Source: Chloroflexota bacterium
Lineage (GTDB): Bacteria; Chloroflexota; Dehalococcoidia; Tepidiformales; Tepidiformaceae
Direction of reading: 5' to 3'
NCBI GenBank assembly: GCA_026702615.1
Contig: JAPPBY010000034.1
Location: 1 to 64,000 of the forward strand
Length of the DNA: 64,000 nt
Below, in pieces: positions 1 through 64,000 of the stretch. Made by a program: the position numbers and the translations under genes. How positions within the stretch are numbered: the stretch's first letter is position 1; the number at the start of each line of letters is the position of its first letter. The notes under the pieces were generated by a model. It was not told the DNA's origin and did no database searches. It saw only the letters and a list, made by a program, of their open reading frames with translations.

Positions 1-11
1 GCTGGTACCGC

Positions 12-581
12 TCAGCCCTCCGTGGCGTCGAACTCCTCGCGGGTCAGGCCGAAGAGCAGGATGTCGAGGTACTGGCCCTCGGTGTAGGCGGCGCGGCGGA
101 TGCGCCCCTCCTCCCGGCACCCCAGGCGCTTCGCGTGGCGGACGATCGCTTCGTTCGTCTCCAGGCAGCGCAGGTTGTACTTCTGGAAGCGGAGCTCGTG
201 GAAGGCGTAGCGGAGGACTATCCGCTTCGCCTCAAGTGCGTATCCCCGCCCGCGGTACGGACGAAAGAGGCGCATGCCCGTTTCGAAGACGCCGTTGCGC
301 CGGTCCATGCCGTGGATGTTGATGTTGCCCGCGTAGTCGCCCGCAAGCGTCTCGATGGAGAAGAAGATGAACTCGTCGGCCTTGCCGAAGTTCGCAAACG
401 TCTTCGCCCACTCCTCCGCCATGGCCGCTGACTTCGGCAACTCCATGCCGAAGTTCAACCCCCGGATGGCCTCGCTGTCTGCGTCCTCGGCGAGCCACTC
501 CGCAGCGTCCTCGACGGCGAGTGCACGCAGCCGAATAAGCTCCCCCTGCCAGTAATTCGCGTCCACATCCGGCTTCGCCAT
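12..581 (-). CDS. GNAT family N-acetyltransferase (RimJ/RimL-like)
   Basis: Predicted 189-aa acetyl-CoA-dependent N-acetyltransferase of the cytoplasm. The acetyl-CoA loop is visible as RPYRGRGYAL (residues 107-116), followed by the helix and the ETNEAIVRHAKRLGC segment (141-155), which is typical of RimJ/RimL-type enzymes where residues N-A-x-x-x-x-K-x-G-F/C close the fold. The ATG at 581 is chosen because the 11 residues encoded upstream are not family-like and would reach into the promoter of the divergent gene at 679. The substrate (ribosomal protein N-terminus, antibiotic or small amine) cannot be read from the sequence. Confidence 0.85.
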   Translation of the reverse strand: MAKPDVDANYWQGELIRLRALAVEDAAEWLAEDADSEAIRGLNFGMELPKSAAMAEEWAKTFANFGKADEFIFFSIETLAGDYAGNINIHGMDRRNGVFETGMRLFRPYRGRGYALEAKRIVLRYAFHELRFQKYNLRCLETNEAIVRHAKRLGCREEGRIRRAAYTEGQYLDILLFGLTREEFDATEG

Positions 582-678
582 GATTCGAGCGTGGGGTGGG
601 GCTTGCCTTCGCACAAGCCTCAGCCGACGGGCGTATCATCGCGGCGGCCCCGAACCGGGGGCGGCAGGAGGAGCGCCG

Positions 679-1629
679 ATGGGCATGCGAATCATTACAC
701 GGGCACCTGGCGGGGGAGCAGGCGACTCCGTTAGCGCCATCGTCGAGCCCTACAAGCAGATTGAAGCCGACGGCTTCCAGTCGGCCTGGATCGGCAACCA
801 CCTGAACCACGACGCCATGACGATCTGCGCGCTCGCCGGACAGGCGACGAGCACGATCGAGCTGGGGACGGCCATCGTCCCCACCTACCCGCGCCACCCG
901 ATGGTGATGGCGCAGCAGGCGCTCACCACGAACATGGTCTGCGGCGGCCGCTTCATCCTCGGGCTGGGCCTCAGCCACAAGTTCATCGTCGAGGACTGGC
1001 AGGGGCTTACCTGGTCCACGCCCATACGGCACCTGCGCGAGTACCTCGAAGTGCTCAACCCGCTGCTCGATGGCGACCTCGTGAACCACAGCGGGCAGGA
1101 GTACCGGGTTCACATGAACAACGCTCCGTTCACCCAGCTCGACGTGCCCGGCGGCGGGCGCCCGAAGGTGGTGATCGCGGCCCTGGGGCCGGGGACGCTG
1201 AAGGTGACGGGTGAGCTCGCCGATGGGACCAGCATGTTCTGGTGCGGCCCCAACTACATCGAGCAAACAGCCGTCCCGACCATTACGAAGGCCGCCGACT
1301 CAGTCGGCCGCCCCGCCCCCCGCATCATCGCCGGCATCCCCATCTCCGTGACCAACAACGAGGAAGCCGCCCGTGCCTCCTGCGGCAAGGTCTGGGAGGT
1401 CTACGGCAAGATCTATTCCTACCGGAAGGTCATCGCGGCCGAGGGCGTCAGCGGCGTCGCCGAGATGGCGATCGTCGGCGACGAGACCAGCGTTCGCGCG
1501 CAGCTGAAGCGGCTCGAATCGATCGGCGTGACCGACTACAACGGCGCGATCCTGCCGGTCCCCGAGGATCCGGACGCGCCCCAGCGCACCTACGAGTTCC
1601 TGAAGGACGTGAATACGAACGGCATCTAG
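679..1629 (+). CDS. LLM class (luciferase-like) oxidoreductase, probably F420-dependent
   Basis: Predicted 316-aa TIM-barrel oxidoreductase of the bacterial luciferase superfamily. Visible family features are the early strand with QSAWIGNH (about 34-41), the IELGTAIVPTYPRHP strand (about 60-74) and CGGRFILGLGLSHK (88-101), the usual fingerprint of F420-type members. The ATG at 679 is preceded by AGGAG at 667-671; a second ATG two codons later is also possible. It stands just upstream of the coxG-like gene (39 bp gap) and may be cotranscribed with the molybdenum hydroxylase operon. Whether the cofactor is F420 or FMN is inferred from family resemblance only. Confidence 0.88.
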   Translation: MGMRIITRAPGGGAGDSVSAIVEPYKQIEADGFQSAWIGNHLNHDAMTICALAGQATSTIELGTAIVPTYPRHPMVMAQQALTTNMVCGGRFILGLGLSHKFIVEDWQGLTWSTPIRHLREYLEVLNPLLDGDLVNHSGQEYRVHMNNAPFTQLDVPGGGRPKVVIAALGPGTLKVTGELADGTSMFWCGPNYIEQTAVPTITKAADSVGRPAPRIIAGIPISVTNNEEAARASCGKVWEVYGKIYSYRKVIAAEGVSGVAEMAIVGDETSVRAQLKRLESIGVTDYNGAILPVPEDPDAPQRTYEFLKDVNTNGI

Positions 1630-1668
1630 CCCCGATGCGCTGACGCACGGAGAGGGACGAGGGCGAGC

Positions 1669-2115
1669 GTGGAGATCAAGGGCGAGCAGGATTTCAATGG
1701 GCCGCGAGAGCTCCTCTATGAGCTCCTGCTCGACCCCGACGTGCTCTCCGCCGCCCTCCCCGGAGTCGAACGCTTCGAGGAAGTCGCGCCCGAGACCTAC
1801 GAGTCGACCATGCGCGTCGGCATCGCCTCGGTGCGTGGCACCTACACCGGCCGCGTCGAGGTGCTTGAGCAGTCCCCGCCCGAGTCGTACCGCCTCAGGA
1901 TCGATGGGTCGGGAAAGCCGGGCGGCGTACGCGCCGACGCCACCGTCGAGCTCTCGGAAAACGGCAGCGGGACGACGATGCACTACCGCGCCGACGTCAA
2001 GGCGCGGGGCACGATCGCGCGGCTTGGGGGCAGGCTCCTGGGCGGCGTTGCGCGCCTCCTCATCGGCCAGTTCTTCAAGTCAATCGAGCAACAGGTAGAC
2101 GACCGAGCCGCCTGA
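1669..2115 (+). CDS. coxG: CoxG-like SRPBCC protein (carbon monoxide dehydrogenase subunit G family)
   Basis: A 148-aa START/SRPBCC-fold protein of the CoxG family (PF06240 type). The N-terminal [16 protein letters not shown] and [10 protein letters not shown] segments and the C-terminal helix ending in [11 protein letters not shown] are characteristic. In Oligotropha, CoxG is thought to help attach the CO dehydrogenase to the membrane; the same role here is an inference. The start is GTG at 1669 after a purine-rich stretch (GAGAGGGACGAGGG). It is the first gene of the apparent coxG-S-L-M operon, with 43 bp before coxS. Confidence 0.85.
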
Positions 2116-2158
2116 TGGCGGCGCCACATACCAATGCGAGGGCGACAAGGAGGTCGCG

Positions 2159-2634
<476 letters not shown>

Positions 2635-2638
<4 letters not shown>

Positions 2639-5028
2639 CCATCGCAGACGGTCCCGCTCTTCCCAAGCTCATCGGCGAGCGCGTCAAGCGCCGCGAGGAC
2701 CCGCGCCTCATCCAGGGCCAGGCCACCTACGTCGATGACATCAAGCTGCCGGGCATGCTGCACCTGGCCTTCAAGCGCAGCGACATCGCCCACGGCGTCA
2801 TCACGAGGATCGATACGAGCGCCGCTGCCGCCATGGACGGCGTCGAGCTCGTCATCACCGGCACGGAGCTGGCCGACCACCTCGGTCCGATGCCGATCGG
2901 TACGCCCTTCCCCGCGCCCGACCACTTCTCGGTGGCGACCGACAAGGTGCGCTACGTCGGCGAGCCCGTGGCCGTCGTTGTCGCCGAGGACCGCTACATC
3001 GCGCGCGACGCCGCCGACGCGATCGAGGTCGAGTACGATGAGCTTCCCGCCGTCGTCGACCCCGAGGCTGCGATGGAAGCGGACTCCGCCACCCTCCACG
3101 AGGGGTTCGAGCGCAATATCGCCGTCGAGAGCTACTGGGGCGGCACGGGCGTCAATCCCGAGACCGCCCAGCCCGAGGATGACAGCGCCGTCGATGCGGC
3201 CTTCGCCGAAGCGGACGTGGTGGTCTCGCAGCGCATGCTGAACCAGCGCCTCGCTCCGAACGCGATGGAGCCTCGCGGCGTGGTCGCGCAGTACGAGCCC
3301 GGCCGCGAGTACCTGACCGTCTGGAGCGCGACCCAGAACCCGCACATCCTGCGCACCCTCGTGGCGGCGATGATGGGCCTGGGCGAGCACCAGGTCCGCG
3401 CCGTCGCGCCCGAGGTGGGCGGCGGCTTCGGCTGCAAGATCAACATCTATGGCGAGGAGTACGTGGCCGCCGCCCTTTCGCGGCTGGTCAAGGCGCCGGT
3501 CAAGTGGATCGAGGACCGCACTGAGGCGTTCCTCACCACCACCCACGGGCGCGACCTTCTCGGCTACATCGACCTCGCCGCCAAGAGCGACGGCACCATC
3601 ACCGGCCTGAAGGCGCGCATCATCGCCGATATCGGCGCCTACGAGGTGCTGCTGACCGCGATGATCCCGACGCTTACCGGCCTGATGATGAACGGCGTCT
3701 ACCGCCTGCCCGTCGTCCGGCACGAGCTGACGGAGGTCTTCACCAACAAGACGCCGACCGACGCCTATCGCGGCGCCGGCCGGCCTGAGGGCCTCTACTT
3801 CCTCGAGCGAGCGGTCGACATGGTCGCCCGCGAGCTCGACATGGACCCCGCCGAAATCCGGCGCAAGAACTTCGTCCCGGCCGACGAGTTCCCCTTCGCC
3901 ACGCAGAGCGGGCTCGTCTACGACTCCGGCAACTACGAGCCCTGCCTCGACAAGGCGCTCGAGGTGGCCGACTGGCAGGGGCTGCTCGCCGAGCGCGACG
4001 CCGCCCGCGCCGAAGGCCGCATCGTCGGCGTTGGCCTCTCGTTCTACGTCGAGGTCTGCGGCCTTGGCCCCTCCGCGGTCGTCCCCACGGGCGGCTGGGA
4101 ACACTCCGGCGTGACCGTCGAGCGCGGCGGCAAGGTGACCGCCACGACGGGCGCCTCGCCCCACGGCCAGGGCAACGAGACCACCTTCGCCCAGATGCTC
4201 GCCGATCACTTCTCCATCCCGCTGGAGGACATCACCATCCTCCACGGCGATACGGGCGTGGTGAAGCAGGGCATCGGCACCTTCGGCAGCCGCTCGCAGG
4301 CTGTCGGCGGCGCTGCCCTCATCTCCGCCGCCGGCAAGGCGGGCGACAAGATGAAGCAGTTCGCCGCCGCCATGATGACCGACCAGGAAGTCAGCCCCGA
4401 GGACCTCGTCTTCGAGGACGGACGCATCCAGGTCGAAGGCGCGCCGGAGGTCAGCAAGACCTTCGCCGAGGTCGCCGACTACGCCTACGTGCCGGTACCG
4501 CTCCCGCCGGGAATGGAACCGGGCGTTTCCGAGGAGGCGTTCTTCGAGCCGGAGAACAACACCTACCCCTTCGGCTGTCACATTTCGATGGTCGAAGTGG
4601 ACCGCGACACCGGCGAGACGAAGCTCCTCAAGCTCATCGCCGTCGATGACTGCGGCAACGTCATCAACCCCCTCATCGTCGACGGCCAGGTGCACGGCGG
4701 GCTCGCCCAGGGCATCGGCCAGGCGATGTTCGAGGAGGTCGTGTACGACGAGGACGGCCAGCCGGTCACCGCGAGCTTCATGGACTACGTGATGCCCCGC
4801 GCGGCCGACCTGCCGGTCTTCGAGCTCGACCGCACGGTCACTCCGACACCCATCAACCCGCTCGGTGCGAAGGGTGTGGGCGAAGCCGGCACCATCGGCT
4901 CGACGCCCTGCGTGGTCAACGCCGCCGTCGACGCGCTCGCGCCGTTCGGCGTGACGCACATCGAGATGCCGCTCCGCCCCGAGCGGATGTGGCGCATCAT
5001 CAATGAAGGGGAAGGGGGCCAGTCGTGA
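2635..5028 (+). CDS. coxL: Molybdenum hydroxylase large subunit, form II CoxL type
   Basis: A 797-aa molybdopterin-binding catalytic subunit of the xanthine oxidase superfamily. The N-terminal a/b hammerhead domain (about 15-130) is followed by the Mo-binding domain with [10 protein letters not shown] (261-270) and the expected catalytic glutamate E750 in [10 protein letters not shown]. The active-site loop reads AYRGAGR (377-383), the form II signature, not the AYxCSFR loop of true form I CO dehydrogenase, so the Cys that carries Cu in CO dehydrogenase is absent. Gene order S-L-M is also that of form II clusters. The substrate is therefore uncertain: an aldehyde, N-heterocycle or other C-H hydroxylation is more likely than CO. 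Confidence 0.93.
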
Positions 5029-5876
5029 TTCCCACCGCGTTCGAATACCGGCGAGCGGGGAGCGTCGCCGAGGCGCTGTCGCTCCTGCAGGAAGGCGGCC
5101 CCGAGGCCAAGCTCCTCGCTGGCGGCCACAGCCTCATCCCCATGATGAAGCAGCGCTTGGCCGAGCCCGGCCTGCTCATCGACATCGGCGGCCTCGACGA
5201 GCTGCGCGGCATTCAGGAGGACGGCGGCGAGATCGCCATCGGCGCGGCCGTGACCCACGCCGAGATCGCCGCCTCCGACCTCCTCCGCGACCAGGCCCCC
5301 ATCGTGGCCGAGACCGCCGCCAACATCGGCGATGCCCAGGTTCGCAACCGGGGCACCATCGGCGGCAGCCTCGCCCACGCCGACCCGGGCGCCGACCTGC
5401 CCGCCGTCATGGTCGCCCTCGACGCGACAATTGCGCTCCTGGGACCGAACGGCGAGCGCAAGGTCCAGGCCGAGGACTTCTTCCAGGACATCCTCACCGT
5501 CGACCTCGCCGAGGACGAGATCGTGACGGGCGTCTGCTTCCAGGCGTGCCGCAGTGCGGCCTACGCCAAGCTGGAGCAGCGCGCCTCCAAGTTCGCGCTC
5601 GTCGGCGTGGCCGCGGCCCTCTCGCTCGACGGAGGCACATGCTCGTCGGCGCGCGTCGCCGTCACCGGCGCGTCGAGCCACGCACAACGCCTCTCCGGCG
5701 TCGAGGGCGCCCTCGCGGGCGCATCGCTGCCCGACGGCGCGGGGGATGCTGCCTCGGGCGCGGGTGACGCACTCGACTTCGTCAACGAGGACCTGCACGG
5801 CAGCGAGGAGTACCGCCGCGCCATGACCGCCGTCTTCGCACGGCGCGCGATCGAGGCGGCAGCCGGGAGGGGCTAG
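5025..5876 (+). CDS. coxM: Molybdenum hydroxylase FAD subunit (CoxM-like)
   Basis: A 283-aa FAD-binding subunit that would take electrons from the iron-sulfur subunit. FAD-binding signatures are AGGHSLIPMMKQR in the N-terminal domain and RNRGTIGGSLAHADPGAD around residues 108-125; the C-terminal CO_deh_flav_C domain follows. The start is GTG at 5025 overlapping the TGA stop of coxL (GTGA), another coupled junction. The stop (TAG, 5874-5876) lies in the palindromic CTAG shared with the stop of the convergent gene, leaving no room for an intergenic terminator. Confidence 0.93.
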   Translation: MIPTAFEYRRAGSVAEALSLLQEGGPEAKLLAGGHSLIPMMKQRLAEPGLLIDIGGLDELRGIQEDGGEIAIGAAVTHAEIAASDLLRDQAPIVAETAANIGDAQVRNRGTIGGSLAHADPGADLPAVMVALDATIALLGPNGERKVQAEDFFQDILTVDLAEDEIVTGVCFQACRSAAYAKLEQRASKFALVGVAAALSLDGGTCSSARVAVTGASSHAQRLSGVEGALAGASLPDGAGDAASGAGDALDFVNEDLHGSEEYRRAMTAVFARRAIEAAAGRG

Positions 5877-6436
5877 CGGTAGGAGGCGTCGAAGGGGCGT
5901 CCTTCGATGTGGGTGTAGCGAAGCGAACGGCGGCGGATACGCCAGCCGACCGTCTCGCGCACGCACTCGTCCTCGTACGTCCCGTAGATGACCGTGTTCA
6001 TGCCCGCCACCAGGGTGGGGGTCTTGTCGGTCGTGTCCGGGGGCACTTCCTCGCCCTCAAGGGGCAGGGTGTGGGTGGCCTGCAGGTAGCTGCGCAGCCG
6101 CGCCTTGCCCCCCAGACGCACGCCATCCTGCTCTACCGGCTCCTCGTCGATAAGCACCAGTGGGGGCGCAATGAAGTGCTGCGTCCCCCCGAACGAGCCG
6201 AGCGCCCGCGCGCAGAACTCGGCCCAGCCGTCCGCCCCGTGGACATTCACCGGGTCGGCGCTCAGGTCCTCGAAGATGAAGTCCTGGGCAAAGGCCGTGC
6301 GCAGGATTCCCTGGCCCCGTTCGTACAGGGCGTCGTCGCCCCGGTTGCGGGCCCGGCCGAGCATGTCGAGCGCGTGCCCGTAGCGGATGGGGAGCTGCAT
6401 CAGCTCGACGTAGTCGGAGGTCTCGTTCGCGTCCAT
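5873..6436 (-). CDS. SnoaL/NTF2-like fold protein
   Basis: A 187-aa protein resembling SnoaL-like or dioxygenase-beta-like members of the NTF2 fold. The opening helix (YVELMQLPIRYGHALDMLG), the FIFEDLSADPVNVHGADGWAEF segment and the C-terminal strand pair ending WRIRRRSLRYTHIEGR fit that fold. Its function is not evident; such proteins act as small-molecule isomerases, hydratases or binding proteins. It is convergent with coxM, sharing the CTAG at the two stop codons, and has its own upstream region before the dinB genes. Confidence 0.7.
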   Translation of the reverse strand: MDANETSDYVELMQLPIRYGHALDMLGRARNRGDDALYERGQGILRTAFAQDFIFEDLSADPVNVHGADGWAEFCARALGSFGGTQHFIAPPLVLIDEEPVEQDGVRLGGKARLRSYLQATHTLPLEGEEVPPDTTDKTPTLVAGMNTVIYGTYEDECVRETVGWRIRRRSLRYTHIEGRPFDASYR

Positions 6437-6486
6437 GGCCGGATTCTAGAGGAGAGCGTGGTGCCTCCGCGCGGCCGGGGCGAGCC

Positions 6487-6993
6487 TCAGGGGGAGCGGA
6501 AGAACGGGAGGTCGAGCTCCCGCATGTCGAGGAACTCCATGTAGTCGAGCTGGCCGGGGGAGTAGCCGAGCTGAGTCAGAAGCTCGGCGGCCTCGGCGCG
6601 GTGCTGGGCGCTGTGCATCAGGACATGGGTAATGCCCGCGCCCAGCGTCCCGCGGTCGCGAGGACCGGGACCGCGCTCGATCGCGCGGCCGAGGTCTGAC
6701 GGCTCCAGACTCGCGAGGAACGCACGCACCTCGGCCTGGAGCACCATCCAGCCCTTCGCCACTTCGACAACGCGGTCGGGGCGGTAGCGAACGTGCTCCT
6801 CGCGCCTCTGAAAGCGCCGGAGCCAGCGGCCCTCGGCCGAAACGATGTGAGCGAGCGTGTCGCGCAGGCTGAGGCCATCCGGGCGGCTTGCCTCCGCAGC
6901 GAGATCGGGAGGCACTTCCACCGCCCGGGCAAGGAGGCGGTCCATCGACCAGGCGTGGTGGTCGTAGAGCTCGCGCAGGCCTACGGCGTCCAT
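6487..6993 (-). CDS. DinB family protein (second of a tandem pair)
   Basis: A 168-aa four-helix-bundle protein of the DinB/YfiT type. Candidate metal-binding histidines are visible in LYDHHAWSMDRL near the N-terminus, DTLAHIVSAE in the middle and HVLMHSAQHRAEA toward the C-terminus, which match the usual His triad. The ATG at 6993 falls inside the last codons of the upstream paralog (13-bp overlap), so translation is probably coupled. Members are metal-dependent transferases that often use low-molecular-weight thiols; no specific substrate can be assigned. Confidence 0.85.
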   Translation of the reverse strand: MDAVGLRELYDHHAWSMDRLLARAVEVPPDLAAEASRPDGLSLRDTLAHIVSAEGRWLRRFQRREEHVRYRPDRVVEVAKGWMVLQAEVRAFLASLEPSDLGRAIERGPGPRDRGTLGAGITHVLMHSAQHRAEAAELLTQLGYSPGQLDYMEFLDMRELDLPFFRSP

Positions 6994-7496
6994 GGCCGGA
7001 TTCGTAAGAGCGCTTCCCGGTGCTCGAGAAAATCGATGTAGTCGAGCTCGCCCGGTGAGCGCCCGCAATTGGATAAGAGCACGGCCGCCTCGGCTCGGTG
7101 CTGGGCCGCGTGCAGGAGCACGTGCATGATCCCCGCCGCCAGCGTCTCCCGGCCCCCACCGATCGGTTGGCGCAACTCCAGCATTCGCCCCAGCTCGTCC
7201 TCTTCAACGTCCGCCAGGAAGGCTCGAGTCTCCGCCTGGAGAGCCGTCCAGTGGTCCGAGACTTCGGCGATGCTCTCGGGCCACTCGAAGTGCGGGCGTT
7301 CCTTGCCTTGCCAGTTGGCGAGCCAGTAGCGCTCCGCCGTGATGATGTGCGTGAGCGTGTCCTCGAGGCTCGCAACGCCCTTCCAGGGCATCGCCTCCGC
7401 CTCCTCCTGCGAGACCTCGGAGGCGTGCGTCAGCAGCGCTCCCATCGACCACGCGTGATGGTCGTACAGTTCGCGCAGGCCCCTCGGCGTAACCAC
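6981..7496 (-). CDS. DinB family protein (first of a tandem pair)
   Basis: A 171-aa paralog of the gene at 6487, sharing GLRELYDHHAWSM at the N-terminus and HVLLHAAQHRAEA toward the C-terminus, so it is a tandem duplication. The GTG start at 7496 (VTPRGLREL) aligns with the paralog's MDAVGLREL; the open frame continues upstream but is low-complexity and non-family. Histidines for a DinB-type metal site are conserved (HH in YDHHAW, H in TLTHII, H-x3-H in LLHAAQHR). It is divergent from the LLM gene at 7586, with an 89-bp gap that should hold both promoters. Confidence 0.82.
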   Translation of the reverse strand: MVTPRGLRELYDHHAWSMGALLTHASEVSQEEAEAMPWKGVASLEDTLTHIITAERYWLANWQGKERPHFEWPESIAEVSDHWTALQAETRAFLADVEEDELGRMLELRQPIGGGRETLAAGIMHVLLHAAQHRAEAAVLLSNCGRSPGELDYIDFLEHREALLRIRPWTP

Positions 7497-7585
7497 GGGC
7501 GCGATTCTACTGCGACGGCGCGGTGCCGGGTGCAGCGGGGGCGGGTATCCTGCGGCCACCTCGCCGGGTCGTGAAGGAGTGACGC

Positions 7586-8506
7586 ATGGCTTCCGGGAAA
7601 ATCCCCTTCGGCTTCGCCCTTCCGCAGGTCTCGCCGACCGAACCGGTCGACATCGCACCCATCGGGCACGTCGCCCGCCGCGCCGAGGAGCTTGGCTTCC
7701 AGAGCCTCTGGACGCTCGACCAGGTCCTCGGCGGCAGCCGCAACCTCGAGCCCGTCAGCCTGCTCTCCTACGTCGCCGCTCTCACCACCCGCGTGCGTCT
7801 GGGAACGGCCGTCTTCGTCCTGCCCCAGCACAACCCCGTGCAGCTCGCGAAAGACCTCGCCACGCTCGACGTGCTCAGCGGCGGGCGCGTGGACGCCGGC
7901 TTCGGCATCGGCAACGAGAATCCCCCGCACGACGCTGCCTTCGGCATCCCCTCGGGCCGCCGCGTCAAGCGCATGACCGAGTCGCTTGCCGTCATGCGCG
8001 CCCTCTGGTCGGAGCGCAAGGCGTCCTACGACGGCGAGTTCTTCCAGCTCAAGGACATCCGCATGGAACCGAAGCCCGTCCAGCAGCCCGGCCCGCCGGT
8101 GTGGTTCGGCGGTCGCGTCGAGCCCGCTCTCCGCCGCGCCGTGCGCCTCGGCGACGCCTGGATGGGCCCCGGCTCATCGAGCATCGACGAGTTCCGCGAG
8201 CACGTCGCTATCCTCCGCCGTGCCCTCGACGAGCAGGGTCGCGATCCGGCCACCTTCACCCTGTCGAAGCGCCTCTACCTCGCCATCGACGACGACCGTG
8301 GCCGTGCCGAGGGCCGCCTGCGCGAGTGGTTCGCCCACGTCTACGGCAGCGCCGACCTCGCCAACCAGGTTGCGGTCTGGGGCCCCGCCGACTACGTCAG
8401 CGAGCGCATCGCCGAGGTCATCGACATCGGCGCCGAGCACATGCTCCTCCACCCGGTCTTCGACTTCGACGAGCACCTCGACGCGCTGGCGCACTGGGCC
8501 AGCTAA
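7586..8506 (+). CDS. LLM class oxidoreductase, probably F420-dependent
   Basis: A 306-aa luciferase-superfamily protein. The N-terminus GFALPQVSPTEP, the AEELGFQSLWTLDQ helix-strand and the RVRLGTAVFVLPQHNP and LSGGRVDAGFGIGNEN strands match the F420-dependent subgroup similar to Rv2161c-type proteins. The start follows GTGAAGGAGTGACGC (AAGGAG at 7572-7577), well spaced from ATG 7586. It appears monocistronic: 143 bp separate it from the HD-domain gene. The substrate is unknown. Confidence 0.88.
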   Translation: MASGKIPFGFALPQVSPTEPVDIAPIGHVARRAEELGFQSLWTLDQVLGGSRNLEPVSLLSYVAALTTRVRLGTAVFVLPQHNPVQLAKDLATLDVLSGGRVDAGFGIGNENPPHDAAFGIPSGRRVKRMTESLAVMRALWSERKASYDGEFFQLKDIRMEPKPVQQPGPPVWFGGRVEPALRRAVRLGDAWMGPGSSSIDEFREHVAILRRALDEQGRDPATFTLSKRLYLAIDDDRGRAEGRLREWFAHVYGSADLANQVAVWGPADYVSERIAEVIDIGAEHMLLHPVFDFDEHLDALAHWAS

Positions 8507-8649
8507 GGAGGTCGCTCCCGAGCGGGCGGGTCAGGCGATAAGGCGCGTCACCGCCCACCGCGGTTCGTTTGCGATGTCCTGATCATGGTCTCCTGGCCCG
8601 GCCCCAACGCACCTCCGATGGTACGATTGCCCCGCCGCCGGAGGGGCCT

Positions 8650-9207
8650 ATGCAGCGCGATCGCGCCTGGGAGATTCTCGCCGAATTCGCGCAGGAAGAG
8701 CGCACCCGCAGGCACGGCATCTCCGTCGAGGCCGTCATGCAGGCCTACGCCCGCAAGCTCGGCCAGGACGAGGAGAAGTGGGGCATCGTCGGCCTCCTTC
8801 ACGACTTCGACTGGGAGATCCACCCCACCGAGGAACTCCACCCGAAGGAAGGCTCGAAGCTCCTCGAAGCGCGCGGCGTTCCCGAGGACATCCGCTACTC
8901 GATCCTCTGTCACGCCCCCTTCCTCGGCCTCGACTACACCCAGGATATGGACCGCGCCATCTACGCCGCCGACGAGATGGCCGGCTTCGTCATCGCCTGC
9001 ACGCTCGTCCGCCCCGATAAGTCCCTCTCCACGCTCAAGGCCTCCTCCGTCAAGAAGAAGATGAAAGACAAGGCGTTCGCTCGCAGCGTCAGCCGCGACG
9101 ACCTGCGAAACGGCGCCGCCGACTTCGGCGTCGAGCTCGACGAGCACATCCTCTTCGTCGCCGATGCGCTCCGGCCCGTCGCCGAACAGCTGGGCGTGAA
9201 TCCATGA
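8650..9207 (+). CDS. HD domain protein, putative phosphohydrolase
   Basis: A 185-aa HD-superfamily protein. Metal-binding residues are visible as H22 (RRHGIS) and the H51-D52 doublet in GLLHDFDWE, with a further histidine in SILCHAPFLGL. Proteins of this short kind are annotated as HDIG-type hydrolases; the nucleotide or phosphate-ester substrate is unknown. The ATG at 8650 follows GGAGGGGCCT (GGAGG at 8639-8643); the open frame before it is not family-like. Its TGA overlaps the ATG of the bisphosphatase gene (ATGA at 9204-9207), indicating an operon. Confidence 0.85.
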   Translation: MQRDRAWEILAEFAQEERTRRHGISVEAVMQAYARKLGQDEEKWGIVGLLHDFDWEIHPTEELHPKEGSKLLEARGVPEDIRYSILCHAPFLGLDYTQDMDRAIYAADEMAGFVIACTLVRPDKSLSTLKASSVKKKMKDKAFARSVSRDDLRNGAADFGVELDEHILFVADALRPVAEQLGVNP

Positions 9208-10184
9208 TCGACGTGCCGCCCGACCGCAATATCTCCATGGAGCTCGCCCGCGCCACGGAGGCCGCCGCTCTCGGCGCCGTCCCCTGGACCGGCCGCGGCG
9301 ACAAGAACGGCGCCGATGGCGGCGCCGTGGACGCCATGCGCACCATGCTCAACAGCATCGATATCGATGGCATCGTGGTCATCGGCGAAGGCGAGAAGGA
9401 CGAGGCGCCGATGCTGTTCAACGGCGAACAGGTCGGCACCGGCAACGGCCCCCAGGTCGACATCGCCGTCGACCCCATCGATGGCACGACCCTCCTCTCC
9501 CTCGGCCGCGCCAACGCCGTCAGTGTCATCGCCGCTGCCCCCCGCGGCGCCATGTACAACCCGCATGACATCTTCTACATGGAGAAGATCGTCGTCGGTC
9601 CCGAGGCGAAGGGGAAAGTCGACCTCGCCGCCCCCGTCCGCTGGAACCTCGAACAGGTGGCGAAGGCCCGCGGCATTCCCCTCTCCGAGGTGACCGTCAC
9701 CCTCCTCGACCGCCCCCGCAACGACGACATCGTCTCCGACATCCGCGCCGCCGGCGCCCGCATCATCTCCATTACCGACGGCGACGTTGCCGGTGCCGTC
9801 ATGGCCGGTATGGACGGCACCGGCGTCGACATGCTCCTCGGCATCGGCGGATCTCCGGAGGGCGTCTCCGCCGCCTGCGCCATCAAGGCGCTCGATGGCG
9901 ACATGCAGTGCCGCCTCTGGCCCCGCCACGACGACGACCGCGCCCTCGCCGCCGAACGCGGCCTCGATCTGAGCCAGGTCCTCTCCCTCGACGACCTCGT
10001 GAGCGGCGACGACTGCTTCTTCGCCCTCACCGGCATCACCACGGGCTACCTCCTGCGCGGCGTCGAGGTCACGCGCTCGGGCGCTCGCACCCACTCCCTT
10101 GTGATGCGCAGTCGCTCCCGCACCATCCGCACCATCGAGGCGGAGCACCACACCCACAAGGTCGAACAGTTCCTCGCGATCTAG
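9204..10184 (+). CDS. glpX: Class II fructose-1,6-bisphosphatase (GlpX)
   Basis: A 326-aa Mg/Mn-dependent phosphatase that converts fructose 1,6-bisphosphate to fructose 6-phosphate in gluconeogenesis; in organisms with a Calvin cycle the family also acts on sedoheptulose bisphosphate. Signatures are GEGEKDEAPM (61-70), which supplies metal-binding acids, and DPIDGTT (90-96), plus the C-terminal RTHSLVMRSRSRTIR substrate-phosphate segment. Length and N-terminus are normal for GlpX. It is translationally coupled to the upstream HD protein. Confidence 0.95.
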   Translation: MIDVPPDRNISMELARATEAAALGAVPWTGRGDKNGADGGAVDAMRTMLNSIDIDGIVVIGEGEKDEAPMLFNGEQVGTGNGPQVDIAVDPIDGTTLLSLGRANAVSVIAAAPRGAMYNPHDIFYMEKIVVGPEAKGKVDLAAPVRWNLEQVAKARGIPLSEVTVTLLDRPRNDDIVSDIRAAGARIISITDGDVAGAVMAGMDGTGVDMLLGIGGSPEGVSAACAIKALDGDMQCRLWPRHDDDRALAAERGLDLSQVLSLDDLVSGDDCFFALTGITTGYLLRGVEVTRSGARTHSLVMRSRSRTIRTIEAEHHTHKVEQFLAI

Positions 10185-10206
10185 GAACGTCTCCGGAGGC
10201 ACAGCC

Positions 10207-10596
10207 ATGACTACCGAAGCCGAACTTGCCGCCTGGGTGCGCGAGTACAGCGACCACTTCGGGTTCTCCTACCACGCCAAGGACCCGACCATGATGCGGC
10301 CCTACTGCCACGTCCCCGCCCTCGGCATCGGTGGCGGTCAGGTGAACCTCATCTCCACCGTGGAGCAGTCAGACGCGCGCTGGGCCGCCGCCCACGCCGG
10401 CCTCCCCGACGACTACGACCACAGCGTCCTCCACACCGTCGACGTCACCTTCACCAGCCCCACCGCCGCCTACGTCACTGTCAACTGCGGGCGCTACAAC
10501 AAGGCCGGCGAGGAGTACGTCAACTTCGACGCCTCCTACGTCGTCGCCCAGGTCGAAGAAGGCTGGCGAATCACCACCTGGATCGGCCACCGCTAG
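10207..10596 (+). CDS. Small NTF2-like protein of unknown function
   Basis: A 129-aa protein with the helix-strand alternation and final EEGWRITTWIGHR strand typical of NTF2-like folds (DUF6841-like). It lies 22 bp after glpX, with a ribosome-binding site (GGAGG in TCCGGAGGCACAGCC) before ATG 10207, so it may be the third gene of that operon. No catalytic residues can be assigned. It is convergent with the VOC genes. Confidence 0.75.
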   Translation: MTTEAELAAWVREYSDHFGFSYHAKDPTMMRPYCHVPALGIGGGQVNLISTVEQSDARWAAAHAGLPDDYDHSVLHTVDVTFTSPTAAYVTVNCGRYNKAGEEYVNFDASYVVAQVEEGWRITTWIGHR

Positions 10597-10608
10597 GGCG
10601 GCTCTCCG

Positions 10609-11070
10609 CTACTCCGGCTTCGTGACCGACAGGATCCGTTCGCGCCCCGCCGAGGGCAGCAGCTCCAGCCGCACCCCGAGCTCGCTGTTGATGTAGGTGA
10701 CGCCCAGGATGCGCTCGCCCGCCTCGTCGACGGACGCCATCTCCAGATCGGCCCCCTCCGCCGTCAACCGCTCGATCTCGGCGTCGAGGTCGTCGACGAA
10801 AGCACCCAGGTGGTGGATGCGCGAGCCCTCGCCCGCCTCCCACGGCGTTCCCGGCACCGCCTCGATCAGCTCGATGTATGGCGGCCCCTCGGCGGTGTAG
10901 GCGAAGCGCGAGTTCATCACCTGCACGCCCGCCTTCGTGCGGACGCGGATGCTCGCCGACCCCGCCGGCCGCGGCCAAGTCGCCCCGAACCGCTTCGCGA
11001 TCTCCGCCATCCCCTCGTCGATGTCGGGCACGATGATCCCGACGTGGAACACGTCGTCGTAGTTGATCAC
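10609..11070 (-). CDS. VOC family protein (glyoxalase/bleomycin resistance fold), second of a pair
   Basis: A 153-aa vicinal-oxygen-chelate protein. FHVGIIVPDIDEGMAEIAKRF at the N-terminus and SRIHHLGAFVDDLD in the second module hold the usual metal-ligand histidines, with E-rich strands (YIELIEAVPGTPW, VRLELLPSAG). The GTG at 11070 (VINYDDVF) is chosen because it aligns with MKYEDMF of the paralog just upstream and lies 2 bp after that gene's stop. The open frame running further upstream is only the shadow of the paralog in another frame. Methylmalonyl-CoA epimerase or dioxygenase activity is possible but not shown. Confidence 0.85.
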   Translation of the reverse strand: MINYDDVFHVGIIVPDIDEGMAEIAKRFGATWPRPAGSASIRVRTKAGVQVMNSRFAYTAEGPPYIELIEAVPGTPWEAGEGSRIHHLGAFVDDLDAEIERLTAEGADLEMASVDEAGERILGVTYINSELGVRLELLPSAGRERILSVTKPE

Positions 11071-11072
11071 GG

Positions 11073-11537
11073 CTAGGCGCCCTCGCCCCGCAGGTTGGCG
11101 AGCATCCCCTCGCGCAGGTGTCCCGGCAGCAGCTCCTGGCGGATACCCAGCGGGCCGTTCATGTACGAGACCGCCATCATGCCGCCCCCGACGTCGAGCG
11201 TCGCTTCGAGTTCCACGCCCTCCGCCATCAGCCGCGCCACTTCGTCGTCGAGGTCGTCGACGAACGCGCCCAGGTGGTGGATACGCGAGCCCTCGCCCGC
11301 CTCCCACGGCGTTCCCGGCACCGCCCGGATCACCTCCAGGTAGGGAGGCCCCTCGGCCGAGTAGACGCCGATCACCTCGGCCCGCGTCTCGCCCGTCGCC
11401 GTCTTCACCAGCACGTCCGCCCCCGAGGTGGGAGGCGGATCGGGGAACGTCACCCCGAACCGGTTCGCGATCTCTCTCAGGCCCGACTCGAGGTCCGGCA
11501 CGATGATGCCCACGTGGAACATGTCTTCGTACTTCAT
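11073..11537 (-). CDS. VOC family protein, first of a pair
   Basis: A 154-aa paralog of the gene at 10609; the two share the block GTPWEAGEGSRIHHLGAFV and the N-terminal FHVGIIVPDLESG. The metal ligands expected in VOC enzymes (His in FHVG, Glu in YLEVI, His in IHHLG, Glu in RQELLPG) are present. The ATG at 11537 is preferred to the one three codons earlier because it matches the paralog's N-terminus. It is divergent from the CaiB-type gene at 11603, with 65 bp between the starts, suggesting shared regulation of CoA-ester metabolism. Confidence 0.85.
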   Translation of the reverse strand: MKYEDMFHVGIIVPDLESGLREIANRFGVTFPDPPPTSGADVLVKTATGETRAEVIGVYSAEGPPYLEVIRAVPGTPWEAGEGSRIHHLGAFVDDLDDEVARLMAEGVELEATLDVGGGMMAVSYMNGPLGIRQELLPGHLREGMLANLRGEGA

Positions 11538-11602
11538 GGGCCGCACCGTACGCCCCCGCTCGCCCGCCCCGCAAGCATGTATCGTGCCGCTGGGGGCAAC
11601 GC

Positions 11603-14113
11603 ATGGCTGGACCGCTCGCCGGAGTCCGCGTCCTCGATCTCTCCCGCGAGGTCGCCGGCGCGTACGCCACCAAGCTCCTCGGCGACTACGGCGCCGACGT
11701 GCTCAAGGTCGAGCCACCCGCTGGCAATCCCCTCCGACGCTTCGGCCCCTTCCCCGGCGATGAACCCCACCCCGAGCGCTCCGGCCTCTTCCTCCACCTG
11801 AACACGAACAAGCGCTCCCGCGTCCTCGACGCCACCGACCCCGCCAACGCCGAGCGCATCCGCGCCCTTGCCGCCGAGGCCGACATCGTCGTCGAGGACT
11901 TCGCGCCGGGCGACCCCGCCTCGTGGGGATGGGGCTGGGAGGCGCTCAGCGCCGGGCGTGACGACCTCGTGCTGCTTTCCATCACGCCGTTCGGCCAGAC
12001 CGGTCCCTACCGCCGCTACCGCGGCTCCGAGATCACGGCCCAGGGGTTCGGCGGCCCCATGCACATGACCGGCCATGCCAGCCTCGGACCGCTCAAGCAC
12101 GCCGGGCACTTTGCCGGCTACCACGCCGGCATCGTCTCCGCCTTCGCCGCCATGCTCGTGCGCCTCCGGGTGGAGGCGGGCGGCCGGGGCGATTGGATCG
12201 ATGTCTCCCTTGCGGAGTGCCAGGCCTGCTCCCGCGACCGCCGCAGCACGGCCCTCCTCGCCGCCTCCTACGCGGGCGTTGGAGGCGGGCGCGGCGCCAC
12301 CGGACTGCGCGTGGCCGCAGGGGTGCGCCCCTGTGCCGATGGCTACGTGAACCTCATGGGCGCGGGGCCGCGGCTCCACGCCCTCCTCCACCTCATCCAC
12401 CGCGAGGACCTGCTCGAGCATCCTGACATCAACGCCCCCATGACCCTCATGCCTCCCGCCCTTGCCGAGGAGGTGGAGGGCGCCTACCGCGCCTGGTTGG
12501 ACGAGCGGACGAAGCGGGAGATCATCCCCCTCGCCCAGGAGCACCACCTCCCCTGCGGCGCCCTCCAGACGACGCAGGACCTGCTCGAAGACCCGCACTT
12601 TCTTGAACGTGGCGTCTGGGAACCCATCGACCACCCCGAGGCAGGCCGCCTCCGCTACCCCGGCCGCCCCTTCGTCATGTCCGCTACCCCCCGCCCACCC
12701 GCGCGTCCCGCCCCCCTCCTGGGCGAGCACGACGGCGATGAACCGTTCGCGCTCCGCCCCGCTACAGCCCCACTCGCGCGTCCCCTGCCCCCCGGTCGCC
12801 TCCCCCTCGAAGGGATCCGTGTCGCCGAGGTCACGGTCGTGTGGGCCGGCACGCACGTCAGCCAGCTCCTTGCCGACTGGGGCGCCGAGGTCGTTCGCGT
12901 CGAGCCCGTCAACCGCATCCAGCCGGCCACCCGAGGCGCCGAGGGATCTCTCACCAAGGAGCAGTCCCAGCGGGTAGCAGAACAGGGACAGCCTCTCAGC
13001 GCCTACCCCGACTTCGATCCCCGCGACGACCCCTGGAACCGTAGCCCCGGCTTCAACGTCGGCGCCCGCAACAAGCGCTCCATGACCTGCGACATCATGG
13101 CCCCCGAGGGCCGCGAGACGATCAACCGTCTCGTATCCCGCTGCGACGTCTTCATCGAGAACAACGTGCCCGAGACGATGGCCCGTGCCGGCATCAGCTA
13201 CGAGGCCTTCCGCGAGATCAACCCCGACATCGTCATGCTGCGCATGCCCGCCTTCGGCCTCAGTGGTCCCTATCGCGACTACCGCGGCTTCGGGATGCAC
13301 GCCGAGGCCACCGTCGGCCACACGCTCCTGCGCGGCTACCCGGACAGCGAGCCCGAGCTGACCGGCGACGCGCTCGCGTCCGACGCCATTGCCGGGGCGC
13401 ACGGCGCCCTTGCCGTTGTCATGGCCCTCCGCCACCGCCAGCGCACGGGTGAGGGCCAGCAGATCGAAATGGCCCTCGCCGAGTCCTTCCTTCCGATCCT
13501 CGGCCAGTTCCTCATCGACTACGCCATGAACGGACGCATCGCCAGCGCCCTCGGCAACACCCATCCCTGGAACGCCCCCCACGACGCCTACCCCACCCGC
13601 GGCGACGACCAGTGGATCGCCATCGATGTCGCCACCGACGCCGAGTTTGCCGACCTCTGCCGCGTCCTCGGCGACGAGTCGCTCGCCGGGAACCCCCGCT
13701 TCGCCACCGCTGAGGCCCGCCGCGAGCACCGGACGGCCCTCGACGAAGCGGTCTCCGACCTCACTCGCACGCGCGATAAGGACGAGCTGTTCCACGCCCT
13801 CCAGGCTCGCAACGTCTGCGCTGCCCCCCTCCTCGACGGCCTCGACGCGCAGGCCGACCCCCACCTCAACGCGCGGGGCTTCTTCGAAGAGGTCTACCAG
13901 CCCAACGTGGGGACCCACCGCTTTCCCGGCCTGAACTTCAAGCTGGCGCACACCCCCAACGCCATCCGCCTCCCTCCCCCGGCCCTCGGCGAGCACAACG
14001 ACTGGGCCTATCTCGATCTCCTCGGCTACACCCGCTCGGAGCTCGACGCCCTCATCGCCAGCGGCCAGGTCGGCACGCGCTACCCCCCTTCCCTCCTCCC
14101 CCAGCGGAGCTAG
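11603..14113 (+). CDS. Double-domain CaiB/BaiF (family III) CoA-transferase
   Basis: An 836-aa protein made of two family III CoA-transferase domains in one chain. Domain 1 (about 1-385) starts PLAGVRVLDLSREVAGAY and domain 2 (about 395-836) starts LPLEGIRVAEVTVVWAGTH. Family enzymes form interlinked dimers and move CoA between carboxylates, or racemise acyl-CoAs, through an aspartyl-CoA mixed anhydride. At the place where formyl-CoA transferase has its catalytic Asp, both domains have Glu (DVSLAECQA and EMALAESFL), an identification made by eye. Divergent VOC genes and other acyl-CoA genes in the window suggest a catabolic role. The substrate is unknown. Confidence 0.88.
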   Translation: MAGPLAGVRVLDLSREVAGAYATKLLGDYGADVLKVEPPAGNPLRRFGPFPGDEPHPERSGLFLHLNTNKRSRVLDATDPANAERIRALAAEADIVVEDFAPGDPASWGWGWEALSAGRDDLVLLSITPFGQTGPYRRYRGSEITAQGFGGPMHMTGHASLGPLKHAGHFAGYHAGIVSAFAAMLVRLRVEAGGRGDWIDVSLAECQACSRDRRSTALLAASYAGVGGGRGATGLRVAAGVRPCADGYVNLMGAGPRLHALLHLIHREDLLEHPDINAPMTLMPPALAEEVEGAYRAWLDERTKREIIPLAQEHHLPCGALQTTQDLLEDPHFLERGVWEPIDHPEAGRLRYPGRPFVMSATPRPPARPAPLLGEHDGDEPFALRPATAPLARPLPPGRLPLEGIRVAEVTVVWAGTHVSQLLADWGAEVVRVEPVNRIQPATRGAEGSLTKEQSQRVAEQGQPLSAYPDFDPRDDPWNRSPGFNVGARNKRSMTCDIMAPEGRETINRLVSRCDVFIENNVPETMARAGISYEAFREINPDIVMLRMPAFGLSGPYRDYRGFGMHAEATVGHTLLRGYPDSEPELTGDALASDAIAGAHGALAVVMALRHRQRTGEGQQIEMALAESFLPILGQFLIDYAMNGRIASALGNTHPWNAPHDAYPTRGDDQWIAIDVATDAEFADLCRVLGDESLAGNPRFATAEARREHRTALDEAVSDLTRTRDKDELFHALQARNVCAAPLLDGLDAQADPHLNARGFFEEVYQPNVGTHRFPGLNFKLAHTPNAIRLPPPALGEHNDWAYLDLLGYTRSELDALIASGQVGTRYPPSLLPQRS

Positions 14114-14116
14114 GGT

Positions 14117-14362
14117 CTATCGGAGGCGAATCTCTCGCATCAGTGCTTCCACCGTCAGCCCGTGGTGGGACGCAACGCTCTTGAGAATGCTCGACAGGGT
14201 CTTGACCTTGATGGGGTCGTGTCGAGGGATAACCTCGTGGTGCTCGCCGTTGACCTGGGTCGTGACCCGAAGGTGTGAGCCGCTTTGCCGGGTCGCCTCG
14301 TAGCCAAGTCGCCGCAGTGCCTTCTCGAAATCTGTCCCGCGCAGGTCACGCGGGAGCTTCAC
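14117..14362 (-). CDS. hicA: HicA-type mRNA interferase toxin
   Basis: An 81-aa double-stranded-RNA-binding-fold protein of the HicA/YcfA family, which cleaves mRNA when free of its antitoxin. The catalytic histidine is H30 in RQSGSHLRVTT, and the C-terminal IPRHDPIKVKTLSSILKSV block is family-typical. It overlaps the upstream hicB by 4 bp (ATGA), so the antitoxin is made first. Convergent with the CaiB-type gene, 3 bp away. Confidence 0.9.
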   Translation of the reverse strand: MKLPRDLRGTDFEKALRRLGYEATRQSGSHLRVTTQVNGEHHEVIPRHDPIKVKTLSSILKSVASHHGLTVEALMREIRLR

Positions 14363-14583
14363 AACGCGAGGACTTCGTCGCGCACGTAGTGCAGCCGGAT
14401 CAGCGCGGGACGCTCCATCGTCTCATCGAAGTAACACTCCACGGCGTCGCGGACGTTCGCGCGCACCTCTTCGAGCGTTTCCCCCTGCGTGTGGATGCCG
14501 TAGCCCACAGCGCTGGCCGAGTACCCGCCATCGACTTCGTCCTGGCTGACTTCGAAGATGATCTCGGACTTGACGGACGTCAC
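14359..14583 (-). CDS. hicB: HicB-like antitoxin
   Basis: A 74-aa partial-RNase-H-fold protein of the HicB type, recognised by DGGYSASAVGYGIHTQGETLEEVRANV-like spacing (toxin-neutralising N-terminal domain). No C-terminal HTH or RHH DNA-binding domain is visible, so autoregulation may need another factor. A possible -10 element GATAAT lies at 14607-14602 on this strand, 18 bases before the start codon. Confidence 0.88.
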   Translation of the reverse strand: MTSVKSEIIFEVSQDEVDGGYSASAVGYGIHTQGETLEEVRANVRDAVECYFDETMERPALIRLHYVRDEVLAL

Positions 14584-14671
14584 CGTGTCGCCTCGCGCCT
14601 GATTATCGGAGCTTCACTGTAGCACCCGACGCGTTGGCCCGCGCTTCTCCCCCCGCCTACAGTGGAAGTCG

Positions 14672-15655
14672 ATGCTGTCCCCCCGGCGCCTCTGGCTGCT
14701 GCTCAAGCACTCCGTCTTCGGGTTCCTCGATGACAACTGCCCGCAGATGGCCGCCGCCATCTCCTACTACGTCCTCTTCTCCCTCTTTCCCCTCGTCATC
14801 GTCTCCATCGGCATCCTTGGCCTCATCCTCCAGGACGGCGACATCGAGCGCCGGCTCGTCGAGGAGCTCACCGGCCTCCTGCCCGTCGATGCGGAGGGAG
14901 CCGGGAACGTCGAGGACGCCGTCCAGGAGATTACGGGCGCCTCCAGCAGCGTTCTCGGCCTCCTCGGTCTCGCGGTGCTGGCCTGGACCGCGAGCGCCAT
15001 GTTCGGGGTCATCCGCCGCTCCCTCGATATCGCCTTCGACCTCTCCGGACGGCGCCCCTTTATCCGCCAGAAGCTCGTCGACTTCGGGATGATGGCCCTG
15101 CTGGGCATCATCTTCCTCGCCTCCCTCGGCGCCACGACGACCCTCCGCGTCGCCCGCGAGGGCATCGACGACACCGCCGTCGTCGGGGACCTCGCGCAGG
15201 CGCTCGGGTTCGGCTGGGCTATTGCTGCCTTCATCGTCCCTGCCGCCGTGTCGTTCGTCGCGTTCGCACTCCTCTACTGGCTCATCCCCGCCCGGCATGT
15301 GCGTCTCGACCACGTCTGGCCGGGCGCTCTCCTGGCAGCCGTGCTCTTCGAGACGGTCAAGCTGGCGTTCGGCATTTTCCTCGAGCACTTCGGCCGCTAC
15401 GACCTTATCTTCGGCTCGCTCGGCGCCGTGGCCGCCTTCCTCTTCCTCGTCTTCCTCAGTGCGAACACGCTCCTGCTCGGCGCGGAGGTCTCCGCCACCT
15501 ACCCACGCGTCTCGCACGGCGAATTCGACCGGCCACCGGGCGTCCCCCGGCTCACCGCACGCGAGCTTGTCGTGCGCGCCCTCCATGGCCTCTTCTTTCA
15601 CCGTGACGATGAACCGCCACGGGAGGAACCCGCGCCCGATGAGGCCTCTCCTTGA
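14672..15655 (+). CDS. YihY/BrkB family integral membrane protein
   Basis: A 327-aa inner-membrane protein of the YihY/virulence factor BrkB family. The typical N-terminal segment NCPQMAAAISYYVLFSLFPL (about 22-41) is present, and about six hydrophobic segments can be seen, ending at FLFLVFLSANTLLLGAEVSA. The soluble tail after residue 290 is charged. The biochemical function of the family is unresolved; it is often annotated, without good evidence, as RNase BN. It is 82 bp upstream of the TlpA-like gene. Confidence 0.9.
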   Translation: MLSPRRLWLLLKHSVFGFLDDNCPQMAAAISYYVLFSLFPLVIVSIGILGLILQDGDIERRLVEELTGLLPVDAEGAGNVEDAVQEITGASSSVLGLLGLAVLAWTASAMFGVIRRSLDIAFDLSGRRPFIRQKLVDFGMMALLGIIFLASLGATTTLRVAREGIDDTAVVGDLAQALGFGWAIAAFIVPAAVSFVAFALLYWLIPARHVRLDHVWPGALLAAVLFETVKLAFGIFLEHFGRYDLIFGSLGAVAAFLFLVFLSANTLLLGAEVSATYPRVSHGEFDRPPGVPRLTARELVVRALHGLFFHRDDEPPREEPAPDEASP

Positions 15656-15736
15656 GCCCCGGGCTTACCCAGCCTTGCCGTCCACCCTTCGCGCCATGCC
15701 TGCCGCAGTGACACCATAGGGACGGCGAGGTAACCG

Positions 15737-16387
15737 ATGACTGAAGGCGAGTCCCCGGGGCCCATGCGGCGGTACGGTGGCTATGCCGTGCTCGGGATCG
15801 TCGTGGTCGCGGTCGCCGTGCTCGTCGTCTGGCTCTTTGCCTTCGGTGGCGACGATGAGGACGAGGCCGCGCCGCTCGTCCTCGATCAGCCCGAGCTCCT
15901 CGGAACCGTTGGCCTCGAAACCGGCGTCATCGATGGCCATGCCCCCGAGGTCGGCGAGCTCGCCCCCGACTTCGCCCTCGCGAACGCACGGAACCCCGAA
16001 CTCGTCGTGCGCCTTTCCGACTTCCGCGGGACCCCCGTCGTCCTGAACTGGTACGCGAGCTGGTGCGGCCCCTGCAAGCGGGAGATCCCCGACTTCCAGA
16101 AGGCGTACGACGCGCTCGACGGCGAGGTCGTGTTCCTCGGCGTGAACCTGCAGGAGGACGCGGCCCAGGCGGCCGGCCTCCTCGATGTGTTCGTGGCGAA
16201 GTACCCTGCGGTGCTCGACACCGAGGGCGAGATCGCCGTGCACTACCGCATTCAGGGCATGCCGACCACGTTCTTCATCGATGCCGAGGGCATCGTCCGC
16301 TCGATGGGTGCGGGCCTGATCGTGGAAGAAGTGCTGGTCGAGGAGCTCGCCAGGATCGGCGTTACCTACGAGCCGGCCGACCCCTAG
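15737..16387 (+). CDS. TlpA-like membrane-anchored thiol-disulfide oxidoreductase
   Basis: A 216-aa redoxin. One N-terminal membrane segment (about 17-37) anchors a thioredoxin-fold domain that should sit outside the cytoplasmic membrane. The active site is W-C110-G-P-C113-K, with the cis-proline loop GMPTTF near residue 173. TlpA/ResA-like proteins reduce disulfides in exported proteins or apocytochromes c. Its TAG stop shares CTAG with the stop of the convergent LLM gene. It keeps ordinary Cys codons, in contrast to the DsbA-like gene at 35826. Confidence 0.92.
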   Translation: MTEGESPGPMRRYGGYAVLGIVVVAVAVLVVWLFAFGGDDEDEAAPLVLDQPELLGTVGLETGVIDGHAPEVGELAPDFALANARNPELVVRLSDFRGTPVVLNWYASWCGPCKREIPDFQKAYDALDGEVVFLGVNLQEDAAQAAGLLDVFVAKYPAVLDTEGEIAVHYRIQGMPTTFFIDAEGIVRSMGAGLIVEEVLVEELARIGVTYEPADP

Positions 16388-17343
16388 AGGTCCGCCACCT
16401 GCGGCGCGATTTCGGAGGCGAAGTACTCCGGTCCCTCGTCCGAGTCGAAATCGATGTGCTGGAGGACCATCTCCTCCAGCCCCAGTTCGGCCAGCTTCCC
16501 CAGCTTCTCAACGACCTCGTCCGTTGTCCCGCTGAGGATGCCCTTCCCCTCCATCCGCTCGATCATCACCCGCGGTGACGCCTCCGGGTCCAGGCTGAAG
16601 TGCGCCATCGTCTTGGACGCGATGGCGCTGATCGTGCGCTCGTTCGGCCCGGCGATGGGGAACACCATCATCGACCGCGCGATCGTCGCCGGGTCGCGGC
16701 CCACGTCCTCGCAATGCCGCTCCAGCACCTGCACCTTGTGCGCGTACCCCTCCGGCTCCGTCACCGTCACGCAGTTCCACTCGTCCGCGTGCTCGGCCGC
16801 GATCCGAAGCGTGCGCCGCTCTCCCGCCCCGCCGATCAGGAGCGGCGGCCGCCCGGGCGCGGGCTGCGACTTGTACCCCGCTTCCTCCAGCTGGTAGAAG
16901 CGCCCCTCGAACGACGCGGGGTGCTCCGTCCACAGCGCCCGCATGAGCCGTACCGCCTCGTCGAGCCGGTCGAACCGCTCCTTCGTCGGCGGGAAGGGGA
17001 TGCCGTAGGCCCGGTGCTCAGCCTCGTTCCAGCCCGCGCCCAGCCCCATCACGAAGCGTCCCCCGCTCAGCAGGTCCACCTGCGCGGCCATGCGCGCGTC
17101 GTTCACCGGCCGCCGGAACGTGATCGGCGTGACCAGCGCCCCGAACCGGTACGAGTGCGGCTCGCGCGCGATTGCCGCGAACGACAGCCACGTCTCCAGC
17201 GACTGCAGCTGGCGGTTGCCCGTGAAGTAGTGGTCCGAACGGAACAGCGAGGCGAACCCCAGCCGCTCCGTCAGGTTCGCGATGTGCAGCCACCGCTCCC
17301 ACGTGAGGTCGTTCTGTCCCTCGATCATCAGTCCGATTCGCAT
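16384..17343 (-). CDS. LLM class oxidoreductase, probably F420-dependent
   Basis: A 319-aa luciferase-superfamily protein. MRIGLMIEGQ, ERLGFASLFRSDHYF, LLSGGRFVMGLGAGWNEAEH and LIGGAGERRTLRIAAEHAD are hallmarks of F420-dependent LLM proteins (TIGR03560-like). Length is normal. It is followed by the divergent or unrelated PPOX gene region at 17380 on the same strand, with its own promoter probable in the 36-bp gap or further upstream. The substrate is unknown. Confidence 0.88.
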   Translation of the reverse strand: MRIGLMIEGQNDLTWERWLHIANLTERLGFASLFRSDHYFTGNRQLQSLETWLSFAAIAREPHSYRFGALVTPITFRRPVNDARMAAQVDLLSGGRFVMGLGAGWNEAEHRAYGIPFPPTKERFDRLDEAVRLMRALWTEHPASFEGRFYQLEEAGYKSQPAPGRPPLLIGGAGERRTLRIAAEHADEWNCVTVTEPEGYAHKVQVLERHCEDVGRDPATIARSMMVFPIAGPNERTISAIASKTMAHFSLDPEASPRVMIERMEGKGILSGTTDEVVEKLGKLAELGLEEMVLQHIDFDSDEGPEYFASEIAPQVADL

Positions 17344-17379
17344 CCGTCTCTCCCGTTCGCCTCTCAGGCTTGAGCGTGC

Positions 17380-17799
17380 TTAGTCTGAATCCTGCCAGCG
17401 CCAGCCGACCACGCGCGCCGGCCGCAGCCGGATGAGCGGCAGCGACTCAAGTGCCATCTCCCGGTAGCGCGGGTAGCGGCGTCGCAGCGCGTCGAGCGCG
17501 TCCGGCCACTCGTCGCCGCGTTCGAGCACGTCCGCGTCGCCTTCGAGGCGCAGCCACGCGAGCTGCTCCCAGCACTCCTCGTAGTGGTCGACGAGCAGCG
17601 TCGCGCGTGGGTCGTGCTCGATGTTGCGGACGCGAGCGAGCGTTACGCCCTGCTTCGGCTTCTCGTCGATCGCGATGGCGATTGCCCCCTCGACCAGCGC
17701 GAAGCACACCGGCACGAGCTGCGGCAGGCCGCTGCGCGCGATCGTGCCCAGCACGCCCGATTGCTCGTCCTCCAGCAGACGCTCCTGCCACGCCTCCAT
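17380..17799 (-). CDS. PPOX-class flavin/F420-binding protein
   Basis: A 139-aa split-barrel protein of the pyridoxamine 5'-phosphate oxidase-like superfamily (close in pattern to the F420-binding TIGR03668 group). Features are GVLGTIARSGLPQLVPVCF (16-34), RVRNIEHDPRATLLVDHY (56-73) and the C-terminal RPARVVGWRWQDSD. ATG 17799 is the family-consistent start; the frame remains open further upstream but covers the divergent ROK gene. Such proteins reduce or bind F420 or flavins. It stands head-to-head with the kinase gene at 17867. Confidence 0.85.
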   Translation of the reverse strand: MEAWQERLLEDEQSGVLGTIARSGLPQLVPVCFALVEGAIAIAIDEKPKQGVTLARVRNIEHDPRATLLVDHYEECWEQLAWLRLEGDADVLERGDEWPDALDALRRRYPRYREMALESLPLIRLRPARVVGWRWQDSD

Positions 17800-17866
17800 G
17801 CGCGCAGGGTGCGGGCGGGCAGCGGGCCTGTCCAGCGAAAGACGAGCCTCGCGTACAGTGCGAGCC

Positions 17867-18829
17867 ATGGCCCGGACCGTGATCGCCGGCGACTTCGGCG
17901 GGACGAACCTGCGCGCCGCCCTCGTCAGCGAAGCTGGTGAGGTGCTCGTTCGCCACGAGGTGAGCACCCCCGCCGACACGTCCCCGGAGGCTGTCCTGCA
18001 ACGCATCGGCGACCTCCTGGCGGAGGTTCGCGACCGCGGCGAAGACCCCCCGGTGGCCGCCTCCCTCGCCGTGGCCGGCCTCATCGATGCCGACCGCGGC
18101 GTCGTCATGGTCTCTCCGAACATCCCAGCCTTCCGCAACCTCTCCCTCACCGCCCCCCTCTCCGAGCGCCTCGGCATCCCCGTCTCCATCGAGAACGACG
18201 CCTCCGCCGCCGCCCTCGGCGAGCACCGCTTCGGCGCCGGACGCGGCGCTCGACACATCCTCCACGCCACCCTCGGGACAGGCATCGGCGGCGGGCTCGT
18301 CATCGACGGACGCCTCTACCGGGGTGCCCAGGGACTCGCCGGCGAGATCGGCCACATCGTCCTCGACCCCGCTGGACCGCCCTGCGGGTGCGGCTCGCGC
18401 GGCTGCCTCGAGGCGACCGCCGGAGGCGTGGCCTTCGGGCGGCGCGCCCAGCGCCTCGTCGAGTCCGGCTCGGCGCCCATACTCGCCGAGATCGCCGCCG
18501 GCCAGCCCGCTACCGCCGGCCACCTCGCCGAGGCCGCCCGCCGCGGCGAAGCCCCCGCCATCGCCGAGATACGCAACGGCGGTCACTCCATCGGCATCGG
18601 GCTGGGCAGCATCGTCAACATCCTCAACCCCGACGTCGTCACCCTCTCCGGAGGCCTCCTCGGCATGGGCGACTTCCTCCTCGACCCCCTCCGCGCTGCC
18701 ATGGCGTCCCTCGCCTACGGCCCCGCCGCAAACACCCCCGTCCGCACCAGCACCCTCGGCGAGGATGCCGGCCTCCTGGGAGCCGCTGCCGTCGCCTTGT
18801 TTGGGCAAGTGACGGGCTCTGATGGCTAA
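17867..18829 (+). CDS. ROK family sugar kinase (glucokinase-like)
   Basis: A 320-aa ROK kinase. The ATP phosphate loop DFGGTNLRAAL (9-19), the IENDASAAALGEH sugar-binding and catalytic-Asp segment, GTGIGGGLV, and the zinc motif CGCGSRGCLEA are all present. It likely phosphorylates glucose or another hexose to feed glycolysis. No HTH domain precedes the kinase fold, so it is an enzyme, not a ROK repressor. It is divergent from the PPOX gene (67 bp) and overlaps or abuts a small membrane-protein gene downstream. Confidence 0.93.
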   Translation: MARTVIAGDFGGTNLRAALVSEAGEVLVRHEVSTPADTSPEAVLQRIGDLLAEVRDRGEDPPVAASLAVAGLIDADRGVVMVSPNIPAFRNLSLTAPLSERLGIPVSIENDASAAALGEHRFGAGRGARHILHATLGTGIGGGLVIDGRLYRGAQGLAGEIGHIVLDPAGPPCGCGSRGCLEATAGGVAFGRRAQRLVESGSAPILAEIAAGQPATAGHLAEAARRGEAPAIAEIRNGGHSIGIGLGSIVNILNPDVVTLSGGLLGMGDFLLDPLRAAMASLAYGPAANTPVRTSTLGEDAGLLGAAAVALFGQVTGSDG

Positions 18830-18845
18830 GGGAAGGAGAGCTGAA

Positions 18846-19199
18846 GTGTTTGGACCGGCTACCATCCTGGTGCTTGCCGCCCATCTCCTGGCAGGGGGAG
18901 CCTTCCTGTTCTGGGTCTTCGGAACGGCGATTCTGGAAGAACAGGAGCCAGGCGCCTTCTGGGTTCTGCTGTTCCCGGTGCTGTTGACCCTCCCTGCCAT
19001 TGCCGCGGTTCTGTTCGTTCGCAGATGGAAGATCGTCCGCAGTGTCGTCCTTTGGGGTGCAGGCCTGGTGCTCCTGGCGTTTTCCATCGTGAGCGGCTTT
19101 TCAGTGGGCCTGTACTACATGCCAGCGGCGTGTGTTCTCGTCGTGGCCGCTGGCGTCGATCTCTCCCGGCAAGGGAGCGGAACCACGCGCGCCGGCTGA
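18846..19199 (+). CDS. Small integral membrane protein, unknown family
   Basis: A 117-aa protein with about four hydrophobic segments (ATILVLAAHLLAGGAFLFWV; FWVLLFPVLLTLPAIAAVLF; SVVLWGAGLVLLAFSIVSGF; MPAACVLVVAAG) and a short basic tail. GTG 18846 is preferred because it has an excellent ribosome-binding site (GGAAGGAGA at 18832-18840) about 5-7 bases upstream; the in-frame ATG at 18822 overlaps the kinase stop and has no comparable site. No known family was recognised. Confidence 0.7.
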   Translation: MFGPATILVLAAHLLAGGAFLFWVFGTAILEEQEPGAFWVLLFPVLLTLPAIAAVLFVRRWKIVRSVVLWGAGLVLLAFSIVSGFSVGLYYMPAACVLVVAAGVDLSRQGSGTTRAG

Positions 19200-19266
19200 C
19201 CTCTCCAACCGTCCCCCACCCCTAGGCCCGGTGGCGCCGCGCCGCCCCCTTCCCCACCATGGGTCC

Positions 19267-21195
19267 GTGATCATCTCGATCCGTCGCCTGGGCGCGATGT
19301 TCCTCGGCCTGGTCTTCCTGGTAGTGACTTTCATCGTGTTGGTGGCGCTCGCCATGAACGCGACGATTGCTCGGCCGGACTTCGTCTCCGAACAGTTGGA
19401 GGAGGCGGACGCCTATCAGTTCGTTCTCGATGACCTTGTGCCCGCCCTGCTTGAGGACGCCTGGCAACTCGACCCGGACGAGTTCGGCTTCGAGTTCGAG
19501 GAGAACCCGCTGGCCGCCTCCGGGTTGACCCCGGAACAGCTCGCCGGCGCCATCCGCCGCGCAATCCCGCCCGAGGACCTTGAGGCGCTCGTCACGCCAG
19601 CTGTCGAAGGCGCTATGGATTACCTCACGGGGAGGGAGGACGAAGTCGCGATCAGGATCGACGCAGCCTCGCACCTCGATGCTCTCGTTCGCGAGGTCTC
19701 CGCCGTTTTCCTCGAGGGCGGCGCCTACGAGCGCCTGATGGAACGCGAGCTGACCCCCATCTTCGGCCAGTGGGTCGATGAGGGGCTTCCCGCCGGAGGT
19801 GAGAGTTCCGCCTGGGTCGCCATCCTCCGTGGCGGAAGCGGCGAAGAGGGCGGCAGCCTCGTGCGCGTGTTCACCACCGTCGCCACCCCTGAATGGATGG
19901 CCGCGCAGGTTGAAGGCGCCGCCAACGAGATCGTTGACTACGCCGTCGCCCGGTCCGACACGCTGGCCATCCGGATCGGGTTCGACGAGGCAGGGGTCGA
20001 GCAGGCCGCCAATGAGATCGCGGCCATCGTCACCGAAGCCGACGCCTTCGACGTCGCCTATGCCAACGTCGTCGAACCTGCGGCGAAGGGGAGCGTCGCC
20101 GAGGTCTCCACTTTGCCCTACGGCATTGCGCTCACCCGGACCGAGGTCCTCGACGCCGTGCGCGACGCCGTCGCCGGGGACTGGCTGGACGCGCAGGCAT
20201 CAACGCTCGCCGGCGATGTGGCCGCCTACATCACCGGCCAGACGGAAGCGTTCACCACCACGTTTGACCTCATAGCCGCCAAGAAGGACGCTCGGCGCGC
20301 GTTGACGGCGACGGCCACCGCCTCGCTCCACGAAGGCCTTCGCGGCCTGCCCGACTGCACCACCGTTGCGGAGAGCGCAGCCGCTCGAACGGCGCTCGAA
20401 CGAGAGCTGCCCCCCTGCATCCCGCGGGACGTTCCCGTTGCGGACATCGTCGCCATCGCCGTTCCCACCATCGCCACGTCGATAGAAGAATCGGTCCTGG
20501 ACCGCATTCCCGACACCGTGACCTACACGGAGCAGGATCTTCGCGCCGACCTCGAACGAGATGGCGGTCAGGATGCCCTGCTCGCCCTCGACGAAATCCG
20601 TGAACTCTTCAATGAAGGCTGGACGTACACCGATGGCGACCTCCGCGCCGATCTGGACGGCGACGCTTTCGACCTGATCGAGGACGGGCGGCTCGCGCTT
20701 TCCACCGGCTACGTCCTCGATATGTCCGACGAGTCCGCTGAGGGGCTGCAGGACCGGCTGGACGAGGTCCGCAACACGGTGGGCTTTGGGTCGGGCAACC
20801 TCTGGATTCCGGCTGTCATCGCCTTCGCCCTCCTGCTCCTGGTCGCCTTCCTCGGCGGCAGGAGCTGGCGCGGGCGCCTCGCCTGGGCCGCGGGCGTGCT
20901 GCTGCTCTCAGCCGGGCTGCTCGCCATCCTCTTCGGGCCCGTCGCCCAGTCAACCTCTGGCGATGTGTTTGACGAGATCCGCGCGGAAGCCGCCCCCGAT
21001 CCCGACTCGAACTTCCCCAACACGTCCGAGGCGCTGCTCGACAAGCTGGTCGATGTGGCCGAATCAGCCGTCGACGAATTCGCCGGGAACATCGCCCGCA
21101 GCGCCCTGATCCTGGCCCTCGTGGGCGCCGTTGGGGTCAGCGCTGCGGTCTTCTGGCAGCCTATTGGCGTTCTCCTGGGCCGAGAGCGAGCCTGA
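19267..21195 (+). CDS. Large acidic membrane protein of unknown family
   Basis: About 642 aa. One N-terminal membrane segment (LGAMFLGLVFLVVTFIVLVA, about 8-30) is followed by an acidic, helix-rich domain of more than 450 residues and by three C-terminal hydrophobic segments (LWIPAVIAFALLLLVAF; AAGVLLLSAGLLAILF; ALILALVGAVGVSAAVFW). The large domain should lie outside the cytoplasm. It contains similar internal stretches, for example TPEQLAGAIRRAIPPEDLEALV and the repeated YTEQDLRADL / YTDGDLRADL. GTG 19267 is the likely start; no ATG gives the complete first segment. I do not recognise the family. Confidence 0.75.
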   Translation: MIISIRRLGAMFLGLVFLVVTFIVLVALAMNATIARPDFVSEQLEEADAYQFVLDDLVPALLEDAWQLDPDEFGFEFEENPLAASGLTPEQLAGAIRRAIPPEDLEALVTPAVEGAMDYLTGREDEVAIRIDAASHLDALVREVSAVFLEGGAYERLMERELTPIFGQWVDEGLPAGGESSAWVAILRGGSGEEGGSLVRVFTTVATPEWMAAQVEGAANEIVDYAVARSDTLAIRIGFDEAGVEQAANEIAAIVTEADAFDVAYANVVEPAAKGSVAEVSTLPYGIALTRTEVLDAVRDAVAGDWLDAQASTLAGDVAAYITGQTEAFTTTFDLIAAKKDARRALTATATASLHEGLRGLPDCTTVAESAAARTALERELPPCIPRDVPVADIVAIAVPTIATSIEESVLDRIPDTVTYTEQDLRADLERDGGQDALLALDEIRELFNEGWTYTDGDLRADLDGDAFDLIEDGRLALSTGYVLDMSDESAEGLQDRLDEVRNTVGFGSGNLWIPAVIAFALLLLVAFLGGRSWRGRLAWAAGVLLLSAGLLAILFGPVAQSTSGDVFDEIRAEAAPDPDSNFPNTSEALLDKLVDVAESAVDEFAGNIARSALILALVGAVGVSAAVFWQPIGVLLGRERA

Positions 21196-21237
21196 CCCTG
21201 GGACACCCTGACACGCCCTCGGCTACGGGCGGGTGCC

Positions 21238-21912
21238 ATGTGGCGCTCCCGGCTCCCCACCCGTTCACGCACCCTGCCCCGCATGTTCTCCCCGCCGCCC
21301 CTCCACCAGCTGCTCCTGACCCGCACCGACAACCGCCCCAACCGCCCTTTCGCCGGCGGACTCGCCGCCTTCATCACCATCCACCAGACAGGCAACCCCC
21401 GCCCCAGCGCCGACGCGCACGCGCACGCCCGCTGGATGGCCCGCCAGGCGCCCTACTCCTGGCACGCCACCATCGACGACCGGGAGGTGTGGCAGTCGCT
21501 CGACTGGGGCGAGCAGGGCTGGCACGCCGGCGATGGCGTTGGCGGGCCCGGCAACACCACCTCCATCGGCCTTGAGATCTGCATGCACGAGGGCATCGAC
21601 GAGGCTGCCGCCGACCTCAACGCCGCCTGGCTCACCGCCCGCCTCCGCCTCGACGGCCACGGCTACGAGGGCATCGTCCAGCACAACCACTGGACCGGGA
21701 AGGACTGCCCCGCCCTCATCCGCGCCGAGCCCGGACGCTGGGAGCGCTTCCTCGAGCAGGTCGCGCGCTTCGAGGAGTCCGAGACCCGCACGCGCCTCGA
21801 AAGCCGCATCACCCGCCTTGAGGAGCGCGTCGCCGCCCTCGAATTGGCCCTCCCCGCCGCAACGGTCGAGCCAGCGAGCGAGCCCGGCTACCGGAGCGAG
21901 CGCGAGGCGTAG
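21238..21912 (+). CDS. N-acetylmuramoyl-L-alanine amidase (Amidase_2 type)
   Basis: A 224-aa (or 209-aa from ATG 21283) zinc amidase-like protein that would cut the bond between muramic acid and the peptide in peptidoglycan. Zinc ligands fit H in FITIHQTGNP, H in QHNHWTGKD and C in KDCPALI; SWHATIDD and TSIGLEIC are further family motifs. The C-terminus (about 175-205) is a short coiled coil (ESRITRLEERVAALELAL) that may mediate oligomerisation. No signal peptide is obvious. It may be a phage-derived or recycling enzyme. Confidence 0.88.
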   Translation: MWRSRLPTRSRTLPRMFSPPPLHQLLLTRTDNRPNRPFAGGLAAFITIHQTGNPRPSADAHAHARWMARQAPYSWHATIDDREVWQSLDWGEQGWHAGDGVGGPGNTTSIGLEICMHEGIDEAAADLNAAWLTARLRLDGHGYEGIVQHNHWTGKDCPALIRAEPGRWERFLEQVARFEESETRTRLESRITRLEERVAALELALPAATVEPASEPGYRSEREA

Positions 21913-21962
21913 CGGCGTATTCGAGCGACCGAGCGAAGCGAGCTAGTATTGGGAGCAGGGAC

Positions 21963-22038
<76 letters not shown>

Positions 22039-22083
22039 CTTCTGGCTGTTGGCCATTGGCCATTGGCTCTTGGTCCCCACCCC

Positions 22084-22212
22084 CACTCAGCCGGGCGCAG
22101 CGAAGCGGAGCCAGGCGCTCTCCTCAGGCGGCGAACGCCGCCGCTCTCCTCAGCGAAGCGCCGCAGGCGCAAGCGCTCCACTCAGCCGCCCGCCAGGGCG
22201 GCGCTTTCCTAC
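22084..22212. repeat. Hairpin array A (four stems, five conserved linkers)
   Basis: Four GC-rich self-complementary modules are separated by near-identical 11-12-base linkers: CACTCAG (22084), CGCTCTCCTCAG (22116), CGCTCTCCTCAG (22142), CGCTCCACTCAG (22174) and CGCTTTCCTAC (22202). Stems include GCGGCG-AA-CGCCGC (22128-22141), GCGCC-GCA-GGCGC and CCGCCC-GCCA-GGGCGG (22186-22201). On the minus strand the array begins inside the TAG stop codon of the epoxide hydrolase gene, so each module reads as a linker of the form CTGAGGAGAGCG plus a hairpin. It lies between that gene and tRNA-Thr. A second array with the same linker order is at 23483. Confidence 0.85.
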
Positions 22213-23405
22213 CGGTACGGGCGCAGTGCCTCCCGGATGTCCTCCACGATCTCCGCCGGGCGTTCCGGCGCGGCGAAGTGGCCGCCGTGCTCCCGCGCTC
22301 GCGTCCAGACGAGGTTGTAGTACTCCTCCGTCCAGCCCCTCCCTTGCGAGGTCATGTCCTGCGCCATGAACGAGATCCCCGTGGGCGCCTCCACCACCGG
22401 ATGCCGGTCGTGCGACGGGCGCCACGGGTTCTTCGCCACCTCCGCGTAGTACCGCGCCGACGTCACGTACGCGCCCGTCGCCCAGTACAACATCATCAGC
22501 GTCAGCAGGTGGTCCTTCGAGAACGCCTGCTCGACCGCCCGCTCGCCCCGATCGTTGTCGCTCCACCAGTAGCGCCGGTCGAGGATCCAGGCGCACAGCC
22601 CCACCGGCGAGTCGTGCAGCGCGTACGAGATCGTCTGTGGCTCGTTCATCTGCACCACCGCGTGCGCGCTCCCCGGTCGCGGACGCAGCATCCCCGGCTC
22701 GATCAGGTCCGGGTTGCGCGCCGCCTGCTCCGGCGTTGTCGTGCGCTGCGCCAGCAGGCGCGTCCCCCCTGGGTCCGCCAGCACCGTCAACGGGATCGCC
22801 CCCGTGATGTGGATCGCTCCCACCCGGTCCGCGTACTTGTGCCCCAGCTGCGCGCTGATCAGGTTCCCCCAGTCACCCCCATGCGCGAGGAAGCGGTCGT
22901 AGCCAAGCACGTTCCCCATCAGCTCCGCCCACAGGTCGGCCGTCCGCCAGAAATTGATGCCCGTCACCTCGTGCGGCGCCGAGAACCCGAACCCCGGCAG
23001 CGACGGCAGCACCACGTCGAAGGCGTCTCGCTCATCGCCCCCGTGGGCGGCGGGGTCCGTGAGCGGCCCGATCAGCTCGTGGAAGTCCCAGAAGCACCAT
23101 GGCCACCCGTGCGACAGGATCAGCGGCTTCGGGTCCGGCCCCTTCCCCCGCTCGTGGATGAAGTGGATGGGAACCCCCTGGATCTCCGTTCGGTAGTTCG
23201 CGAACGCGTTCATCTCGCGCTCTACAGCTCGCCAGTCGTACTCCTCGATCCAGTAGTCGACGAGCTCGCGCAGGTACGCCCCGTTGACCCCGTACCCCCA
23301 GTCGTCGTTCGCGAAGTCCTGCGGAAAACGCGCGTTCACCAGCCGCCTTCGCAGGTCCTCCAGCAGCTCATCCGGAAGATGGATCGTGTAGGGCTCCGCC
23401 GCCAT
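22209..23405 (-). CDS. Epoxide hydrolase family protein (EHN plus alpha/beta hydrolase)
   Basis: A 398-aa protein with the N-terminal EHN domain of microsomal/juvenile-hormone-type epoxide hydrolases (about 6-110) followed by an alpha/beta-hydrolase fold. The oxyanion segment is HGWPWCFWDF (99-108), the nucleophile is D178 in HGGDWGN, and the base histidine is probably in the C-terminal HGGHFAAPE segment. It would hydrolyse an epoxide to a diol. A paralog is at 46084. The stop codon is embedded in hairpin array A. Confidence 0.92.
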   Translation of the reverse strand: MAAEPYTIHLPDELLEDLRRRLVNARFPQDFANDDWGYGVNGAYLRELVDYWIEEYDWRAVEREMNAFANYRTEIQGVPIHFIHERGKGPDPKPLILSHGWPWCFWDFHELIGPLTDPAAHGGDERDAFDVVLPSLPGFGFSAPHEVTGINFWRTADLWAELMGNVLGYDRFLAHGGDWGNLISAQLGHKYADRVGAIHITGAIPLTVLADPGGTRLLAQRTTTPEQAARNPDLIEPGMLRPRPGSAHAVVQMNEPQTISYALHDSPVGLCAWILDRRYWWSDNDRGERAVEQAFSKDHLLTLMMLYWATGAYVTSARYYAEVAKNPWRPSHDRHPVVEAPTGISFMAQDMTSQGRGWTEEYYNLVWTRAREHGGHFAAPERPAEIVEDIREALRPYR

Positions 23406-23482
23406 CGCGCCCCTCCCGCAAGTGGTCGCCGCAGACTACACCGGTGGTCGGTGGTCGGTGTCTCGCACGTGGAACGCCACCC

Positions 23483-23607
23483 CACTCAGCCCGGCGCAGC
23501 GAGGCGGAGCCGGGTGCTTTCCTCAGCGAGCGAAGCGAGCGCTCTCCTCAGGCGGGCGTCAGGCCCGCCGCTCCACTCAGTCGCGCGACAGCGCGGCGCT
23601 CTCCTAC
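23483..23607. repeat. Hairpin array B (four stems, five conserved linkers)
   Basis: The same architecture as array A: linkers CACTCAG (23483), TGCTTTCCTCAG (23515), CGCTCTCCTCAG (23540), CGCTCCACTCAG (23569) and CGCTCTCCTAC (23597) in the same order. Stems differ in sequence but keep pairing: CCCGGC...GCCGGG (23490-23514), GGCGGGC-GTCA-GGCCCGCC (23551-23569) and CGCGC-GACA-GCGCG; the second module is a GAGCG...CGCTC repeat. On the minus strand it starts within the TAG stop of the MMPL gene. A GGTGGTC tandem repeat lies just outside (about 23440-23460). Confidence 0.85.
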
Positions 23608-25832
23608 TTGACCGTTTCGCCGTCGCGGCTCAGGTCGCCTTCGATGCGGATCTCCGGGAGCCACTCGAGCCAGCGCGGCAGATACCAGTTGAACCTGCCC
23701 AGGACCGCCATGCTCGCCGGCACGATCACCGACCGGATGATGGTCGCGTCGATGATCACCGCCACTCCCAGCCCGAACCCCGCCTGCTGCAGCGGCGCCA
23801 GGTCGCCGAGGGCCATGCCCATGAACACCGCCACCATGATCAGCGCCGCCCCCGTGATGATGCTTCCGGTCGAACGCACCCCGAAGGCCACCGACTCGCG
23901 GTTGCTGCCCGTCAGGCCGTACCGCTCCCGGATTCGGCTCAGCAGGAACACGTGGTAGTCCATCGAGAGGCCGAACATGATCGCGAACAGGAACAGCGGT
24001 AACCACGCCTCGATCGTTCGCGTCTGCTGGAACCCGAAGAGCTCGTTCCCGATCCCGTGCTGGAACACGATCACGAGCAGCCCGTAGGCCGCTCCGACCG
24101 AGAGCAGGTTCATGATGATCGCCTTCACCGGCACCACGATCGATCGAAACACCAGCAACAGCAGGATGAAGCTCAGCCCCAGCACCACCGAGAACACGAT
24201 CGGCGTGTACAGCGTGATCACGTCGATCAGGTCGACCTCTTCGGCCGTCAGGCCGGTCACCAGCACGTTCGCCTCGGTTCCGCCAAAGGCCGCCGGGATG
24301 TAGTCGCTGCGCAGCCGCCGGATGGCGTCGTACGCCTCCGGGCTGCGGGGGTCCGTCGTCAGCAACGTCGAGACCAGGGCGAGGTCGCCTGCCTCGTTCG
24401 TCGTGGCGGAGACGCTGTCAAACATCGCGTCGTCCTCGATCAGCCCCGTCAGCGTCGAGATCGCCGCCATCACCGCCGGCGACGACACCTCTGGCGCGTC
24501 CACCACCACCTCCACCGGCGACACGAGCCCGGCGCTGAAGTCCTCCTGCAGGATTTCGAAGGCCCGGCGCTGCTCGTTACCGGCCGGAAGCGTCGAGACC
24601 CCCGAGATGCCGGACTGGAGCGTGAACGCCGGTACCGCCGCTGCTATCAGCAGGCTGGCCGATACCGACAGGCTGATCAGCGGCTGCCGCATCACTAGTC
24701 GCACGATGAAGTTCCAGGCGCCCGCACTCGTCCGCTCGTGCAGTCGCAGGCGCGGCAGGAACGGGATGCGCAGCGCGTCGATCCGGTCCCCGAGCACGCT
24801 CAGGAGTGCTGGCAACAGCGTCAGCGCCGCCAGCACCGCTACCACCGCCACCGAGATCGCCCCCAGCCCGAGGCTCTGATAGACGTTGCTGGGAACGAGC
24901 AGCAGCCCGAGCAGCCCGATCACCACCGCCCCGCCCGAGAACAGCACGGCACGGTTCGCCGTCGCCCCCGCCCGCGAGATGGCCGCCTCGATCGTGAAGC
25001 CGCGCAGCCGCTCCTCGCGATATCGCTGCACGATGAAGAGTGAATAGTCGATTCCGACGGCCAGCCCGACCACAGTGATCATGTTCACCACGAAGAACGA
25101 GAGCTGGAACCCCTGCCCGACGAGGAACGCCACGCCGAGCGCCGTGACCACCGCCACCAGCGCCACGACGAGGGGGATTCCCGCCGCCACCGCCGCCCCA
25201 AAGACCGCCACCAGGATGAGCAGCGCGATCGGCACGCCGATGCCCTCGCCCCGGCGCAGGTCGCGCTCCGAGGTCTCCGTGAACGTCCGCCCGATGCTGC
25301 CCTGCCCCGCCACCAGCGTCTCGAACCCGGCGGGCGCCTCGAAGCTCTCCACCACCGAGACGAGCGGCCCTGCCATGGCCTCCGCATCGCCGATCTCACC
25401 GGCCAGCGTCACCGGGATCAACGTCGTGCGGCGGTCCGCGGAGACGAATCCCTCGTACCCCGTCTCGTAGTAGCTCGTGGCCGCCACGACCGTCCCCTCG
25501 AGCATCCGGATGCGGACGAGCAGGTCGCTCGTCACGTCCGCGAAGGCGGCATCGTCCACGGTGCCGGCCGCACTCCGCACGACGATGAACTCCTGGGGAG
25601 CCTCCGGTCCCCGGAGCCGCTCTTCGAGGAGCGTCTCCGCACGCTCCGACTCGGCGTTGGAGACCACGGCGTCGTCTGCCGTGAGAACATCGCCGATGTC
25701 GAACGCGAGGCTTCCCGCCACCGCGACCAGCGCGATCCAGGCGCCGATGACGTACCAGCGATAGCGGGCGCTCACCCTCGCCAGACGGGCGGTGATAGAC
25801 CCCTCAAGGTACTTGGAGCTACCGCGAGCCAT
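23604..25832 (-). CDS. MMPL family RND transporter
   Basis: A 742-aa inner-membrane transporter of the RND/MmpL type with two repeats, each having one membrane helix, a large external loop and a bundle of helices (about 12 segments). The GLAVGIDYSLFIVQRYREE and FGLSMDYHVFLLSRIRERY motifs in helices 4 and 10 carry the proton-relay acids. The start ATG 25832 has GGGGAGAG just upstream; the frame open before it is not conserved-looking. Members export lipids or drugs. The stop codon lies in hairpin array B. Confidence 0.92.
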   Translation of the reverse strand: MARGSSKYLEGSITARLARVSARYRWYVIGAWIALVAVAGSLAFDIGDVLTADDAVVSNAESERAETLLEERLRGPEAPQEFIVVRSAAGTVDDAAFADVTSDLLVRIRMLEGTVVAATSYYETGYEGFVSADRRTTLIPVTLAGEIGDAEAMAGPLVSVVESFEAPAGFETLVAGQGSIGRTFTETSERDLRRGEGIGVPIALLILVAVFGAAVAAGIPLVVALVAVVTALGVAFLVGQGFQLSFFVVNMITVVGLAVGIDYSLFIVQRYREERLRGFTIEAAISRAGATANRAVLFSGGAVVIGLLGLLLVPSNVYQSLGLGAISVAVVAVLAALTLLPALLSVLGDRIDALRIPFLPRLRLHERTSAGAWNFIVRLVMRQPLISLSVSASLLIAAAVPAFTLQSGISGVSTLPAGNEQRRAFEILQEDFSAGLVSPVEVVVDAPEVSSPAVMAAISTLTGLIEDDAMFDSVSATTNEAGDLALVSTLLTTDPRSPEAYDAIRRLRSDYIPAAFGGTEANVLVTGLTAEEVDLIDVITLYTPIVFSVVLGLSFILLLLVFRSIVVPVKAIIMNLLSVGAAYGLLVIVFQHGIGNELFGFQQTRTIEAWLPLFLFAIMFGLSMDYHVFLLSRIRERYGLTGSNRESVAFGVRSTGSIITGAALIMVAVFMGMALGDLAPLQQAGFGLGVAVIIDATIIRSVIVPASMAVLGRFNWYLPRWLEWLPEIRIEGDLSRDGETVK

Positions 25833-25940
25833 GACCACTCTCCCCGACAGGAGCGCCCTTCCCCTCACCTTTGGGCAGGTGAGTGTCGCGGTCAACTATG
25901 GAGGTTCAGGAGTGGTCAAGGTTCGGTCAGGATCACGTAA

Positions 25941-27839
25941 TCACCCGCCCGCGTAACCCGCCGAACGGAGGGCTTCCGCGATCTCCGGGAGGATGGCGGG
26001 GTCGTCGATCGTTGGCGGAACGGTGTACGCCTCGCTGTCCGCGATCTTCTGCACCGTGCCGCGCAGGATCTTGCCCGAACGAGTCTTCGGCAGCCGCCCC
26101 ACGACGATGGCCGTCTTGAACGAGGCGACCGGCCCGATCTGTTCGCGCACCAGCCGCACCGCCTCCCCCTCGATCGCGCCCTTCTCCCGCTCGACGCCCG
26201 CGTTCAGCACCAGCAGCCCCAGAGGAGTCTGTCCCTTCAGTTCGTCCGCTACTCCCACCACGGCGCACTCGGCCACGTCCGGGTGGGCGGCCAGCACTTC
26301 CTCCATCTGCCCCGTCGAGAGCCGGTGCCCCGCCACGTTGATGACGTCGTCCGTGCGCGTCATCACGTACACGTAGCCGTCCTCGTCGATGTAGCCCGCA
26401 TCGCCCGTCTTGTAGGAGCCGGGGAACTCCTCGAGGTACGCCTCGCGGTACCGGTCCTCCGCCTGCCATAGCGTGGGGAAGCTCCCCGGCGGCAGCGGCA
26501 GCCTGGCGACGAGCGCGCCGATCTCGCCGGGGGCGACCTCGTTGTTCGCCTCGTCCAGCACACGGACGTCCCAGCCGGGAACCGGCTTCGTCGGCGAGCC
26601 GTGCTTCACCGGCATCAGCTCGATGCCCGCCGGATTCGCACAGATCGACCAGCCCGTCTCCGTCTGCCACCAGTGGTCGATGACCGGCACGCCGAGCCGG
26701 TCCTCGGCCCACTGCACCGTGTCCGGGTCGGCGCGCTCCCCTGCAAGGAAGAGGGTCCGCAGCCCCGCGATCTGTTCCGGCTGGATGAGCTCTCCGTTGG
26801 GATCCTGCTGCTTGATCGCGCGGAACGCCGTCGGCGCGGTGAACAGCACCTTCACGTTGTGCTCCGCGATCACCCGCCAGTAGACGGCCGCGTCGGGCGT
26901 CCCCACCGGCTTCCCCTCAAACAGGACCGTCGTATTCCCGTGAATCAGGGGCCCGTAGACGATGTACGAGTGCCCGACCACCCAGCCCACGTCCGAGGCC
27001 GCCCAGTACACCTCCCCCGGCTCGACGCCGTAGATGTTGCGCATGCTCCAGTTGAGCGCGACCAGGTGGCCCCCGTTGTCGCGCACGATGCCTTTCGGCT
27101 GCCCCGTCGTTCCCGACGTGTAGAGGATGTAGAGCGGGTCGGTCGCCTCCACCCAGGTGCAAGGGGCCGGCTCCGCCGCCGCTTCCGCATCCGCCCAGTC
27201 GAGGTCGCGCCCCGCCACCATGGCCGCCGCCTCCTGCGGTCGCTGCAGGATCACGCAGCGGTCGGGCTTGTGCGTGGCGATGTCGACCGCCTCGTCCAGC
27301 AGCGGCTTGTAGGCGACGATCCGGTTCGGCTCGATTCCGCACGAGGCCGAGAGCACGACCTTCGGTGTCGCGTCGTCGATGCGCACCGCCAGCTCGCTCG
27401 CCGCGAACCCCCCGAACACGACCGAGTGCACCGCTCCCAGGCGCGCGCATGCCAGCATGGCAATCACCGCCTCGGGCACCATCGGCATGTAGACGAGGAC
27501 GCGGTCGCCCTTCCCCACGCCCGCCTCCGCCAGCACCCCCGCCACCCGCGCCACCCGGTCCAGCAGCTCCCGGTACGTGAACCGCTCGATGACGCCCGTG
27601 ATCGGGCTGTCGTAAACGAGCGCGAGCTGGTCAGCACGGCCACCTTCAACGTGCCGGTCGAGCGCGTTGTAGCAGGTGTTCGTGACCGCCCCCGGGAACC
27701 AGCGGTAGAACGGCGCCCGTGAGTCGTCGAGCACCCGATCCCAGCGCCGCTCCCAGTGGATGTCCTCCGCCGCCTCGGCCCAGAACGCCTCCGGGTCGGA
27801 GAGGGAGCGGGCGTAGATGTCGTCGTAGCTGGCGGCCAT
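25941..27839 (-). CDS. prpE: Propionyl-CoA synthetase-like acyl-CoA synthetase (PrpE type)
   Basis: A 632-aa ANL-superfamily ligase that would convert a short-chain carboxylate, ATP and CoA to acyl-CoA. The N-terminus (DIHWERRWDRVLDD, FYRWFPGAVTNTCYNALDRH) is the ACS/PrpE pattern, with the PrpE-like WFPGAVTNTCYNALDRHV. The ATP loop is YTSGTTGQPKG (about 242-252), the A8 hinge region is MTRTDDVINVAGHR, and the acetylatable catalytic lysine is in RSGKILRGT near the C-terminus. Acetyl-CoA synthetase is the alternative; substrate choice cannot be proven by eye. Confidence 0.9.
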   Translation of the reverse strand: MAASYDDIYARSLSDPEAFWAEAAEDIHWERRWDRVLDDSRAPFYRWFPGAVTNTCYNALDRHVEGGRADQLALVYDSPITGVIERFTYRELLDRVARVAGVLAEAGVGKGDRVLVYMPMVPEAVIAMLACARLGAVHSVVFGGFAASELAVRIDDATPKVVLSASCGIEPNRIVAYKPLLDEAVDIATHKPDRCVILQRPQEAAAMVAGRDLDWADAEAAAEPAPCTWVEATDPLYILYTSGTTGQPKGIVRDNGGHLVALNWSMRNIYGVEPGEVYWAASDVGWVVGHSYIVYGPLIHGNTTVLFEGKPVGTPDAAVYWRVIAEHNVKVLFTAPTAFRAIKQQDPNGELIQPEQIAGLRTLFLAGERADPDTVQWAEDRLGVPVIDHWWQTETGWSICANPAGIELMPVKHGSPTKPVPGWDVRVLDEANNEVAPGEIGALVARLPLPPGSFPTLWQAEDRYREAYLEEFPGSYKTGDAGYIDEDGYVYVMTRTDDVINVAGHRLSTGQMEEVLAAHPDVAECAVVGVADELKGQTPLGLLVLNAGVEREKGAIEGEAVRLVREQIGPVASFKTAIVVGRLPKTRSGKILRGTVQKIADSEAYTVPPTIDDPAILPEIAEALRSAGYAGG

Positions 27840-27969
27840 GCGGAAACCTCGGAGCCTGGAGTCGCGAGCGGTAGTCTACGGCGCTCACCCGTGTGACCGT
27901 GCTCAACCCCTTCGCCCACCAATAGGTGCCGCGCGCGGTAGGATCGCCTTCCCCGACAAGGAGATGGCG

Positions 27970-29028
27970 ATGAAGGTTTCAAGCACGTACCCCGCGACCT
28001 GGCTCGCGGAGGTTGGTCCCCAGGCACGACGAGCCGAAGAGCTCGGCTATGACAACACCGGCACCGGCGAGATGGCCCACGACCCCATGATCCTTGCCGC
28101 CGCCGCCGCCATGGCCACCGAGACCATCGAGATCGGCACGCTCGCGATCGCCTTCGCGCGCGCACCTATGGTGCTCGCGATGGGCGCCTGGGATCTGCAG
28201 CAGGCCACCGGCGGCCGCTTCTCGCTCAGCCTCGGCAGCCAGGTCAAGGGCCATATCCAGCGCCGCTTCGGCATGCCCTGGAGCGCTCCCGCCCCCCGCA
28301 TGCGCGACTACATCCGCACCCTCCACGCCATCTGGGACTCCTTCGAGACCGGCGAGAAGCCTGACTACGTCGGCGAGACCTACCAGTACACCCTCATGAA
28401 CCCCCTCTTCTACCCCGGCCCCAGCGGCTATCCCCGCCCCAAGGTGATGCTCGCCGCCGTCGGCGAGAAGATGACCCGCGTTGCCGGCGAGGTTGCCGAC
28501 GGCGTCCTCCCCCACGGCTTCACCACCAACCGTTACATGCGCGAGGTCTTCCTCCCAAACGTCGCCAAAGGCCTCGAGCGCGGCGGTCGGACCTGGCAGG
28601 ACATCGAGGTCTCCGCCGGCGGCTTCACCATCTACGGCGAGGACGAGTCCGAGATCGAGCAGAAGCGGGAGGCCCTGCGCCAGCCCATCTCCTTCTACGG
28701 CTCCACCCGCAGCTACCACGACGTCTTCCGCCTCCACGGCTGGGAAGACCTCGGCAAGCAGCTCCACTCCATGTCCCTCCAGGGCAAGTGGGAGGAGATG
28801 AAAGGGGTAATCCCCGAGGACGTCCTCCACGAGTTCGCCCAGTCCTCGACCTACGACAATCTCCCCCGGTTCGTGGCCGAACACCGCGAGTACGCCAGCC
28901 GCATGCAGTTCGAGATGCCGGTCGACACGCCCGCCCAGCGCGAGCGCTTCCAGCACATCCTGCGGGAGGTCCAGGCCGTGGAGACGCCGCGCGTCCCCCG
29001 CGAGCTCGCCGCCCTCGACCCGGCGTGA
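27970..29028 (+). CDS. LLM class oxidoreductase, probably F420-dependent
   Basis: A 352-aa luciferase-superfamily member resembling the TIGR03617 group. Features are RRAEELGYDNTGTGEMAHDP, IEIGTLAIAFARAPMVLAM and TGGRFSLSLGSQVKGHIQRR. ATG 27970 (MKVSSTYP) is chosen over ATG 27964 because AAGGAG occupies 27958-27963, giving a six-base spacing to 27970 and none to 27964. It is divergent from the acyl-CoA synthetase gene (130 bp) and 22 bp upstream of the ketopantoate-reductase-like gene, probably forming an operon with it. Confidence 0.88.
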   Translation: MKVSSTYPATWLAEVGPQARRAEELGYDNTGTGEMAHDPMILAAAAAMATETIEIGTLAIAFARAPMVLAMGAWDLQQATGGRFSLSLGSQVKGHIQRRFGMPWSAPAPRMRDYIRTLHAIWDSFETGEKPDYVGETYQYTLMNPLFYPGPSGYPRPKVMLAAVGEKMTRVAGEVADGVLPHGFTTNRYMREVFLPNVAKGLERGGRTWQDIEVSAGGFTIYGEDESEIEQKREALRQPISFYGSTRSYHDVFRLHGWEDLGKQLHSMSLQGKWEEMKGVIPEDVLHEFAQSSTYDNLPRFVAEHREYASRMQFEMPVDTPAQRERFQHILREVQAVETPRVPRELAALDPA

Positions 29029-29050
29029 CCCCGCCCGCCCTGCCCGCGCC

Positions 29051-29986
29051 ATGGCAACCGTAGCCGTCATCGGCGCTGGAGCCGTCGGCTCCTACTACGG
29101 CGCCCGGCTCGCGCAGGCGGGGCACGACGTGCGCTTCCTCCTGCGCCGCGACTACGACGCCGTGGCGGAGCGCGGACTCCGCATCGAATCCCATCACGGC
29201 GACTTCGCCCTCGACCGCCCCACCATCGCCCGCGATCCCGCCGAGATCGGCCCGGTCGACTGGGTCCTTTGCGGCCTCAAGACCACGTCCTTCGACGAGG
29301 CCCCCGACCTCATCCGCCCCTGCCTCGGCCCCGAGACCCGCGTGCTCGCTATCGTGAACGGCCTCGGTATCGAGGAGCGGCTGGCGGCCGCCCTCGGCAC
29401 CGAGCGCATCTTCGGGGGGCTCGCCTTCACCTGCATCAATCGCGGCGAGCCCGGCGTTGTCCACCACTACGAGTACGGCCAGGTCTCCATCGCCCACCTG
29501 GGCGACGACCCCGCCGAGCTCGCCCTCGCCTTCAACCTCTGGGAGGGCGCCGCGGTCGAGGTCTCCACCGACCCCTCCGTCCTCCGCGCTCGCTGGGAGA
29601 AGCTCTGCTGGAACGTGCCTTTCAACGGGCTCACCGTCGCCGCCGGCGCCGTCACCACCGAGGAGATCGTCACCGACGCGCCCCTGCGCGCCGAGGCCCG
29701 CGCCCTCATGGAGGAGGTCGTCGCCGCCGGCAACGCCGAGCTCGCCTCCCGCAACAGCCCCGAGCGCATCGACGGCGAGGCCGTCATTACGCGCATGTTC
29801 ACCCTCACCGATGTGATGGGCCCCTACCGCCCCAGCACCCTCATCGATTTCGTCGAGGGCCGCGCTATTGAGGTCGACGCCATCTTTGCCGAACCCGCCC
29901 GCCGCGCCCGCGCCCTCGGCGTCCCCACCCCGCGCCTCGACCAGCTCACCGCCCTCCTCGCCCGCCTCGACCCGGCCCGGAGGTGA
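29051..29986 (+). CDS. 2-dehydropantoate 2-reductase family protein (PanE/ApbA)
   Basis: A 311-aa NADP-dependent reductase. The Rossmann motif is GAGAVGSYYGARL (8-20); the catalytic lysine is in RWEKLCWNVPFNGL, and the C-terminal helical domain has DVMGPYRPSTLIDFVEGRAIEVD with the usual substrate-binding S/D/E residues. The true enzyme makes pantoate for CoA synthesis, but this family also has many paralogs in catabolic operons, and its place after an LLM gene leaves that open. Confidence 0.88.
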   Translation: MATVAVIGAGAVGSYYGARLAQAGHDVRFLLRRDYDAVAERGLRIESHHGDFALDRPTIARDPAEIGPVDWVLCGLKTTSFDEAPDLIRPCLGPETRVLAIVNGLGIEERLAAALGTERIFGGLAFTCINRGEPGVVHHYEYGQVSIAHLGDDPAELALAFNLWEGAAVEVSTDPSVLRARWEKLCWNVPFNGLTVAAGAVTTEEIVTDAPLRAEARALMEEVVAAGNAELASRNSPERIDGEAVITRMFTLTDVMGPYRPSTLIDFVEGRAIEVDAIFAEPARRARALGVPTPRLDQLTALLARLDPARR

Positions 29987-29988
29987 AC

Positions 29989-30477
29989 CTACTCGTCTGA
30001 GTCGGGCTCCGCTTCCGGCGGCGGAACGAACTGTTGTGCGCCATCAAGACGGCGATGCATGGCGCTAATGAATGCCAGCCACTCCAGAGCTTCCGTCTCC
30101 GTCAGGCCGTAGTCGTCTGCGTGGGTGAAAACGTTCCGGATGACCTGAACGAGTCCGACGCCAAGGAAGCGGTAGCCGTTGTGTTCATCCCTATCGACTA
30201 GTGTCCAGTCTTCTAGGCTCTCGTGTGAATTGAGGACGAGAATGGGGTTGTCTTCAGAAAAGGTCCGATTGACTAAGCTTGTCCCTTGTAGGGCCGTATC
30301 CTTCCCTTGCTTGTCCTTCGACACTGGATGACCGGCTTGCTCAGCCACGCGGTTGAGGAAACGCTGGGATGCGCGGCGAACTGCATCCTGCAAGTGCCCG
30401 TTGCGAAATAAGTCATGCGCGTTGGCTGTCTCTTCGTGAAGATCGACAAGCGCGATCTGCGCCCCTCCGGCAGACAC
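29989..30477 (-). CDS. TIGR02391-like (Ymh) protein
   Basis: A 162-aa protein matching the pattern of the TIGR02391/Ymh family by eye: an N-terminal helix with LFRNGHLQDAVRRASQRFLNRV (growth/HEPN-like alpha bundle), a polar centre, and GLVQVIRNVFTHAD, the R-N-x-x-x-H segment typical of HEPN-like folds. The GTG start at 30477 overlaps the TAG stop of the upstream gene by one base (TAGTG), so the two are translated together. The RN-x3-H arrangement suggests possible RNase activity, an inference. Confidence 0.65.
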   Translation of the reverse strand: MSAGGAQIALVDLHEETANAHDLFRNGHLQDAVRRASQRFLNRVAEQAGHPVSKDKQGKDTALQGTSLVNRTFSEDNPILVLNSHESLEDWTLVDRDEHNGYRFLGVGLVQVIRNVFTHADDYGLTETEALEWLAFISAMHRRLDGAQQFVPPPEAEPDSDE

Positions 30478-31085
30478 TAGGTAACAAGCTTCTGGGCGAG
30501 TGGCCTCGCTTCTTCGGCTCCGGTGACCCGCATGCGCACCGCTCGATTAGGAGAACCGGGTTTCCCCAAGACCGCAATCTGGTCCATCGCGCTAATGGTC
30601 GTCATGAAGTTCGCGGAGTCGAGCCTGTTGAAGTCATCGGCTGCTGTCCGAATGTGCTGGGCGCCGGTTTCTAGGCCCACCGCTGTGCGGACACCGCACA
30701 CCAATAGAGTGATCTCGCGTACCGCAGTGGCCTTCCCCTTGGCCAGCTTCTTGGATGGCATCACGAGCTTGGGCTCATCGCGACTCAGGTCGAACAGTTC
30801 TCGAACCTGGGAAGGGTCAATGTCGAAATAGCGCGCCGCTGCGTCAACCCGCTGCTGTTCGGTTGCGAGGGACGAATCGACAGGGTGCGGGGCTGGAGTG
30901 GGGATTTGCGTCGTATCGGAGGCACTCGGGGCTTGCGCAGTCGGCTGCCCCTCCCCATTCCCTAGGAGGTGGTCGAGCACGTGCTCGAACGCGATCCGCT
31001 TCAGCTCTTGATCGTCGACCGCCCCAGCCGCTTCGAGGGCCTGCGCCACGAGGTCCTTGTACCGTTTGCCCGAATCTGTCGTCAT
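30477..31085 (-). CDS. Hypothetical protein, partner of the TIGR02391-like gene
   Basis: A 202-aa protein of unrecognised family. The first 40 residues are helical (KDLVAQALEAAGAVDDQELKRIAFEHVLDHLLG), then a Pro/Ala/Thr linker (about 45-70), then a compact domain with YFDIDPSQVRELFDLS and a conserved-looking KKLAKGKATAVREITLLVCGVRTAVGLE. The N-terminal type of segment is seen in other proteins paired with TIGR02391. Codon usage is less GC-extreme than in neighbouring genes, which suggests horizontal transfer. Confidence 0.65.
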   Translation of the reverse strand: MTTDSGKRYKDLVAQALEAAGAVDDQELKRIAFEHVLDHLLGNGEGQPTAQAPSASDTTQIPTPAPHPVDSSLATEQQRVDAAARYFDIDPSQVRELFDLSRDEPKLVMPSKKLAKGKATAVREITLLVCGVRTAVGLETGAQHIRTAADDFNRLDSANFMTTISAMDQIAVLGKPGSPNRAVRMRVTGAEEARPLAQKLVT

Positions 31086-31173
31086 GAGTACCCCGCTGCC
31101 TCAAGGCAGTATCCACCAGCATAGCACCGCTAGCACGCACGTTCGACTGAAGATGTTACGAGGGTGTGATCCC

Positions 31174-31617
31174 TCACTGCAGGTGCACCACCTCCAACCC
31201 CGGTTCTGTCGCCGCGAGCGCCTCCGCCACGAGCCTCCGGTGGCAGTGCTCTGGCGCCGGCTCGCTGCAGAGGAAACAGGGACTCCGCCGCAACAACTCG
31301 CGGTCGAGCGATGCGTCGGCGTCTCGCTCCTCCATGAGCTGCCGGAAGCCTCGCTCGTAGGCCTCCCACGACCCGCCGCGCTTCTTAAACGCGTCGAACA
31401 GTTCCTGCGTCGGTGCGAGGTCCGGCACGTGTACGTACTCGATGCCGGCGAGTTCGCGCGCAAACCACGCAAGGTCGCCCTGCTTGGCGAATCCGGCGAG
31501 CTGCGAGCGGTTGTGCAGGCGAATGTCGACCAGCGTCTCCACGCCCGCCCCTGTCAGCAGCGCGAAGAACTCCTCTGCCGTCTTCCGGGTGAAGCCAATC
31601 GTGTAGATGGTGGGCAA
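31174..31617 (-). CDS. DUF488 family protein
   Basis: A 147-aa protein of the DUF488 family (IYTIGFTRKTAEEFFALL at the start, LVDIRLHNRSQLAGFAK, and the C-terminal PCFLCSEPAPEHCHRRLVAEAL block with conserved Cys and His). Function is unknown; the C-x2-C...C-H arrangement suggests metal binding or a thiol active site. The start is taken as TTG 31617, three bases after GGGGGGAT, because the longer open frame to 31683 would occupy the promoter of the divergent LLM gene. Confidence 0.8.
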   Translation of the reverse strand: MPTIYTIGFTRKTAEEFFALLTGAGVETLVDIRLHNRSQLAGFAKQGDLAWFARELAGIEYVHVPDLAPTQELFDAFKKRGGSWEAYERGFRQLMEERDADASLDRELLRRSPCFLCSEPAPEHCHRRLVAEALAATEPGLEVVHLQ

Positions 31618-31682
31618 GCGATCCCCCCGCGAGTCTAGCGCCCCCTCCTCGCGTATCCTTCCCTGCCGATGGAGACACACCA

Positions 31683-32879
31683 ATGAAGCTTCCCTGGCGG
31701 CTCAAGTTCGGCCTCTTCATGGCCCCCTACCACCCCGTGCGCGACAACATGAACCTCACGATCCGGCGCGATGTCCGTACCATTCAGTGGCTCGATGAGC
31801 TTGGCTACGACGAAGTCTTCATCGGCGAGCACCACTCCGGCGGCTGGGAACCCATCGCCAGCCCCGAGGTCTTCATCGCCCACGTCGCCCAGGAGACGCA
31901 ATCCATCAACCTCGGCACCGGCGTCCTCTCCCTCGGCTACCACCACCCCTACATGATCGCCGAGCGCATCCTCCTCCTCGACCAGCTCACCCGTGGACGC
32001 GTGATACTCGGCCTTGGCCCCGGCGCGACCGCCCCCGACACCCCCCAGCTTGGGCTCCACCCCACCCAGCTCCGTCCCCGCCTCGACGAGGGTCTCGGCG
32101 TCATCCTCCGTCTCCTCGACGGCGAGGAGGTCACGCACGAGAGCCCCGGCTGGTTCGCCCTCAAGAACGCCTCCTGCCAGCTCCAGCCGTACCACGAAGA
32201 GGGCATCCCCGTCTTCGTCACCGCCACCTCCTCGCCCGGCAGCGCCCGCGTCGCCGGAAAGCACGGCGTCGGCATCCTCTCCGGCGCCTCGTTCAAATCC
32301 CTTGGCCCGGGTCTCAAGAGCATCTGGGAAACCGCCTCGGACGCAGCCGCCGAGCACGGCCACACCCTCGACCGTCGCGACTACCGCGTCATGACCCGCA
32401 TCTACGTGGCCGAGAGCCGCGAGCAGGCCTGCCGCGACATCTCCGTGGGCCTCCACGAGTTCGACTTCGAGTACTTCGGCGGCACCCTCGGACGCCCCGC
32501 CCCGCCCTTCGAAGGCGCCCCCGAGGACTATGCGGACTGGTGCGTCGACAACGGCGGCGCCCTCTTCGGCACTCCCGAGGAGGTGACGGCGGGGCTGAAG
32601 CGCATCTGGGAATCGAGTGGCGGCGGCTTCGGCGGCATCCTCCTCATGGGGAACGAGTTCGCGCCGCCCGACCGCATGCGCAACCACTACGAGCTGATGG
32701 CCCGCTACGTCATGCCCCACTTCAACGGCGTGTACGAACGCCCCATGCGTTCCCATGCTCGCGCCGTGAACGAGCGGGTGGCCAACAACCAGGGCGAGGC
32801 CGAAGCCATCGCCGAGGCCATCCGCGCCGCCGGCGGTGAGGTTCCCGACGTCATCCTCGGCGCCCCGATCAAGAAGTAG
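31683..32879 (+). CDS. LLM class flavin-dependent monooxygenase (limonene monooxygenase-like)
   Basis: A 398-aa member of the FMN-dependent luciferase branch, longer than the other four LLM proteins here. KFGLFMAPYHPVRDN, LGYDEVFIGEHHSGGWEPIASP, LGTGVLSLGYHHPYMIAERI and LDQLTRGRVILGLGPG match two-component flavin monooxygenases of the LimB kind. It would use reduced flavin and O2 to oxygenate a hydrophobic substrate; no flavin reductase gene is adjacent. Its 3' end overlaps the convergent RHH gene by 11 bp. Confidence 0.88.
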   Translation: MKLPWRLKFGLFMAPYHPVRDNMNLTIRRDVRTIQWLDELGYDEVFIGEHHSGGWEPIASPEVFIAHVAQETQSINLGTGVLSLGYHHPYMIAERILLLDQLTRGRVILGLGPGATAPDTPQLGLHPTQLRPRLDEGLGVILRLLDGEEVTHESPGWFALKNASCQLQPYHEEGIPVFVTATSSPGSARVAGKHGVGILSGASFKSLGPGLKSIWETASDAAAEHGHTLDRRDYRVMTRIYVAESREQACRDISVGLHEFDFEYFGGTLGRPAPPFEGAPEDYADWCVDNGGALFGTPEEVTAGLKRIWESSGGGFGGILLMGNEFAPPDRMRNHYELMARYVMPHFNGVYERPMRSHARAVNERVANNQGEAEAIAEAIRAAGGEVPDVILGAPIKK

Positions 32880-33204
32880 CGTTCGGAGGCGCCTGCTTCG
32901 GCTCCGTTCCCTGGTCCAGCCAGTCGATCATGTCGTCGAGGGACTCTCCCGATGGTGATCCGGCTGCGGTGTAGGAGGCGTACAGATCGGAAAGCGTGCG
33001 CCCCATGGCGCCCGCGAACGCAGCGGGGACTGCTGACGATCGGGCCCTGGTAAGAGCGGCCTGCCGAATAAACTCCCCGACGGAGACATCGGCAGCCTGT
33101 GCCGCTCGCCGAACCTCCCACAGCTCATCTCCCGGGAATCTCACCGAGAACACTGCCGATTTCGTCTTACGTGGAGGGTGCCGCCCCGCCTCGATATCCG
33201 TCAT
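32869..33204 (-). CDS. Ribbon-helix-helix protein, candidate BrnA-like antitoxin
   Basis: A 111-aa protein with a probable RHH DNA-binding fold: a basic tail, the strand SAVFSVRFP, the helix DELWEVRRAAQAADVS and the second helix VGEFIRQAALTRARS. It overlaps the toxin-like gene upstream by 4 bp (ATGA), the toxin-first order of brnTA-type operons. The acidic C-terminus (SLDDMIDWLDQGTE) could be the toxin-binding part. Autoregulation through the repeats at 33493 is likely but inferred. Confidence 0.7.
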   Translation of the reverse strand: MTDIEAGRHPPRKTKSAVFSVRFPGDELWEVRRAAQAADVSVGEFIRQAALTRARSSAVPAAFAGAMGRTLSDLYASYTAAGSPSGESLDDMIDWLDQGTEPKQAPPNATS

Positions 33205-33491
33205 AGAATGCCTTCCTTCTGGGCCTGAGCCTTCTCTTGGCCTGTAGGGGGCTCAGCGTTGATGGGCCGCCAGACCCCTTGGGTGCCAGTTCGCACGACA
33301 CTGACCGCCCAGGGGGTTCCACTCTTACCACGCCCAACGAGAATGTAGTCTCCACTCCGTTCCCTGCTGTTGCGCAACCAAACGAAGTCGCCATCGAGCA
33401 TGGCGTCTATCTCTTCGGGGTCTACCCGCTGTGCGATCTTGTCCATGTTTCCGTCGTCCCACTCGAACTCGGTGAACTCGGGCTCTGGCAC
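33201..33491 (-). CDS. BrnT-like toxin candidate
   Basis: About 96 aa from GTG 33491 (109 aa if a TTG at 33530 is used). The sequence EFEWDDGNMDKIAQ, the RVDPEEIDAMLDGDFV helix, and YILVGRGKSG... with a final strand resemble the BrnT RNase fold (FEWDxxKxxxNxxKH...), though the H of KH is replaced (Q-R). The assignment is by eye. It heads the pair with the RHH gene and is divergent from the DUF5655 gene. Confidence 0.6.
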   Translation of the reverse strand: MPEPEFTEFEWDDGNMDKIAQRVDPEEIDAMLDGDFVWLRNSRERSGDYILVGRGKSGTPWAVSVVRTGTQGVWRPINAEPPTGQEKAQAQKEGIL

Positions 33492-33492
33492 T

Positions 33493-33519
33493 GTAGTATG
33501 AATGTAGTACGAAGTATGG
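33493..33519. promoter_or_regulatory. Direct repeats between the toxin-like and DUF5655 genes (candidate operator)
   Basis: GTAGTATGAA (33493-33502) is followed 11 bases later by GTAGTACGAA (33504-33513) and by a partial third copy GTATGG. The one-helical-turn period places the copies on the same DNA face, as expected for cooperative RHH-protein binding. The stretch is AT-richer than its surroundings. Confidence 0.45.
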
Positions 33520-33950
33520 TACCGAATCAACCACCCGTGTCACGTTGGCGCTGCCCTGACTGTTCCCGCGAGTTCGGTCGCACGCGCCAGCAGCACGACT
33601 GCGCCCCTGGCCTCACCATCGAGGAGTACTTCGCCACGGGGCCGCCCCACGAACGGCCCGTCTTCGAGGCCGTCCACGCCCATCTCGTCCAGTACGACGA
33701 CCTCTACGTCGAGCCCCTCGCCGTCGGCATCTTCTTCAAGCGTAGGCGGACGTTCGCGCAACTCCGCCCAATGCGTCGCTGGGTGCAGCTCAGCATGCTG
33801 CTGCCCCGCAAAGTCGACGACCCTCGCATCTCCCGCAAGGTCGTCGATACCGGCAGCAGCTTCTACCACGTCCTCAACATCGCCGGACCCGAACAGGTCG
33901 ACGAGACCGTGCGCGGCTGGCTCGATGAGGCCTACCTCAGCGACAGCTAG
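33516..33950 (+). CDS. DUF5655-type protein with N-terminal zinc-finger-like motif
   Basis: A 144-aa protein. The N-terminus has RWRCPDCSREFGRTRQQHDC, a C-x2-C...H-x-C cluster that may bind zinc, followed by a DUF5655-like domain (AVHAHLVQYDDLYVEPLAVGIFFKRRRTFAQLRP, WVQLSMLLPR, YHVLNI). Function is unknown; related domains bind nucleic acids or act near methyltransferases. ATG 33516 is assumed; an in-frame ATG at 33498 lies inside the repeats. Only 24 bp separate it from the toxin-like start, so promoters must overlap coding sequence or be nearly leaderless. Confidence 0.7.
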   Translation: MVPNQPPVSRWRCPDCSREFGRTRQQHDCAPGLTIEEYFATGPPHERPVFEAVHAHLVQYDDLYVEPLAVGIFFKRRRTFAQLRPMRRWVQLSMLLPRKVDDPRISRKVVDTGSSFYHVLNIAGPEQVDETVRGWLDEAYLSDS

Positions 33951-33956
33951 GTCGCG

Positions 33957-34868
33957 CTAGCCCGACCCCGACCCCAGCTCGCCGCCGTTCCACTCCTCCC
34001 AGAGCTTCACGATCTCTGTGACCCCTGCCGCGTCCCCAAGCAGTTCCGCCGCGTCCTTCCACAGATCCCGGGTGCGGGCCAGGATCGGAGCCTCCATCTC
34101 CAGCCCCTCCGCCAGGCCCCCGGCGATGCCTACATCCTTCGCCATCAACGAGATGGTGAAGCCGGCGCTGAAGTCCCGGCTCAGGATCTCCTCCGCGATC
34201 TTCCCCTGCGTCGCCGCGCTCCGGCCCGACGAGGCGTTGAGCACGTCGACCATCTTCGCCGGCTCCAACCCCATCCGGTCCCCCACGATGAGCGCCTCGC
34301 ACGCCGATGACAGCGCGGCAGCCGAGCAGTAGTTATTGAGCGCTTTCATGGCGTGGCCCGTCCCCGAGCCTCCCATCTCGTAGATGACCCGGCCCAGGTG
34401 CTCCAGCACGGGTCGGCAGCGGTCGATCTCGTCCGGATCACCGCCCACCATGATCGCGAGCGACCCACCCCGTGCCCCGGCCACGCCGCCCGAGACGGGC
34501 GCGTCCACCACGGCCACGCCATGGGGCCGCAGGTCTTCCGCGAGTTGCCGCGTGCCCAGAGGCGCCGAGCTACTCATGTCGAGGAGCACGCTGCCGTTGG
34601 CGAACCCCGCCGCCAGTCCCCCGTCCCCGAGCGCGACCTCACGCACGATGTCCCCGTTGGGCAGCATCGTGATGACCGCCTCGCTCGCTGCCGCCAGCCC
34701 CGCCAGGTCAGTCGTCGCCGAGGCCCGGTGCTCCCCCGCGAACGACTCCGCGACGTCCGCGCGGGCGTCGTGCACGGTGAGCGTGTAGTGGGGGTCGAGC
34801 AGGTGCGCCATCGGCCACCCCATGTTTCCCAGCCCCACGAAGCCGATGCGGGTAATCGCGTCAGGCAT
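33957..34868 (-). CDS. NAD(P)-dependent beta-hydroxyacid dehydrogenase (3-hydroxyisobutyrate dehydrogenase family)
   Basis: A 303-aa enzyme of the HIBADH/tartronate semialdehyde reductase family. IGFVGLGNMGWPMA (8-21) is the dinucleotide site, DAPVSGGVAGARGG is the substrate-binding motif, and K in HAMKALNNY is the catalytic lysine. It oxidises short beta-hydroxyacids to semialdehydes. ATG 34868 overlaps the last 8 bp of the carboxymuconolactone decarboxylase-like gene upstream, indicating an operon. Confidence 0.92.
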   Translation of the reverse strand: MPDAITRIGFVGLGNMGWPMAHLLDPHYTLTVHDARADVAESFAGEHRASATTDLAGLAAASEAVITMLPNGDIVREVALGDGGLAAGFANGSVLLDMSSSAPLGTRQLAEDLRPHGVAVVDAPVSGGVAGARGGSLAIMVGGDPDEIDRCRPVLEHLGRVIYEMGGSGTGHAMKALNNYCSAAALSSACEALIVGDRMGLEPAKMVDVLNASSGRSAATQGKIAEEILSRDFSAGFTISLMAKDVGIAGGLAEGLEMEAPILARTRDLWKDAAELLGDAAGVTEIVKLWEEWNGGELGSGSG

Positions 34869-35244
34869 CGCCGGCCACCTCCGCGAACACCTCCCGCGCG
34901 ACGCGGAACCCATCGAGCGCAGCCGGCGCGCCGCAGTAGACCGCGGCCTGCAGCAGCACCTCGCGGATCTCCTCGCGCGAGAGGCCGTTGTTAAGCGCGC
35001 CCCGCACGTGCAGCCGCAGCTCGTGCGGGCGGTTCAAGGCCGTCAGCATTCCCAGGTTCAGCAGGCTCCGGTCGCGCCGCGACAGCCCGTCGCGACCCCA
35101 GATCGCGCCCCAGGCGTGCTCCGTCACCAGCTCCTGCAGTGGCATCGTGAAGTCGTCAGCCTGAGCCAGCGAACGGTCGACGTACTCGTCCCCGAGCACC
35201 TCCCGCCGAATCGCCAGCCCCTTCTCGAACAGCTCCGAAGGCAT
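34861..35244 (-). CDS. pcaC: Carboxymuconolactone decarboxylase family protein (PcaC-like)
   Basis: A 127-aa protein of the CMD/AhpD superfamily, PcaC branch. Typical segments are LGDEYVDRSLAQADDFTMPLQ, EHAWGAIWGRDGLSRRDRSLL and HVRGALNNGLSREEIREVLLQ. It lacks the CxxC of AhpD-type peroxidase partners (its only such segment is VYCGAP), so a decarboxylase/lactone-type role is more probable. In the protocatechuate pathway PcaC converts gamma-carboxymuconolactone to a beta-ketoadipate enol-lactone; no other pca gene is in the window. Confidence 0.85.
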   Translation of the reverse strand: MPSELFEKGLAIRREVLGDEYVDRSLAQADDFTMPLQELVTEHAWGAIWGRDGLSRRDRSLLNLGMLTALNRPHELRLHVRGALNNGLSREEIREVLLQAAVYCGAPAALDGFRVAREVFAEVAGDA

Positions 35245-35322
35245 GGTTCCTCCTCCGCCCGCGACCCCTCGCAGGCAGCCGGAGCCTACCCCGAAGCGCC
35301 TTCGATTGGTACGCGCTGTCCC

Positions 35323-35829
35323 CTACTCGGTGGGTGCTTCTTGCACCCAGCTGGCCAGCGGGTACAGGGTCCGCTTGGCGATGCGCCAGCCGTCCTCGGT
35401 CCGCACGGCGTGGTCGATGTACGTCAGCAGAACGAGGAAGACGTCACCGTTCGGCTGGAGGTGCGAGGCGTGCATGTAGGTCGACATCTCGGCGCTCTCG
35501 CCATCCTCGCCCGGCACGATGTTCACGCTGCCGATCAGGTGCTGCGTCGCGATGTGCCCCATCCCCCGGAACGTCCCCTCCACGAACCCCACCCACTCGT
35601 CCGGACCCGTGCGCTGCGTGTCCGGGTTCCCGCTGATGGAGATGTCGGCGTCGGGCGTGAAAGTCTGGTGGTAGAGGGCTCGCCCCACCTCCGGCTCGTC
35701 CCGCCCGATGGCGTCCGTTCCCAGCGCGTAGTTCGTGGCAAGCTGCCGGACGGCGCTCTCCATGGCGGGCCAGTCGGCCCGATCGCTCCCGCCCGCCGTC
35801 TGGAGAACGCGTGGCGTCTCGTTGCTCAT
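35323..35829 (-). CDS. SnoaL/NTF2-like protein
   Basis: A 168-aa NTF2-fold protein (SnoaL_4-like): helix AMESAVRQLATNYALGTDAIGRDEPE, the YHQTFTPDADISISG strand region and the C-terminal DGWRIAKRTLYPLASWV. ATG 35829 overlaps the stop of the probable selenoprotein gene (ATGA at 35826-35829), so expression of the two is coupled. A second, unrelated-looking SnoaL protein is at 5873. Function is unknown. Confidence 0.8.
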   Translation of the reverse strand: MSNETPRVLQTAGGSDRADWPAMESAVRQLATNYALGTDAIGRDEPEVGRALYHQTFTPDADISISGNPDTQRTGPDEWVGFVEGTFRGMGHIATQHLIGSVNIVPGEDGESAEMSTYMHASHLQPNGDVFLVLLTYIDHAVRTEDGWRIAKRTLYPLASWVQEAPTE

Positions 35830-36473
35830 CCCTGCTCCCCCTCGGTGCGAGCCTCGCGACCGAGCTCCTTCATGACCGCCTGGAACGTCTCGTACTCCTG
35901 CGCCCCCACCACGGCGTATTGCTCGTCGAAGATGAAGGTCGGCACCGAGCGCACCCCCGCGAGCCGCGCCCCCTCCACCGCTTCCTCCACCTGTTCCCGG
36001 TAGACCTCGCCCTCGAGCGCTTGCCGCAGTTTGTCCCCCGGCAACCCCGTTTCCTCCCCCAGCCGCACGAGCGTGTCGACCTGCCCGATGTCTTCGAGAT
36101 TCTCGAAATACGCCTCGAAGACATGCCGGTGGAACACTTGCGCGCACTCCTCGTGGTGGTCCGCCGCGAACTCCGCCGCCTGCAGCGCCAGCATCGAACT
36201 CGATCGGTGCGTCCGCCCCGGCGTGAAGCGGACCCCGGCCTCCTTTGCCCGCTGCTCCATGTAGTTGCGCGCGTCGCTCCGCTTCCCCGAGGGTGGTGGC
36301 TGCGGCCGCCCCTCCGGCGGAACGCTGGCGTCGAGCAGGTACGGCGCGAACTGCACCTCCACCCCCTCGTACTCCTGCTGCAGCCGGTCGACCTCTCCGA
36401 GGCCGAGGTAGCACCAGGGTCAGACGAAGTCGGAGACGACGGTCAGGACCGTGCGCGCAGGTGTCTCGCTCAT
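35826..36473 (-). CDS. DsbA/FrnE family oxidoreductase, probable selenoprotein (UxxC)
   Basis: A 215-residue DsbA-like thioredoxin-fold protein if TGA at 36422-36420 is read as selenocysteine at residue 18. The frame is intact from ATG 36473: the N-terminus reads TVVSDFV-U-PWCYLGLGEV, where the family has DFVCPWCYLG, so the TGA replaces the first active-site Cys and C21 is kept as the resolving Cys. The rest is a normal FrnE protein (YFENLEDIGQVDTLVRLGEETG; GVRSVPTFIFDEQY with the cis-Pro). A SECIS-like hairpin follows (36406-36388). The downstream gene overlaps by ATGA. Without Sec insertion the product stops at 17 residues; the alternative is a pseudogene or a start at GTG 36362, which would lose the active site. 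Confidence 0.75.
36388..36406 (-). promoter_or_regulatory. Candidate bacterial SECIS hairpin
   Basis: On the minus strand TCGGCCTC-GGA-GAGGTCGA forms an 8-bp stem with one G-U pair and a three-base loop GGA. The loop begins 21 bases after the in-frame TGA. Known bacterial SECIS elements have a short loop with a G in its first two positions and lie roughly 16-37 bases past the UGA, so this hairpin fits. It lies entirely in coding sequence, as in formate dehydrogenase genes. Confidence 0.65.
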
Positions 36474-36507
36474 GCGGCGAGTATACGGAGCCTCGCTTCC
36501 GCCGGTG

Positions 36508-38892
36508 CTACTTCCCGACGGCTGCCCCCGGAAGCGGCTCGCGTGTGCTCGCGTCGGCCAGCCCGAGGCTCGGCAGCACACGGTTGAGCCAGCTCGGCAT
36601 CCACCAGTTGGCGTCGCTCATCATCTGCATCGCCGCAGGCACCAGGATCAGCCGGATAACCGTCGCATCGAGGAAGATCGCCACCGCAAGCCCGATTCCG
36701 AACTCTTTCACCACCCGCTGGTCGCTCAGCGAGAAGCTGAGGAACACCGCCACCATGATCGCCGCCGCCGCCGAGATGACGCGGCTGGTGGCCGCCAGGC
36801 CCCGAGCCACCGCCTCGGCATTGTCGCCAGTTTCCAGATACTCCTCGCGCACCCGGCTCACGAGGAACACCTCGTAGTCCATCGACAGTCCGAACAGCAC
36901 GGCGAACATCATCATCGGCAGGAACGACTCGATCGGACCCGTGCCCTCCAGCCCGATCAGGCTGCCGCCCCAGCCCCACTGGAAGATCGCCACGAGAACG
37001 CCGAAGGCCGCACCCGCCGCGAGCACGTTCATCAGCGCCGCCTTGACCGGCACGAGCAACGACCGGAACACGACCATCAGCAGCAGGAAGCTCGCTCCGA
37101 TCACCGCCCCCAGGAATACCGGCACCCGATCCTGCACCCGCTCCCCGATGTCGATGAAGATCGCCGTGGGACCGCCGACCAATGCATCGATTCTGCGTCC
37201 CGTGAGTTCTGGCAGCGAGTCCCGGAGATGGTGAACGAGTTCGCCTGTCTCCTCGTCCTGGGGTGAGCTTCCCGGGATGAGCACGATGCGGCCCGCCGTC
37301 CGATCCGGGTTGATGAGCGCGGGCGAGACGCCAACGACATTCGGTTCCGCAGCCAGTGCAGCGGGCAGCGCCTCGAAGACTGCCGCTTCCTCTTCGCTCT
37401 CAAGGGCGGCGGCGATCACGATCGGACCGTTGTAGCCGGCGCCGAAGCCCTCCGCCAGCAGGTCGTACGAGCGCCGTGACGAGAGCGAGGTGGGATTGCT
37501 CCCGGCATCGCTCGAGCCCAGCCGCACGTCGAGTGCCGGGTACGCGAGCACCAGGAGCGCCGCTGTCGCCACGACGAGCCACAACCACGGGGCTCGCTGG
37601 ATGGTTCGCGCCAGCCAGTAGCCCATCCCGCTCTGGTTCTGGACGGCCGCGACCCGTATCCCGGGCACCCTCAGGCGGTTCACCCGGTGCCCGACGAGGC
37701 TCAGGATGGCCGGCAGGACGAAGAGCGCCACGAGTGCCGCAAGCCCCACGGCGATCGCTGGCCCCATCGCCGTCAGGGACAGGAGCGGGATGCCCATGGC
37801 CCACAGCCCCATGAGCGCGATGACGACACTGCAGCCCGCGAACAACACCGAGTGTCCAGCCGTTCCCGCCGCCTTCACGACGGCTTCGGTGACGGTCTCT
37901 TCGGTCGTCAGCGCCTCACGGAAGCGGGTCACGACAAGGAGGGCGTAGTCGATCCCTACGCCGATGCCAATCATCGCCGCGAACTGCGGCGTGAAGGGGG
38001 CGAAGTTCACGAACGAGGCCCCAACCCCGATCAGGAAGAAGGCCGGGATGAGCGCCAACAGCGCGGTGAAGATCGGCAGCCCTGCTGCCGTTACCGACCC
38101 GAAGGCGATGAGCAGGATGACCACCGCCGCCGCCAGCCCCACCAGCTCCGAGCTGCCCGGTGGTTCGCGTTCGCCCGCCGTCGCGACGATTCCGCCCAGC
38201 TCGACCTGCAGCTCGCCCGTAGAAACCTCATCCCTCCAGTCGAAGAGCGCCTCGATGCTGTGGTCGTTGACCTCGTTGGCCCCGACTTCGTACTGCGCTG
38301 TGGCGCGCGCGATCGTGCCGTCTGGTGAGATGCGTCCCGGTTCCTCGTAGGGGGAGGCCACCTCCAGCACCTGCGGCAGATCCGCCGCCTGTTCGAGGAG
38401 CGCCTCAATCGCCTCCCGCACCTCGGGATTCTCGATCCCTGCCGGAGCGCGGAACACGATCTCGGTCGTGTCGCCTGCGGCGCTTGGGAACCGCTCGGTG
38501 AGCAGGTCGCTCAACGCTTGCGACTCTGTCCCTGGCAGCGTGAAGCTGCCTGTACCGAATTCGCCGCGCATCGTCCCCCACAGCACCCCGCAGACCAGGA
38601 CGAAGGTCATGGCCCCGGCGATCACGACCCACGGACGCCGGCACGCGAACCGCGGCCACCAGTCGAACAGGAACGAACCGCTCTCCGCCTCCCCTGCTGT
38701 CTCCCACGCGATCGGCTGTGCCGGCGCATCCGCCACCACCGCCGGCCGCCCCTGGGGCGCAGGCCGAGCCTGTCGCCGTGGCGCGGGGGTGGTGCGCGCG
38801 CCCCCTGCGATCGTCTGCCAGAGCATCCAGACCGCCCCGCCGACCACCGCAAGGCCAAGGATCCCGGCAATCAACCGCCCGAAACCGTTCAC
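36508..38892 (-). CDS. MMPL family RND transporter
   Basis: A 794-aa RND/MmpL-type inner-membrane transporter, unrelated in close detail to the one at 23604. It has an extra N-terminal hydrophobic segment (LIAGILGLAVVGGAVWMLW) and a Pro/Arg-rich linker, then a standard MMPL core with IGIGVGIDYALLVVTRFREAL and FGLSMDYEVFLVSRVREEY in helices 4 and 10. Substrates of such proteins are lipids, siderophores or hydrophobic drugs. It is 34 bp upstream of the selenoprotein gene, possibly one transcript. Confidence 0.92.
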   Translation of the reverse strand: MNGFGRLIAGILGLAVVGGAVWMLWQTIAGGARTTPAPRRQARPAPQGRPAVVADAPAQPIAWETAGEAESGSFLFDWWPRFACRRPWVVIAGAMTFVLVCGVLWGTMRGEFGTGSFTLPGTESQALSDLLTERFPSAAGDTTEIVFRAPAGIENPEVREAIEALLEQAADLPQVLEVASPYEEPGRISPDGTIARATAQYEVGANEVNDHSIEALFDWRDEVSTGELQVELGGIVATAGEREPPGSSELVGLAAAVVILLIAFGSVTAAGLPIFTALLALIPAFFLIGVGASFVNFAPFTPQFAAMIGIGVGIDYALLVVTRFREALTTEETVTEAVVKAAGTAGHSVLFAGCSVVIALMGLWAMGIPLLSLTAMGPAIAVGLAALVALFVLPAILSLVGHRVNRLRVPGIRVAAVQNQSGMGYWLARTIQRAPWLWLVVATAALLVLAYPALDVRLGSSDAGSNPTSLSSRRSYDLLAEGFGAGYNGPIVIAAALESEEEAAVFEALPAALAAEPNVVGVSPALINPDRTAGRIVLIPGSSPQDEETGELVHHLRDSLPELTGRRIDALVGGPTAIFIDIGERVQDRVPVFLGAVIGASFLLLMVVFRSLLVPVKAALMNVLAAGAAFGVLVAIFQWGWGGSLIGLEGTGPIESFLPMMMFAVLFGLSMDYEVFLVSRVREEYLETGDNAEAVARGLAATSRVISAAAAIMVAVFLSFSLSDQRVVKEFGIGLAVAIFLDATVIRLILVPAAMQMMSDANWWMPSWLNRVLPSLGLADASTREPLPGAAVGK

Positions 38893-39037
38893 GAACTCAC
38901 GCTCCGGTTGTTCCGTTGGGGTCGCGTCGCATCGAGTGCTGCAAGCATTCGACGCCGCCGAATACCCTAGCAGGCCCCCCGTTTGCCGCCAGTGCCTACA
39001 CCTCGAGGGCGGCGTAGTGCCCGGAGTGGATCGCCAC

Positions 39038-39475
39038 CTACTCGTTCGATTCCAGCAGGAACGGTCCGTCGACGCCCCGGCCGCGCACCGACGTCAGCTC
39101 GACCACGATGGCCTTGCCCTTGCGCTCCGGGTCGCGCTGCTGCTCCAGCGGGTGCGAGTTGTCGTACACGGTGCGGTCGACTTCTGGGTCGTCGTTCAGC
39201 CGCGCCCGACCCTTGAACTGGTAGAAGCGCCGCTCCGCCATGTTCGAATACACCAGCACCACCACCGGGTGCGTCTCCAGCGAGGCCGTGAGCGTGCTCC
39301 CCGCCGCATCCCGCGTCCAGAACGCCACCGCCGAGTCGCCCAGTGTCTGCGCTGTCCCCCGGAAGCTCACGGTCGGCTCGCCATCGACCGTCACGCCCGC
39401 GACCACGATCGGATGCCCTTCTGCGAACGCTTCGTTGAAGTCCCGCTTGACCGACTCCGGTAGAACGACCGCCAC
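39038..39475 (-). CDS. Pyridoxamine 5'-phosphate oxidase-like protein
   Basis: A 145-aa split-barrel flavoprotein of the PPOX superfamily. HPIVVAGVTVDGEPTVSFRG (21-40), AFWTRDAAGSTLTASLETHPVVVLV and FYQFKGRARLNDDPEVDRTVYD are typical. GTG 39475 is 2 bp after the stop of the ferredoxin gene, so the three genes P450, ferredoxin and PPOX form an operon. It may reduce flavin/F420 for the P450 system or act on its product. Confidence 0.85.
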   Translation of the reverse strand: MAVVLPESVKRDFNEAFAEGHPIVVAGVTVDGEPTVSFRGTAQTLGDSAVAFWTRDAAGSTLTASLETHPVVVLVYSNMAERRFYQFKGRARLNDDPEVDRTVYDNSHPLEQQRDPERKGKAIVVELTSVRGRGVDGPFLLESNE

Positions 39476-39477
39476 TG

Positions 39478-39684
39478 CTAGCTGCCGTCTTCCTCGACCA
39501 GGCTGATGGCCTGCGCCGGGCACATCTCGATGGCGTCGGTCGCCTGCTCGATCTGCTCTCCCTCGGGGTGCTCGATCGTCACGACCGGCCAGTTCTCGTC
39601 GTCCCGCTTGAATACATCCGGCTGCAGGTAGGAGCACTGCCCCGACTTGAGGCACAGCCGCCGCTCGATTACCAGTTTCTGCAT
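39478..39684 (-). CDS. [3Fe-4S]-type ferredoxin (P450 partner)
   Basis: A 68-aa small ferredoxin. Ligands are C11 and C17 in RRLCLKSGQCSY and the Cys of EMCPAQAI near the C-terminus; the missing fourth Cys (Gly/Ser in the C-x5-C motif) means a 3Fe-4S cluster, as in actinobacterial P450 redox partners. The start ATG 39684 lies 29 bp after the P450 stop, and it should pass electrons to that P450 on the cytoplasmic side. Confidence 0.9.
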   Translation of the reverse strand: MQKLVIERRLCLKSGQCSYLQPDVFKRDDENWPVVTIEHPEGEQIEQATDAIEMCPAQAISLVEEDGS

Positions 39685-39713
39685 CGCCTGCTCCGTTCTG
39701 CCGGTCCGGCCGG

Positions 39714-40961
39714 TCAGCTCTTCAAGGGAGGATCCCACGCCACGGGCAGCGTCTCAACGCCGTGCAGCACCGGGGCACTGATCTCCTCCGGCTCGCCCGT
39801 GAGCCGCAGGTTCGGCATCCGCTCCAGCACCAGCTTCAGCGCCACCTTCGCCTCCACCCGCGCCAGGGGAGCCCCCATGCAGTAGTGGATCCCCTGGCCG
39901 AAGGCGTAGTGCAGCTTCAGATCCTCGTAGTCCCGTGTCACGTCGAACTTCTCCGGCTCATCCCACATCTCGGGGTCCAGGTTCGCCGACCCGAACATGC
40001 AGAGCACCTTCGTGTCCTTCGGCACCTGCACGCCCAGGAACTCCGTGTCCTCCACCGCCGTCCGGAACAGGCCGTTCACGGGAGCGTCGTAGCGCAGGCT
40101 CTCCTCGACGCACGTGTCGTACAGGTCGGGGTTGTTCTTCACGAGATCCATCTGGTCGGGGTTCTGAAGCAGCCGGTAGATCATGTTGCCGATCAGCTGG
40201 GTCGTCGTCGCGCTTCCCGCGATGAAGAGAAAGCCCATGAACCCGATGATCTCGTCGTCCGTGAGCGTGCGGCCGTTCAGCTCCGCCGCCACGAGCGCCG
40301 TGAGCGTGTCCTGCGGCATCTCCTCGCCCGCGGCGTGCATCGCCCGCCGCTCGGCGATCGTCCCCAGGAAGTACTGCACCTCCGACATGCTGCGGCTGGC
40401 GGTGGAGCGAGCCGCGTCCCTACCCTCGGACTCGACCTCCGCCGCCATCTGCCGGGCCATCTCCTCCTGCTCAAGCGCGTTGGGGGCGATGACGCTGTCC
40501 GCCCTCGGGCGCATCTGCTGCACGAGGTCCGGGTCGAGGCCCAGCAGCCAGGCGATCACGATCAGGGGCACGGGCACCGCCAGCAGCTGCATGAAATCGC
40601 CCTCGCCTTTGGCGACGAACCCATCGATGATCTCGTCGATCAGCTCCGTGATTTGCGGCTCCATCGCCAGCAGGCTCGCCGGCGTGAAGGCGCGGTTCAC
40701 CAGCCGCCGGTCGAAGGTGTGCTCCGGTGGATCCACGCTCACGAGCACGCCGCCGCCGCTCCGGGCGAGCCCCGGACCGAGCTCGCTCGTCCACTGCTTC
40801 CAGTCGTGCAGCAGCGCCCGCACGTCCTTCTCGCGCGTCACCGCATACCAGTCGAACGGCTCCTCCGCGTGCGCCATCGGGCACTCCTCACGCATGCGCG
40901 CGAAGTGCGGGTGCACGTCTGCCTGGAATTCGGGGTCGAAGAAATCGAAGTCAGACGCCAT
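39714..40961 (-). CDS. Cytochrome P450
   Basis: A 415-aa soluble class I P450. The heme Cys is in FGQGIHYCMGAPLARVE; the I-helix oxygen motif is AGSATTTQLIGN; the K-helix E-x-x-R is EESLRYD. The substrate is unknown; the short distance to a 3Fe-4S ferredoxin gene and a PPOX gene and the upstream TetR gene suggests inducible oxidation of a hydrophobic compound. Confidence 0.95.
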   Translation of the reverse strand: MASDFDFFDPEFQADVHPHFARMREECPMAHAEEPFDWYAVTREKDVRALLHDWKQWTSELGPGLARSGGGVLVSVDPPEHTFDRRLVNRAFTPASLLAMEPQITELIDEIIDGFVAKGEGDFMQLLAVPVPLIVIAWLLGLDPDLVQQMRPRADSVIAPNALEQEEMARQMAAEVESEGRDAARSTASRSMSEVQYFLGTIAERRAMHAAGEEMPQDTLTALVAAELNGRTLTDDEIIGFMGFLFIAGSATTTQLIGNMIYRLLQNPDQMDLVKNNPDLYDTCVEESLRYDAPVNGLFRTAVEDTEFLGVQVPKDTKVLCMFGSANLDPEMWDEPEKFDVTRDYEDLKLHYAFGQGIHYCMGAPLARVEAKVALKLVLERMPNLRLTGEPEEISAPVLHGVETLPVAWDPPLKS

Positions 40962-41021
40962 GGTGCCCCCAGTGCGGGGTGACTCTACGCGACCGGGCTC
41001 GTACCGGCGGCCCTCGGGTCG

Positions 41022-41711
41022 CTAGCCCGCTTCGCTCCCCACCGTCGCCACAGGTTCCGATGGGTGCAGAGAGAGGCGGCCCTGGCGCTCTTCCGCGATG
41101 CGCTGGCAGCGCTCGGCGGCTTCGCCCTTGGTGGCGCCCGCGAGCATGACGCAGGCCGAACAGATCATCATGTCGGTCAGGTCATCCAGGGCGATGCGCC
41201 CTCCCGCCCAGTCGATGGTGACGCCGCGGCGTACGCCGCTGATGAGCGTCGCCAGCACCGTTGGATCCACCCAGTCCTGGAGCTCACCGTCCGAACGCAT
41301 CTCCTCCACGGCCTCCACCAGCGCCTGCAGCCCCTCAAGGCGTAGCGCTCTCCCCAGGCGTCGCCCTCCCGGGCGCGACCTGAAGGAATCCATGAGCGTC
41401 CGGACGTAGTTCGGTTCACTCGTCATCGTCACGGCGGTCGAAGACAGGATGGCAATGACCCGGTCGAGCCCGCGCACCCCAACGGCGGGTCCGGCTTCCT
41501 CCAGGAGCTGCTCGTAGTGCTCCAGCACGGCCTCGTAGAGCAGCTCGTCCTTGCTCCCGAACGTGTTGTAGAGCGTTGGCGCCGTAACGCTGGCGGCCTC
41601 TGCCAGGCCCTTCATCGTGACGTTGTCGTACCCGACGCGCCCGACGAACTCTCGCGCAGCGTTCAGAATCCGTTTCCGCCGCTCCAGCCGCTTCTCATCC
41701 CCTAATGGCAT
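41022..41711 (-). CDS. TetR family transcriptional regulator
   Basis: A 229-aa regulator. The N-terminal HTH is visible as RILNAAREFVGRVGYDNVTMKG and APTLYNTFGSKDELLYEAV, the classic TetR recognition pattern. The ligand-binding C-terminal domain contains C-rich MMICSACVMLAGA. It is encoded 60 bp upstream of the P450 operon on the same strand and likely represses it together with itself. Confidence 0.9.
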   Translation of the reverse strand: MPLGDEKRLERRKRILNAAREFVGRVGYDNVTMKGLAEAASVTAPTLYNTFGSKDELLYEAVLEHYEQLLEEAGPAVGVRGLDRVIAILSSTAVTMTSEPNYVRTLMDSFRSRPGGRRLGRALRLEGLQALVEAVEEMRSDGELQDWVDPTVLATLISGVRRGVTIDWAGGRIALDDLTDMMICSACVMLAGATKGEAAERCQRIAEERQGRLSLHPSEPVATVGSEAG

Positions 41712-41750
41712 ATGGCGCGATTGTACCAGCGCGCAGGCTGCGCGCTCGCC

Positions 41751-42374
41751 CTACCACTGGTCCCAGTGGACCGTTTCCTCGACGGGCAGACGCGTAACCG
41801 GACCGAAGTTCCCCATCGGGTAGCCGACCGGCATCATGCAGTACGCCTCGACCGTGTCCGGCAGGCCCAGGATCTCCTTCACCCGCGCCCGGTCCCGCAG
41901 ACCCAGCGTCGTCGGTGTGGCGCCGAGCCCGAGGGCGCGCGCCGCCAGCAGCACGTTCTGGACCGCCGGCCACACGTAGCCTCCGCCCCCCGCCCGCGTC
42001 GGGTCCGCCTGCACTTCCGAGAACTCCAGGCAGCCGATGACCAGCGCCGGGATCTCGTGCATGTGCTCGATCTGCCAGATCACCGCCTCCCGCATTCGGT
42101 CCCGCTTCGCCTTCGGGTGGTGGGGCAGCTCCTCGACGGTGTCCGCCGCCATGAAGGCCGTGAGGTGCTTGCGGTTCTCTTCCGCCAGCTGCCGCTTCGT
42201 CTCTGGATGGCGCACGATCACCCAGCGCACGTTCTGCACGTTCGAGCCCGTGGGCGCGTGGTTGCCCGCGTCCGCCAGCTTCAGCAACAGCTCCTCTGGA
42301 ACCGCGTCCGGCTTGATCCGCCGCATCGCGCGGCAGTTGTACATAACTTCAAAGATGCCCATTTCGTCGGACAT
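41751..42374 (-). CDS. Nitroreductase family flavoprotein
   Basis: A 207-aa FMN protein. MEVMYNCRAMRRIKPDAVPEE, DAGNHAPTGSNVQNVRWVIV (FMN-binding, AP-T-G-S-N-x-Q-x-x) and LAARALGLGATPTTL match the nitroreductase fold. It probably reduces nitro, quinone or enone groups with NAD(P)H; a BluB or dehalogenase role cannot be excluded. It is divergent from the crotonase gene. Confidence 0.9.
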   Translation of the reverse strand: MSDEMGIFEVMYNCRAMRRIKPDAVPEELLLKLADAGNHAPTGSNVQNVRWVIVRHPETKRQLAEENRKHLTAFMAADTVEELPHHPKAKRDRMREAVIWQIEHMHEIPALVIGCLEFSEVQADPTRAGGGGYVWPAVQNVLLAARALGLGATPTTLGLRDRARVKEILGLPDTVEAYCMMPVGYPMGNFGPVTRLPVEETVHWDQW

Positions 42375-42442
42375 GGCGTCCTCCCTGTCACGTCTCTTGT
42401 GTGTCCGTGCGAGACTACGCGACCCAGCACTGGAGGCTACCC

Positions 42443-43222
42443 ATGCCCGACCTGCTCTACGACAAGCGCGACCAATTTGCCGTCTTCACCATGAACCGCC
42501 CCGAACGCCTCAATGCCCTCGGCGGCACGATGATGGAGGACCTGATCGAGGCCCTCGCCGACTTCAACGCCGACCCGGACATGCGCGCCGGCATCCTCAC
42601 CGGCACCGGCCGCGCCTTCAGCGCTGGCGCCGACCTGAAGGAGATGAACCAGCGCAACGTCGACCGTGGCGACCGCGCCGCCCCCATCCGCAGCTTCGAC
42701 CCGGCCAACAGCCTCCCCTTCTCCCGCTCGCCCAAGCCGATCATCGCCGCCATCAATGGCCTCTGCATCGCCGGCGGCCTCGAGCGCGCCCTCGACTGCG
42801 ACATCCGCATCTGCTCGACCGAGGCCTTCTTTGGCCTCTTCGAGGTGAAGCGCGGCATCCTCGCCGGCTACGCCATCCACCACCTCGCCCGCCTCATCCC
42901 CTTCAGCGACGCCATGTACATCCTCCTCACCGGCGACCGCATCGAGCCCGATGACGCCCTCCGCATGGGCCTCGTGCGTGAGGTGCTCGACCCCGACGAG
43001 CTGATGCCCCGGGCCGAGGCCATCGCCGGCATGATCGCCGAGAATGCCCCCCTCTCCGTCGAGGGCAGCAAGTTCATGGCCCAGCAGTGGCGGCAGCTCA
43101 TGATCGACGAGTCCTACCGCACCGCCGAGTGGGTCAGCCGCGCCGTCCTCAACTCCGAAGACGCGAAGGAAGGCCCCCGCGCCTTCTCCGAGAAGCGCCC
43201 CGCCCGCTGGCAGGGCCGCTGA
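42443..43222 (+). CDS. Enoyl-CoA hydratase/isomerase (crotonase) family protein
   Basis: A 259-aa crotonase-fold enzyme. The first CoA/oxyanion segment is RAFSAGADLKEM, the second NGLCIAGGLERALDCD, and the catalytic Glu segment is FFGLFEVKRGI, where E stands at the usual place. It should hydrate or isomerise an enoyl-CoA in beta-oxidation-like catabolism. ATG 42443 is preceded by GGAGG at 42432-42436. Confidence 0.92.
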   Translation: MPDLLYDKRDQFAVFTMNRPERLNALGGTMMEDLIEALADFNADPDMRAGILTGTGRAFSAGADLKEMNQRNVDRGDRAAPIRSFDPANSLPFSRSPKPIIAAINGLCIAGGLERALDCDIRICSTEAFFGLFEVKRGILAGYAIHHLARLIPFSDAMYILLTGDRIEPDDALRMGLVREVLDPDELMPRAEAIAGMIAENAPLSVEGSKFMAQQWRQLMIDESYRTAEWVSRAVLNSEDAKEGPRAFSEKRPARWQGR

Positions 43223-43299
43223 CGCTGCGCTCTGCGGTCCGAAAGTGTTCGTTTGGGCCAGATCGAATTGATCCGTACACATTCTTGAAGGAGCGCCCC

Positions 43300-44352
43300 A
43301 TGACCACGAACGAAGCACCCCTGCGAATCGGCCTCATCGGCGCCGGCGGCAACATGAAGCTGCGCCACATCCCCGGCTTCCAGGAGACCGGCGAGGTCGA
43401 GCTGGTCTCCGTCTGCAACCGCAGCGAGGCCAGTGGCCGCGCCATCGCGGACGAGTACGGCATCCCCCGCGTCGAGCCGGACCCCGCCACGCTCCTCGCC
43501 GCCGACGACATCGACGCCGTCTGCATCGGCACGTGGCCCTACATGCACCGTGACCTGACCATCGCCGCCCTCGAGGCGGGCAAGCACGTCCTCTGTGAGG
43601 CGCGCATGGCCATGAACGCCACCCAGGCCCGCGAGATGCTCGCCGCCTCCGAAGCCCGCCCCGACCTCGTTGCCCAGCTCGTCCCCGCCCCCTTCGACTT
43701 CAGGAGTTGGCGCACTGTCCGCCGTCTGCTCGAGGACGGCTCCATCGGCGACGTGCGCGATGTGCACGTCACCGTCCTCGGCGGTGCGTCGCTCAATCTC
43801 GATGCTCCGCTCCACTGGCGCGACCGCACCGACCTCTCCGGCATGAACGTCATGGCCTACGGCATCTACACCGAGATCATCGGACGCTGGTTCGGCCCCA
43901 CCCGCTCCATCCTTGCCCACGGCGAGACGTTCGTCGGCGAGCGCGTGAACGCCGAGACCGGCGAGCTCACCGCCATCGAGGTGCCCGACAGCCTCGGCGT
44001 CTTCGCCGACCTGGAGCGCGGCGGCCGTGTCACGTACCGCGTCTCGACTGTGCTCCACGCCGCCCCGCCCGAGGCCAACGGCATCTCCGTCTACGGCTCG
44101 GCGGGAACCCTGCACTGGCGCCTCGGCGACACGATGACCTTCGCCCCCCTCGGCGAGGACCCCGCCCCCCTCGACCCCGACCCCGGCACCGCCGGCGAGT
44201 GGCGCGTGGAGCAGGACTTCGTCGACTCCATCCGGCGTGGCGCCCCCGTCACCCTCACCAACTTCCCCGACGGCGTCGAGTACATGCGCGTCATCGAGGC
44301 CACCCACCGCAGCCGCACCGAGGGCCGCGCCGTCCCCCTCTCGGAGGTCTAG
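43300..44352 (+). CDS. Gfo/Idh/MocA family oxidoreductase
   Basis: A 350-aa NAD(P)-dependent sugar or inositol-type oxidoreductase. LRIGLIGAGGNMKLRHIPG is the N-terminal dinucleotide site. The motif that normally reads CEKP reads CEARMAMNA, so the conserved catalytic Lys is not in its usual place, which suggests altered chemistry. The C-terminal alpha/beta domain is complete. The ATG is preceded by GAAGGAG. A GATC-GAATT-GATC repeat lies at 43261-43273 upstream. Confidence 0.88.
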   Translation: MTTNEAPLRIGLIGAGGNMKLRHIPGFQETGEVELVSVCNRSEASGRAIADEYGIPRVEPDPATLLAADDIDAVCIGTWPYMHRDLTIAALEAGKHVLCEARMAMNATQAREMLAASEARPDLVAQLVPAPFDFRSWRTVRRLLEDGSIGDVRDVHVTVLGGASLNLDAPLHWRDRTDLSGMNVMAYGIYTEIIGRWFGPTRSILAHGETFVGERVNAETGELTAIEVPDSLGVFADLERGGRVTYRVSTVLHAAPPEANGISVYGSAGTLHWRLGDTMTFAPLGEDPAPLDPDPGTAGEWRVEQDFVDSIRRGAPVTLTNFPDGVEYMRVIEATHRSRTEGRAVPLSEV

Positions 44353-44439
44353 CCCCGCGCTCGGCTGGATGTTCCCTCTGGGGTACGCTCGAACCCGCGC
44401 GTGAGCGGGAACCACCGCGCGCCGCGAGGCTCAACGTTC

Positions 44440-46014
44440 ATGTTCTTTGCCGGCGCCGCCGCCAAATCCTTCGGAGCGCGCGACGTTATTCGCGACCTCT
44501 CGTTCGTCGTTAGCGACGGCGAACGGGTGGGGCTCGTCGGGCCGAACGGCGCGGGCAAGTCGACCGTCCTCAAGCTGCTGGCAGGAGAGCTGGAGCCCGA
44601 CGAGGGCGAAGCCGGCTTTCGCGGCGGGCGCCTCGGCTACCTCCACCAGGAAACCGGGCTCACCTCGGAGCTGACCCTCGTCTCCGAGATGTGGCGCGCC
44701 TTCCCCGACGCCACGGCCATCGAGCACGAGCTCACCGAAGTCGCGCACGCCATCGAGAGCGCCGCTGGCGGCGCCCTCGACTCCCTTATCGAGCGGCAGG
44801 CCCAGCTCTTCGAGGAGTTCGAGGCAGTCGATGGCTACCGCATCGAGGCCCGTATCGGGCGCGTGCTCGATGGCCTCGGGTTCAGCACGGAGGATCGCGC
44901 ACGGCCCTGCGGCGACTTCAGCGGCGGCTGGCAGATGCGGGTGGCGCTCGCTCAGGCCCTCGTGCGCCGTCCCGAGAACCTGCTCCTCGACGAGCCCACG
45001 AACCATCTCGACAGCGCCGCCCGCGACTGGTTGGCCGGAGAGCTCAGCGAGTACACCGGTTCCCTCATCATCGTCACGCACGACGGCCCCTTCCTCGACC
45101 AGGTCGCGGGCCGCATCCTCGATCTGCGTGACGGCGTGATCGTGTCGTACACCGGGAACTACACCGACTACCAGCAACAGAAGGCGGCCAACCTGAAGGC
45201 CCAGGACCGCGCCGCCGCCCGCCAGGAGCGCGAGATCGCCCGGCAGGAGCGCTTCATCGAACGCTTCCGGGCGAAGGCCACGAAGGCTTCCGCCGTGCGC
45301 AGCCGCGAGCTCCAGGTGTCGAAGATCGAGCGCATCGAGCGCACCCGCAAGGAGGAGGCCGTCTCATTCAGCCTCGAGTCCTCGGGCCGCACCGAACGCG
45401 ACGTGCTCGTGTGCAGCAACGTCTCCCACGCCTACGACGACCACCTCGTCCTGCTCGATATCGACCTTCACGTAGAGCGCTCGCAGAAGGTCGTGCTCGT
45501 GGGCCCGAACGGGAGCGGCAAGAGCACACTCCTCAAGATCGCCGCGGGCGATATCCGCCCCAGCGAGGGCGCAGTCGAGTGGGCCCCACGCGCCATCCCC
45601 GCCTACTACGACCAGCACCAGGACGAAGCGCTCGACCCCGAGCGCACGGTCCTCGAAGAGGTCTCCGCTGCCGCTCCCGGAGCGCCCGAAGTGCGGCTGC
45701 GCTCCATCCTCGGCCAGTTTCTCTTTCGCGGTGATGCGGTGTTCAAGCGCGTGGCCGTGCTCTCCGGGGGCGAGCGCAGCCGCGTTGCCCTTGCCAAGCT
45801 CCTCCTCAAACCCGCCAACGTCCTCCTCCTCGACGAGCCCACCAATCACCTCGACCGCACCACCCGCCGCAAGCTGATCGAGGCCCTTGAGCGCTACGAC
45901 GGCACCCTGCTCTGCGCGAGCCACGACCCCGCCCTCGTCGAGCGCGTCGCCACCCGCGTCTACGAGGTCGCAGACTGCGACATCCGCGAGGTGCTGGAGC
46001 ACCGCAAGGACTAG
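44440..46014 (+). CDS. ABC-F family ATPase (ribosomal protection/translation factor)
   Basis: A 524-aa protein with two ABC ATPase domains and no membrane domain. Domain 1 has GPNGAGKST, FSGGWQMRVALAQAL and LLLDEPTNHLD; domain 2 has GPNGSGKST, LSGGERSRVALAKLL and LLLDEPTNHLD. The linker between (about 245-315) is long, basic and coiled-coil-like, the P-site tRNA interaction motif. Members rescue ribosomes or give antibiotic resistance. ATG 44440 is chosen; a GTG at 44401 would add 13 residues. Confidence 0.93.
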   Translation: MFFAGAAAKSFGARDVIRDLSFVVSDGERVGLVGPNGAGKSTVLKLLAGELEPDEGEAGFRGGRLGYLHQETGLTSELTLVSEMWRAFPDATAIEHELTEVAHAIESAAGGALDSLIERQAQLFEEFEAVDGYRIEARIGRVLDGLGFSTEDRARPCGDFSGGWQMRVALAQALVRRPENLLLDEPTNHLDSAARDWLAGELSEYTGSLIIVTHDGPFLDQVAGRILDLRDGVIVSYTGNYTDYQQQKAANLKAQDRAAARQEREIARQERFIERFRAKATKASAVRSRELQVSKIERIERTRKEEAVSFSLESSGRTERDVLVCSNVSHAYDDHLVLLDIDLHVERSQKVVLVGPNGSGKSTLLKIAAGDIRPSEGAVEWAPRAIPAYYDQHQDEALDPERTVLEEVSAAAPGAPEVRLRSILGQFLFRGDAVFKRVAVLSGGERSRVALAKLLLKPANVLLLDEPTNHLDRTTRRKLIEALERYDGTLLCASHDPALVERVATRVYEVADCDIREVLEHRKD

Positions 46015-46083
46015 CCTCCCCCGGCCTCCCCGCTGCCCGTGTAAGGTTCGCTGCGCCAGTACCCGTGCAATGGAGGCCCCCCT

Positions 46084-47310
46084 ATGCCGCAGCCCGAATC
46101 CTTCACCGTCGCCGTCCCTGACGAGGCTATCGAAGACCTCCACCGGCGCATCGATAACACCCGCTTCGCCCCCGACTTCGCCAACGAGACCTGGCGCTTC
46201 GGCATGAACGGCGAGTACCTCCAGTCGTTCCTCCACTCCTGGCGCCACGAGTACGACTGGCGCGAGACCGAAGCGCGCATCAACAGCTTCAACAACTACC
46301 AGGTCGACTTCGAGGGCGTGCCCCTGCACTTCATCCATGAGAAGGGCAAGGGCCCGAACCCCATGCCCCTCATCCTCACCCACGGCTGGCCCTGGACGTT
46401 CTGGGACTTCGAGCAGGTCATCCGACCCCTCACCGACCCCGCCGCCTTCGGCGGCGACCCCGCCGACGCCTTCGATGTCGTCGTGCCCTCCCTTCCCGGC
46501 TTCGGCTTCTCCACCCCCCTCCGCGTCGACGGCCTCCAGACGAGCAAGGGCGTGGACATGTGGGCGGACCTCATGACCGATGTGCTCGGCTACGACCGCT
46601 TCGCCGCCGCCGGTGGCGACTTCGGCGCGATGATGTCGGGCACCCTCGGCGCCCGCTACCCGGATCGTGTCCTCGGCGTCTACATCACCCTGCCCTCCCT
46701 TCCCGCCCTCTCCGTCCCCGACAACGTCCCCGAGCCCGGCAGCACGAGCCAGCTGGTCGGCATGCTCATGGGTCCGGCGATGCGCACCAGCCCCGACGAC
46801 TTCGCCCCCGAGGAGCGCCACCGCTACGGCGTCATGGAGGAGCGCTGGAAGACCGCCCTGTCCCACATCGCTGTCCATACCACCGACCCGCAGACCCTCG
46901 CCTTCGCCCTGCACGACTCACCCGCCGGACTCGCCTCCTGGCTCGTCGAGCGCCGCCGCAACTGGAGCGACAATGAAGGCGACGTCGAGGAGGCGTTCTC
47001 CCGCCAGTTCCTGCTCGACACCGTCAGCATCTACTGGTTCACCGAGAGCTTCGTCACGACCTCGCGCTGGTACTGGCACACCTTCCGCACGCCGCCCCAG
47101 GCCGTACCCGACCCCGAGGCGGCCCGGCAGGTGCCGTTCGGCATGCCCGTCTTCCCCAAGGAGATGATCTTCGTGCCCCGCGCCGCCGCGGAGGCCACGG
47201 CCAACGTCATCCACTGGACGGAGCATCCTCGCGGAGGCCACTTCGCCCCCTCCGAGGTCCCCGACGTCTTCACCGACGACGTACGCGCCTTCTTCCGCAA
47301 GCTCCGCTAG
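46084..47310 (+). CDS. Epoxide hydrolase family protein (paralog of 22209)
   Basis: A 408-aa protein with the EHN domain (about 8-112) and alpha/beta-hydrolase domain. THGWPWTFWDFEQ (99-111) is the oxyanion region and D179 in AAAGGDFGA the nucleophile; the base His is probably in HPRGGHFAPSE. It shares long identical stretches with the protein at 22209 (VPxHFIHE, GKGP, GFGF, GVPL/IHFIHE) but has AGGDFGA instead of HGGDWGN, so specificity may differ. Confidence 0.92.
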   Translation: MPQPESFTVAVPDEAIEDLHRRIDNTRFAPDFANETWRFGMNGEYLQSFLHSWRHEYDWRETEARINSFNNYQVDFEGVPLHFIHEKGKGPNPMPLILTHGWPWTFWDFEQVIRPLTDPAAFGGDPADAFDVVVPSLPGFGFSTPLRVDGLQTSKGVDMWADLMTDVLGYDRFAAAGGDFGAMMSGTLGARYPDRVLGVYITLPSLPALSVPDNVPEPGSTSQLVGMLMGPAMRTSPDDFAPEERHRYGVMEERWKTALSHIAVHTTDPQTLAFALHDSPAGLASWLVERRRNWSDNEGDVEEAFSRQFLLDTVSIYWFTESFVTTSRWYWHTFRTPPQAVPDPEAARQVPFGMPVFPKEMIFVPRAAAEATANVIHWTEHPRGGHFAPSEVPDVFTDDVRAFFRKLR

Positions 47311-47319
47311 GAGAAGGCC

Positions 47320-47787
47320 TCAAGCCAGCTCAAGGTCGGGGAAGTAGGTTGCGTAGAACCCGCGATCCCGCGTGAGCAAACGGTCGGCGTGCACGAGTGC
47401 GTGCGCCCCGATGAGGAAGTCCGCCACAAGGTGCTGCCGTGCACGCAGGGTTTCCCCGCATGACTCGCACCGCACCGTCTGAGGCGCGCCGCACCGCGCG
47501 CAGGTCAGGGCGCGCGGCCTTCGGCGGGAGTACACCACCCACGCCTCGCCCGCTCGGTGAAGCGCCTCACGGCTCGATGGCTCCAGGCTGACTCCAGTGT
47601 CGTCCAGGAAGAGCTCAAGGCCTTCTCCATCCCTGAACGCACCGCTGAGTTCCGCGTACGTGGCTTCCGAGATGACCAGGGCGCCCAGCCGGCTCGCCTC
47701 TGTCAACCGGGCTCGTGACTCTGCTGCCTGAACGTTCCCCGGCGTGAGCAGGTCGATCAGGACATTCGTGTCGACCGCGGCCGTCAC
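47320..47787 (-). CDS. vapC: PIN-domain toxin VapC with inserted zinc ribbon
   Basis: A 155-aa PIN-fold ribonuclease. The acidic active site can be placed at D6 (AVDTNVLID), E46 (AELSG), D123 (VADFLIG) and D141 (TRDRGF). A CxxC-x7-CxxC motif (C96, C99, C107, C110: CARCGAP...CESCG) is inserted before the final PIN segment, most likely a zinc ribbon. Its start overlaps the antitoxin stop by 4 bp. Confidence 0.88.
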   Translation of the reverse strand: MTAAVDTNVLIDLLTPGNVQAAESRARLTEASRLGALVISEATYAELSGAFRDGEGLELFLDDTGVSLEPSSREALHRAGEAWVVYSRRRPRALTCARCGAPQTVRCESCGETLRARQHLVADFLIGAHALVHADRLLTRDRGFYATYFPDLELA

Positions 47788-48086
47788 GGACGAAGGGTCT
47801 CCTCAGTCGATGTGGGTTCGACCGGGTCCTCTTCCGGTAACAGTGTTTCTTCCCAGAGCGGCGGCCCCCGCAGCTCCTCCATGATCTCGTCCGTCGTCCT
47901 GCCCTCAAGGTGCTTCAGGTACCCCACCCACTTGTCGAACGGGCTCTCCTCAACGTCCTTCTGGAGGACGAACTTGCCGTCCTCTTCCACGAACCCCACT
48001 TTGTCTCCAGCCCGCAAACCGAGCCGGTCGCGCACCGCCTTCGGGATGGTGATCTGTCCCTTGCTGGTTACCGTCGTGCTGGCCAT
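47784..48086 (-). CDS. vapB: AbrB-type antitoxin (VapB)
   Basis: A 100-aa antitoxin with an N-terminal swapped-hairpin AbrB/MazE DNA-binding domain (TVTSKGQITIPKAVRDRLGLRAGDKV) and an acidic, disordered C-terminus (PPLWEETLLPEEDPVEP) that should block the VapC active site. It likely represses its own operon through the palindromes at 48098-48133. Confidence 0.9.
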   Translation of the reverse strand: MASTTVTSKGQITIPKAVRDRLGLRAGDKVGFVEEDGKFVLQKDVEESPFDKWVGYLKHLEGRTTDEIMEELRGPPLWEETLLPEEDPVEPTSTEETLRP

Positions 48087-48097
48087 CCGATGCTCCT

Positions 48098-48133
48098 GTA
48101 ATACTTCTAAGGTATTACCTCTAGGGTAATACC
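48098..48133. promoter_or_regulatory. Overlapping palindromes upstream of vapBC (operator)
   Basis: GTAATAC-TTCTAAG-GTATTAC (48098-48118) and GGTATTACC-TCTAG-GGTAATACC (48111-48133) are two perfect inverted repeats that share an arm. They lie 11 bases upstream of the vapB start and in AT-rich DNA, the place expected for an AbrB-type autoregulator. Confidence 0.85.
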
Positions 48134-48139
48134 GCTAGC

Positions 48140-48562
48140 TCAGGTTGTCTCCCCCGACCGCCCCTCCACGAACCCCAGCACCTCGCCCGCAATCTCCAGC
48201 GCCCGCGCCGAGTCCGTCCCGTCGTACGCCTCCGCCGGGACGCCTCCGGGGATGGTCGTCGGGTAGCGCGCGCCGAGTTCGTGCTTGTCGAGCAGGATCG
48301 CCATGGGCCGGACCGCCTCGAACGTCGGGTCGAACGCCACCGCGTCCTCGCAGAGGTCGGCCAGCGCTCCGCCCCACACTGCCTCCGCGCCCTGCCCCAG
48401 CAGGAACGCCGTGACCGCCTTCTCCGCGCACTGTTGAGCGAGGAAGCACGCCAACGCGTGCCGCCCCGCCTCCGCCAACAGCCGCCCGTCCGACAGGTCG
48501 TGGCGCGCCTGCGTGAGCCAGCGGGACGCTTCCCGCGCGCTGCTGCGGGGCGAGTCAGGCAT
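48140..48562 (-). CDS. HEPN domain protein
   Basis: A 140-aa helical protein with the HEPN pattern (WLTQARHDLSDGRLL, CFLAQQCAEKAVTAFLLGQG, and ELGARYPTTIPGGVPAEAY, DSARALEIAGEVLGFV). The RNase motif R-x4-6-H is not evident, so it may be a binding protein. It overlaps the nucleotidyltransferase gene by 8 bp and forms a MNT-HEPN pair. Confidence 0.85.
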   Translation of the reverse strand: MPDSPRSSAREASRWLTQARHDLSDGRLLAEAGRHALACFLAQQCAEKAVTAFLLGQGAEAVWGGALADLCEDAVAFDPTFEAVRPMAILLDKHELGARYPTTIPGGVPAEAYDGTDSARALEIAGEVLGFVEGRSGETT

Positions 48563-48881
48563 TGTCCGCCAGCGCCCGGCGCAGCACCGGGTCGTCTGTC
48601 CCCAGCGCCTCGAACTCCTCTGGCGTATACACCCAGAAGCGAGTCGCCACCCGGGGCTGGAGGTGCGAGACGAAGAAGTCCGCCCGTCGCCGGAACGGTT
48701 CCTCCGTCTCCCATACGACCACCAGGTCCAGCGCGCTCCCCACATCCACCTCGCCCGTCGCGAGGTCGCCCGTCAGGTACGAGCGCTCGACCCCCAGCAT
48801 CGGGAGCTCCGCCGCCATGCGCTGCAGCTCCGCTTCCAGCAGCTCGCGGCGGCGTTCGGCGAAGCCGATCATGACCGCCAT
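48555..48881 (-). CDS. Degenerate minimal nucleotidyltransferase (MNT) domain protein
   Basis: A 108-aa protein resembling MntA-type NTases: an N-terminal helix, then LTGDLATGEVDVGSALDLVVV (37-56), where active members have GS-x10-DxD. Here the Ser is D39 and the first Asp is A50, leaving only D52, so AMPylation may be lost. It lies 5 bp after the NHL gene and overlaps the HEPN gene. Confidence 0.75.
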   Translation of the reverse strand: MAVMIGFAERRRELLEAELQRMAAELPMLGVERSYLTGDLATGEVDVGSALDLVVVWETEEPFRRRADFFVSHLQPRVATRFWVYTPEEFEALGTDDPVLRRALADNA

Positions 48882-48886
48882 CTGGG

Positions 48887-49882
48887 TCAGGTTGTGAGCA
48901 GCGTCGGCGCGTTGAGCGGAGGCATGATCTCGTCCGCTTCGAGCACGTACGCCTCCTTCTCGTAGACCTGCACGCGGTGCGCCCCGAGGTCGGGCACGTA
49001 GAGGCGGCCTCGTCCGTCGACCCGCACCGAGCAGGGCGCCCGCAGCAACCGCTGCTCCTCCAGGTTCGACATCTCCCGCAGGCGCAGCGTCTTCTGGTTC
49101 GCAAGGATGTAGCGCCGCCCGATCGCCGAGAGCGTCGCGTCGCCCCGGAACTGCTGCACGTACCTCCCCGTGTGCGCGAACAGCTGCACCCGGTTGTTCC
49201 CCCGGTCGGCCACGTAGATGTCGCCGTGCTCGTCCACCGCCACCCCTGATGGGCGGTTGAACTCGCCGTTGCCGTTGCCGCTGCTCCCGACGACGACCAG
49301 TGGCTCGCCTTCGTCCGTCAGCTTCTGGACGCGGTCGTTACGCCAGTCGGCGACGAACACGTCGCCCTCTTCGTCCACCGTCAGACCCCAGGGCATGTCG
49401 AACTGCCCCGGCTCCGAGCCGTGGCTCCCCCACCCGCCGAGGTGCTGCCCCTCCGGCGTGAAGCGCTGGATGCGATGGTTGCCCGTGTCCGCCACGAGCA
49501 GCCGCCCCTCCGCGTCGAAGGCGAGCCCGGAGGGCCGGTCGAGCTGCCCCGGCGCCGAGCCCTGCTCCCCCCACGTTCGCACCACCTCCCCCTCGGTGGT
49601 GAGCACCGTGATCCTGTGCCGCCCCTCGTCCGACACGTACAGGTTTCCATCCGGGCCGCGCACGATGCACTGCGGCCAGAGGAAGTCGCCGCTGATGGCC
49701 CCCAGATCCTCGTCGTCCTGGCTCAGCCGCCTCACGTGCGCTGCCACCTCCGTGCGGCAGACCACGAACAGCACGTCGTCGTCGCCCAGCGCGAGGTCCG
49801 TCGGATACGAGGTCACGCGGCGCATCCCCACCGTCTTCAGGTAGGGGAAGCCCGCTCGCAGCAGCGCGTGCGCTTTCGGCAT
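48887..49882 (-). CDS. NHL repeat protein
   Basis: A 331-aa beta-propeller-like protein with NHL repeats such as LDRPSGLAFDAEGRLLVADTGNHRIQ, FDMPWGLTVDEEGDVFVADW and FNRPSGVAVDEHGDIYVADRGNNRVQ. No signal peptide is visible. It is 10 bp downstream of the DUF1501 gene and directly upstream of the MNT gene. Confidence 0.9.
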   Translation of the reverse strand: MPKAHALLRAGFPYLKTVGMRRVTSYPTDLALGDDDVLFVVCRTEVAAHVRRLSQDDEDLGAISGDFLWPQCIVRGPDGNLYVSDEGRHRITVLTTEGEVVRTWGEQGSAPGQLDRPSGLAFDAEGRLLVADTGNHRIQRFTPEGQHLGGWGSHGSEPGQFDMPWGLTVDEEGDVFVADWRNDRVQKLTDEGEPLVVVGSSGNGNGEFNRPSGVAVDEHGDIYVADRGNNRVQLFAHTGRYVQQFRGDATLSAIGRRYILANQKTLRLREMSNLEEQRLLRAPCSVRVDGRGRLYVPDLGAHRVQVYEKEAYVLEADEIMPPLNAPTLLTT

Positions 49883-49892
49883 GGCGATACCC

Positions 49893-51050
49893 TCAGGCCG
49901 CCGCCGTCGCGAACGGACGGACCTGCTCGAAGTCGCCGCCCACGATCGGCGCCGCCTCCACCCCCATCCACTGCTCCAGCATCGTGCCGTAGATGCCGCG
50001 GAAGTCGATCGTGTGCTTCAGGTCCTCGCCGTTGAGCCAGTCCTTCGGCTTCACCGAGGGGTACTCGGCGTAGAGCCCGCCCTGCACCTGCTCCCCAAGG
50101 ATGTAGGCGCCGCCGCCCGAGCCGTGGTCCGTTCCCGACCCGTTGTCGCGGATGCGCCGCCCGAACTCGGTGAACACGAGCACCGACACGTTGTCGGCGG
50201 CGTCGTGGTTGCGCAGGTCGGTCAGGAAGTCGGACAGAGCCCCGCAGAGCTCGCCCAGAAGCCGGTCATGGTTGCCAGGCTGGTGCGAGTGGTAGTCGTA
50301 GCCCGCGTGTTGCGTGTAGAAGACGCGCGTCCCGAGCCCGGCTGTATGCACGCGTGACACGTCCCGCAGCGCGGTGGCGATCGGGTTCGTGCCCCACTCG
50401 ACTGTCGTCGAGTACTGGCCAGGCACCTCCGCCAGCACGTCCGCGCCCGCGAGCACGTCGCGGCCCGTCCGTCCGAGGTAGTCGCGCACGAGCCCCGCGC
50501 CCACTGCCGGCGTGTACATCCGCCGGAACAGGTCGAGGTTCTCCTCGCGCTCCTGCTCCTGCTCGATGCTGGTCATGAGCCCGTAGGCGTCGAGGTCCCC
50601 TACCGAGGTGACCGTCACGCCCGGAGCCGCGCACGCCCGCGGCAACCCCCGCCCGAAACTGACCGCCGTGAGCGGATTCTCGCTTCGCGAATCCAGCTCG
50701 CGTACGAGCTTCGCGATCCATCCCTCCGTCGAGATCTTGTCGGGCTCGCACGTGTGCCAGATGTCCATCCCGCGGAAGTGCGAGCGGCTCGAGTTCGGGT
50801 AACCGATGCCCTGCACGATCGCCACGTCCCCGGCGTCGAACAGCCCCTTCAGGCGCGACGCCGCCGGGTGGAAGCCCAGCGGGCTGTCCTCCGCGAGCGG
50901 GAGCACCTGGTCCTGCGGGATGCCCACGTGGGGCCGCGAGTCGTAGTACGTCCCCTCCGTGTAGGGGATGAGGGTGTTCATGAAGTCGAGCCCGCCGGTC
51001 AGCTGGACGATGACCAAGACCGGATCGCTCGTGCCGTTACCGCTTGCCAT
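49893..51050 (-). CDS. DUF1501 family protein
   Basis: A 385-aa DUF1501 protein (sulfatase-like fold), recognised by VLVIVQLTGGLDFMNTLIPY, GYPNSSRSHFRGMDIWHT, HAGYDYHSHQPGNHDRLL and VFTEFGRRIRDNGSGTDHGSG. Family members usually have a Tat signal; none is visible after ATG 51050. It is paired with the DUF1800 gene 10 bp upstream, the usual partner. Function is unknown. Confidence 0.92.
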   Translation of the reverse strand: MASGNGTSDPVLVIVQLTGGLDFMNTLIPYTEGTYYDSRPHVGIPQDQVLPLAEDSPLGFHPAASRLKGLFDAGDVAIVQGIGYPNSSRSHFRGMDIWHTCEPDKISTEGWIAKLVRELDSRSENPLTAVSFGRGLPRACAAPGVTVTSVGDLDAYGLMTSIEQEQEREENLDLFRRMYTPAVGAGLVRDYLGRTGRDVLAGADVLAEVPGQYSTTVEWGTNPIATALRDVSRVHTAGLGTRVFYTQHAGYDYHSHQPGNHDRLLGELCGALSDFLTDLRNHDAADNVSVLVFTEFGRRIRDNGSGTDHGSGGGAYILGEQVQGGLYAEYPSVKPKDWLNGEDLKHTIDFRGIYGTMLEQWMGVEAAPIVGGDFEQVRPFATAAA

Positions 51051-51060
51051 CTCCAGCCTC

Positions 51061-52425
51061 CTAGGCGAACTGGTACTCGGGCGTCGCCACCACGAGCGTG
51101 AGCATTCGCGCGACCTTCTCGCCGTGGTCGCCCGCTTCCGCTCCCGCGAGCAGCGCCTCGCGCGTCTCGTCGCTGGCCTCCAGCGGCCCCGCAGCCTCCA
51201 GACAGCCCTCGACGAGCGTCTCGGCGGGAGCGGACCCGCCGTTCGCGAGCCGCGCCGCCAGCGCCTGCGTGCCGGGCGACTCCGGATTGCCGACCTGCTG
51301 GACCGCAAAGTTGACTCGCTCCATGAGCGTGCCCCCGTCGATCCATTCCTTACCGGTGTGCCACCCCTCCACGCTGGGCGGGTCCATCAGCTTCTGGCCC
51401 ATCGCGCCCATCGCCCCCTGCAGGGCGCCCATCAGCGGCGTCGGGTCGTCGAGCGTCCCCGAGAGCTTCAGCACCCCCGCGACGAACTCCGCCGGCGACT
51501 TCACCTTCGCGAATTGCGCCTGCTTGAAGAACTCCGCATTCAGCAGCGTGCGCATGACCTTGCGCAGATCCCCCTCGGTCTCGAGGAAGACCGCCGCCAG
51601 TTGGTCGATGGCGTCCGGGTCGTTCGGTTCCTGCACGCTCCAGGCCGCAACCTGCGGCTCGTCCGCCACGAAGAAGTTGTAGAGGTGCCGCGAGATGAAG
51701 CGCGCCGTCGCCTCCTGGCGCACGATGATGTCGATCACGTCCTCGCCGTTGAACGCACCCGTCTCGCCGAGGAACGTCTTCTCGCTCTCGTCGTGGTCCT
51801 CCGGGCGGTAGACGAAGCGCGCCGGGTAGGCCCCGTGCGGATAGAGCGGGATGGGCTGCTCGAACGTCCAGCCGGTGAACGCGCGCCCCGCCATCTTCAC
51901 GTCCGTCTCGTCGTACGCGCCGATGCCCATCGAGAACAGCTCCAGCAGCTCGCGCCCGTAGTTCTCGTTGGGAGCGTCCCGGTGGTTCTCGCAGTTGTCG
52001 AGCCAGTTGATCATGGCCGGGTCCCGCGAGAGCGCGACTAGCAGGTCCCGCATCTTCCCCAGCCCATGCTCGCGGAAGGTCTGGATCTGGTCGGCCATCG
52101 AGAGCATGTGCTCGCCCTTGAACCAGGCCGTCGCGAAGACGTGGTGCCAGAACAGCGCCATCTTCTCCTCGAGTGGGCGCTGCGTGTTCACCATGCGGTA
52201 CACCCAGCGCCCCGCCGAGGCCGTGGTCGTGTCCGGCGAGGTCATCTGCGGGTAGTAGCGGAAGAGAACGTCATCGCTCACTTCCGGAAAACGATCGGGG
52301 TGGAGCAGGTCCTCCACGACCTCCTCGTAGGGCTGCCCGGCGAGCGTCGCCAGCTCATCCCGGGTGGCGCCCACCCCCGCCCGTCGCATTAGGTGCGCCA
52401 GTAGCGCCGTCCGCTCGTCAGCCAT
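51061..52425 (-). CDS. DUF1800 family protein
   Basis: A 454-aa protein of DUF1800. LLRRAGVGATRDEL (variant of HLLxRxGFG), FWHHVFATAWFKG, NENYGRELLELFSMG and GWHTGKEWIDGGTLMERVNF are family segments. DUF1800 and DUF1501 genes commonly occur together and are thought to be exported; no signal peptide is seen here. It heads the five-gene string DUF1800-DUF1501-NHL-MNT-HEPN. Confidence 0.92.
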   Translation of the reverse strand: MADERTALLAHLMRRAGVGATRDELATLAGQPYEEVVEDLLHPDRFPEVSDDVLFRYYPQMTSPDTTTASAGRWVYRMVNTQRPLEEKMALFWHHVFATAWFKGEHMLSMADQIQTFREHGLGKMRDLLVALSRDPAMINWLDNCENHRDAPNENYGRELLELFSMGIGAYDETDVKMAGRAFTGWTFEQPIPLYPHGAYPARFVYRPEDHDESEKTFLGETGAFNGEDVIDIIVRQEATARFISRHLYNFFVADEPQVAAWSVQEPNDPDAIDQLAAVFLETEGDLRKVMRTLLNAEFFKQAQFAKVKSPAEFVAGVLKLSGTLDDPTPLMGALQGAMGAMGQKLMDPPSVEGWHTGKEWIDGGTLMERVNFAVQQVGNPESPGTQALAARLANGGSAPAETLVEGCLEAAGPLEASDETREALLAGAEAGDHGEKVARMLTLVVATPEYQFA

Positions 52426-52508
52426 TGTTCTTCTCCCGGACTGCGTCAGCGTGTGCCCCGACTATACCCAGACGAGCAAGGCCATTCAGGCGAGACGGCA
52501 AGGCGGCG

Positions 52509-53180
52509 CTATAGCTGCATCTCCGGTACGCCCCTGTGCACCGTCAGCGGCGCGTCTGTGAGTGTCACTACCTCCCCCGGCGCCCACCCCGGCGCGACCT
52601 CCCGCAGCGTCAGCCCGTCCGGCCCCACCTCCACCACCGCGAGGTCCGTCACGATCAGGTCGACGCAGCGGCGCGCCGTCAGCGGATAGGTGCACTCGCG
52701 CAGGATGCGCGGCCTTCCGTCTTTCGTCGTGTGCTCCATCGCCACGATCAGGCGTCGCGCCCCCACCGCGAGGTCCATCGCCCCGCCGATGCTGCCCCCG
52801 CCCCGTTCCGGCACCGACCAGTTCGCCAGGTCGCCCCGCTCCGAGACCTGCAAGCCCCCCAGCACCGCCGTGTCGATGTGCCCGCCCCGGATCATCGCGA
52901 ACGAAGCGGCGCTGTCGAAGAAGCTCGCCCCAGGATTCAAGGTGATGGGCTGTCCCCCGGCGTTGACCAGGTCCTGGTCGTACGCCTCCTCGCTGAAGCC
53001 GCCGTAGCCGAGGATTCCGTTCTCCGACTGCAGCAGGATGTTCGCCTCCGGCGGCGCGAATGCGGCCACGAGCGTCGGCATTCCCACGCCCAGGTTCACG
53101 GTGCTCCCCGGCGACAGCTCCTGCGCCACCCGCATCGCGACCAGCTCCCGCGTCAACCGCGGCTTGTGTTCAGCGGCCAT
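52509..53180 (-). CDS. CoA-transferase subunit B
   Basis: A 223-aa family I CoA-transferase beta subunit. The catalytic glutamate is E53 in SENGILGYGG, and GASFFDSAASFAMIRGGHIDTAVLGGLQV is a typical block. With the alpha subunit it would move CoA between carboxylic acids (3-oxoacid type). ATG 53180 overlaps the last codons of the alpha-subunit gene by 11 bp. Confidence 0.93.
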   Translation of the reverse strand: MAAEHKPRLTRELVAMRVAQELSPGSTVNLGVGMPTLVAAFAPPEANILLQSENGILGYGGFSEEAYDQDLVNAGGQPITLNPGASFFDSAASFAMIRGGHIDTAVLGGLQVSERGDLANWSVPERGGGSIGGAMDLAVGARRLIVAMEHTTKDGRPRILRECTYPLTARRCVDLIVTDLAVVEVGPDGLTLREVAPGWAPGEVVTLTDAPLTVHRGVPEMQL

Positions 53181-53865
53181 CCCAGCGCACCTCCACCGGG
53201 TCGCAGCGCACGATCCGGTCCACGTACACCGCGGGCGTATGGATTTCGTCTGGGGACAGTTCCCCCGTCTCCACGATCTCCTCAACCTCCGCGATCACGA
53301 GGTCGGCGGCCGTCGCCATGACCGCATTGAAGTTGCGGCCCGCCATCCGGTAGCTGAGGTTCCCCAGCCGGTCCGCCCGGTGCGCCTTCAAGATGGCCAC
53401 GTCGGCGCGCAGCGGGCGTTCCAGCAGCCACTCCTCCCCCTGCCACGACAGCACGTCTTTCCCCTCCGCCACCTGGGTGCCCACCCCCGTGCGCGTCAGG
53501 AACCCCCCGATGCCCGCGCCCCCCGCCCGGATGCGCTCCGCCAGGGTTCCCTGCGGCACCAGCTCAAGCTCCACCTCGCCGGCGCGATACTGCTCCTCGA
53601 AGCGGCTGGCACGGGCCGAGGAGGCCCGCACCGCGAAGCTCGCGATCGCCTTCGCGATCTGGCGGTCCTCGCACAGCTCGTCGAGCCGGTCCCCGAAGCC
53701 GATGTTGGTCGCCATCACCGTCAGGTTGCGCGTGCCCCGCCGCTTCAGGGCGAAGATAAGGTTCGTCGGCGAGCTTGCCGAGACGAACCCCCCGACCATC
53801 ACGCGTGCGCCGTCGCTGATTCCGTCCAGGGCTGCGTCGGTCGTCTCGTAGATGGTTGCGGTCAT
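53170..53865 (-). CDS. CoA-transferase subunit A
   Basis: A 231-aa family I CoA-transferase alpha subunit. The glycine-rich CoA site is IRAGGAGIGGFLTRTGVGT, preceded by GARVMVGGFVSASSPTNLI. It is transcribed divergently from the SDR gene cluster at 53955 (89-bp gap), so both may be involved in the same acyl-CoA or hydroxy-acid pathway. Confidence 0.93.
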   Translation of the reverse strand: MTATIYETTDAALDGISDGARVMVGGFVSASSPTNLIFALKRRGTRNLTVMATNIGFGDRLDELCEDRQIAKAIASFAVRASSARASRFEEQYRAGEVELELVPQGTLAERIRAGGAGIGGFLTRTGVGTQVAEGKDVLSWQGEEWLLERPLRADVAILKAHRADRLGNLSYRMAGRNFNAVMATAADLVIAEVEEIVETGELSPDEIHTPAVYVDRIVRCDPVEVRWDGR

Positions 53866-53954
53866 CGCTCGTTCACTCGTGCTGAGGAGTCTGGCCGAAA
53901 GGCGTAGGCTGCGCGAACCCACGTCACGGCGTCAAAGCCCGGAAGGAGAGAATT

Positions 53955-54761
53955 ATGGCGGGAGAGCTCGAAGGCAAGGTTTCCATCATCACCGGCGGAG
54001 GCTCGGGCATGGGCCGCTCGTCGGCCCTGATGTTTGCGCGAGAAGGCGCCGCCGTTGCCATCGCCGACGTCAACGATGAGGGCGGCGAGCAGGTCGCGGC
54101 TCAGATCGAGGACAGCGGCGGGAACGCCCTCTTCGTCCACACCGACACGTCCAGCGAGGCGGACGTGCTCAACGTCGTGTCGAAGACCGTCGAGAAGTTC
54201 GGCCGGCTCGACTCTATGGTCACCGCCGCGGGCATCTCCTACGCCAACTACGTCGAGGGTGACGAGGCCACCGACCCCTTCCTCCACCCCGAGACGGCCA
54301 CCATCCTCAACAAGCCGACGGAGCGCTGGCAGAAGGTCATCGATGTCAACCTCACCGGCGTCATGCTCTGCGCCCGTGAGGCCGCCCGCCAGATGGTGGC
54401 CGAGGGCCACGGCGGCACCATCGTCAACTTCTCCTCGATCGCGGCCTACGGCCCCTCGCCCGGCATCATGGACTACTGCGTCGCGAAGGTCGGCGTTGTC
54501 ATGCTCACCCGCTGCTTCGCGGTTGAGTTCGGCCCCCACGGTATCCGCGTCAACGCCGTCGCCCCGGGCCCCATCGACACGCCCATGACGGCTTCCCTTC
54601 AGCGCACGGGCGCGCTCCAGCAGCAAGGCGGCGCACTCCCGCTCGGGCGCATGGCCCAGCCCGAAGAGGTAGCCGAGGCCGTCCTCTTCTTCACCAGCGA
54701 CCGCTCCAGCTACGTCACCGGCAAGACGCTGGGCGTCGACGGCGGCACCAACACCGTCTAG
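53955..54761 (+). CDS. Short-chain dehydrogenase/reductase, tandem copy 1
   Basis: A 268-aa classical SDR. TGGGSGMG is the NAD(P) site, the family's NNAG stands as TAAG in VTAAGISYAN, the catalytic Ser is in VNFSSIAAYG and YCVAK is Y-x3-K. An insertion after the NNAG place (EGDEATDPFLHPETATIL) is shared by all four copies. The ATG has GGAAGGAGAG upstream. 15 bp separate it from copy 2. Confidence 0.93.
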   Translation: MAGELEGKVSIITGGGSGMGRSSALMFAREGAAVAIADVNDEGGEQVAAQIEDSGGNALFVHTDTSSEADVLNVVSKTVEKFGRLDSMVTAAGISYANYVEGDEATDPFLHPETATILNKPTERWQKVIDVNLTGVMLCAREAARQMVAEGHGGTIVNFSSIAAYGPSPGIMDYCVAKVGVVMLTRCFAVEFGPHGIRVNAVAPGPIDTPMTASLQRTGALQQQGGALPLGRMAQPEEVAEAVLFFTSDRSSYVTGKTLGVDGGTNTV

Positions 54762-54776
54762 GCGGAGAAGAGAGCC

Positions 54777-55583
54777 ATGGCAGGAGAGCTCGAAGGCAGG
54801 GTTTCCATCGTGACCGGCGGCGGTTCCGGCATGGGCCGGGCGACGGCCCTCATGTTCGCCCGCGAGGGTGCGGCCGTCGCCATCGCCGACGTCAACGACG
54901 AGGGCGGCGAGGCCACCGCGGCCCAGATCGACGACCTCGGCGGGGACTCCCTCTTCGTCCACACCGATGTCTCCCGCGAGGAGGACGTCGTCAACGTCGT
55001 CGCGGAGGCGGCCGGCAAATTCGGCCGCCTCGACTCGATGGTCGCCGCCGCCGGTATCTCCTACGCCAACTACGTCGAGGGCGACGACGCCACCGACCCC
55101 TTCCTCCACCCCGAGACGGGCGCCAGCCTGAACAAGCCAACCGAGCAGTGGCAGAAGGTCATCGACGTCAACCTCACCGGCGTCATGCTCTGCGGCCGCG
55201 AGGCTGCCCGGCAGATGGTGAACGAGGGGCACGGCGGCACGATCGTCAACTTTGCTTCAATCCTCTCCTACAACCCCTCCCCCACCCTCATGGACTACTG
55301 CGTCTCGAAGGCGGGGGTCGTCATGCTCACTCGCTGCTTCGCCGCCGAGTTCGGCCCCCACGGCATCCGCGTCAACGCCGTCGCCCCGGGCCCTATCGAG
55401 ACACCCATGCTGGCCCGTGTGCACAGGGCGAGCGGCGGCAGCGGGCAGGGCGGCCACCTGCCCCTGCAACGTACCGCCAAGCCCGAAGAGGTCGCCGATG
55501 TCGTCCTCTTCTTCACCAGCGACCGCTCCAGCTACGTCACCGGCAAGACCCTCGGCGTAGATGGCGGCACTAACACCGTCTAG
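54777..55583 (+). CDS. Short-chain dehydrogenase/reductase, tandem copy 2
   Basis: A 268-aa paralog of copy 1 with the same motifs (TGGGSGMG, VAAAGISYAN, YCVSK). The N-terminal codons are nearly identical to copies 1, 3 and 4 at the DNA level, which points to recent duplication or gene conversion. The most variable part is the loop near the C-terminus (RVHRASGGSGQGGHLPLQR), which covers the substrate pocket. Confidence 0.93.
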   Translation: MAGELEGRVSIVTGGGSGMGRATALMFAREGAAVAIADVNDEGGEATAAQIDDLGGDSLFVHTDVSREEDVVNVVAEAAGKFGRLDSMVAAAGISYANYVEGDDATDPFLHPETGASLNKPTEQWQKVIDVNLTGVMLCGREAARQMVNEGHGGTIVNFASILSYNPSPTLMDYCVSKAGVVMLTRCFAAEFGPHGIRVNAVAPGPIETPMLARVHRASGGSGQGGHLPLQRTAKPEEVADVVLFFTSDRSSYVTGKTLGVDGGTNTV

Positions 55584-55598
55584 GGGGAGAGGAGAACC

Positions 55599-56408
55599 AT
55601 GGCAGGAGAGCTCGAAGGCAAGGTTTCCATCATCACCGGCGGCGGTTCCGGCATGGGCCGCTCCGCAGCCCTGATGTTCGCGCGTGAGGGCGCCGCCGTC
55701 GCCATCGCCTACGTCAACGACGAGGGCGGCGAGCAGACCGCCGCCCAGATCGAAGACCTCGGTGGCGACGCACTCTTCATGCACACCGACGTGTCTAGCG
55801 AGACGGACGTCGTCAGCGTCGTCTCGGAGACGGCCGCCAGGTTTGGCCGGCTCGACTCGATGGTCACGGCTGCCGGCATCTCCTACGCCAACTACGTGGA
55901 GGGCGACGACGACACCGACCCCTTCCTCCATCCCGAGGCGGCGAGCAACCTCAACAGGCCCACGGAGTTCTGGCGGAAGGTCCTTGATGTGAACCTCACG
56001 GGCGTCATGCTCTGCGCCCGCGAGGCGGCCCGCCAGATGGTGGCCGAGGGCCACGGCGGCGCGATCGTCAACTTCGCCTCGATCAACGCCTACAACCCCT
56101 CGCCCCTCCTGACGGACTACAGCGTTTCGAAGGCCGGCGTCGTCATGCTGACCCGCTGCTTCGCGGTTGAGTTCGGCCCCCGGGGCATCCGCGTCAACGC
56201 CGTCGCCCCCGGCCCTATCGAGACGCCCATGCTGGCGCGCGTGCACAGGGCTACTCGCGGGACCGCGGACCCCTGGGGAAATGTCCCGCTCGGGCGCACC
56301 GCCGACCCGGACGAGGTCGCCGAGGCAGCGCTCTTCCTCACCAGCGACCGTTCCAGCTACGTCACGGGCAAGACGCTCGGCGTGGACGGCGGCATCGATA
56401 CCGTCTAG
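55599..56408 (+). CDS. Short-chain dehydrogenase/reductase, tandem copy 3
   Basis: A 269-aa paralog; the catalytic Y-x3-K is YSVSK. One change is AIAYVNDEGG where copies 1, 2 and 4 have AIADVNDEGG at the end of beta-2; Asp there usually indicates NAD preference, so copy 3 may differ in coenzyme. The substrate loop reads RVHRATRGTADPWGNVPLGR. Confidence 0.93.
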   Translation: MAGELEGKVSIITGGGSGMGRSAALMFAREGAAVAIAYVNDEGGEQTAAQIEDLGGDALFMHTDVSSETDVVSVVSETAARFGRLDSMVTAAGISYANYVEGDDDTDPFLHPEAASNLNRPTEFWRKVLDVNLTGVMLCAREAARQMVAEGHGGAIVNFASINAYNPSPLLTDYSVSKAGVVMLTRCFAVEFGPRGIRVNAVAPGPIETPMLARVHRATRGTADPWGNVPLGRTADPDEVAEAALFLTSDRSSYVTGKTLGVDGGIDTV

Positions 56409-56456
56409 CGGCCGCGCCCTGGCGCTGCCATATCAACAGAACCAGAGGAGAGAACC

Positions 56457-57266
56457 ATGGCAGGAGAGCTTGAAGGCAGGGTTTCCATCGTGACTGGCGG
56501 CGGGTCCGGCATGGGTCGGGCGACGTCGCTGCTGCTTGCCCGCGAGGGCGCAGCCGTCGCCATTGCCGACGTCAACGACGAGGGCGGCGAGCAGACCGCC
56601 GCCCAGATCGAGGATCTGGGCGGAGAATCCCTCTTCGTCCACACCGATGTCTCCAGCGAGCAGGATGTCGCCAATGCCGTCGCCGAAGCGGCCGGCAGGT
56701 TCGGCAAGCTCGACTCGATCGTCACGGCTGCCGGCATCTCCTACGCCAACTACCTCGAGGGTGACGACGACACCGACCCCTTCCTCCACCCCACGGAGGC
56801 TGGGTCCAGCCTCAACCGGCCCACCGAGTTCTGGCAGAAGGTCATCGACGTCAATCTCACGGGCGTCATGCTCTGTGCGCGCGAGGCCGCCCGCCAGATG
56901 GTCAAGGAGGGCCACGGCGGCACGATCGTCAACTTCGCCTCGACGGCCGCCTACAACCCCTCGCCCAACATGACCGACTACTGTGTCTCGAAGACCGGCG
57001 TGGTCATGCTGACGCGCTGCTTCGCCGAAGAGTTCGGCCCCCACGGCATCCGTGTCAACGCCGTCGCTCCCGGACCCATCGAGACGCCCATGCTCGCGCG
57101 CGTGCACCGCGCCCGCGGCGATGCCGGTAGCTTCAACTCCCTGCCCCTGGGCCGCACGGCCCAGCCCGAGGAGGTTGCCGAGCTCGTCCTGTTCTTCACC
57201 AGCGAGCGTTCGAGCTACGTCACCGGCAAGACGCTGGGCGTCGACGGGGGCACGAGCACGCTGTAG
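56457..57266 (+). CDS. Short-chain dehydrogenase/reductase, tandem copy 4
   Basis: A 269-aa paralog with YCVSK as Y-x3-K and RVHRARGDAGSFNSLPLGR as substrate loop. Upstream spacing (48 bp) is greater than between the other copies. Its stop codon is part of an 11-bp inverted repeat that also holds the stop of the convergent gene. Confidence 0.93.
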   Translation: MAGELEGRVSIVTGGGSGMGRATSLLLAREGAAVAIADVNDEGGEQTAAQIEDLGGESLFVHTDVSSEQDVANAVAEAAGRFGKLDSIVTAAGISYANYLEGDDDTDPFLHPTEAGSSLNRPTEFWQKVIDVNLTGVMLCAREAARQMVKEGHGGTIVNFASTAAYNPSPNMTDYCVSKTGVVMLTRCFAEEFGPHGIRVNAVAPGPIETPMLARVHRARGDAGSFNSLPLGRTAQPEEVAELVLFFTSERSSYVTGKTLGVDGGTSTL

Positions 57267-57287
57267 GGACGAAGCCCGTCCCTACAG
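57261..57287. terminator. Bidirectional hairpin spanning both stop codons
   Basis: CTGTAGGGACG (57261-57271) and CGTCCCTACAG (57277-57287) pair perfectly over 11 bases around the loop AAGCC. The TAG stops of SDR copy 4 and of the convergent gene both lie in the stem. No T-run follows, so if it terminates transcription it does so without the classical U-tract. Confidence 0.6.
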
Positions 57288-57683
57288 CTCCTCGAGCGGG
57301 CGCGATGGCCCCTGCGAGACGATCTCGTCGAGCGCCAGGAGCGCCTCGAGCGTGTCCTGCACGCGCAGCGGCACCGCGAACTCGCGCGGGATCAGCGGCC
57401 GGTTGATCGCCGCGAAGAAGAACTCCCGCGCGTACTTCGGCACGTCGGCCTCGGTCAGCAGCAAGAGCCCGTAGTTCGCCTGCCGCACGAGCCGTTCCGC
57501 CACCTGTTCATGCGGCGGCCCCAGCGGTTGCTCCGAACCGTCGTCGATGCCCAGCGCGATCGGCCGCGTGCTCTCGTGGAACGGCCCCTCGCCCTCGTAC
57601 GAGATGCGCATATAGGTGATGACGTGCCCGTCTGCACTCTTTTCGGTGCAGAGCCCGCCGATCCGTTCGAACCGTCCCCGCAT
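57282..57683 (-). CDS. Hypothetical protein
   Basis: A 133-aa protein of unrecognised family. RFERIGGLCTEKSADGHVITYMRISYEGEG suggests a beta-rich N-terminus, LTEADVPKYAREFFFAAINRPLIP a helical middle. ATG 57683 is chosen over the longer frame. It is convergent with SDR copy 4. Confidence 0.65.
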   Translation of the reverse strand: MRGRFERIGGLCTEKSADGHVITYMRISYEGEGPFHESTRPIALGIDDGSEQPLGPPHEQVAERLVRQANYGLLLLTEADVPKYAREFFFAAINRPLIPREFAVPLRVQDTLEALLALDEIVSQGPSRPLEEL

Positions 57684-57868
57684 TGCAGCCTCCCCGGCCG
57701 CCCCCGGCCCGCCGATCGTTAGGGGTTTCGCAGGGGGATCGCAACCCCTCGACCCTCGCGCAAGCCCCACCACGCTTCGTGTTGCCCAACATTACGAAGT
57801 CTTAACGTTCGACGGGCGGCATGGGCGCGGGAGTCGTACGCTAGAAGCAGGCTGGAGGTGAGCGTGGC

Positions 57869-58288
57869 ATGAAGTGCGAATTCCTGACGCTCGCCGACGC
57901 CGCCCAGGTCCAGGGCGACCGCATCCTCATCCTCGGCCGCGGCCTCCGCTGCCTCACCACGGGCGAAGGCTTCCCCTTCAAGCACCACCTGGGGGTTGCC
58001 GCGAGCCTCCTCGTCGGCGGCGTCGAGACGAACCAGCCCCACCACTACGCCTTCCGGGTGAGCCCCGAGGACTCCGCGAACGAGTTCGTGGATGTCGAGG
58101 GCGACTTCGAGAAGGCGCGTCCCGACGACACGCCTCTCGACGACGACCAGCACATGCTGCTCGCCGCCAACCTCGCCCCGAGCTTCGAGAGCGCCGGCGC
58201 CTACGTCCTGCGCATGCTCGTCGATGGCGAGGAGCTCGCCCGCACCAACTTCACAGTGCTCGACTCGGCCCCCGCACCCACCTCCTGA
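57869..58288 (+). CDS. DUF6941-type hypothetical protein
   Basis: A 139-aa protein resembling the DUF6941 group: MKCEFLTLADAAQVQGDRILILG at the start, an immunoglobulin-like strand pattern, and SFESAGAYVLRMLVDGEELARTNFTVLD at the end. Function is unknown. The start is preceded by GGAGGTGAGCGTGGC. The 185-bp region before it probably holds its promoter. Confidence 0.75.
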   Translation: MKCEFLTLADAAQVQGDRILILGRGLRCLTTGEGFPFKHHLGVAASLLVGGVETNQPHHYAFRVSPEDSANEFVDVEGDFEKARPDDTPLDDDQHMLLAANLAPSFESAGAYVLRMLVDGEELARTNFTVLDSAPAPTS

Positions 58289-58329
58289 ACCCCTCCCCCT
58301 CCCCTCTGGAGCGCCCCATCCCAGCCGTG

Positions 58330-60000
58330 CTAGGCTCGTAGTGAGTTGGGGACTCGTCTAATGGTAGGACAGCGGATTCTGGATCCGTATGTGGGGGTTC
58401 GACTCCTCCGTCCCCAGCCATACTGGACTGTACTGCGAACTCCCTCGGGCAGCTCGACCTCAGCCGCGTCCCCGCCGCCGATCGCGCTGTCCGGCGGCGT
58501 CGGGATGGTGTAGCGGACTGTCGCCGTCCCGGGCTTGATCACGATCTCCTTCACGAAGGAGTTGATGAACGCCTTCGACTCGGTGAGGTCGCTGGTTCGC
58601 AAGAACTCGCTCATCTCCTGTGCGAAGGCCGTGATCGTCTCGACGCTGTCCAGCACCGCGCGACGCTCCGCGAGCGCGCTGCGCGCATCCTCGACCGCCG
58701 TCTCGAGGCGCTCCTGACGCTCCTGGTGCTGCCTGATGCGGGGCAGGATGTCGTTGATCTCAAGGTCGGAGGTCTCGACGGCGTGCCAGAGCCGGTCCAT
58801 CCGGCGGCGTACCTCGGCCACCTCTGCCTCGAGCGTCTCCAGCTTCGCGCGCTCCTCTCGCGCTACCCCATCCATCTCCTCGTCGACGAGCCGCACGAGG
58901 TCTCGGACGTTGGACTCGGTGAGGATGTGCTCGCGGATCTGGTCGATGATCAGCCGCTCGAACCGCTTCGCGTTCAGGCGCGGCGTCTCGCAGGTTCCAC
59001 TGCCCCGCTTCAGGAGGGACTGGCAGACGTAGTAGGTGTACTTGCCGCTCTTCGCCTCCGCGGCAGTGAGCGCCCGGCGGCACCCTCGACACTTGACCAG
59101 GCCGCTGAGCAGGTAGGGGCTGCCGGCACGCCGGGGGTGCAGTTGCGCGGGAGCCTTGGCCTTCAAGGTCGCCGCGACCTGCTGGAACACCTCGCGGGAG
59201 ACGATCGCGGGGAAGGCGTCCTCGACACGTACGGGCGGCAGCCCGTCCTTGGCGGTGACGCCCCAGAGCAGCGTTCCCGTGTAGGTCTCGTTGGCGAGCA
59301 TCTGGTGGATGGTCGTCTTGTTCCAGCGCTTGCCGGCCGGGCTCGGGATTCCCTCGGCGTTGAGGGTCTTGCTGATGTCGAGCACGCTCCGGTCCTGCAG
59401 CGCCAGCTCGAAGATGCGCCGGACAAGGCCGTCGGCGGGGGGGTCCAGTGCCAGCCGCGGTCGCGTCCGGGGACCGTCCTCGACCTGCACCTTGCGGTAG
59501 CCGTACGGGGCGCGGGGAGCGACCCAGAACCCGCGCGAAGCGGACTCGCGGAGTCCGCGCATCACCTCCTGCGCCAGGTTCTCGCTGTAGAACTCGTCGA
59601 CGCTCTCGATGATCGCCTCCATGAGCTTGCCGGTGGGGGAGTCGTCGGCGTGCTCGGTGATGGAGACGACGCGGACGCCGCGGCGGCGCAGCATCGACTT
59701 GAAGGCGACGGCGTGCTCGCGCTTGCGGGTGAAGCGGGAGAACTTCCAGACGAGGATCTCGCGGAAGGGGGCTTCGGTGCGCCCGGCGGCGTCCAGCATC
59801 CGACGGAACTGCGGACGGTCGGCGACGCGCCCGCTCTCTGCTTCGTCGACGAACTCGCCCACGACGACGTAGTTGTTCTTCTCGGCGTAGTCGCGAAGCG
59901 CGCGGAGTTGGGCGGCGACGGAGAGGTCGACGTCCTGGCGGTCGCTGGAGACGCGGGCGTAAAGGGCGGCGGGGGTCGGGTCGGGTCGCTGGTCGGGCAT
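58330..60000 (-). CDS. Large serine recombinase (integrase), reading through tRNA-Gln
   Basis: A 556-aa site-specific recombinase. The N-terminal catalytic domain has ALYARVSSDRQDVD with the catalytic Ser at residue 18; the recombinase domain has GIPSPAGKRWNKTTIHQML, and the zinc ribbon has CRGCRRALTAAEAKSGKY with Cys further on. A coiled coil follows (about 400-480). The last 30 or so residues (from about YGWGRRSRTPTYG) are encoded by the antisense of tRNA-Gln, and the stop lies beyond it, so the C-terminus is created or changed by integration. ATG 60000 has AAGGTGACCG upstream. Confidence 0.9.
   Translation of the reverse strand: MPDQRPDPTPAALYARVSSDRQDVDLSVAAQLRALRDYAEKNNYVVVGEFVDEAESGRVADRPQFRRMLDAAGRTEAPFREILVWKFSRFTRKREHAVAFKSMLRRRGVRVVSITEHADDSPTGKLMEAIIESVDEFYSENLAQEVMRGLRESASRGFWVAPRAPYGYRKVQVEDGPRTRPRLALDPPADGLVRRIFELALQDRSVLDISKTLNAEGIPSPAGKRWNKTTIHQMLANETYTGTLLWGVTAKDGLPPVRVEDAFPAIVSREVFQQVAATLKAKAPAQLHPRRAGSPYLLSGLVKCRGCRRALTAAEAKSGKYTYYVCQSLLKRGSGTCETPRLNAKRFERLIIDQIREHILTESNVRDLVRLVDEEMDGVAREERAKLETLEAEVAEVRRRMDRLWHAVETSDLEINDILPRIRQHQERQERLETAVEDARSALAERRAVLDSVETITAFAQEMSEFLRTSDLTESKAFINSFVKEIVIKPGTATVRYTIPTPPDSAIGGGDAAEVELPEGVRSTVQYGWGRRSRTPTYGSRIRCPTIRRVPNSLRA
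58347..58420 (+). tRNA. tRNA-Gln (anticodon CTG)
   Basis: A 74-base cloverleaf with encoded CCA. Acceptor stem TGGGGAC/GTCCCCA, anticodon stem GCGGA/TCCGT with loop TTCTGGA, T arm GGGGG-TTCGACT-CCTCC. The 3' half is the likely attachment site of the element that follows. Confidence 0.93.
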
Positions 60001-60223
60001 CGGTCACCTTTCCTTTGTCAGTGGGTCGCGCTCACATGGTAGCGCGTCGAGTCACACGGTTGATCGGTTCCTGTCAACGCGGATCAAGTGATTTCCGCAA
60101 TTAGTTGGGTTCTGGCCCGAAACGCGTTGCGAGGCCTTGATCTCGCTGCTAGCTTTTTTCGTTACAGAACGTCCATCCTAACACAGAAGCGGGCGATCCC
60201 GTCCCACCCACCAGGATTCAGCG
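60001..60223. promoter_or_regulatory. Divergent promoter region of the element
   Basis: A 223-bp region between the recombinase and the small HTH genes. TTGATC (60060-60065) and GATCAA (60082-60087) form an inverted repeat, and CTTGATC occurs again at 60136-60142. A short GCGAG...CTCGC hairpin is followed by TTTTTT near 60153. It probably holds both promoters and operators of the HTH proteins. Confidence 0.4.
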
Positions 60224-60412
60224 ATGCCAGCCCACGACGCAGGCCCCCGACCCCACCTCACCGAGGAGCAGGACGAGCAACGCCTGCGCGGGCTGCGCGC
60301 CCTCGCGCGGCTGATCGTGCGCCACCACCTCGCCGTCACTGCCGGCCGCCGGGCGTCCCGCAACGGCGCGCGACCGCAGACCCCCGGGGAGGAGGACCCC
60401 CATGCCGACTAG
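60224..60412 (+). CDS. Small hypothetical protein
   Basis: A 62-aa protein with a charged helix (LTEEQDEQRLRGLRALARLIVRHHL). No family is recognised. AGGATT lies just upstream of the ATG, and the gene overlaps the next start by 11 bp. Confidence 0.5.
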   Translation: MPAHDAGPRPHLTEEQDEQRLRGLRALARLIVRHHLAVTAGRRASRNGARPQTPGEEDPHAD

Positions 60413-60641
60413 CACCGCCCGCCCGACGGTCGAGGTCAAGACGCTGGCGTTCCGGGAGCGGCAGGCGCGGCTCAGCCTGAGCCAGAACGGGCTCGCCCGG
60501 CGGCTCGGCGTCACCTCCGGCCACCTCTCGCTCATCTTGAGCGGGCGCAGGCGGCCCTCCCCCGAGCTGCGCGGGCGGATGCTGTCGGTGCTCGGCGCTT
60601 CCTTCGACGATCTGTTCTACGTGGTGCACCCCGATGCGTAG
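60402..60641 (+). CDS. XRE-family HTH protein
   Basis: A 79-aa protein consisting of one HTH domain: LSLSQNGLARRLGVTSGHLSLILSG. GGGGAGGAGG precedes the ATG. It is the first of three adjacent HTH genes and probably regulates the element. Confidence 0.85.
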   Translation: MPTSTARPTVEVKTLAFRERQARLSLSQNGLARRLGVTSGHLSLILSGRRRPSPELRGRMLSVLGASFDDLFYVVHPDA

Positions 60642-60930
60642 CGCGCGGATCATCGTCCCGGAGCCAGACTTTCCGCCGGGCGTGGCGCTCATGCCCGAGG
60701 ACTTCGCGGAGCGGCTCGCGGCGGTCAAGGAGCGCACCGGGCTGCCCTGGGAGCGAATGGCCGTCTCGATGGGCGTGGACCCCCGCCAGCTCTGGCGCTG
60801 GCGGCACGGCGCGTCGCCGGGTGGCGGCGCGATGCTCTCGCTCGTGCGCTTCGCGACGCGGGTGCCGGAGGGCCTCGGCGAGCTGCTCGACGAGGAGGTC
60901 ATCGTCGTGCGCCCGGAGCAGAGGCGCTGA
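60634..60930 (+). CDS. HTH protein
   Basis: A 98-aa protein with an HTH-like core (FAERLAAVKERTGLPWERMAVSMGVDPRQLWRWRHG). Its ATG overlaps the end of the preceding gene. The PEDFAERL and WRWRHG pieces are shared in pattern with the next gene, so these are diverged tandem paralogs. Confidence 0.8.
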   Translation: MRSARIIVPEPDFPPGVALMPEDFAERLAAVKERTGLPWERMAVSMGVDPRQLWRWRHGASPGGGAMLSLVRFATRVPEGLGELLDEEVIVVRPEQRR

Positions 60931-61245
60931 ATGGGACGACCGCAGCGCCACGTCTACCACGTCGAGCCGTCGCGCTTCCCGCCCGACTTCCCCGAGCGCC
61001 TCGAGCGCCTGCGGGAGGGGGCGGGGCTGAGCGGACGCGGCCTGGCGCGCGCGCTGCGCGTCGACGCGCGCACGCTGCGGCGCTGGCGCAACGGCACGGC
61101 GCCCGGCCCCGGCCACCTCTACCGGCTGTTCTGCTTCGCGCTCGAACGTGGGTTGCTGCACTGCCTGCTGCCGGGCGGGCGACCCCACGGGTCAGGACCT
61201 ATCCGGGGCGGCGCCTGCGCCGCTCGGACTTCACGAAGCGGATGA
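60931..61245 (+). CDS. HTH protein
   Basis: A 104-aa HTH protein (FPPDFPERLERLREGAG, LSGRGLARALRVDARTLRRWRNG). It starts directly after the stop of the previous gene. The last 15 or so residues overlap the convergent XRE gene and may not be conserved. Confidence 0.78.
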   Translation: MGRPQRHVYHVEPSRFPPDFPERLERLREGAGLSGRGLARALRVDARTLRRWRNGTAPGPGHLYRLFCFALERGLLHCLLPGGRPHGSGPIRGGACAARTSRSG

Positions 61246-61561
61246 AGTTGCGGATCGTCTCGATGTCCTCCGCGGGGAGGCCGACGAGGGCGTCGCGGAA
61301 CGCGACCTCGGCTTCCCTGAGCAGCTCCGCGTGCAGCGCGTCGAGTCCCTCGAGCGCCGCGGGGGTGGTCGCGCAGTGGTAGGCGATCGCGGCGAGGTTC
61401 TCCTGGTTGGGCCGCATCCGGCCCGCCTCCCAGCCCCAGACCGTGTGCGCGTCCACGCCCACGAGCTCGGCGAGGCGCTTCTGGGTGTGGCCGGACTGCG
61501 TGCGGGCCTTGCGGATGCGCGCTCCGTGCTCCTTCCAGCGGTAGCGCTCGTCCTCGGTCAT
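61199..61561 (-). CDS. XRE-family HTH protein
   Basis: A 120-aa protein with a classical XRE domain (ARIRKARTQSGHTQKRLAELVGVDAHTVWGWEAGRMRPNQENL) and a helical C-terminus. It is convergent with and overlaps the HTH gene at 60931. ATG 61561 is chosen; ATG 61597 is possible. Confidence 0.85.
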   Translation of the reverse strand: MTEDERYRWKEHGARIRKARTQSGHTQKRLAELVGVDAHTVWGWEAGRMRPNQENLAAIAYHCATTPAALEGLDALHAELLREAEVAFRDALVGLPAEDIETIRNFIRFVKSERRRRRPG

Positions 61562-61629
61562 GCCCTGCTCGTCGCCCTCTTCCCTCGCTACCAGCATAGG
61601 ACGCCCGTATCGCGCGACACATCCCGGCC

Positions 61630-62331
61630 TCAGTGCCCGGGCCACTGCCGCTCCAGGGCGTCGTGCGCGCGCTCGCACGACCATGAGCAGCTCTGCGCCT
61701 GGATCGCATGGCCATGCAACGGGGGCCGGTCGCCAGCGCCGGGCGCCGAGCCGACGTAGCGCCCGGAGGCGAGGCGGCCGTCGTCGTCCTCGGTGGTGGA
61801 GTACGCGAACCGGTGGTTGAGCTCGTCTCCCGCTGCACGGTTGAACGCGTCCGCCGCCTCATGCAGGGCGCGGTCCTCAGCTGTGTGAACCCAGGGCTCG
61901 GGCGGAGCGAAGGCGGGCTCGAGGACCCAGTCCGCCGGCGCGGGCACCACGAAGAGTGGGATGTCGCGCTCGCGGGCGGCGATGAGCGAGCGGTCCGGCG
62001 GATGCGTGTGCTCGACCTCGAGCAGCGCGGTCGGCTCCCCGCCCTCGCCGAGGATGCTGATATCGGGCACGCAGTAGCTCCCGTCCGTCAGTAGCAGCCG
62101 CCGTTCGGCGGCGGCGTCGACGGCTCCGTCGAGCAGGTCGAAGAGGTGGTCGTGTCCCTCGGGCCGGCAGCTCCACGTGATGAACTGGGAGGCGGGCGCG
62201 CGCTCGTCGTATGCGTGCGACGGGGGATGGTTCTGGCGGAGGCCGAACGAGCAGTAGATGCAGGGCGTGAGCTTCCGCTGGAGCAGCTCCAGGAGGGCGT
62301 CTTTCCACCGCTCATGCTGCTTCGACGGCAT
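61630..62331 (-). CDS. Hypothetical protein with PD-(D/E)XK-like motif
   Basis: A 233-aa protein. VPDISILGEGGEPTALLEVEHTH resembles a nuclease core in which E-x-K became E-V-E. CIYCSFGLRQNHPP and a C-terminal CSWSCERAHDALERQW may bind zinc. No family is recognised with certainty. Confidence 0.65.
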   Translation of the reverse strand: MPSKQHERWKDALLELLQRKLTPCIYCSFGLRQNHPPSHAYDERAPASQFITWSCRPEGHDHLFDLLDGAVDAAAERRLLLTDGSYCVPDISILGEGGEPTALLEVEHTHPPDRSLIAARERDIPLFVVPAPADWVLEPAFAPPEPWVHTAEDRALHEAADAFNRAAGDELNHRFAYSTTEDDDGRLASGRYVGSAPGAGDRPPLHGHAIQAQSCSWSCERAHDALERQWPGH

Positions 62332-62395
62332 GTGCGCGAGTCTACGCGGTCGGGTTACGCAAGGGGCAGCGAGAGGGGTGGATTTCCTCCAGGCG

Positions 62396-63379
62396 CTACG
62401 TCGCGTTGCGACCGGCGTCGCCGCCAGGCCGTAGCGGCTCGCAGACTCGACGGAATCGTTCGCGCAGGGTCGGGAGATCGAGGTCGTCGCGCCCGGACAG
62501 CTCGGCGATCAACTCGCTGACAGGCCAGTCGAATCTCGTACCGTGCCGCGGCAGGAGCAGACCAACGCGATCGATCGCGTGTTCGTCCTCGTAGTCGAGC
62601 AGGACATAGCCGAGGAGCTGGCGGAGCCACTCCCCCTGCGCCCCCCGTTGCTTGGTCGTCTTGATCTCCCAGAGACAGCCATCGGTGATGAGATCGGCGT
62701 CGGCGCCTCCGATGTCAATGCTGCCGGCGAACTTCGGATTGAGGGTGGCCGGGGTCCCGTGCCATGCCGAATATCCGTCCGTGAACGCCGAGCCAAGGGC
62801 GGCCGCGTCCTCCACCCAGTCGTCCGGTACGAGGGCGAGCAACTCCGGGGCACTGGCTGGCCGCGCGCCGCCGAGATACGGGGGAGGCCACGCGCGGAAG
62901 TTCCGGAAGGCTGACTCGAAGGCGGCGAGGACGAGGCAGAAGCGGCCGAGAGTACGCTCCTCGGCTTCGTCGAGACGGCGCCGGTGCGGGGCGATGACGT
63001 CGACCACCCGGTCGAGCGCCCCGAAGAACCCGGCGACGCAAGCGCGCGTCAGGGTGGAGTCCTCCCTGATCAGCGCAGCCCTTGCTATCGCTGGTGGCGG
63101 CAGTTGCACTTCCCCCGGACGGATCACGAGCAAGGCTCCCGGGAATGCGACGAACTCGCGCGCCGGCGTCGAGGCGAAGTGATAGCGGATGCGGTAGTCC
63201 ATCGCCATGCCGACCTGACTGTAGGCACCGCGGTGCGCGTCCACCGGAAGATCCGCCACGAGCGGCGCTCGGAGCGCTGCCCTGCACGCCGCGAGGGGTC
63301 CGCGGGTGTGAGGGAAGGTCTCGTGGAGGAAGCGCCGGACCGGTGAGTCCTTGCGCCTCAACTCGCTCGTGAGACTCAT
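62396..63379 (-). CDS. Hypothetical protein with PD-(D/E)XK nuclease-like core
   Basis: A 327-aa protein. GGADADLITDGCLWEIKTTK (D...E-x-K) followed by WLRQLLGYVLLDYED is the usual arrangement of PD-(D/E)XK nucleases. Its ATG overlaps the stop of a small upstream frame (ATGA). Confidence 0.75.
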   Translation of the reverse strand: MSLTSELRRKDSPVRRFLHETFPHTRGPLAACRAALRAPLVADLPVDAHRGAYSQVGMAMDYRIRYHFASTPAREFVAFPGALLVIRPGEVQLPPPAIARAALIREDSTLTRACVAGFFGALDRVVDVIAPHRRRLDEAEERTLGRFCLVLAAFESAFRNFRAWPPPYLGGARPASAPELLALVPDDWVEDAAALGSAFTDGYSAWHGTPATLNPKFAGSIDIGGADADLITDGCLWEIKTTKQRGAQGEWLRQLLGYVLLDYEDEHAIDRVGLLLPRHGTRFDWPVSELIAELSGRDDLDLPTLRERFRRVCEPLRPGGDAGRNAT

Positions 63380-63531
63380 GACGGCATCTCGGCGATGACA
63401 ACGGTCATGGACTGCGCCTTCCCCCGGGCGCAGTGCCGCAGGCTGTGGCGGACGTCACCCTGCATCCGGTCGGGAACGGCTCGTTCGTCCGCGGACCGCT
63501 CAGCCGCGTCGGCCGAGGCGCGACGGGTCAT
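63376..63531 (-). CDS. Possible small protein, coupled to the nuclease-like gene
   Basis: A 51-aa frame (MTRRASADAAERSADERAVP start, SMTVVIAEMPS end) that fills the gap between the Replic_Relax-like gene and the nuclease-like gene and shares ATGA with the latter. No ribosome-binding site is evident. Confidence 0.4.
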   Translation of the reverse strand: MTRRASADAAERSADERAVPDRMQGDVRHSLRHCARGKAQSMTVVIAEMPS

Positions 63532-63542
63532 GCGCCGACATG

Positions 63543-63998
63543 CTAGCGCTGGGCCGTCGGCCGCTCCAGCGGGCCTGCTGTCCCTGCCGCGGCAGGGCTC
63601 CGCCAGGCCTCGCCCAGCGGCCCCTCGCGATCGAGCACGGCGCCCTGCGAGACCCGCAGCGGCAGATCCACGCGGGTGCGCGTCAGCTCCCTGCCCGCAA
63701 CGCGCAGGAAGTGGTCCGCCGCGAGTTCGTCCTCGAAGACGACGAGCACCTCGGGGCGGAGCCCGTGGTCGTCGGTGGGCCGCTGCGAGGCGTAGTAGCG
63801 CAGGTAGGGGGCGAGGCGGGCTGCCATCGTCGAGGGCCGGATGGCGCGGCGCTCCCACTCGAGGAAGAACGCGCGGCGCTCCCCCTCGCGGCGCAGCAGG
63901 CCGAAGGCGTCGGGGTGGACGGAGTGCAGACGGTCGCGGTGGCGGAAGTAGCGCGAGGCGCGATGCGGCGGGTCGAGCTGGTCGATCTCCCATCCCTC
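63543..63998 (-). CDS. Replication-relaxation family protein, C-terminal part
   Basis: The C-terminal 151 residues of a Replic_Relax-like protein that begins outside the window. HPDAFGLLRREGERRAFFLEWERRAIRPSTMAARL-type spacing and YYASQRPTDDHGLRPEVLVVF and DELAADHFLRVA are family-typical. These DNA-binding proteins are found in plasmids and integrative elements of Actinobacteria and Chloroflexota. It is complete at its 3' end only. Confidence 0.85.
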   Translation of the reverse strand, partial: EGWEIDQLDPPHRASRYFRHRDRLHSVHPDAFGLLRREGERRAFFLEWERRAIRPSTMAARLAPYLRYYASQRPTDDHGLRPEVLVVFEDELAADHFLRVAGRELTRTRVDLPLRVSQGAVLDREGPLGEAWRSPAAAGTAGPLERPTAQR

Positions 63999-64000
63999 GT

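Follow-up and report, generated by a model that had tools for sequence, protein, structure and literature searches.

A frnE-like gene in the window (the whole 64,000-nucleotide stretch of DNA that was analysed) very probably encodes a functional selenoprotein, namely a thiol-disulfide oxidoreductase of the FrnE/DsbA type that probably works in the cytoplasm and has U-P-W-C at its active site. This reading of the sequence draws on a conserved UGA codon, a complete selenocysteine (Sec) machinery, the match between codon and machinery across relatives, a hairpin resembling a SECIS element, evidence of purifying selection, and the fold predicted for the protein. The host genome is a draft assembly of 2.87 Mb in 38 contigs; its lineage is represented mainly by metagenome bins, and the entries for it in public databases are Dehalococcoidia/Chloroflexota MAGs.

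The frnE-like gene and its codon 18

The features on which the analysis centres, all on the minus strand, are as follows.
36508..38892, minus strand: MMPL-family transporter gene upstream of frnE, a neighbour kept in the genus
36473-35826, minus strand, terminal TGA included: frnE-like gene for a 215-aa DsbA/FrnE thiol oxidoreductase with predicted Sec18 (UPWC), from frame and homology
36422-36420, minus strand: in-frame TGA, predicted to be Sec codon 18, where the first active-site Cys would stand, from frame and homologs
36411..36413, minus strand: TGC for Cys21, the resolving Cys of UxxC, from frame and alignment
36388..36406, minus strand: putative bacterial SECIS hairpin with an 8-bp stem (UCGGCCUC/GAGGUCGA) and a 3-nt loop, from comparison
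35323..35829, minus strand: SnoaL-like gene, which overlaps the frnE end via ATGA and adjoins frnE in the genus

The frame that opens at ATG 36473 reads MSETPARTVLTVVSDFV-TGA-PWCYLGL..., ends at the TGA at 35828-35826 and has the TGA at 36422-36420 as its sole internal stop. The original prediction had described it as intact but for this one codon at the first active-site Cys, with a full-length DsbA-like protein beyond it, and both points are confirmed by the frame and by a Pfam DSBA match that spans residues 10-200 (E 3.6e-29) once the internal TGA is translated as an amino acid. The 215-aa product also matches the solved Deinococcus FrnE in sequence (E 4e-16). When UGA is read as C in an alignment of 35 sequences, codon 18 is the first Cys of DFV[C/U]PWC, a position that is otherwise invariant, and conservation in the protein family is highest at [U/C]PWCY. 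The CPWC-type motif of the product stands where helix 1 begins, with predicted Sec in place of its first Cys, and the conserved VPT-loop proline (P178) is present. No signal sequence was seen at its N-terminus on inspection. NCBIfam holds no model for the family of this protein and returned only a sub-threshold match to another seleno-lipoprotein.

In a mechanical scan of the 64-kb window, about 50 frames were interrupted by a TGA that gave UxxC, CxxU or a similarly spaced motif. Only frnE among them has a recognisable active-site context; the other UxxC/CxxU read-through frames in the window were, as judged by eye, off-frame GC-rich noise. Because so many such frames arise mechanically, a bare UxxC motif is weak evidence, and it is homology, machinery and structure that carry the case for a selenoprotein. 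A 363-aa ORF at 35323-36414 was considered as a fused protein and rejected, as it is the SnoaL frame extended back in an alternative frame. The predicted ATGA junction between the frnE stop and the next gene was seen at 35829-35826, and this overlap with the SnoaL-like start is probably one of translational coupling. P450 and flavin monooxygenase genes also lie near frnE.

Selenocysteine machinery and codon 18 across relatives

The presence of the Sec machinery in the genome was a check named beforehand for the selenoprotein reading, and all of the parts were found: tRNA-Sec (71 bits; anticodon UCA by ARAGORN), SelA (516 bits), SelB (299 bits) and SelD (347 bits). The SelD gene (L165 295-1230; G000 contig 8, 40194-41129) has a TGA within its glycine-rich N-terminal motif, GCGGU, and SelD of this genome is predicted to be a selenoprotein itself; many bacterial SelD genes likewise have a TGA in that motif. 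The tRNA-Sec gene (G000 contig 36, 7913-8006; L009) has two neighbours that were named by eye from the translation: an ORF resembling an LLM-class flavin monooxygenase, which it follows directly, and a topoisomerase/gyrase B-like gene on the opposite strand, which it precedes. For FdhA, the commonest bacterial selenoprotein, no member scored above the cut-off and its matches contained no internal stop. Two genomes of the same genus (G005 and G008) have SelA and tRNA-Sec and lack a close frnE match, so that in these genomes the trait is presumably kept by other selenoproteins.

Homologs of frnE were found in 60 of the 99 relatives searched. Codon 18 is TGA in all seven genomes of the genus that have the gene, the window's included, with 195-197 open codons downstream, and most genomes of the taxonomic family likewise have TGA there; across full-length close copies the frame stays open for 188-197 further codons. 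Sequence comparison places this conservation far beyond chance. The TGA is thus no strain-specific stop followed by decay of the frame, since close homologs keep it and show no decay downstream.

Whether homologs have Cys or TGA at codon 18 was a check that the original prediction had proposed; they carry one or the other, in step with the Sec machinery. Among 63 homologous stretches read class-wide, TGA occurs in 43, every one (43/43) from a genome with SelA and/or a true tRNA-Sec. Cys occurs in the remaining 20, of which 14 come from genomes with neither SelA nor tRNA-Sec and the other 6 from genomes that have at least one of the two; seen from the side of the machinery, all 14 copies from genomes without SelA and tRNA-Sec are Cys. 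Codon identity and machinery are strongly associated (Fisher p 1e-9, relatedness uncorrected), and the six Cys copies that coexist with SelA or tRNA-Sec count against the Sec reading. In the ortholog clade (28 rows, support 99), 20/20 Sec copies are from genomes with machinery and 8/8 Cys copies from genomes without SelA or tRNA-Sec. Two members of one genus that are sisters in the tree, G029 (Sec) and G023 (Cys), differ in codon and machinery together. Matches to tRNA-Sec of 48-52 bits in Cys-bearing genomes were set aside, as the six that were checked were all tRNA-Ser. Bin contamination is unlikely to have caused the agreement between codon and machinery, because frnE and selA lie together on contig C4 in G004, and in G094 contig C2 carries selA and tRNA-Sec along with a TGA-bearing frnE homolog.

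The Sec/Cys state changes 11 times on a quick tree, and at least 8 of these changes are forced by well-supported branches. A second FrnE-like Sec paralog, of the DYVUPWCYIAARR type, occurs in the same family (L139, L140, L143, L144, L148, L150), with a different strong hairpin past its UGA.

The putative SECIS hairpin, selection and rival readings

The original prediction had made no mention of an RNA element; a SECIS-like hairpin was found additionally past UGA18. It starts 14 nt past the UGA and its loop lies at 22-24 nt, and both this position and the small G-bearing loop fit published features of bacterial SECIS elements (PMC1088965). In 24 Sec sequences the first base of the loop, G (36398), is invariant (24/24) and the stem is paired in 99% of cells; changes on both sides of the stem occur in 7 cells versus 1.7 in shuffles, and none of 500 shuffles scored as high. 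In close Cys homologs pairing falls to 73% of cells, no better than shuffled. In silico recoding of each sequence with synonymous codons separated RNA from protein constraint: the mean hairpin energy of Sec copies was -10.7 kcal/mol versus -5.3 for their recodings, and that of Cys copies -5.2 versus -4.6 kcal/mol. Folding of the window's own hairpin region by itself showed no gain in stability over dinucleotide shuffles (z -0.12), so it is on comparison that the case for a SECIS element depends. Among the most distant TGA paralogs the pairing register differs, and several have no significant hairpin. Taken from these alignments, the hairpin after UGA18 is a putative bacterial SECIS.

Substitutions after the TGA fall 14/11/50 by codon position in an example pair of genus members. 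Their concentration at third positions indicates that the frame past the TGA is selected as protein, and the downstream frame can be read as being under purifying selection. On the two sides of the TGA, residues 9-17 and 19-37 show conservation similar to or higher than that of the remaining protein. In two close relatives (L015 from G004 and L016 from G003) the sequence is 94-100% identical to the window genome before frnE and to about 20-30 nt past the UGA; identity then falls to 56-92% in the frnE body (window 35826-36400) and rises again. Such a pattern points to recombination within frnE that replaced one allele by another, with the UGA kept in both. From the comparative data as a whole, we consider it probable that FrnE is widespread in Dehalococcoidia as an enzyme that uses Sec, that it has changed repeatedly between Sec and Cys as the Sec machinery was lost, and that its alleles have recombined between close strains while the UGA and SECIS were kept.

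Other readings of UGA18 have to be weighed against this body of evidence. A nonsense mutation or sequencing error would make the gene a frnE pseudogene or the TGA an artefact, and it is true that translation table 11 would give a shortened annotated product and that the genome is a draft; but the same codon is TGA in the seven genomes of the genus and most of the family, the frame of full-length close copies remains open for 188-197 codons beyond it, and the third-position bias there speaks of constraint. Conservation in many genomes together with selection downstream refutes this reading, to which we assign a negligible probability. The UGA could also be a true stop, with a 178-aa protein lacking the active site made from the internal GTG 36362, where such an ORF does exist. 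That product would leave out the well-conserved residues 9-17 and 19-37 and the [U/C]PWCY stretch, and would not account for Cys at codon 18 where the machinery is absent; as the N-terminal coding region is conserved, an internal start is refuted and we hold it to be highly improbable.

It is likewise very improbable that UGA18 is decoded as Cys or Trp, by a near-cognate tRNA or by reassignment, instead of Sec. The comparative data alone do not give the inserted residue, and some mis-incorporation of Cys at UGA18 may occur. General reassignment is contradicted by the UGA codons that terminate frnE itself, the CMD gene, the P450 gene and a CoxS-motif frame; the original prediction had named coxS and coxL as examples of normal TGA stops, of which the CoxS-motif frame bears this out, together with P450, CMD and frnE, and coxL was unconfirmed by motif search. 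Moreover, the tRNA-Sec has the anticodon UCA, and the TGA copies track the presence of SelA and tRNA-Sec and carry the hairpin. Decoding as Sec remains the reading that we adopt.

Fold, proposed mechanism and relation to known systems

The AlphaFold2 model of the frnE product (pLDDT 93, pTM 0.89) places residue 18 directly before a helix at 19-34, and together with Pfam indicates a thioredoxin fold with a helical insertion and a DSBA domain. The five best PDB matches of the model are all D. radiodurans FrnE (TM 0.79-0.83). We propose a mechanism in which SelB with Sec-tRNA(Sec), recruited by the hairpin past UGA18, would insert Sec, as the parts present suggest, whereas the terminal UGA of frnE would work as a stop. 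By the precedent of the DsbA/FrnE family, Sec18, which stands at the N-terminal end of helix 1, would attack substrate disulfides or oxidised thiols, giving a mixed selenenylsulfide that Cys21 would resolve. The protein would act in the cytoplasm and, by analogy with Deinococcus FrnE, may serve as a reductase or isomerase in oxidative or metal stress. Its active site might, speculatively, be regenerated through thioredoxin or a small thiol, for example.

D. radiodurans FrnE (DR_0659; PDB 5cnw, 5co3, 5cp1) has the same fold as the window protein (Foldseek E 3e-14) and its [C/U]PWC motif at the same position, but with Cys in place of Sec. It has been described as a disulfide reductase of the cytoplasm that contributes to tolerance of cadmium and diamide; a CX4C motif at the C-terminal end, its second motif, is important for activity and is thought to regenerate the active site (PMC8945050). 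This second motif is absent from the 215-aa window sequence, as it is from some other FrnE proteins (PMC8945050), so regeneration must differ from that in D. radiodurans FrnE. Nearer relatives with Cys at codon 18 are the Tepidiforma FrnE proteins (L063, L073), orthologs in the clade of the window protein and 46-49% identical to it; in genus g13, probably Tepidiforma, the genomes of the close Cys relatives lack both SelA and a true tRNA-Sec.

Selenoproteins of the DsbA-like type have been placed in COG2761, which we take to be the FrnE group. The UxxC motif was put forward in the original prediction as a known selenoprotein form, and the same family was indeed published in 2005, when the Sargasso Sea selenoproteome gave nine Sec DsbA-like sequences of COG2761 with UxxC (PMC1088965). 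Four such genes were counted in sequenced bacteria in 2006 (PMC1794560), and a 2026 review lists 'DsbA-like protein form 1' (PF01323, UxxC; PMC13188914). Likened by published description, these proteins share with the window protein PF01323, UxxC and a SECIS-like stem-loop just past the UGA. A partial literature search found no description of an FrnE with Sec from Dehalococcoidia or from sponge Chloroflexi. Annotation that takes UGA as a stop will probably show the gene, wrongly, as truncated or split, and the finding is of more use to curators of selenoproteomes than it is a surprise. The Sec-using bacteria gain a Dehalococcoidia lineage by it, and Sec/Cys exchange can be studied here as a clean natural experiment that has close relatives in either state. 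Whereas the nine Sargasso Sea sequences are metagenomic and of unassigned source, the window gene has a Dehalococcoidia host whose machinery is identified. The Sec FrnE/DsbA-like protein type is thus already known, and what is new is the lineage, the concordance with the machinery and the repeated switching between Sec and Cys.
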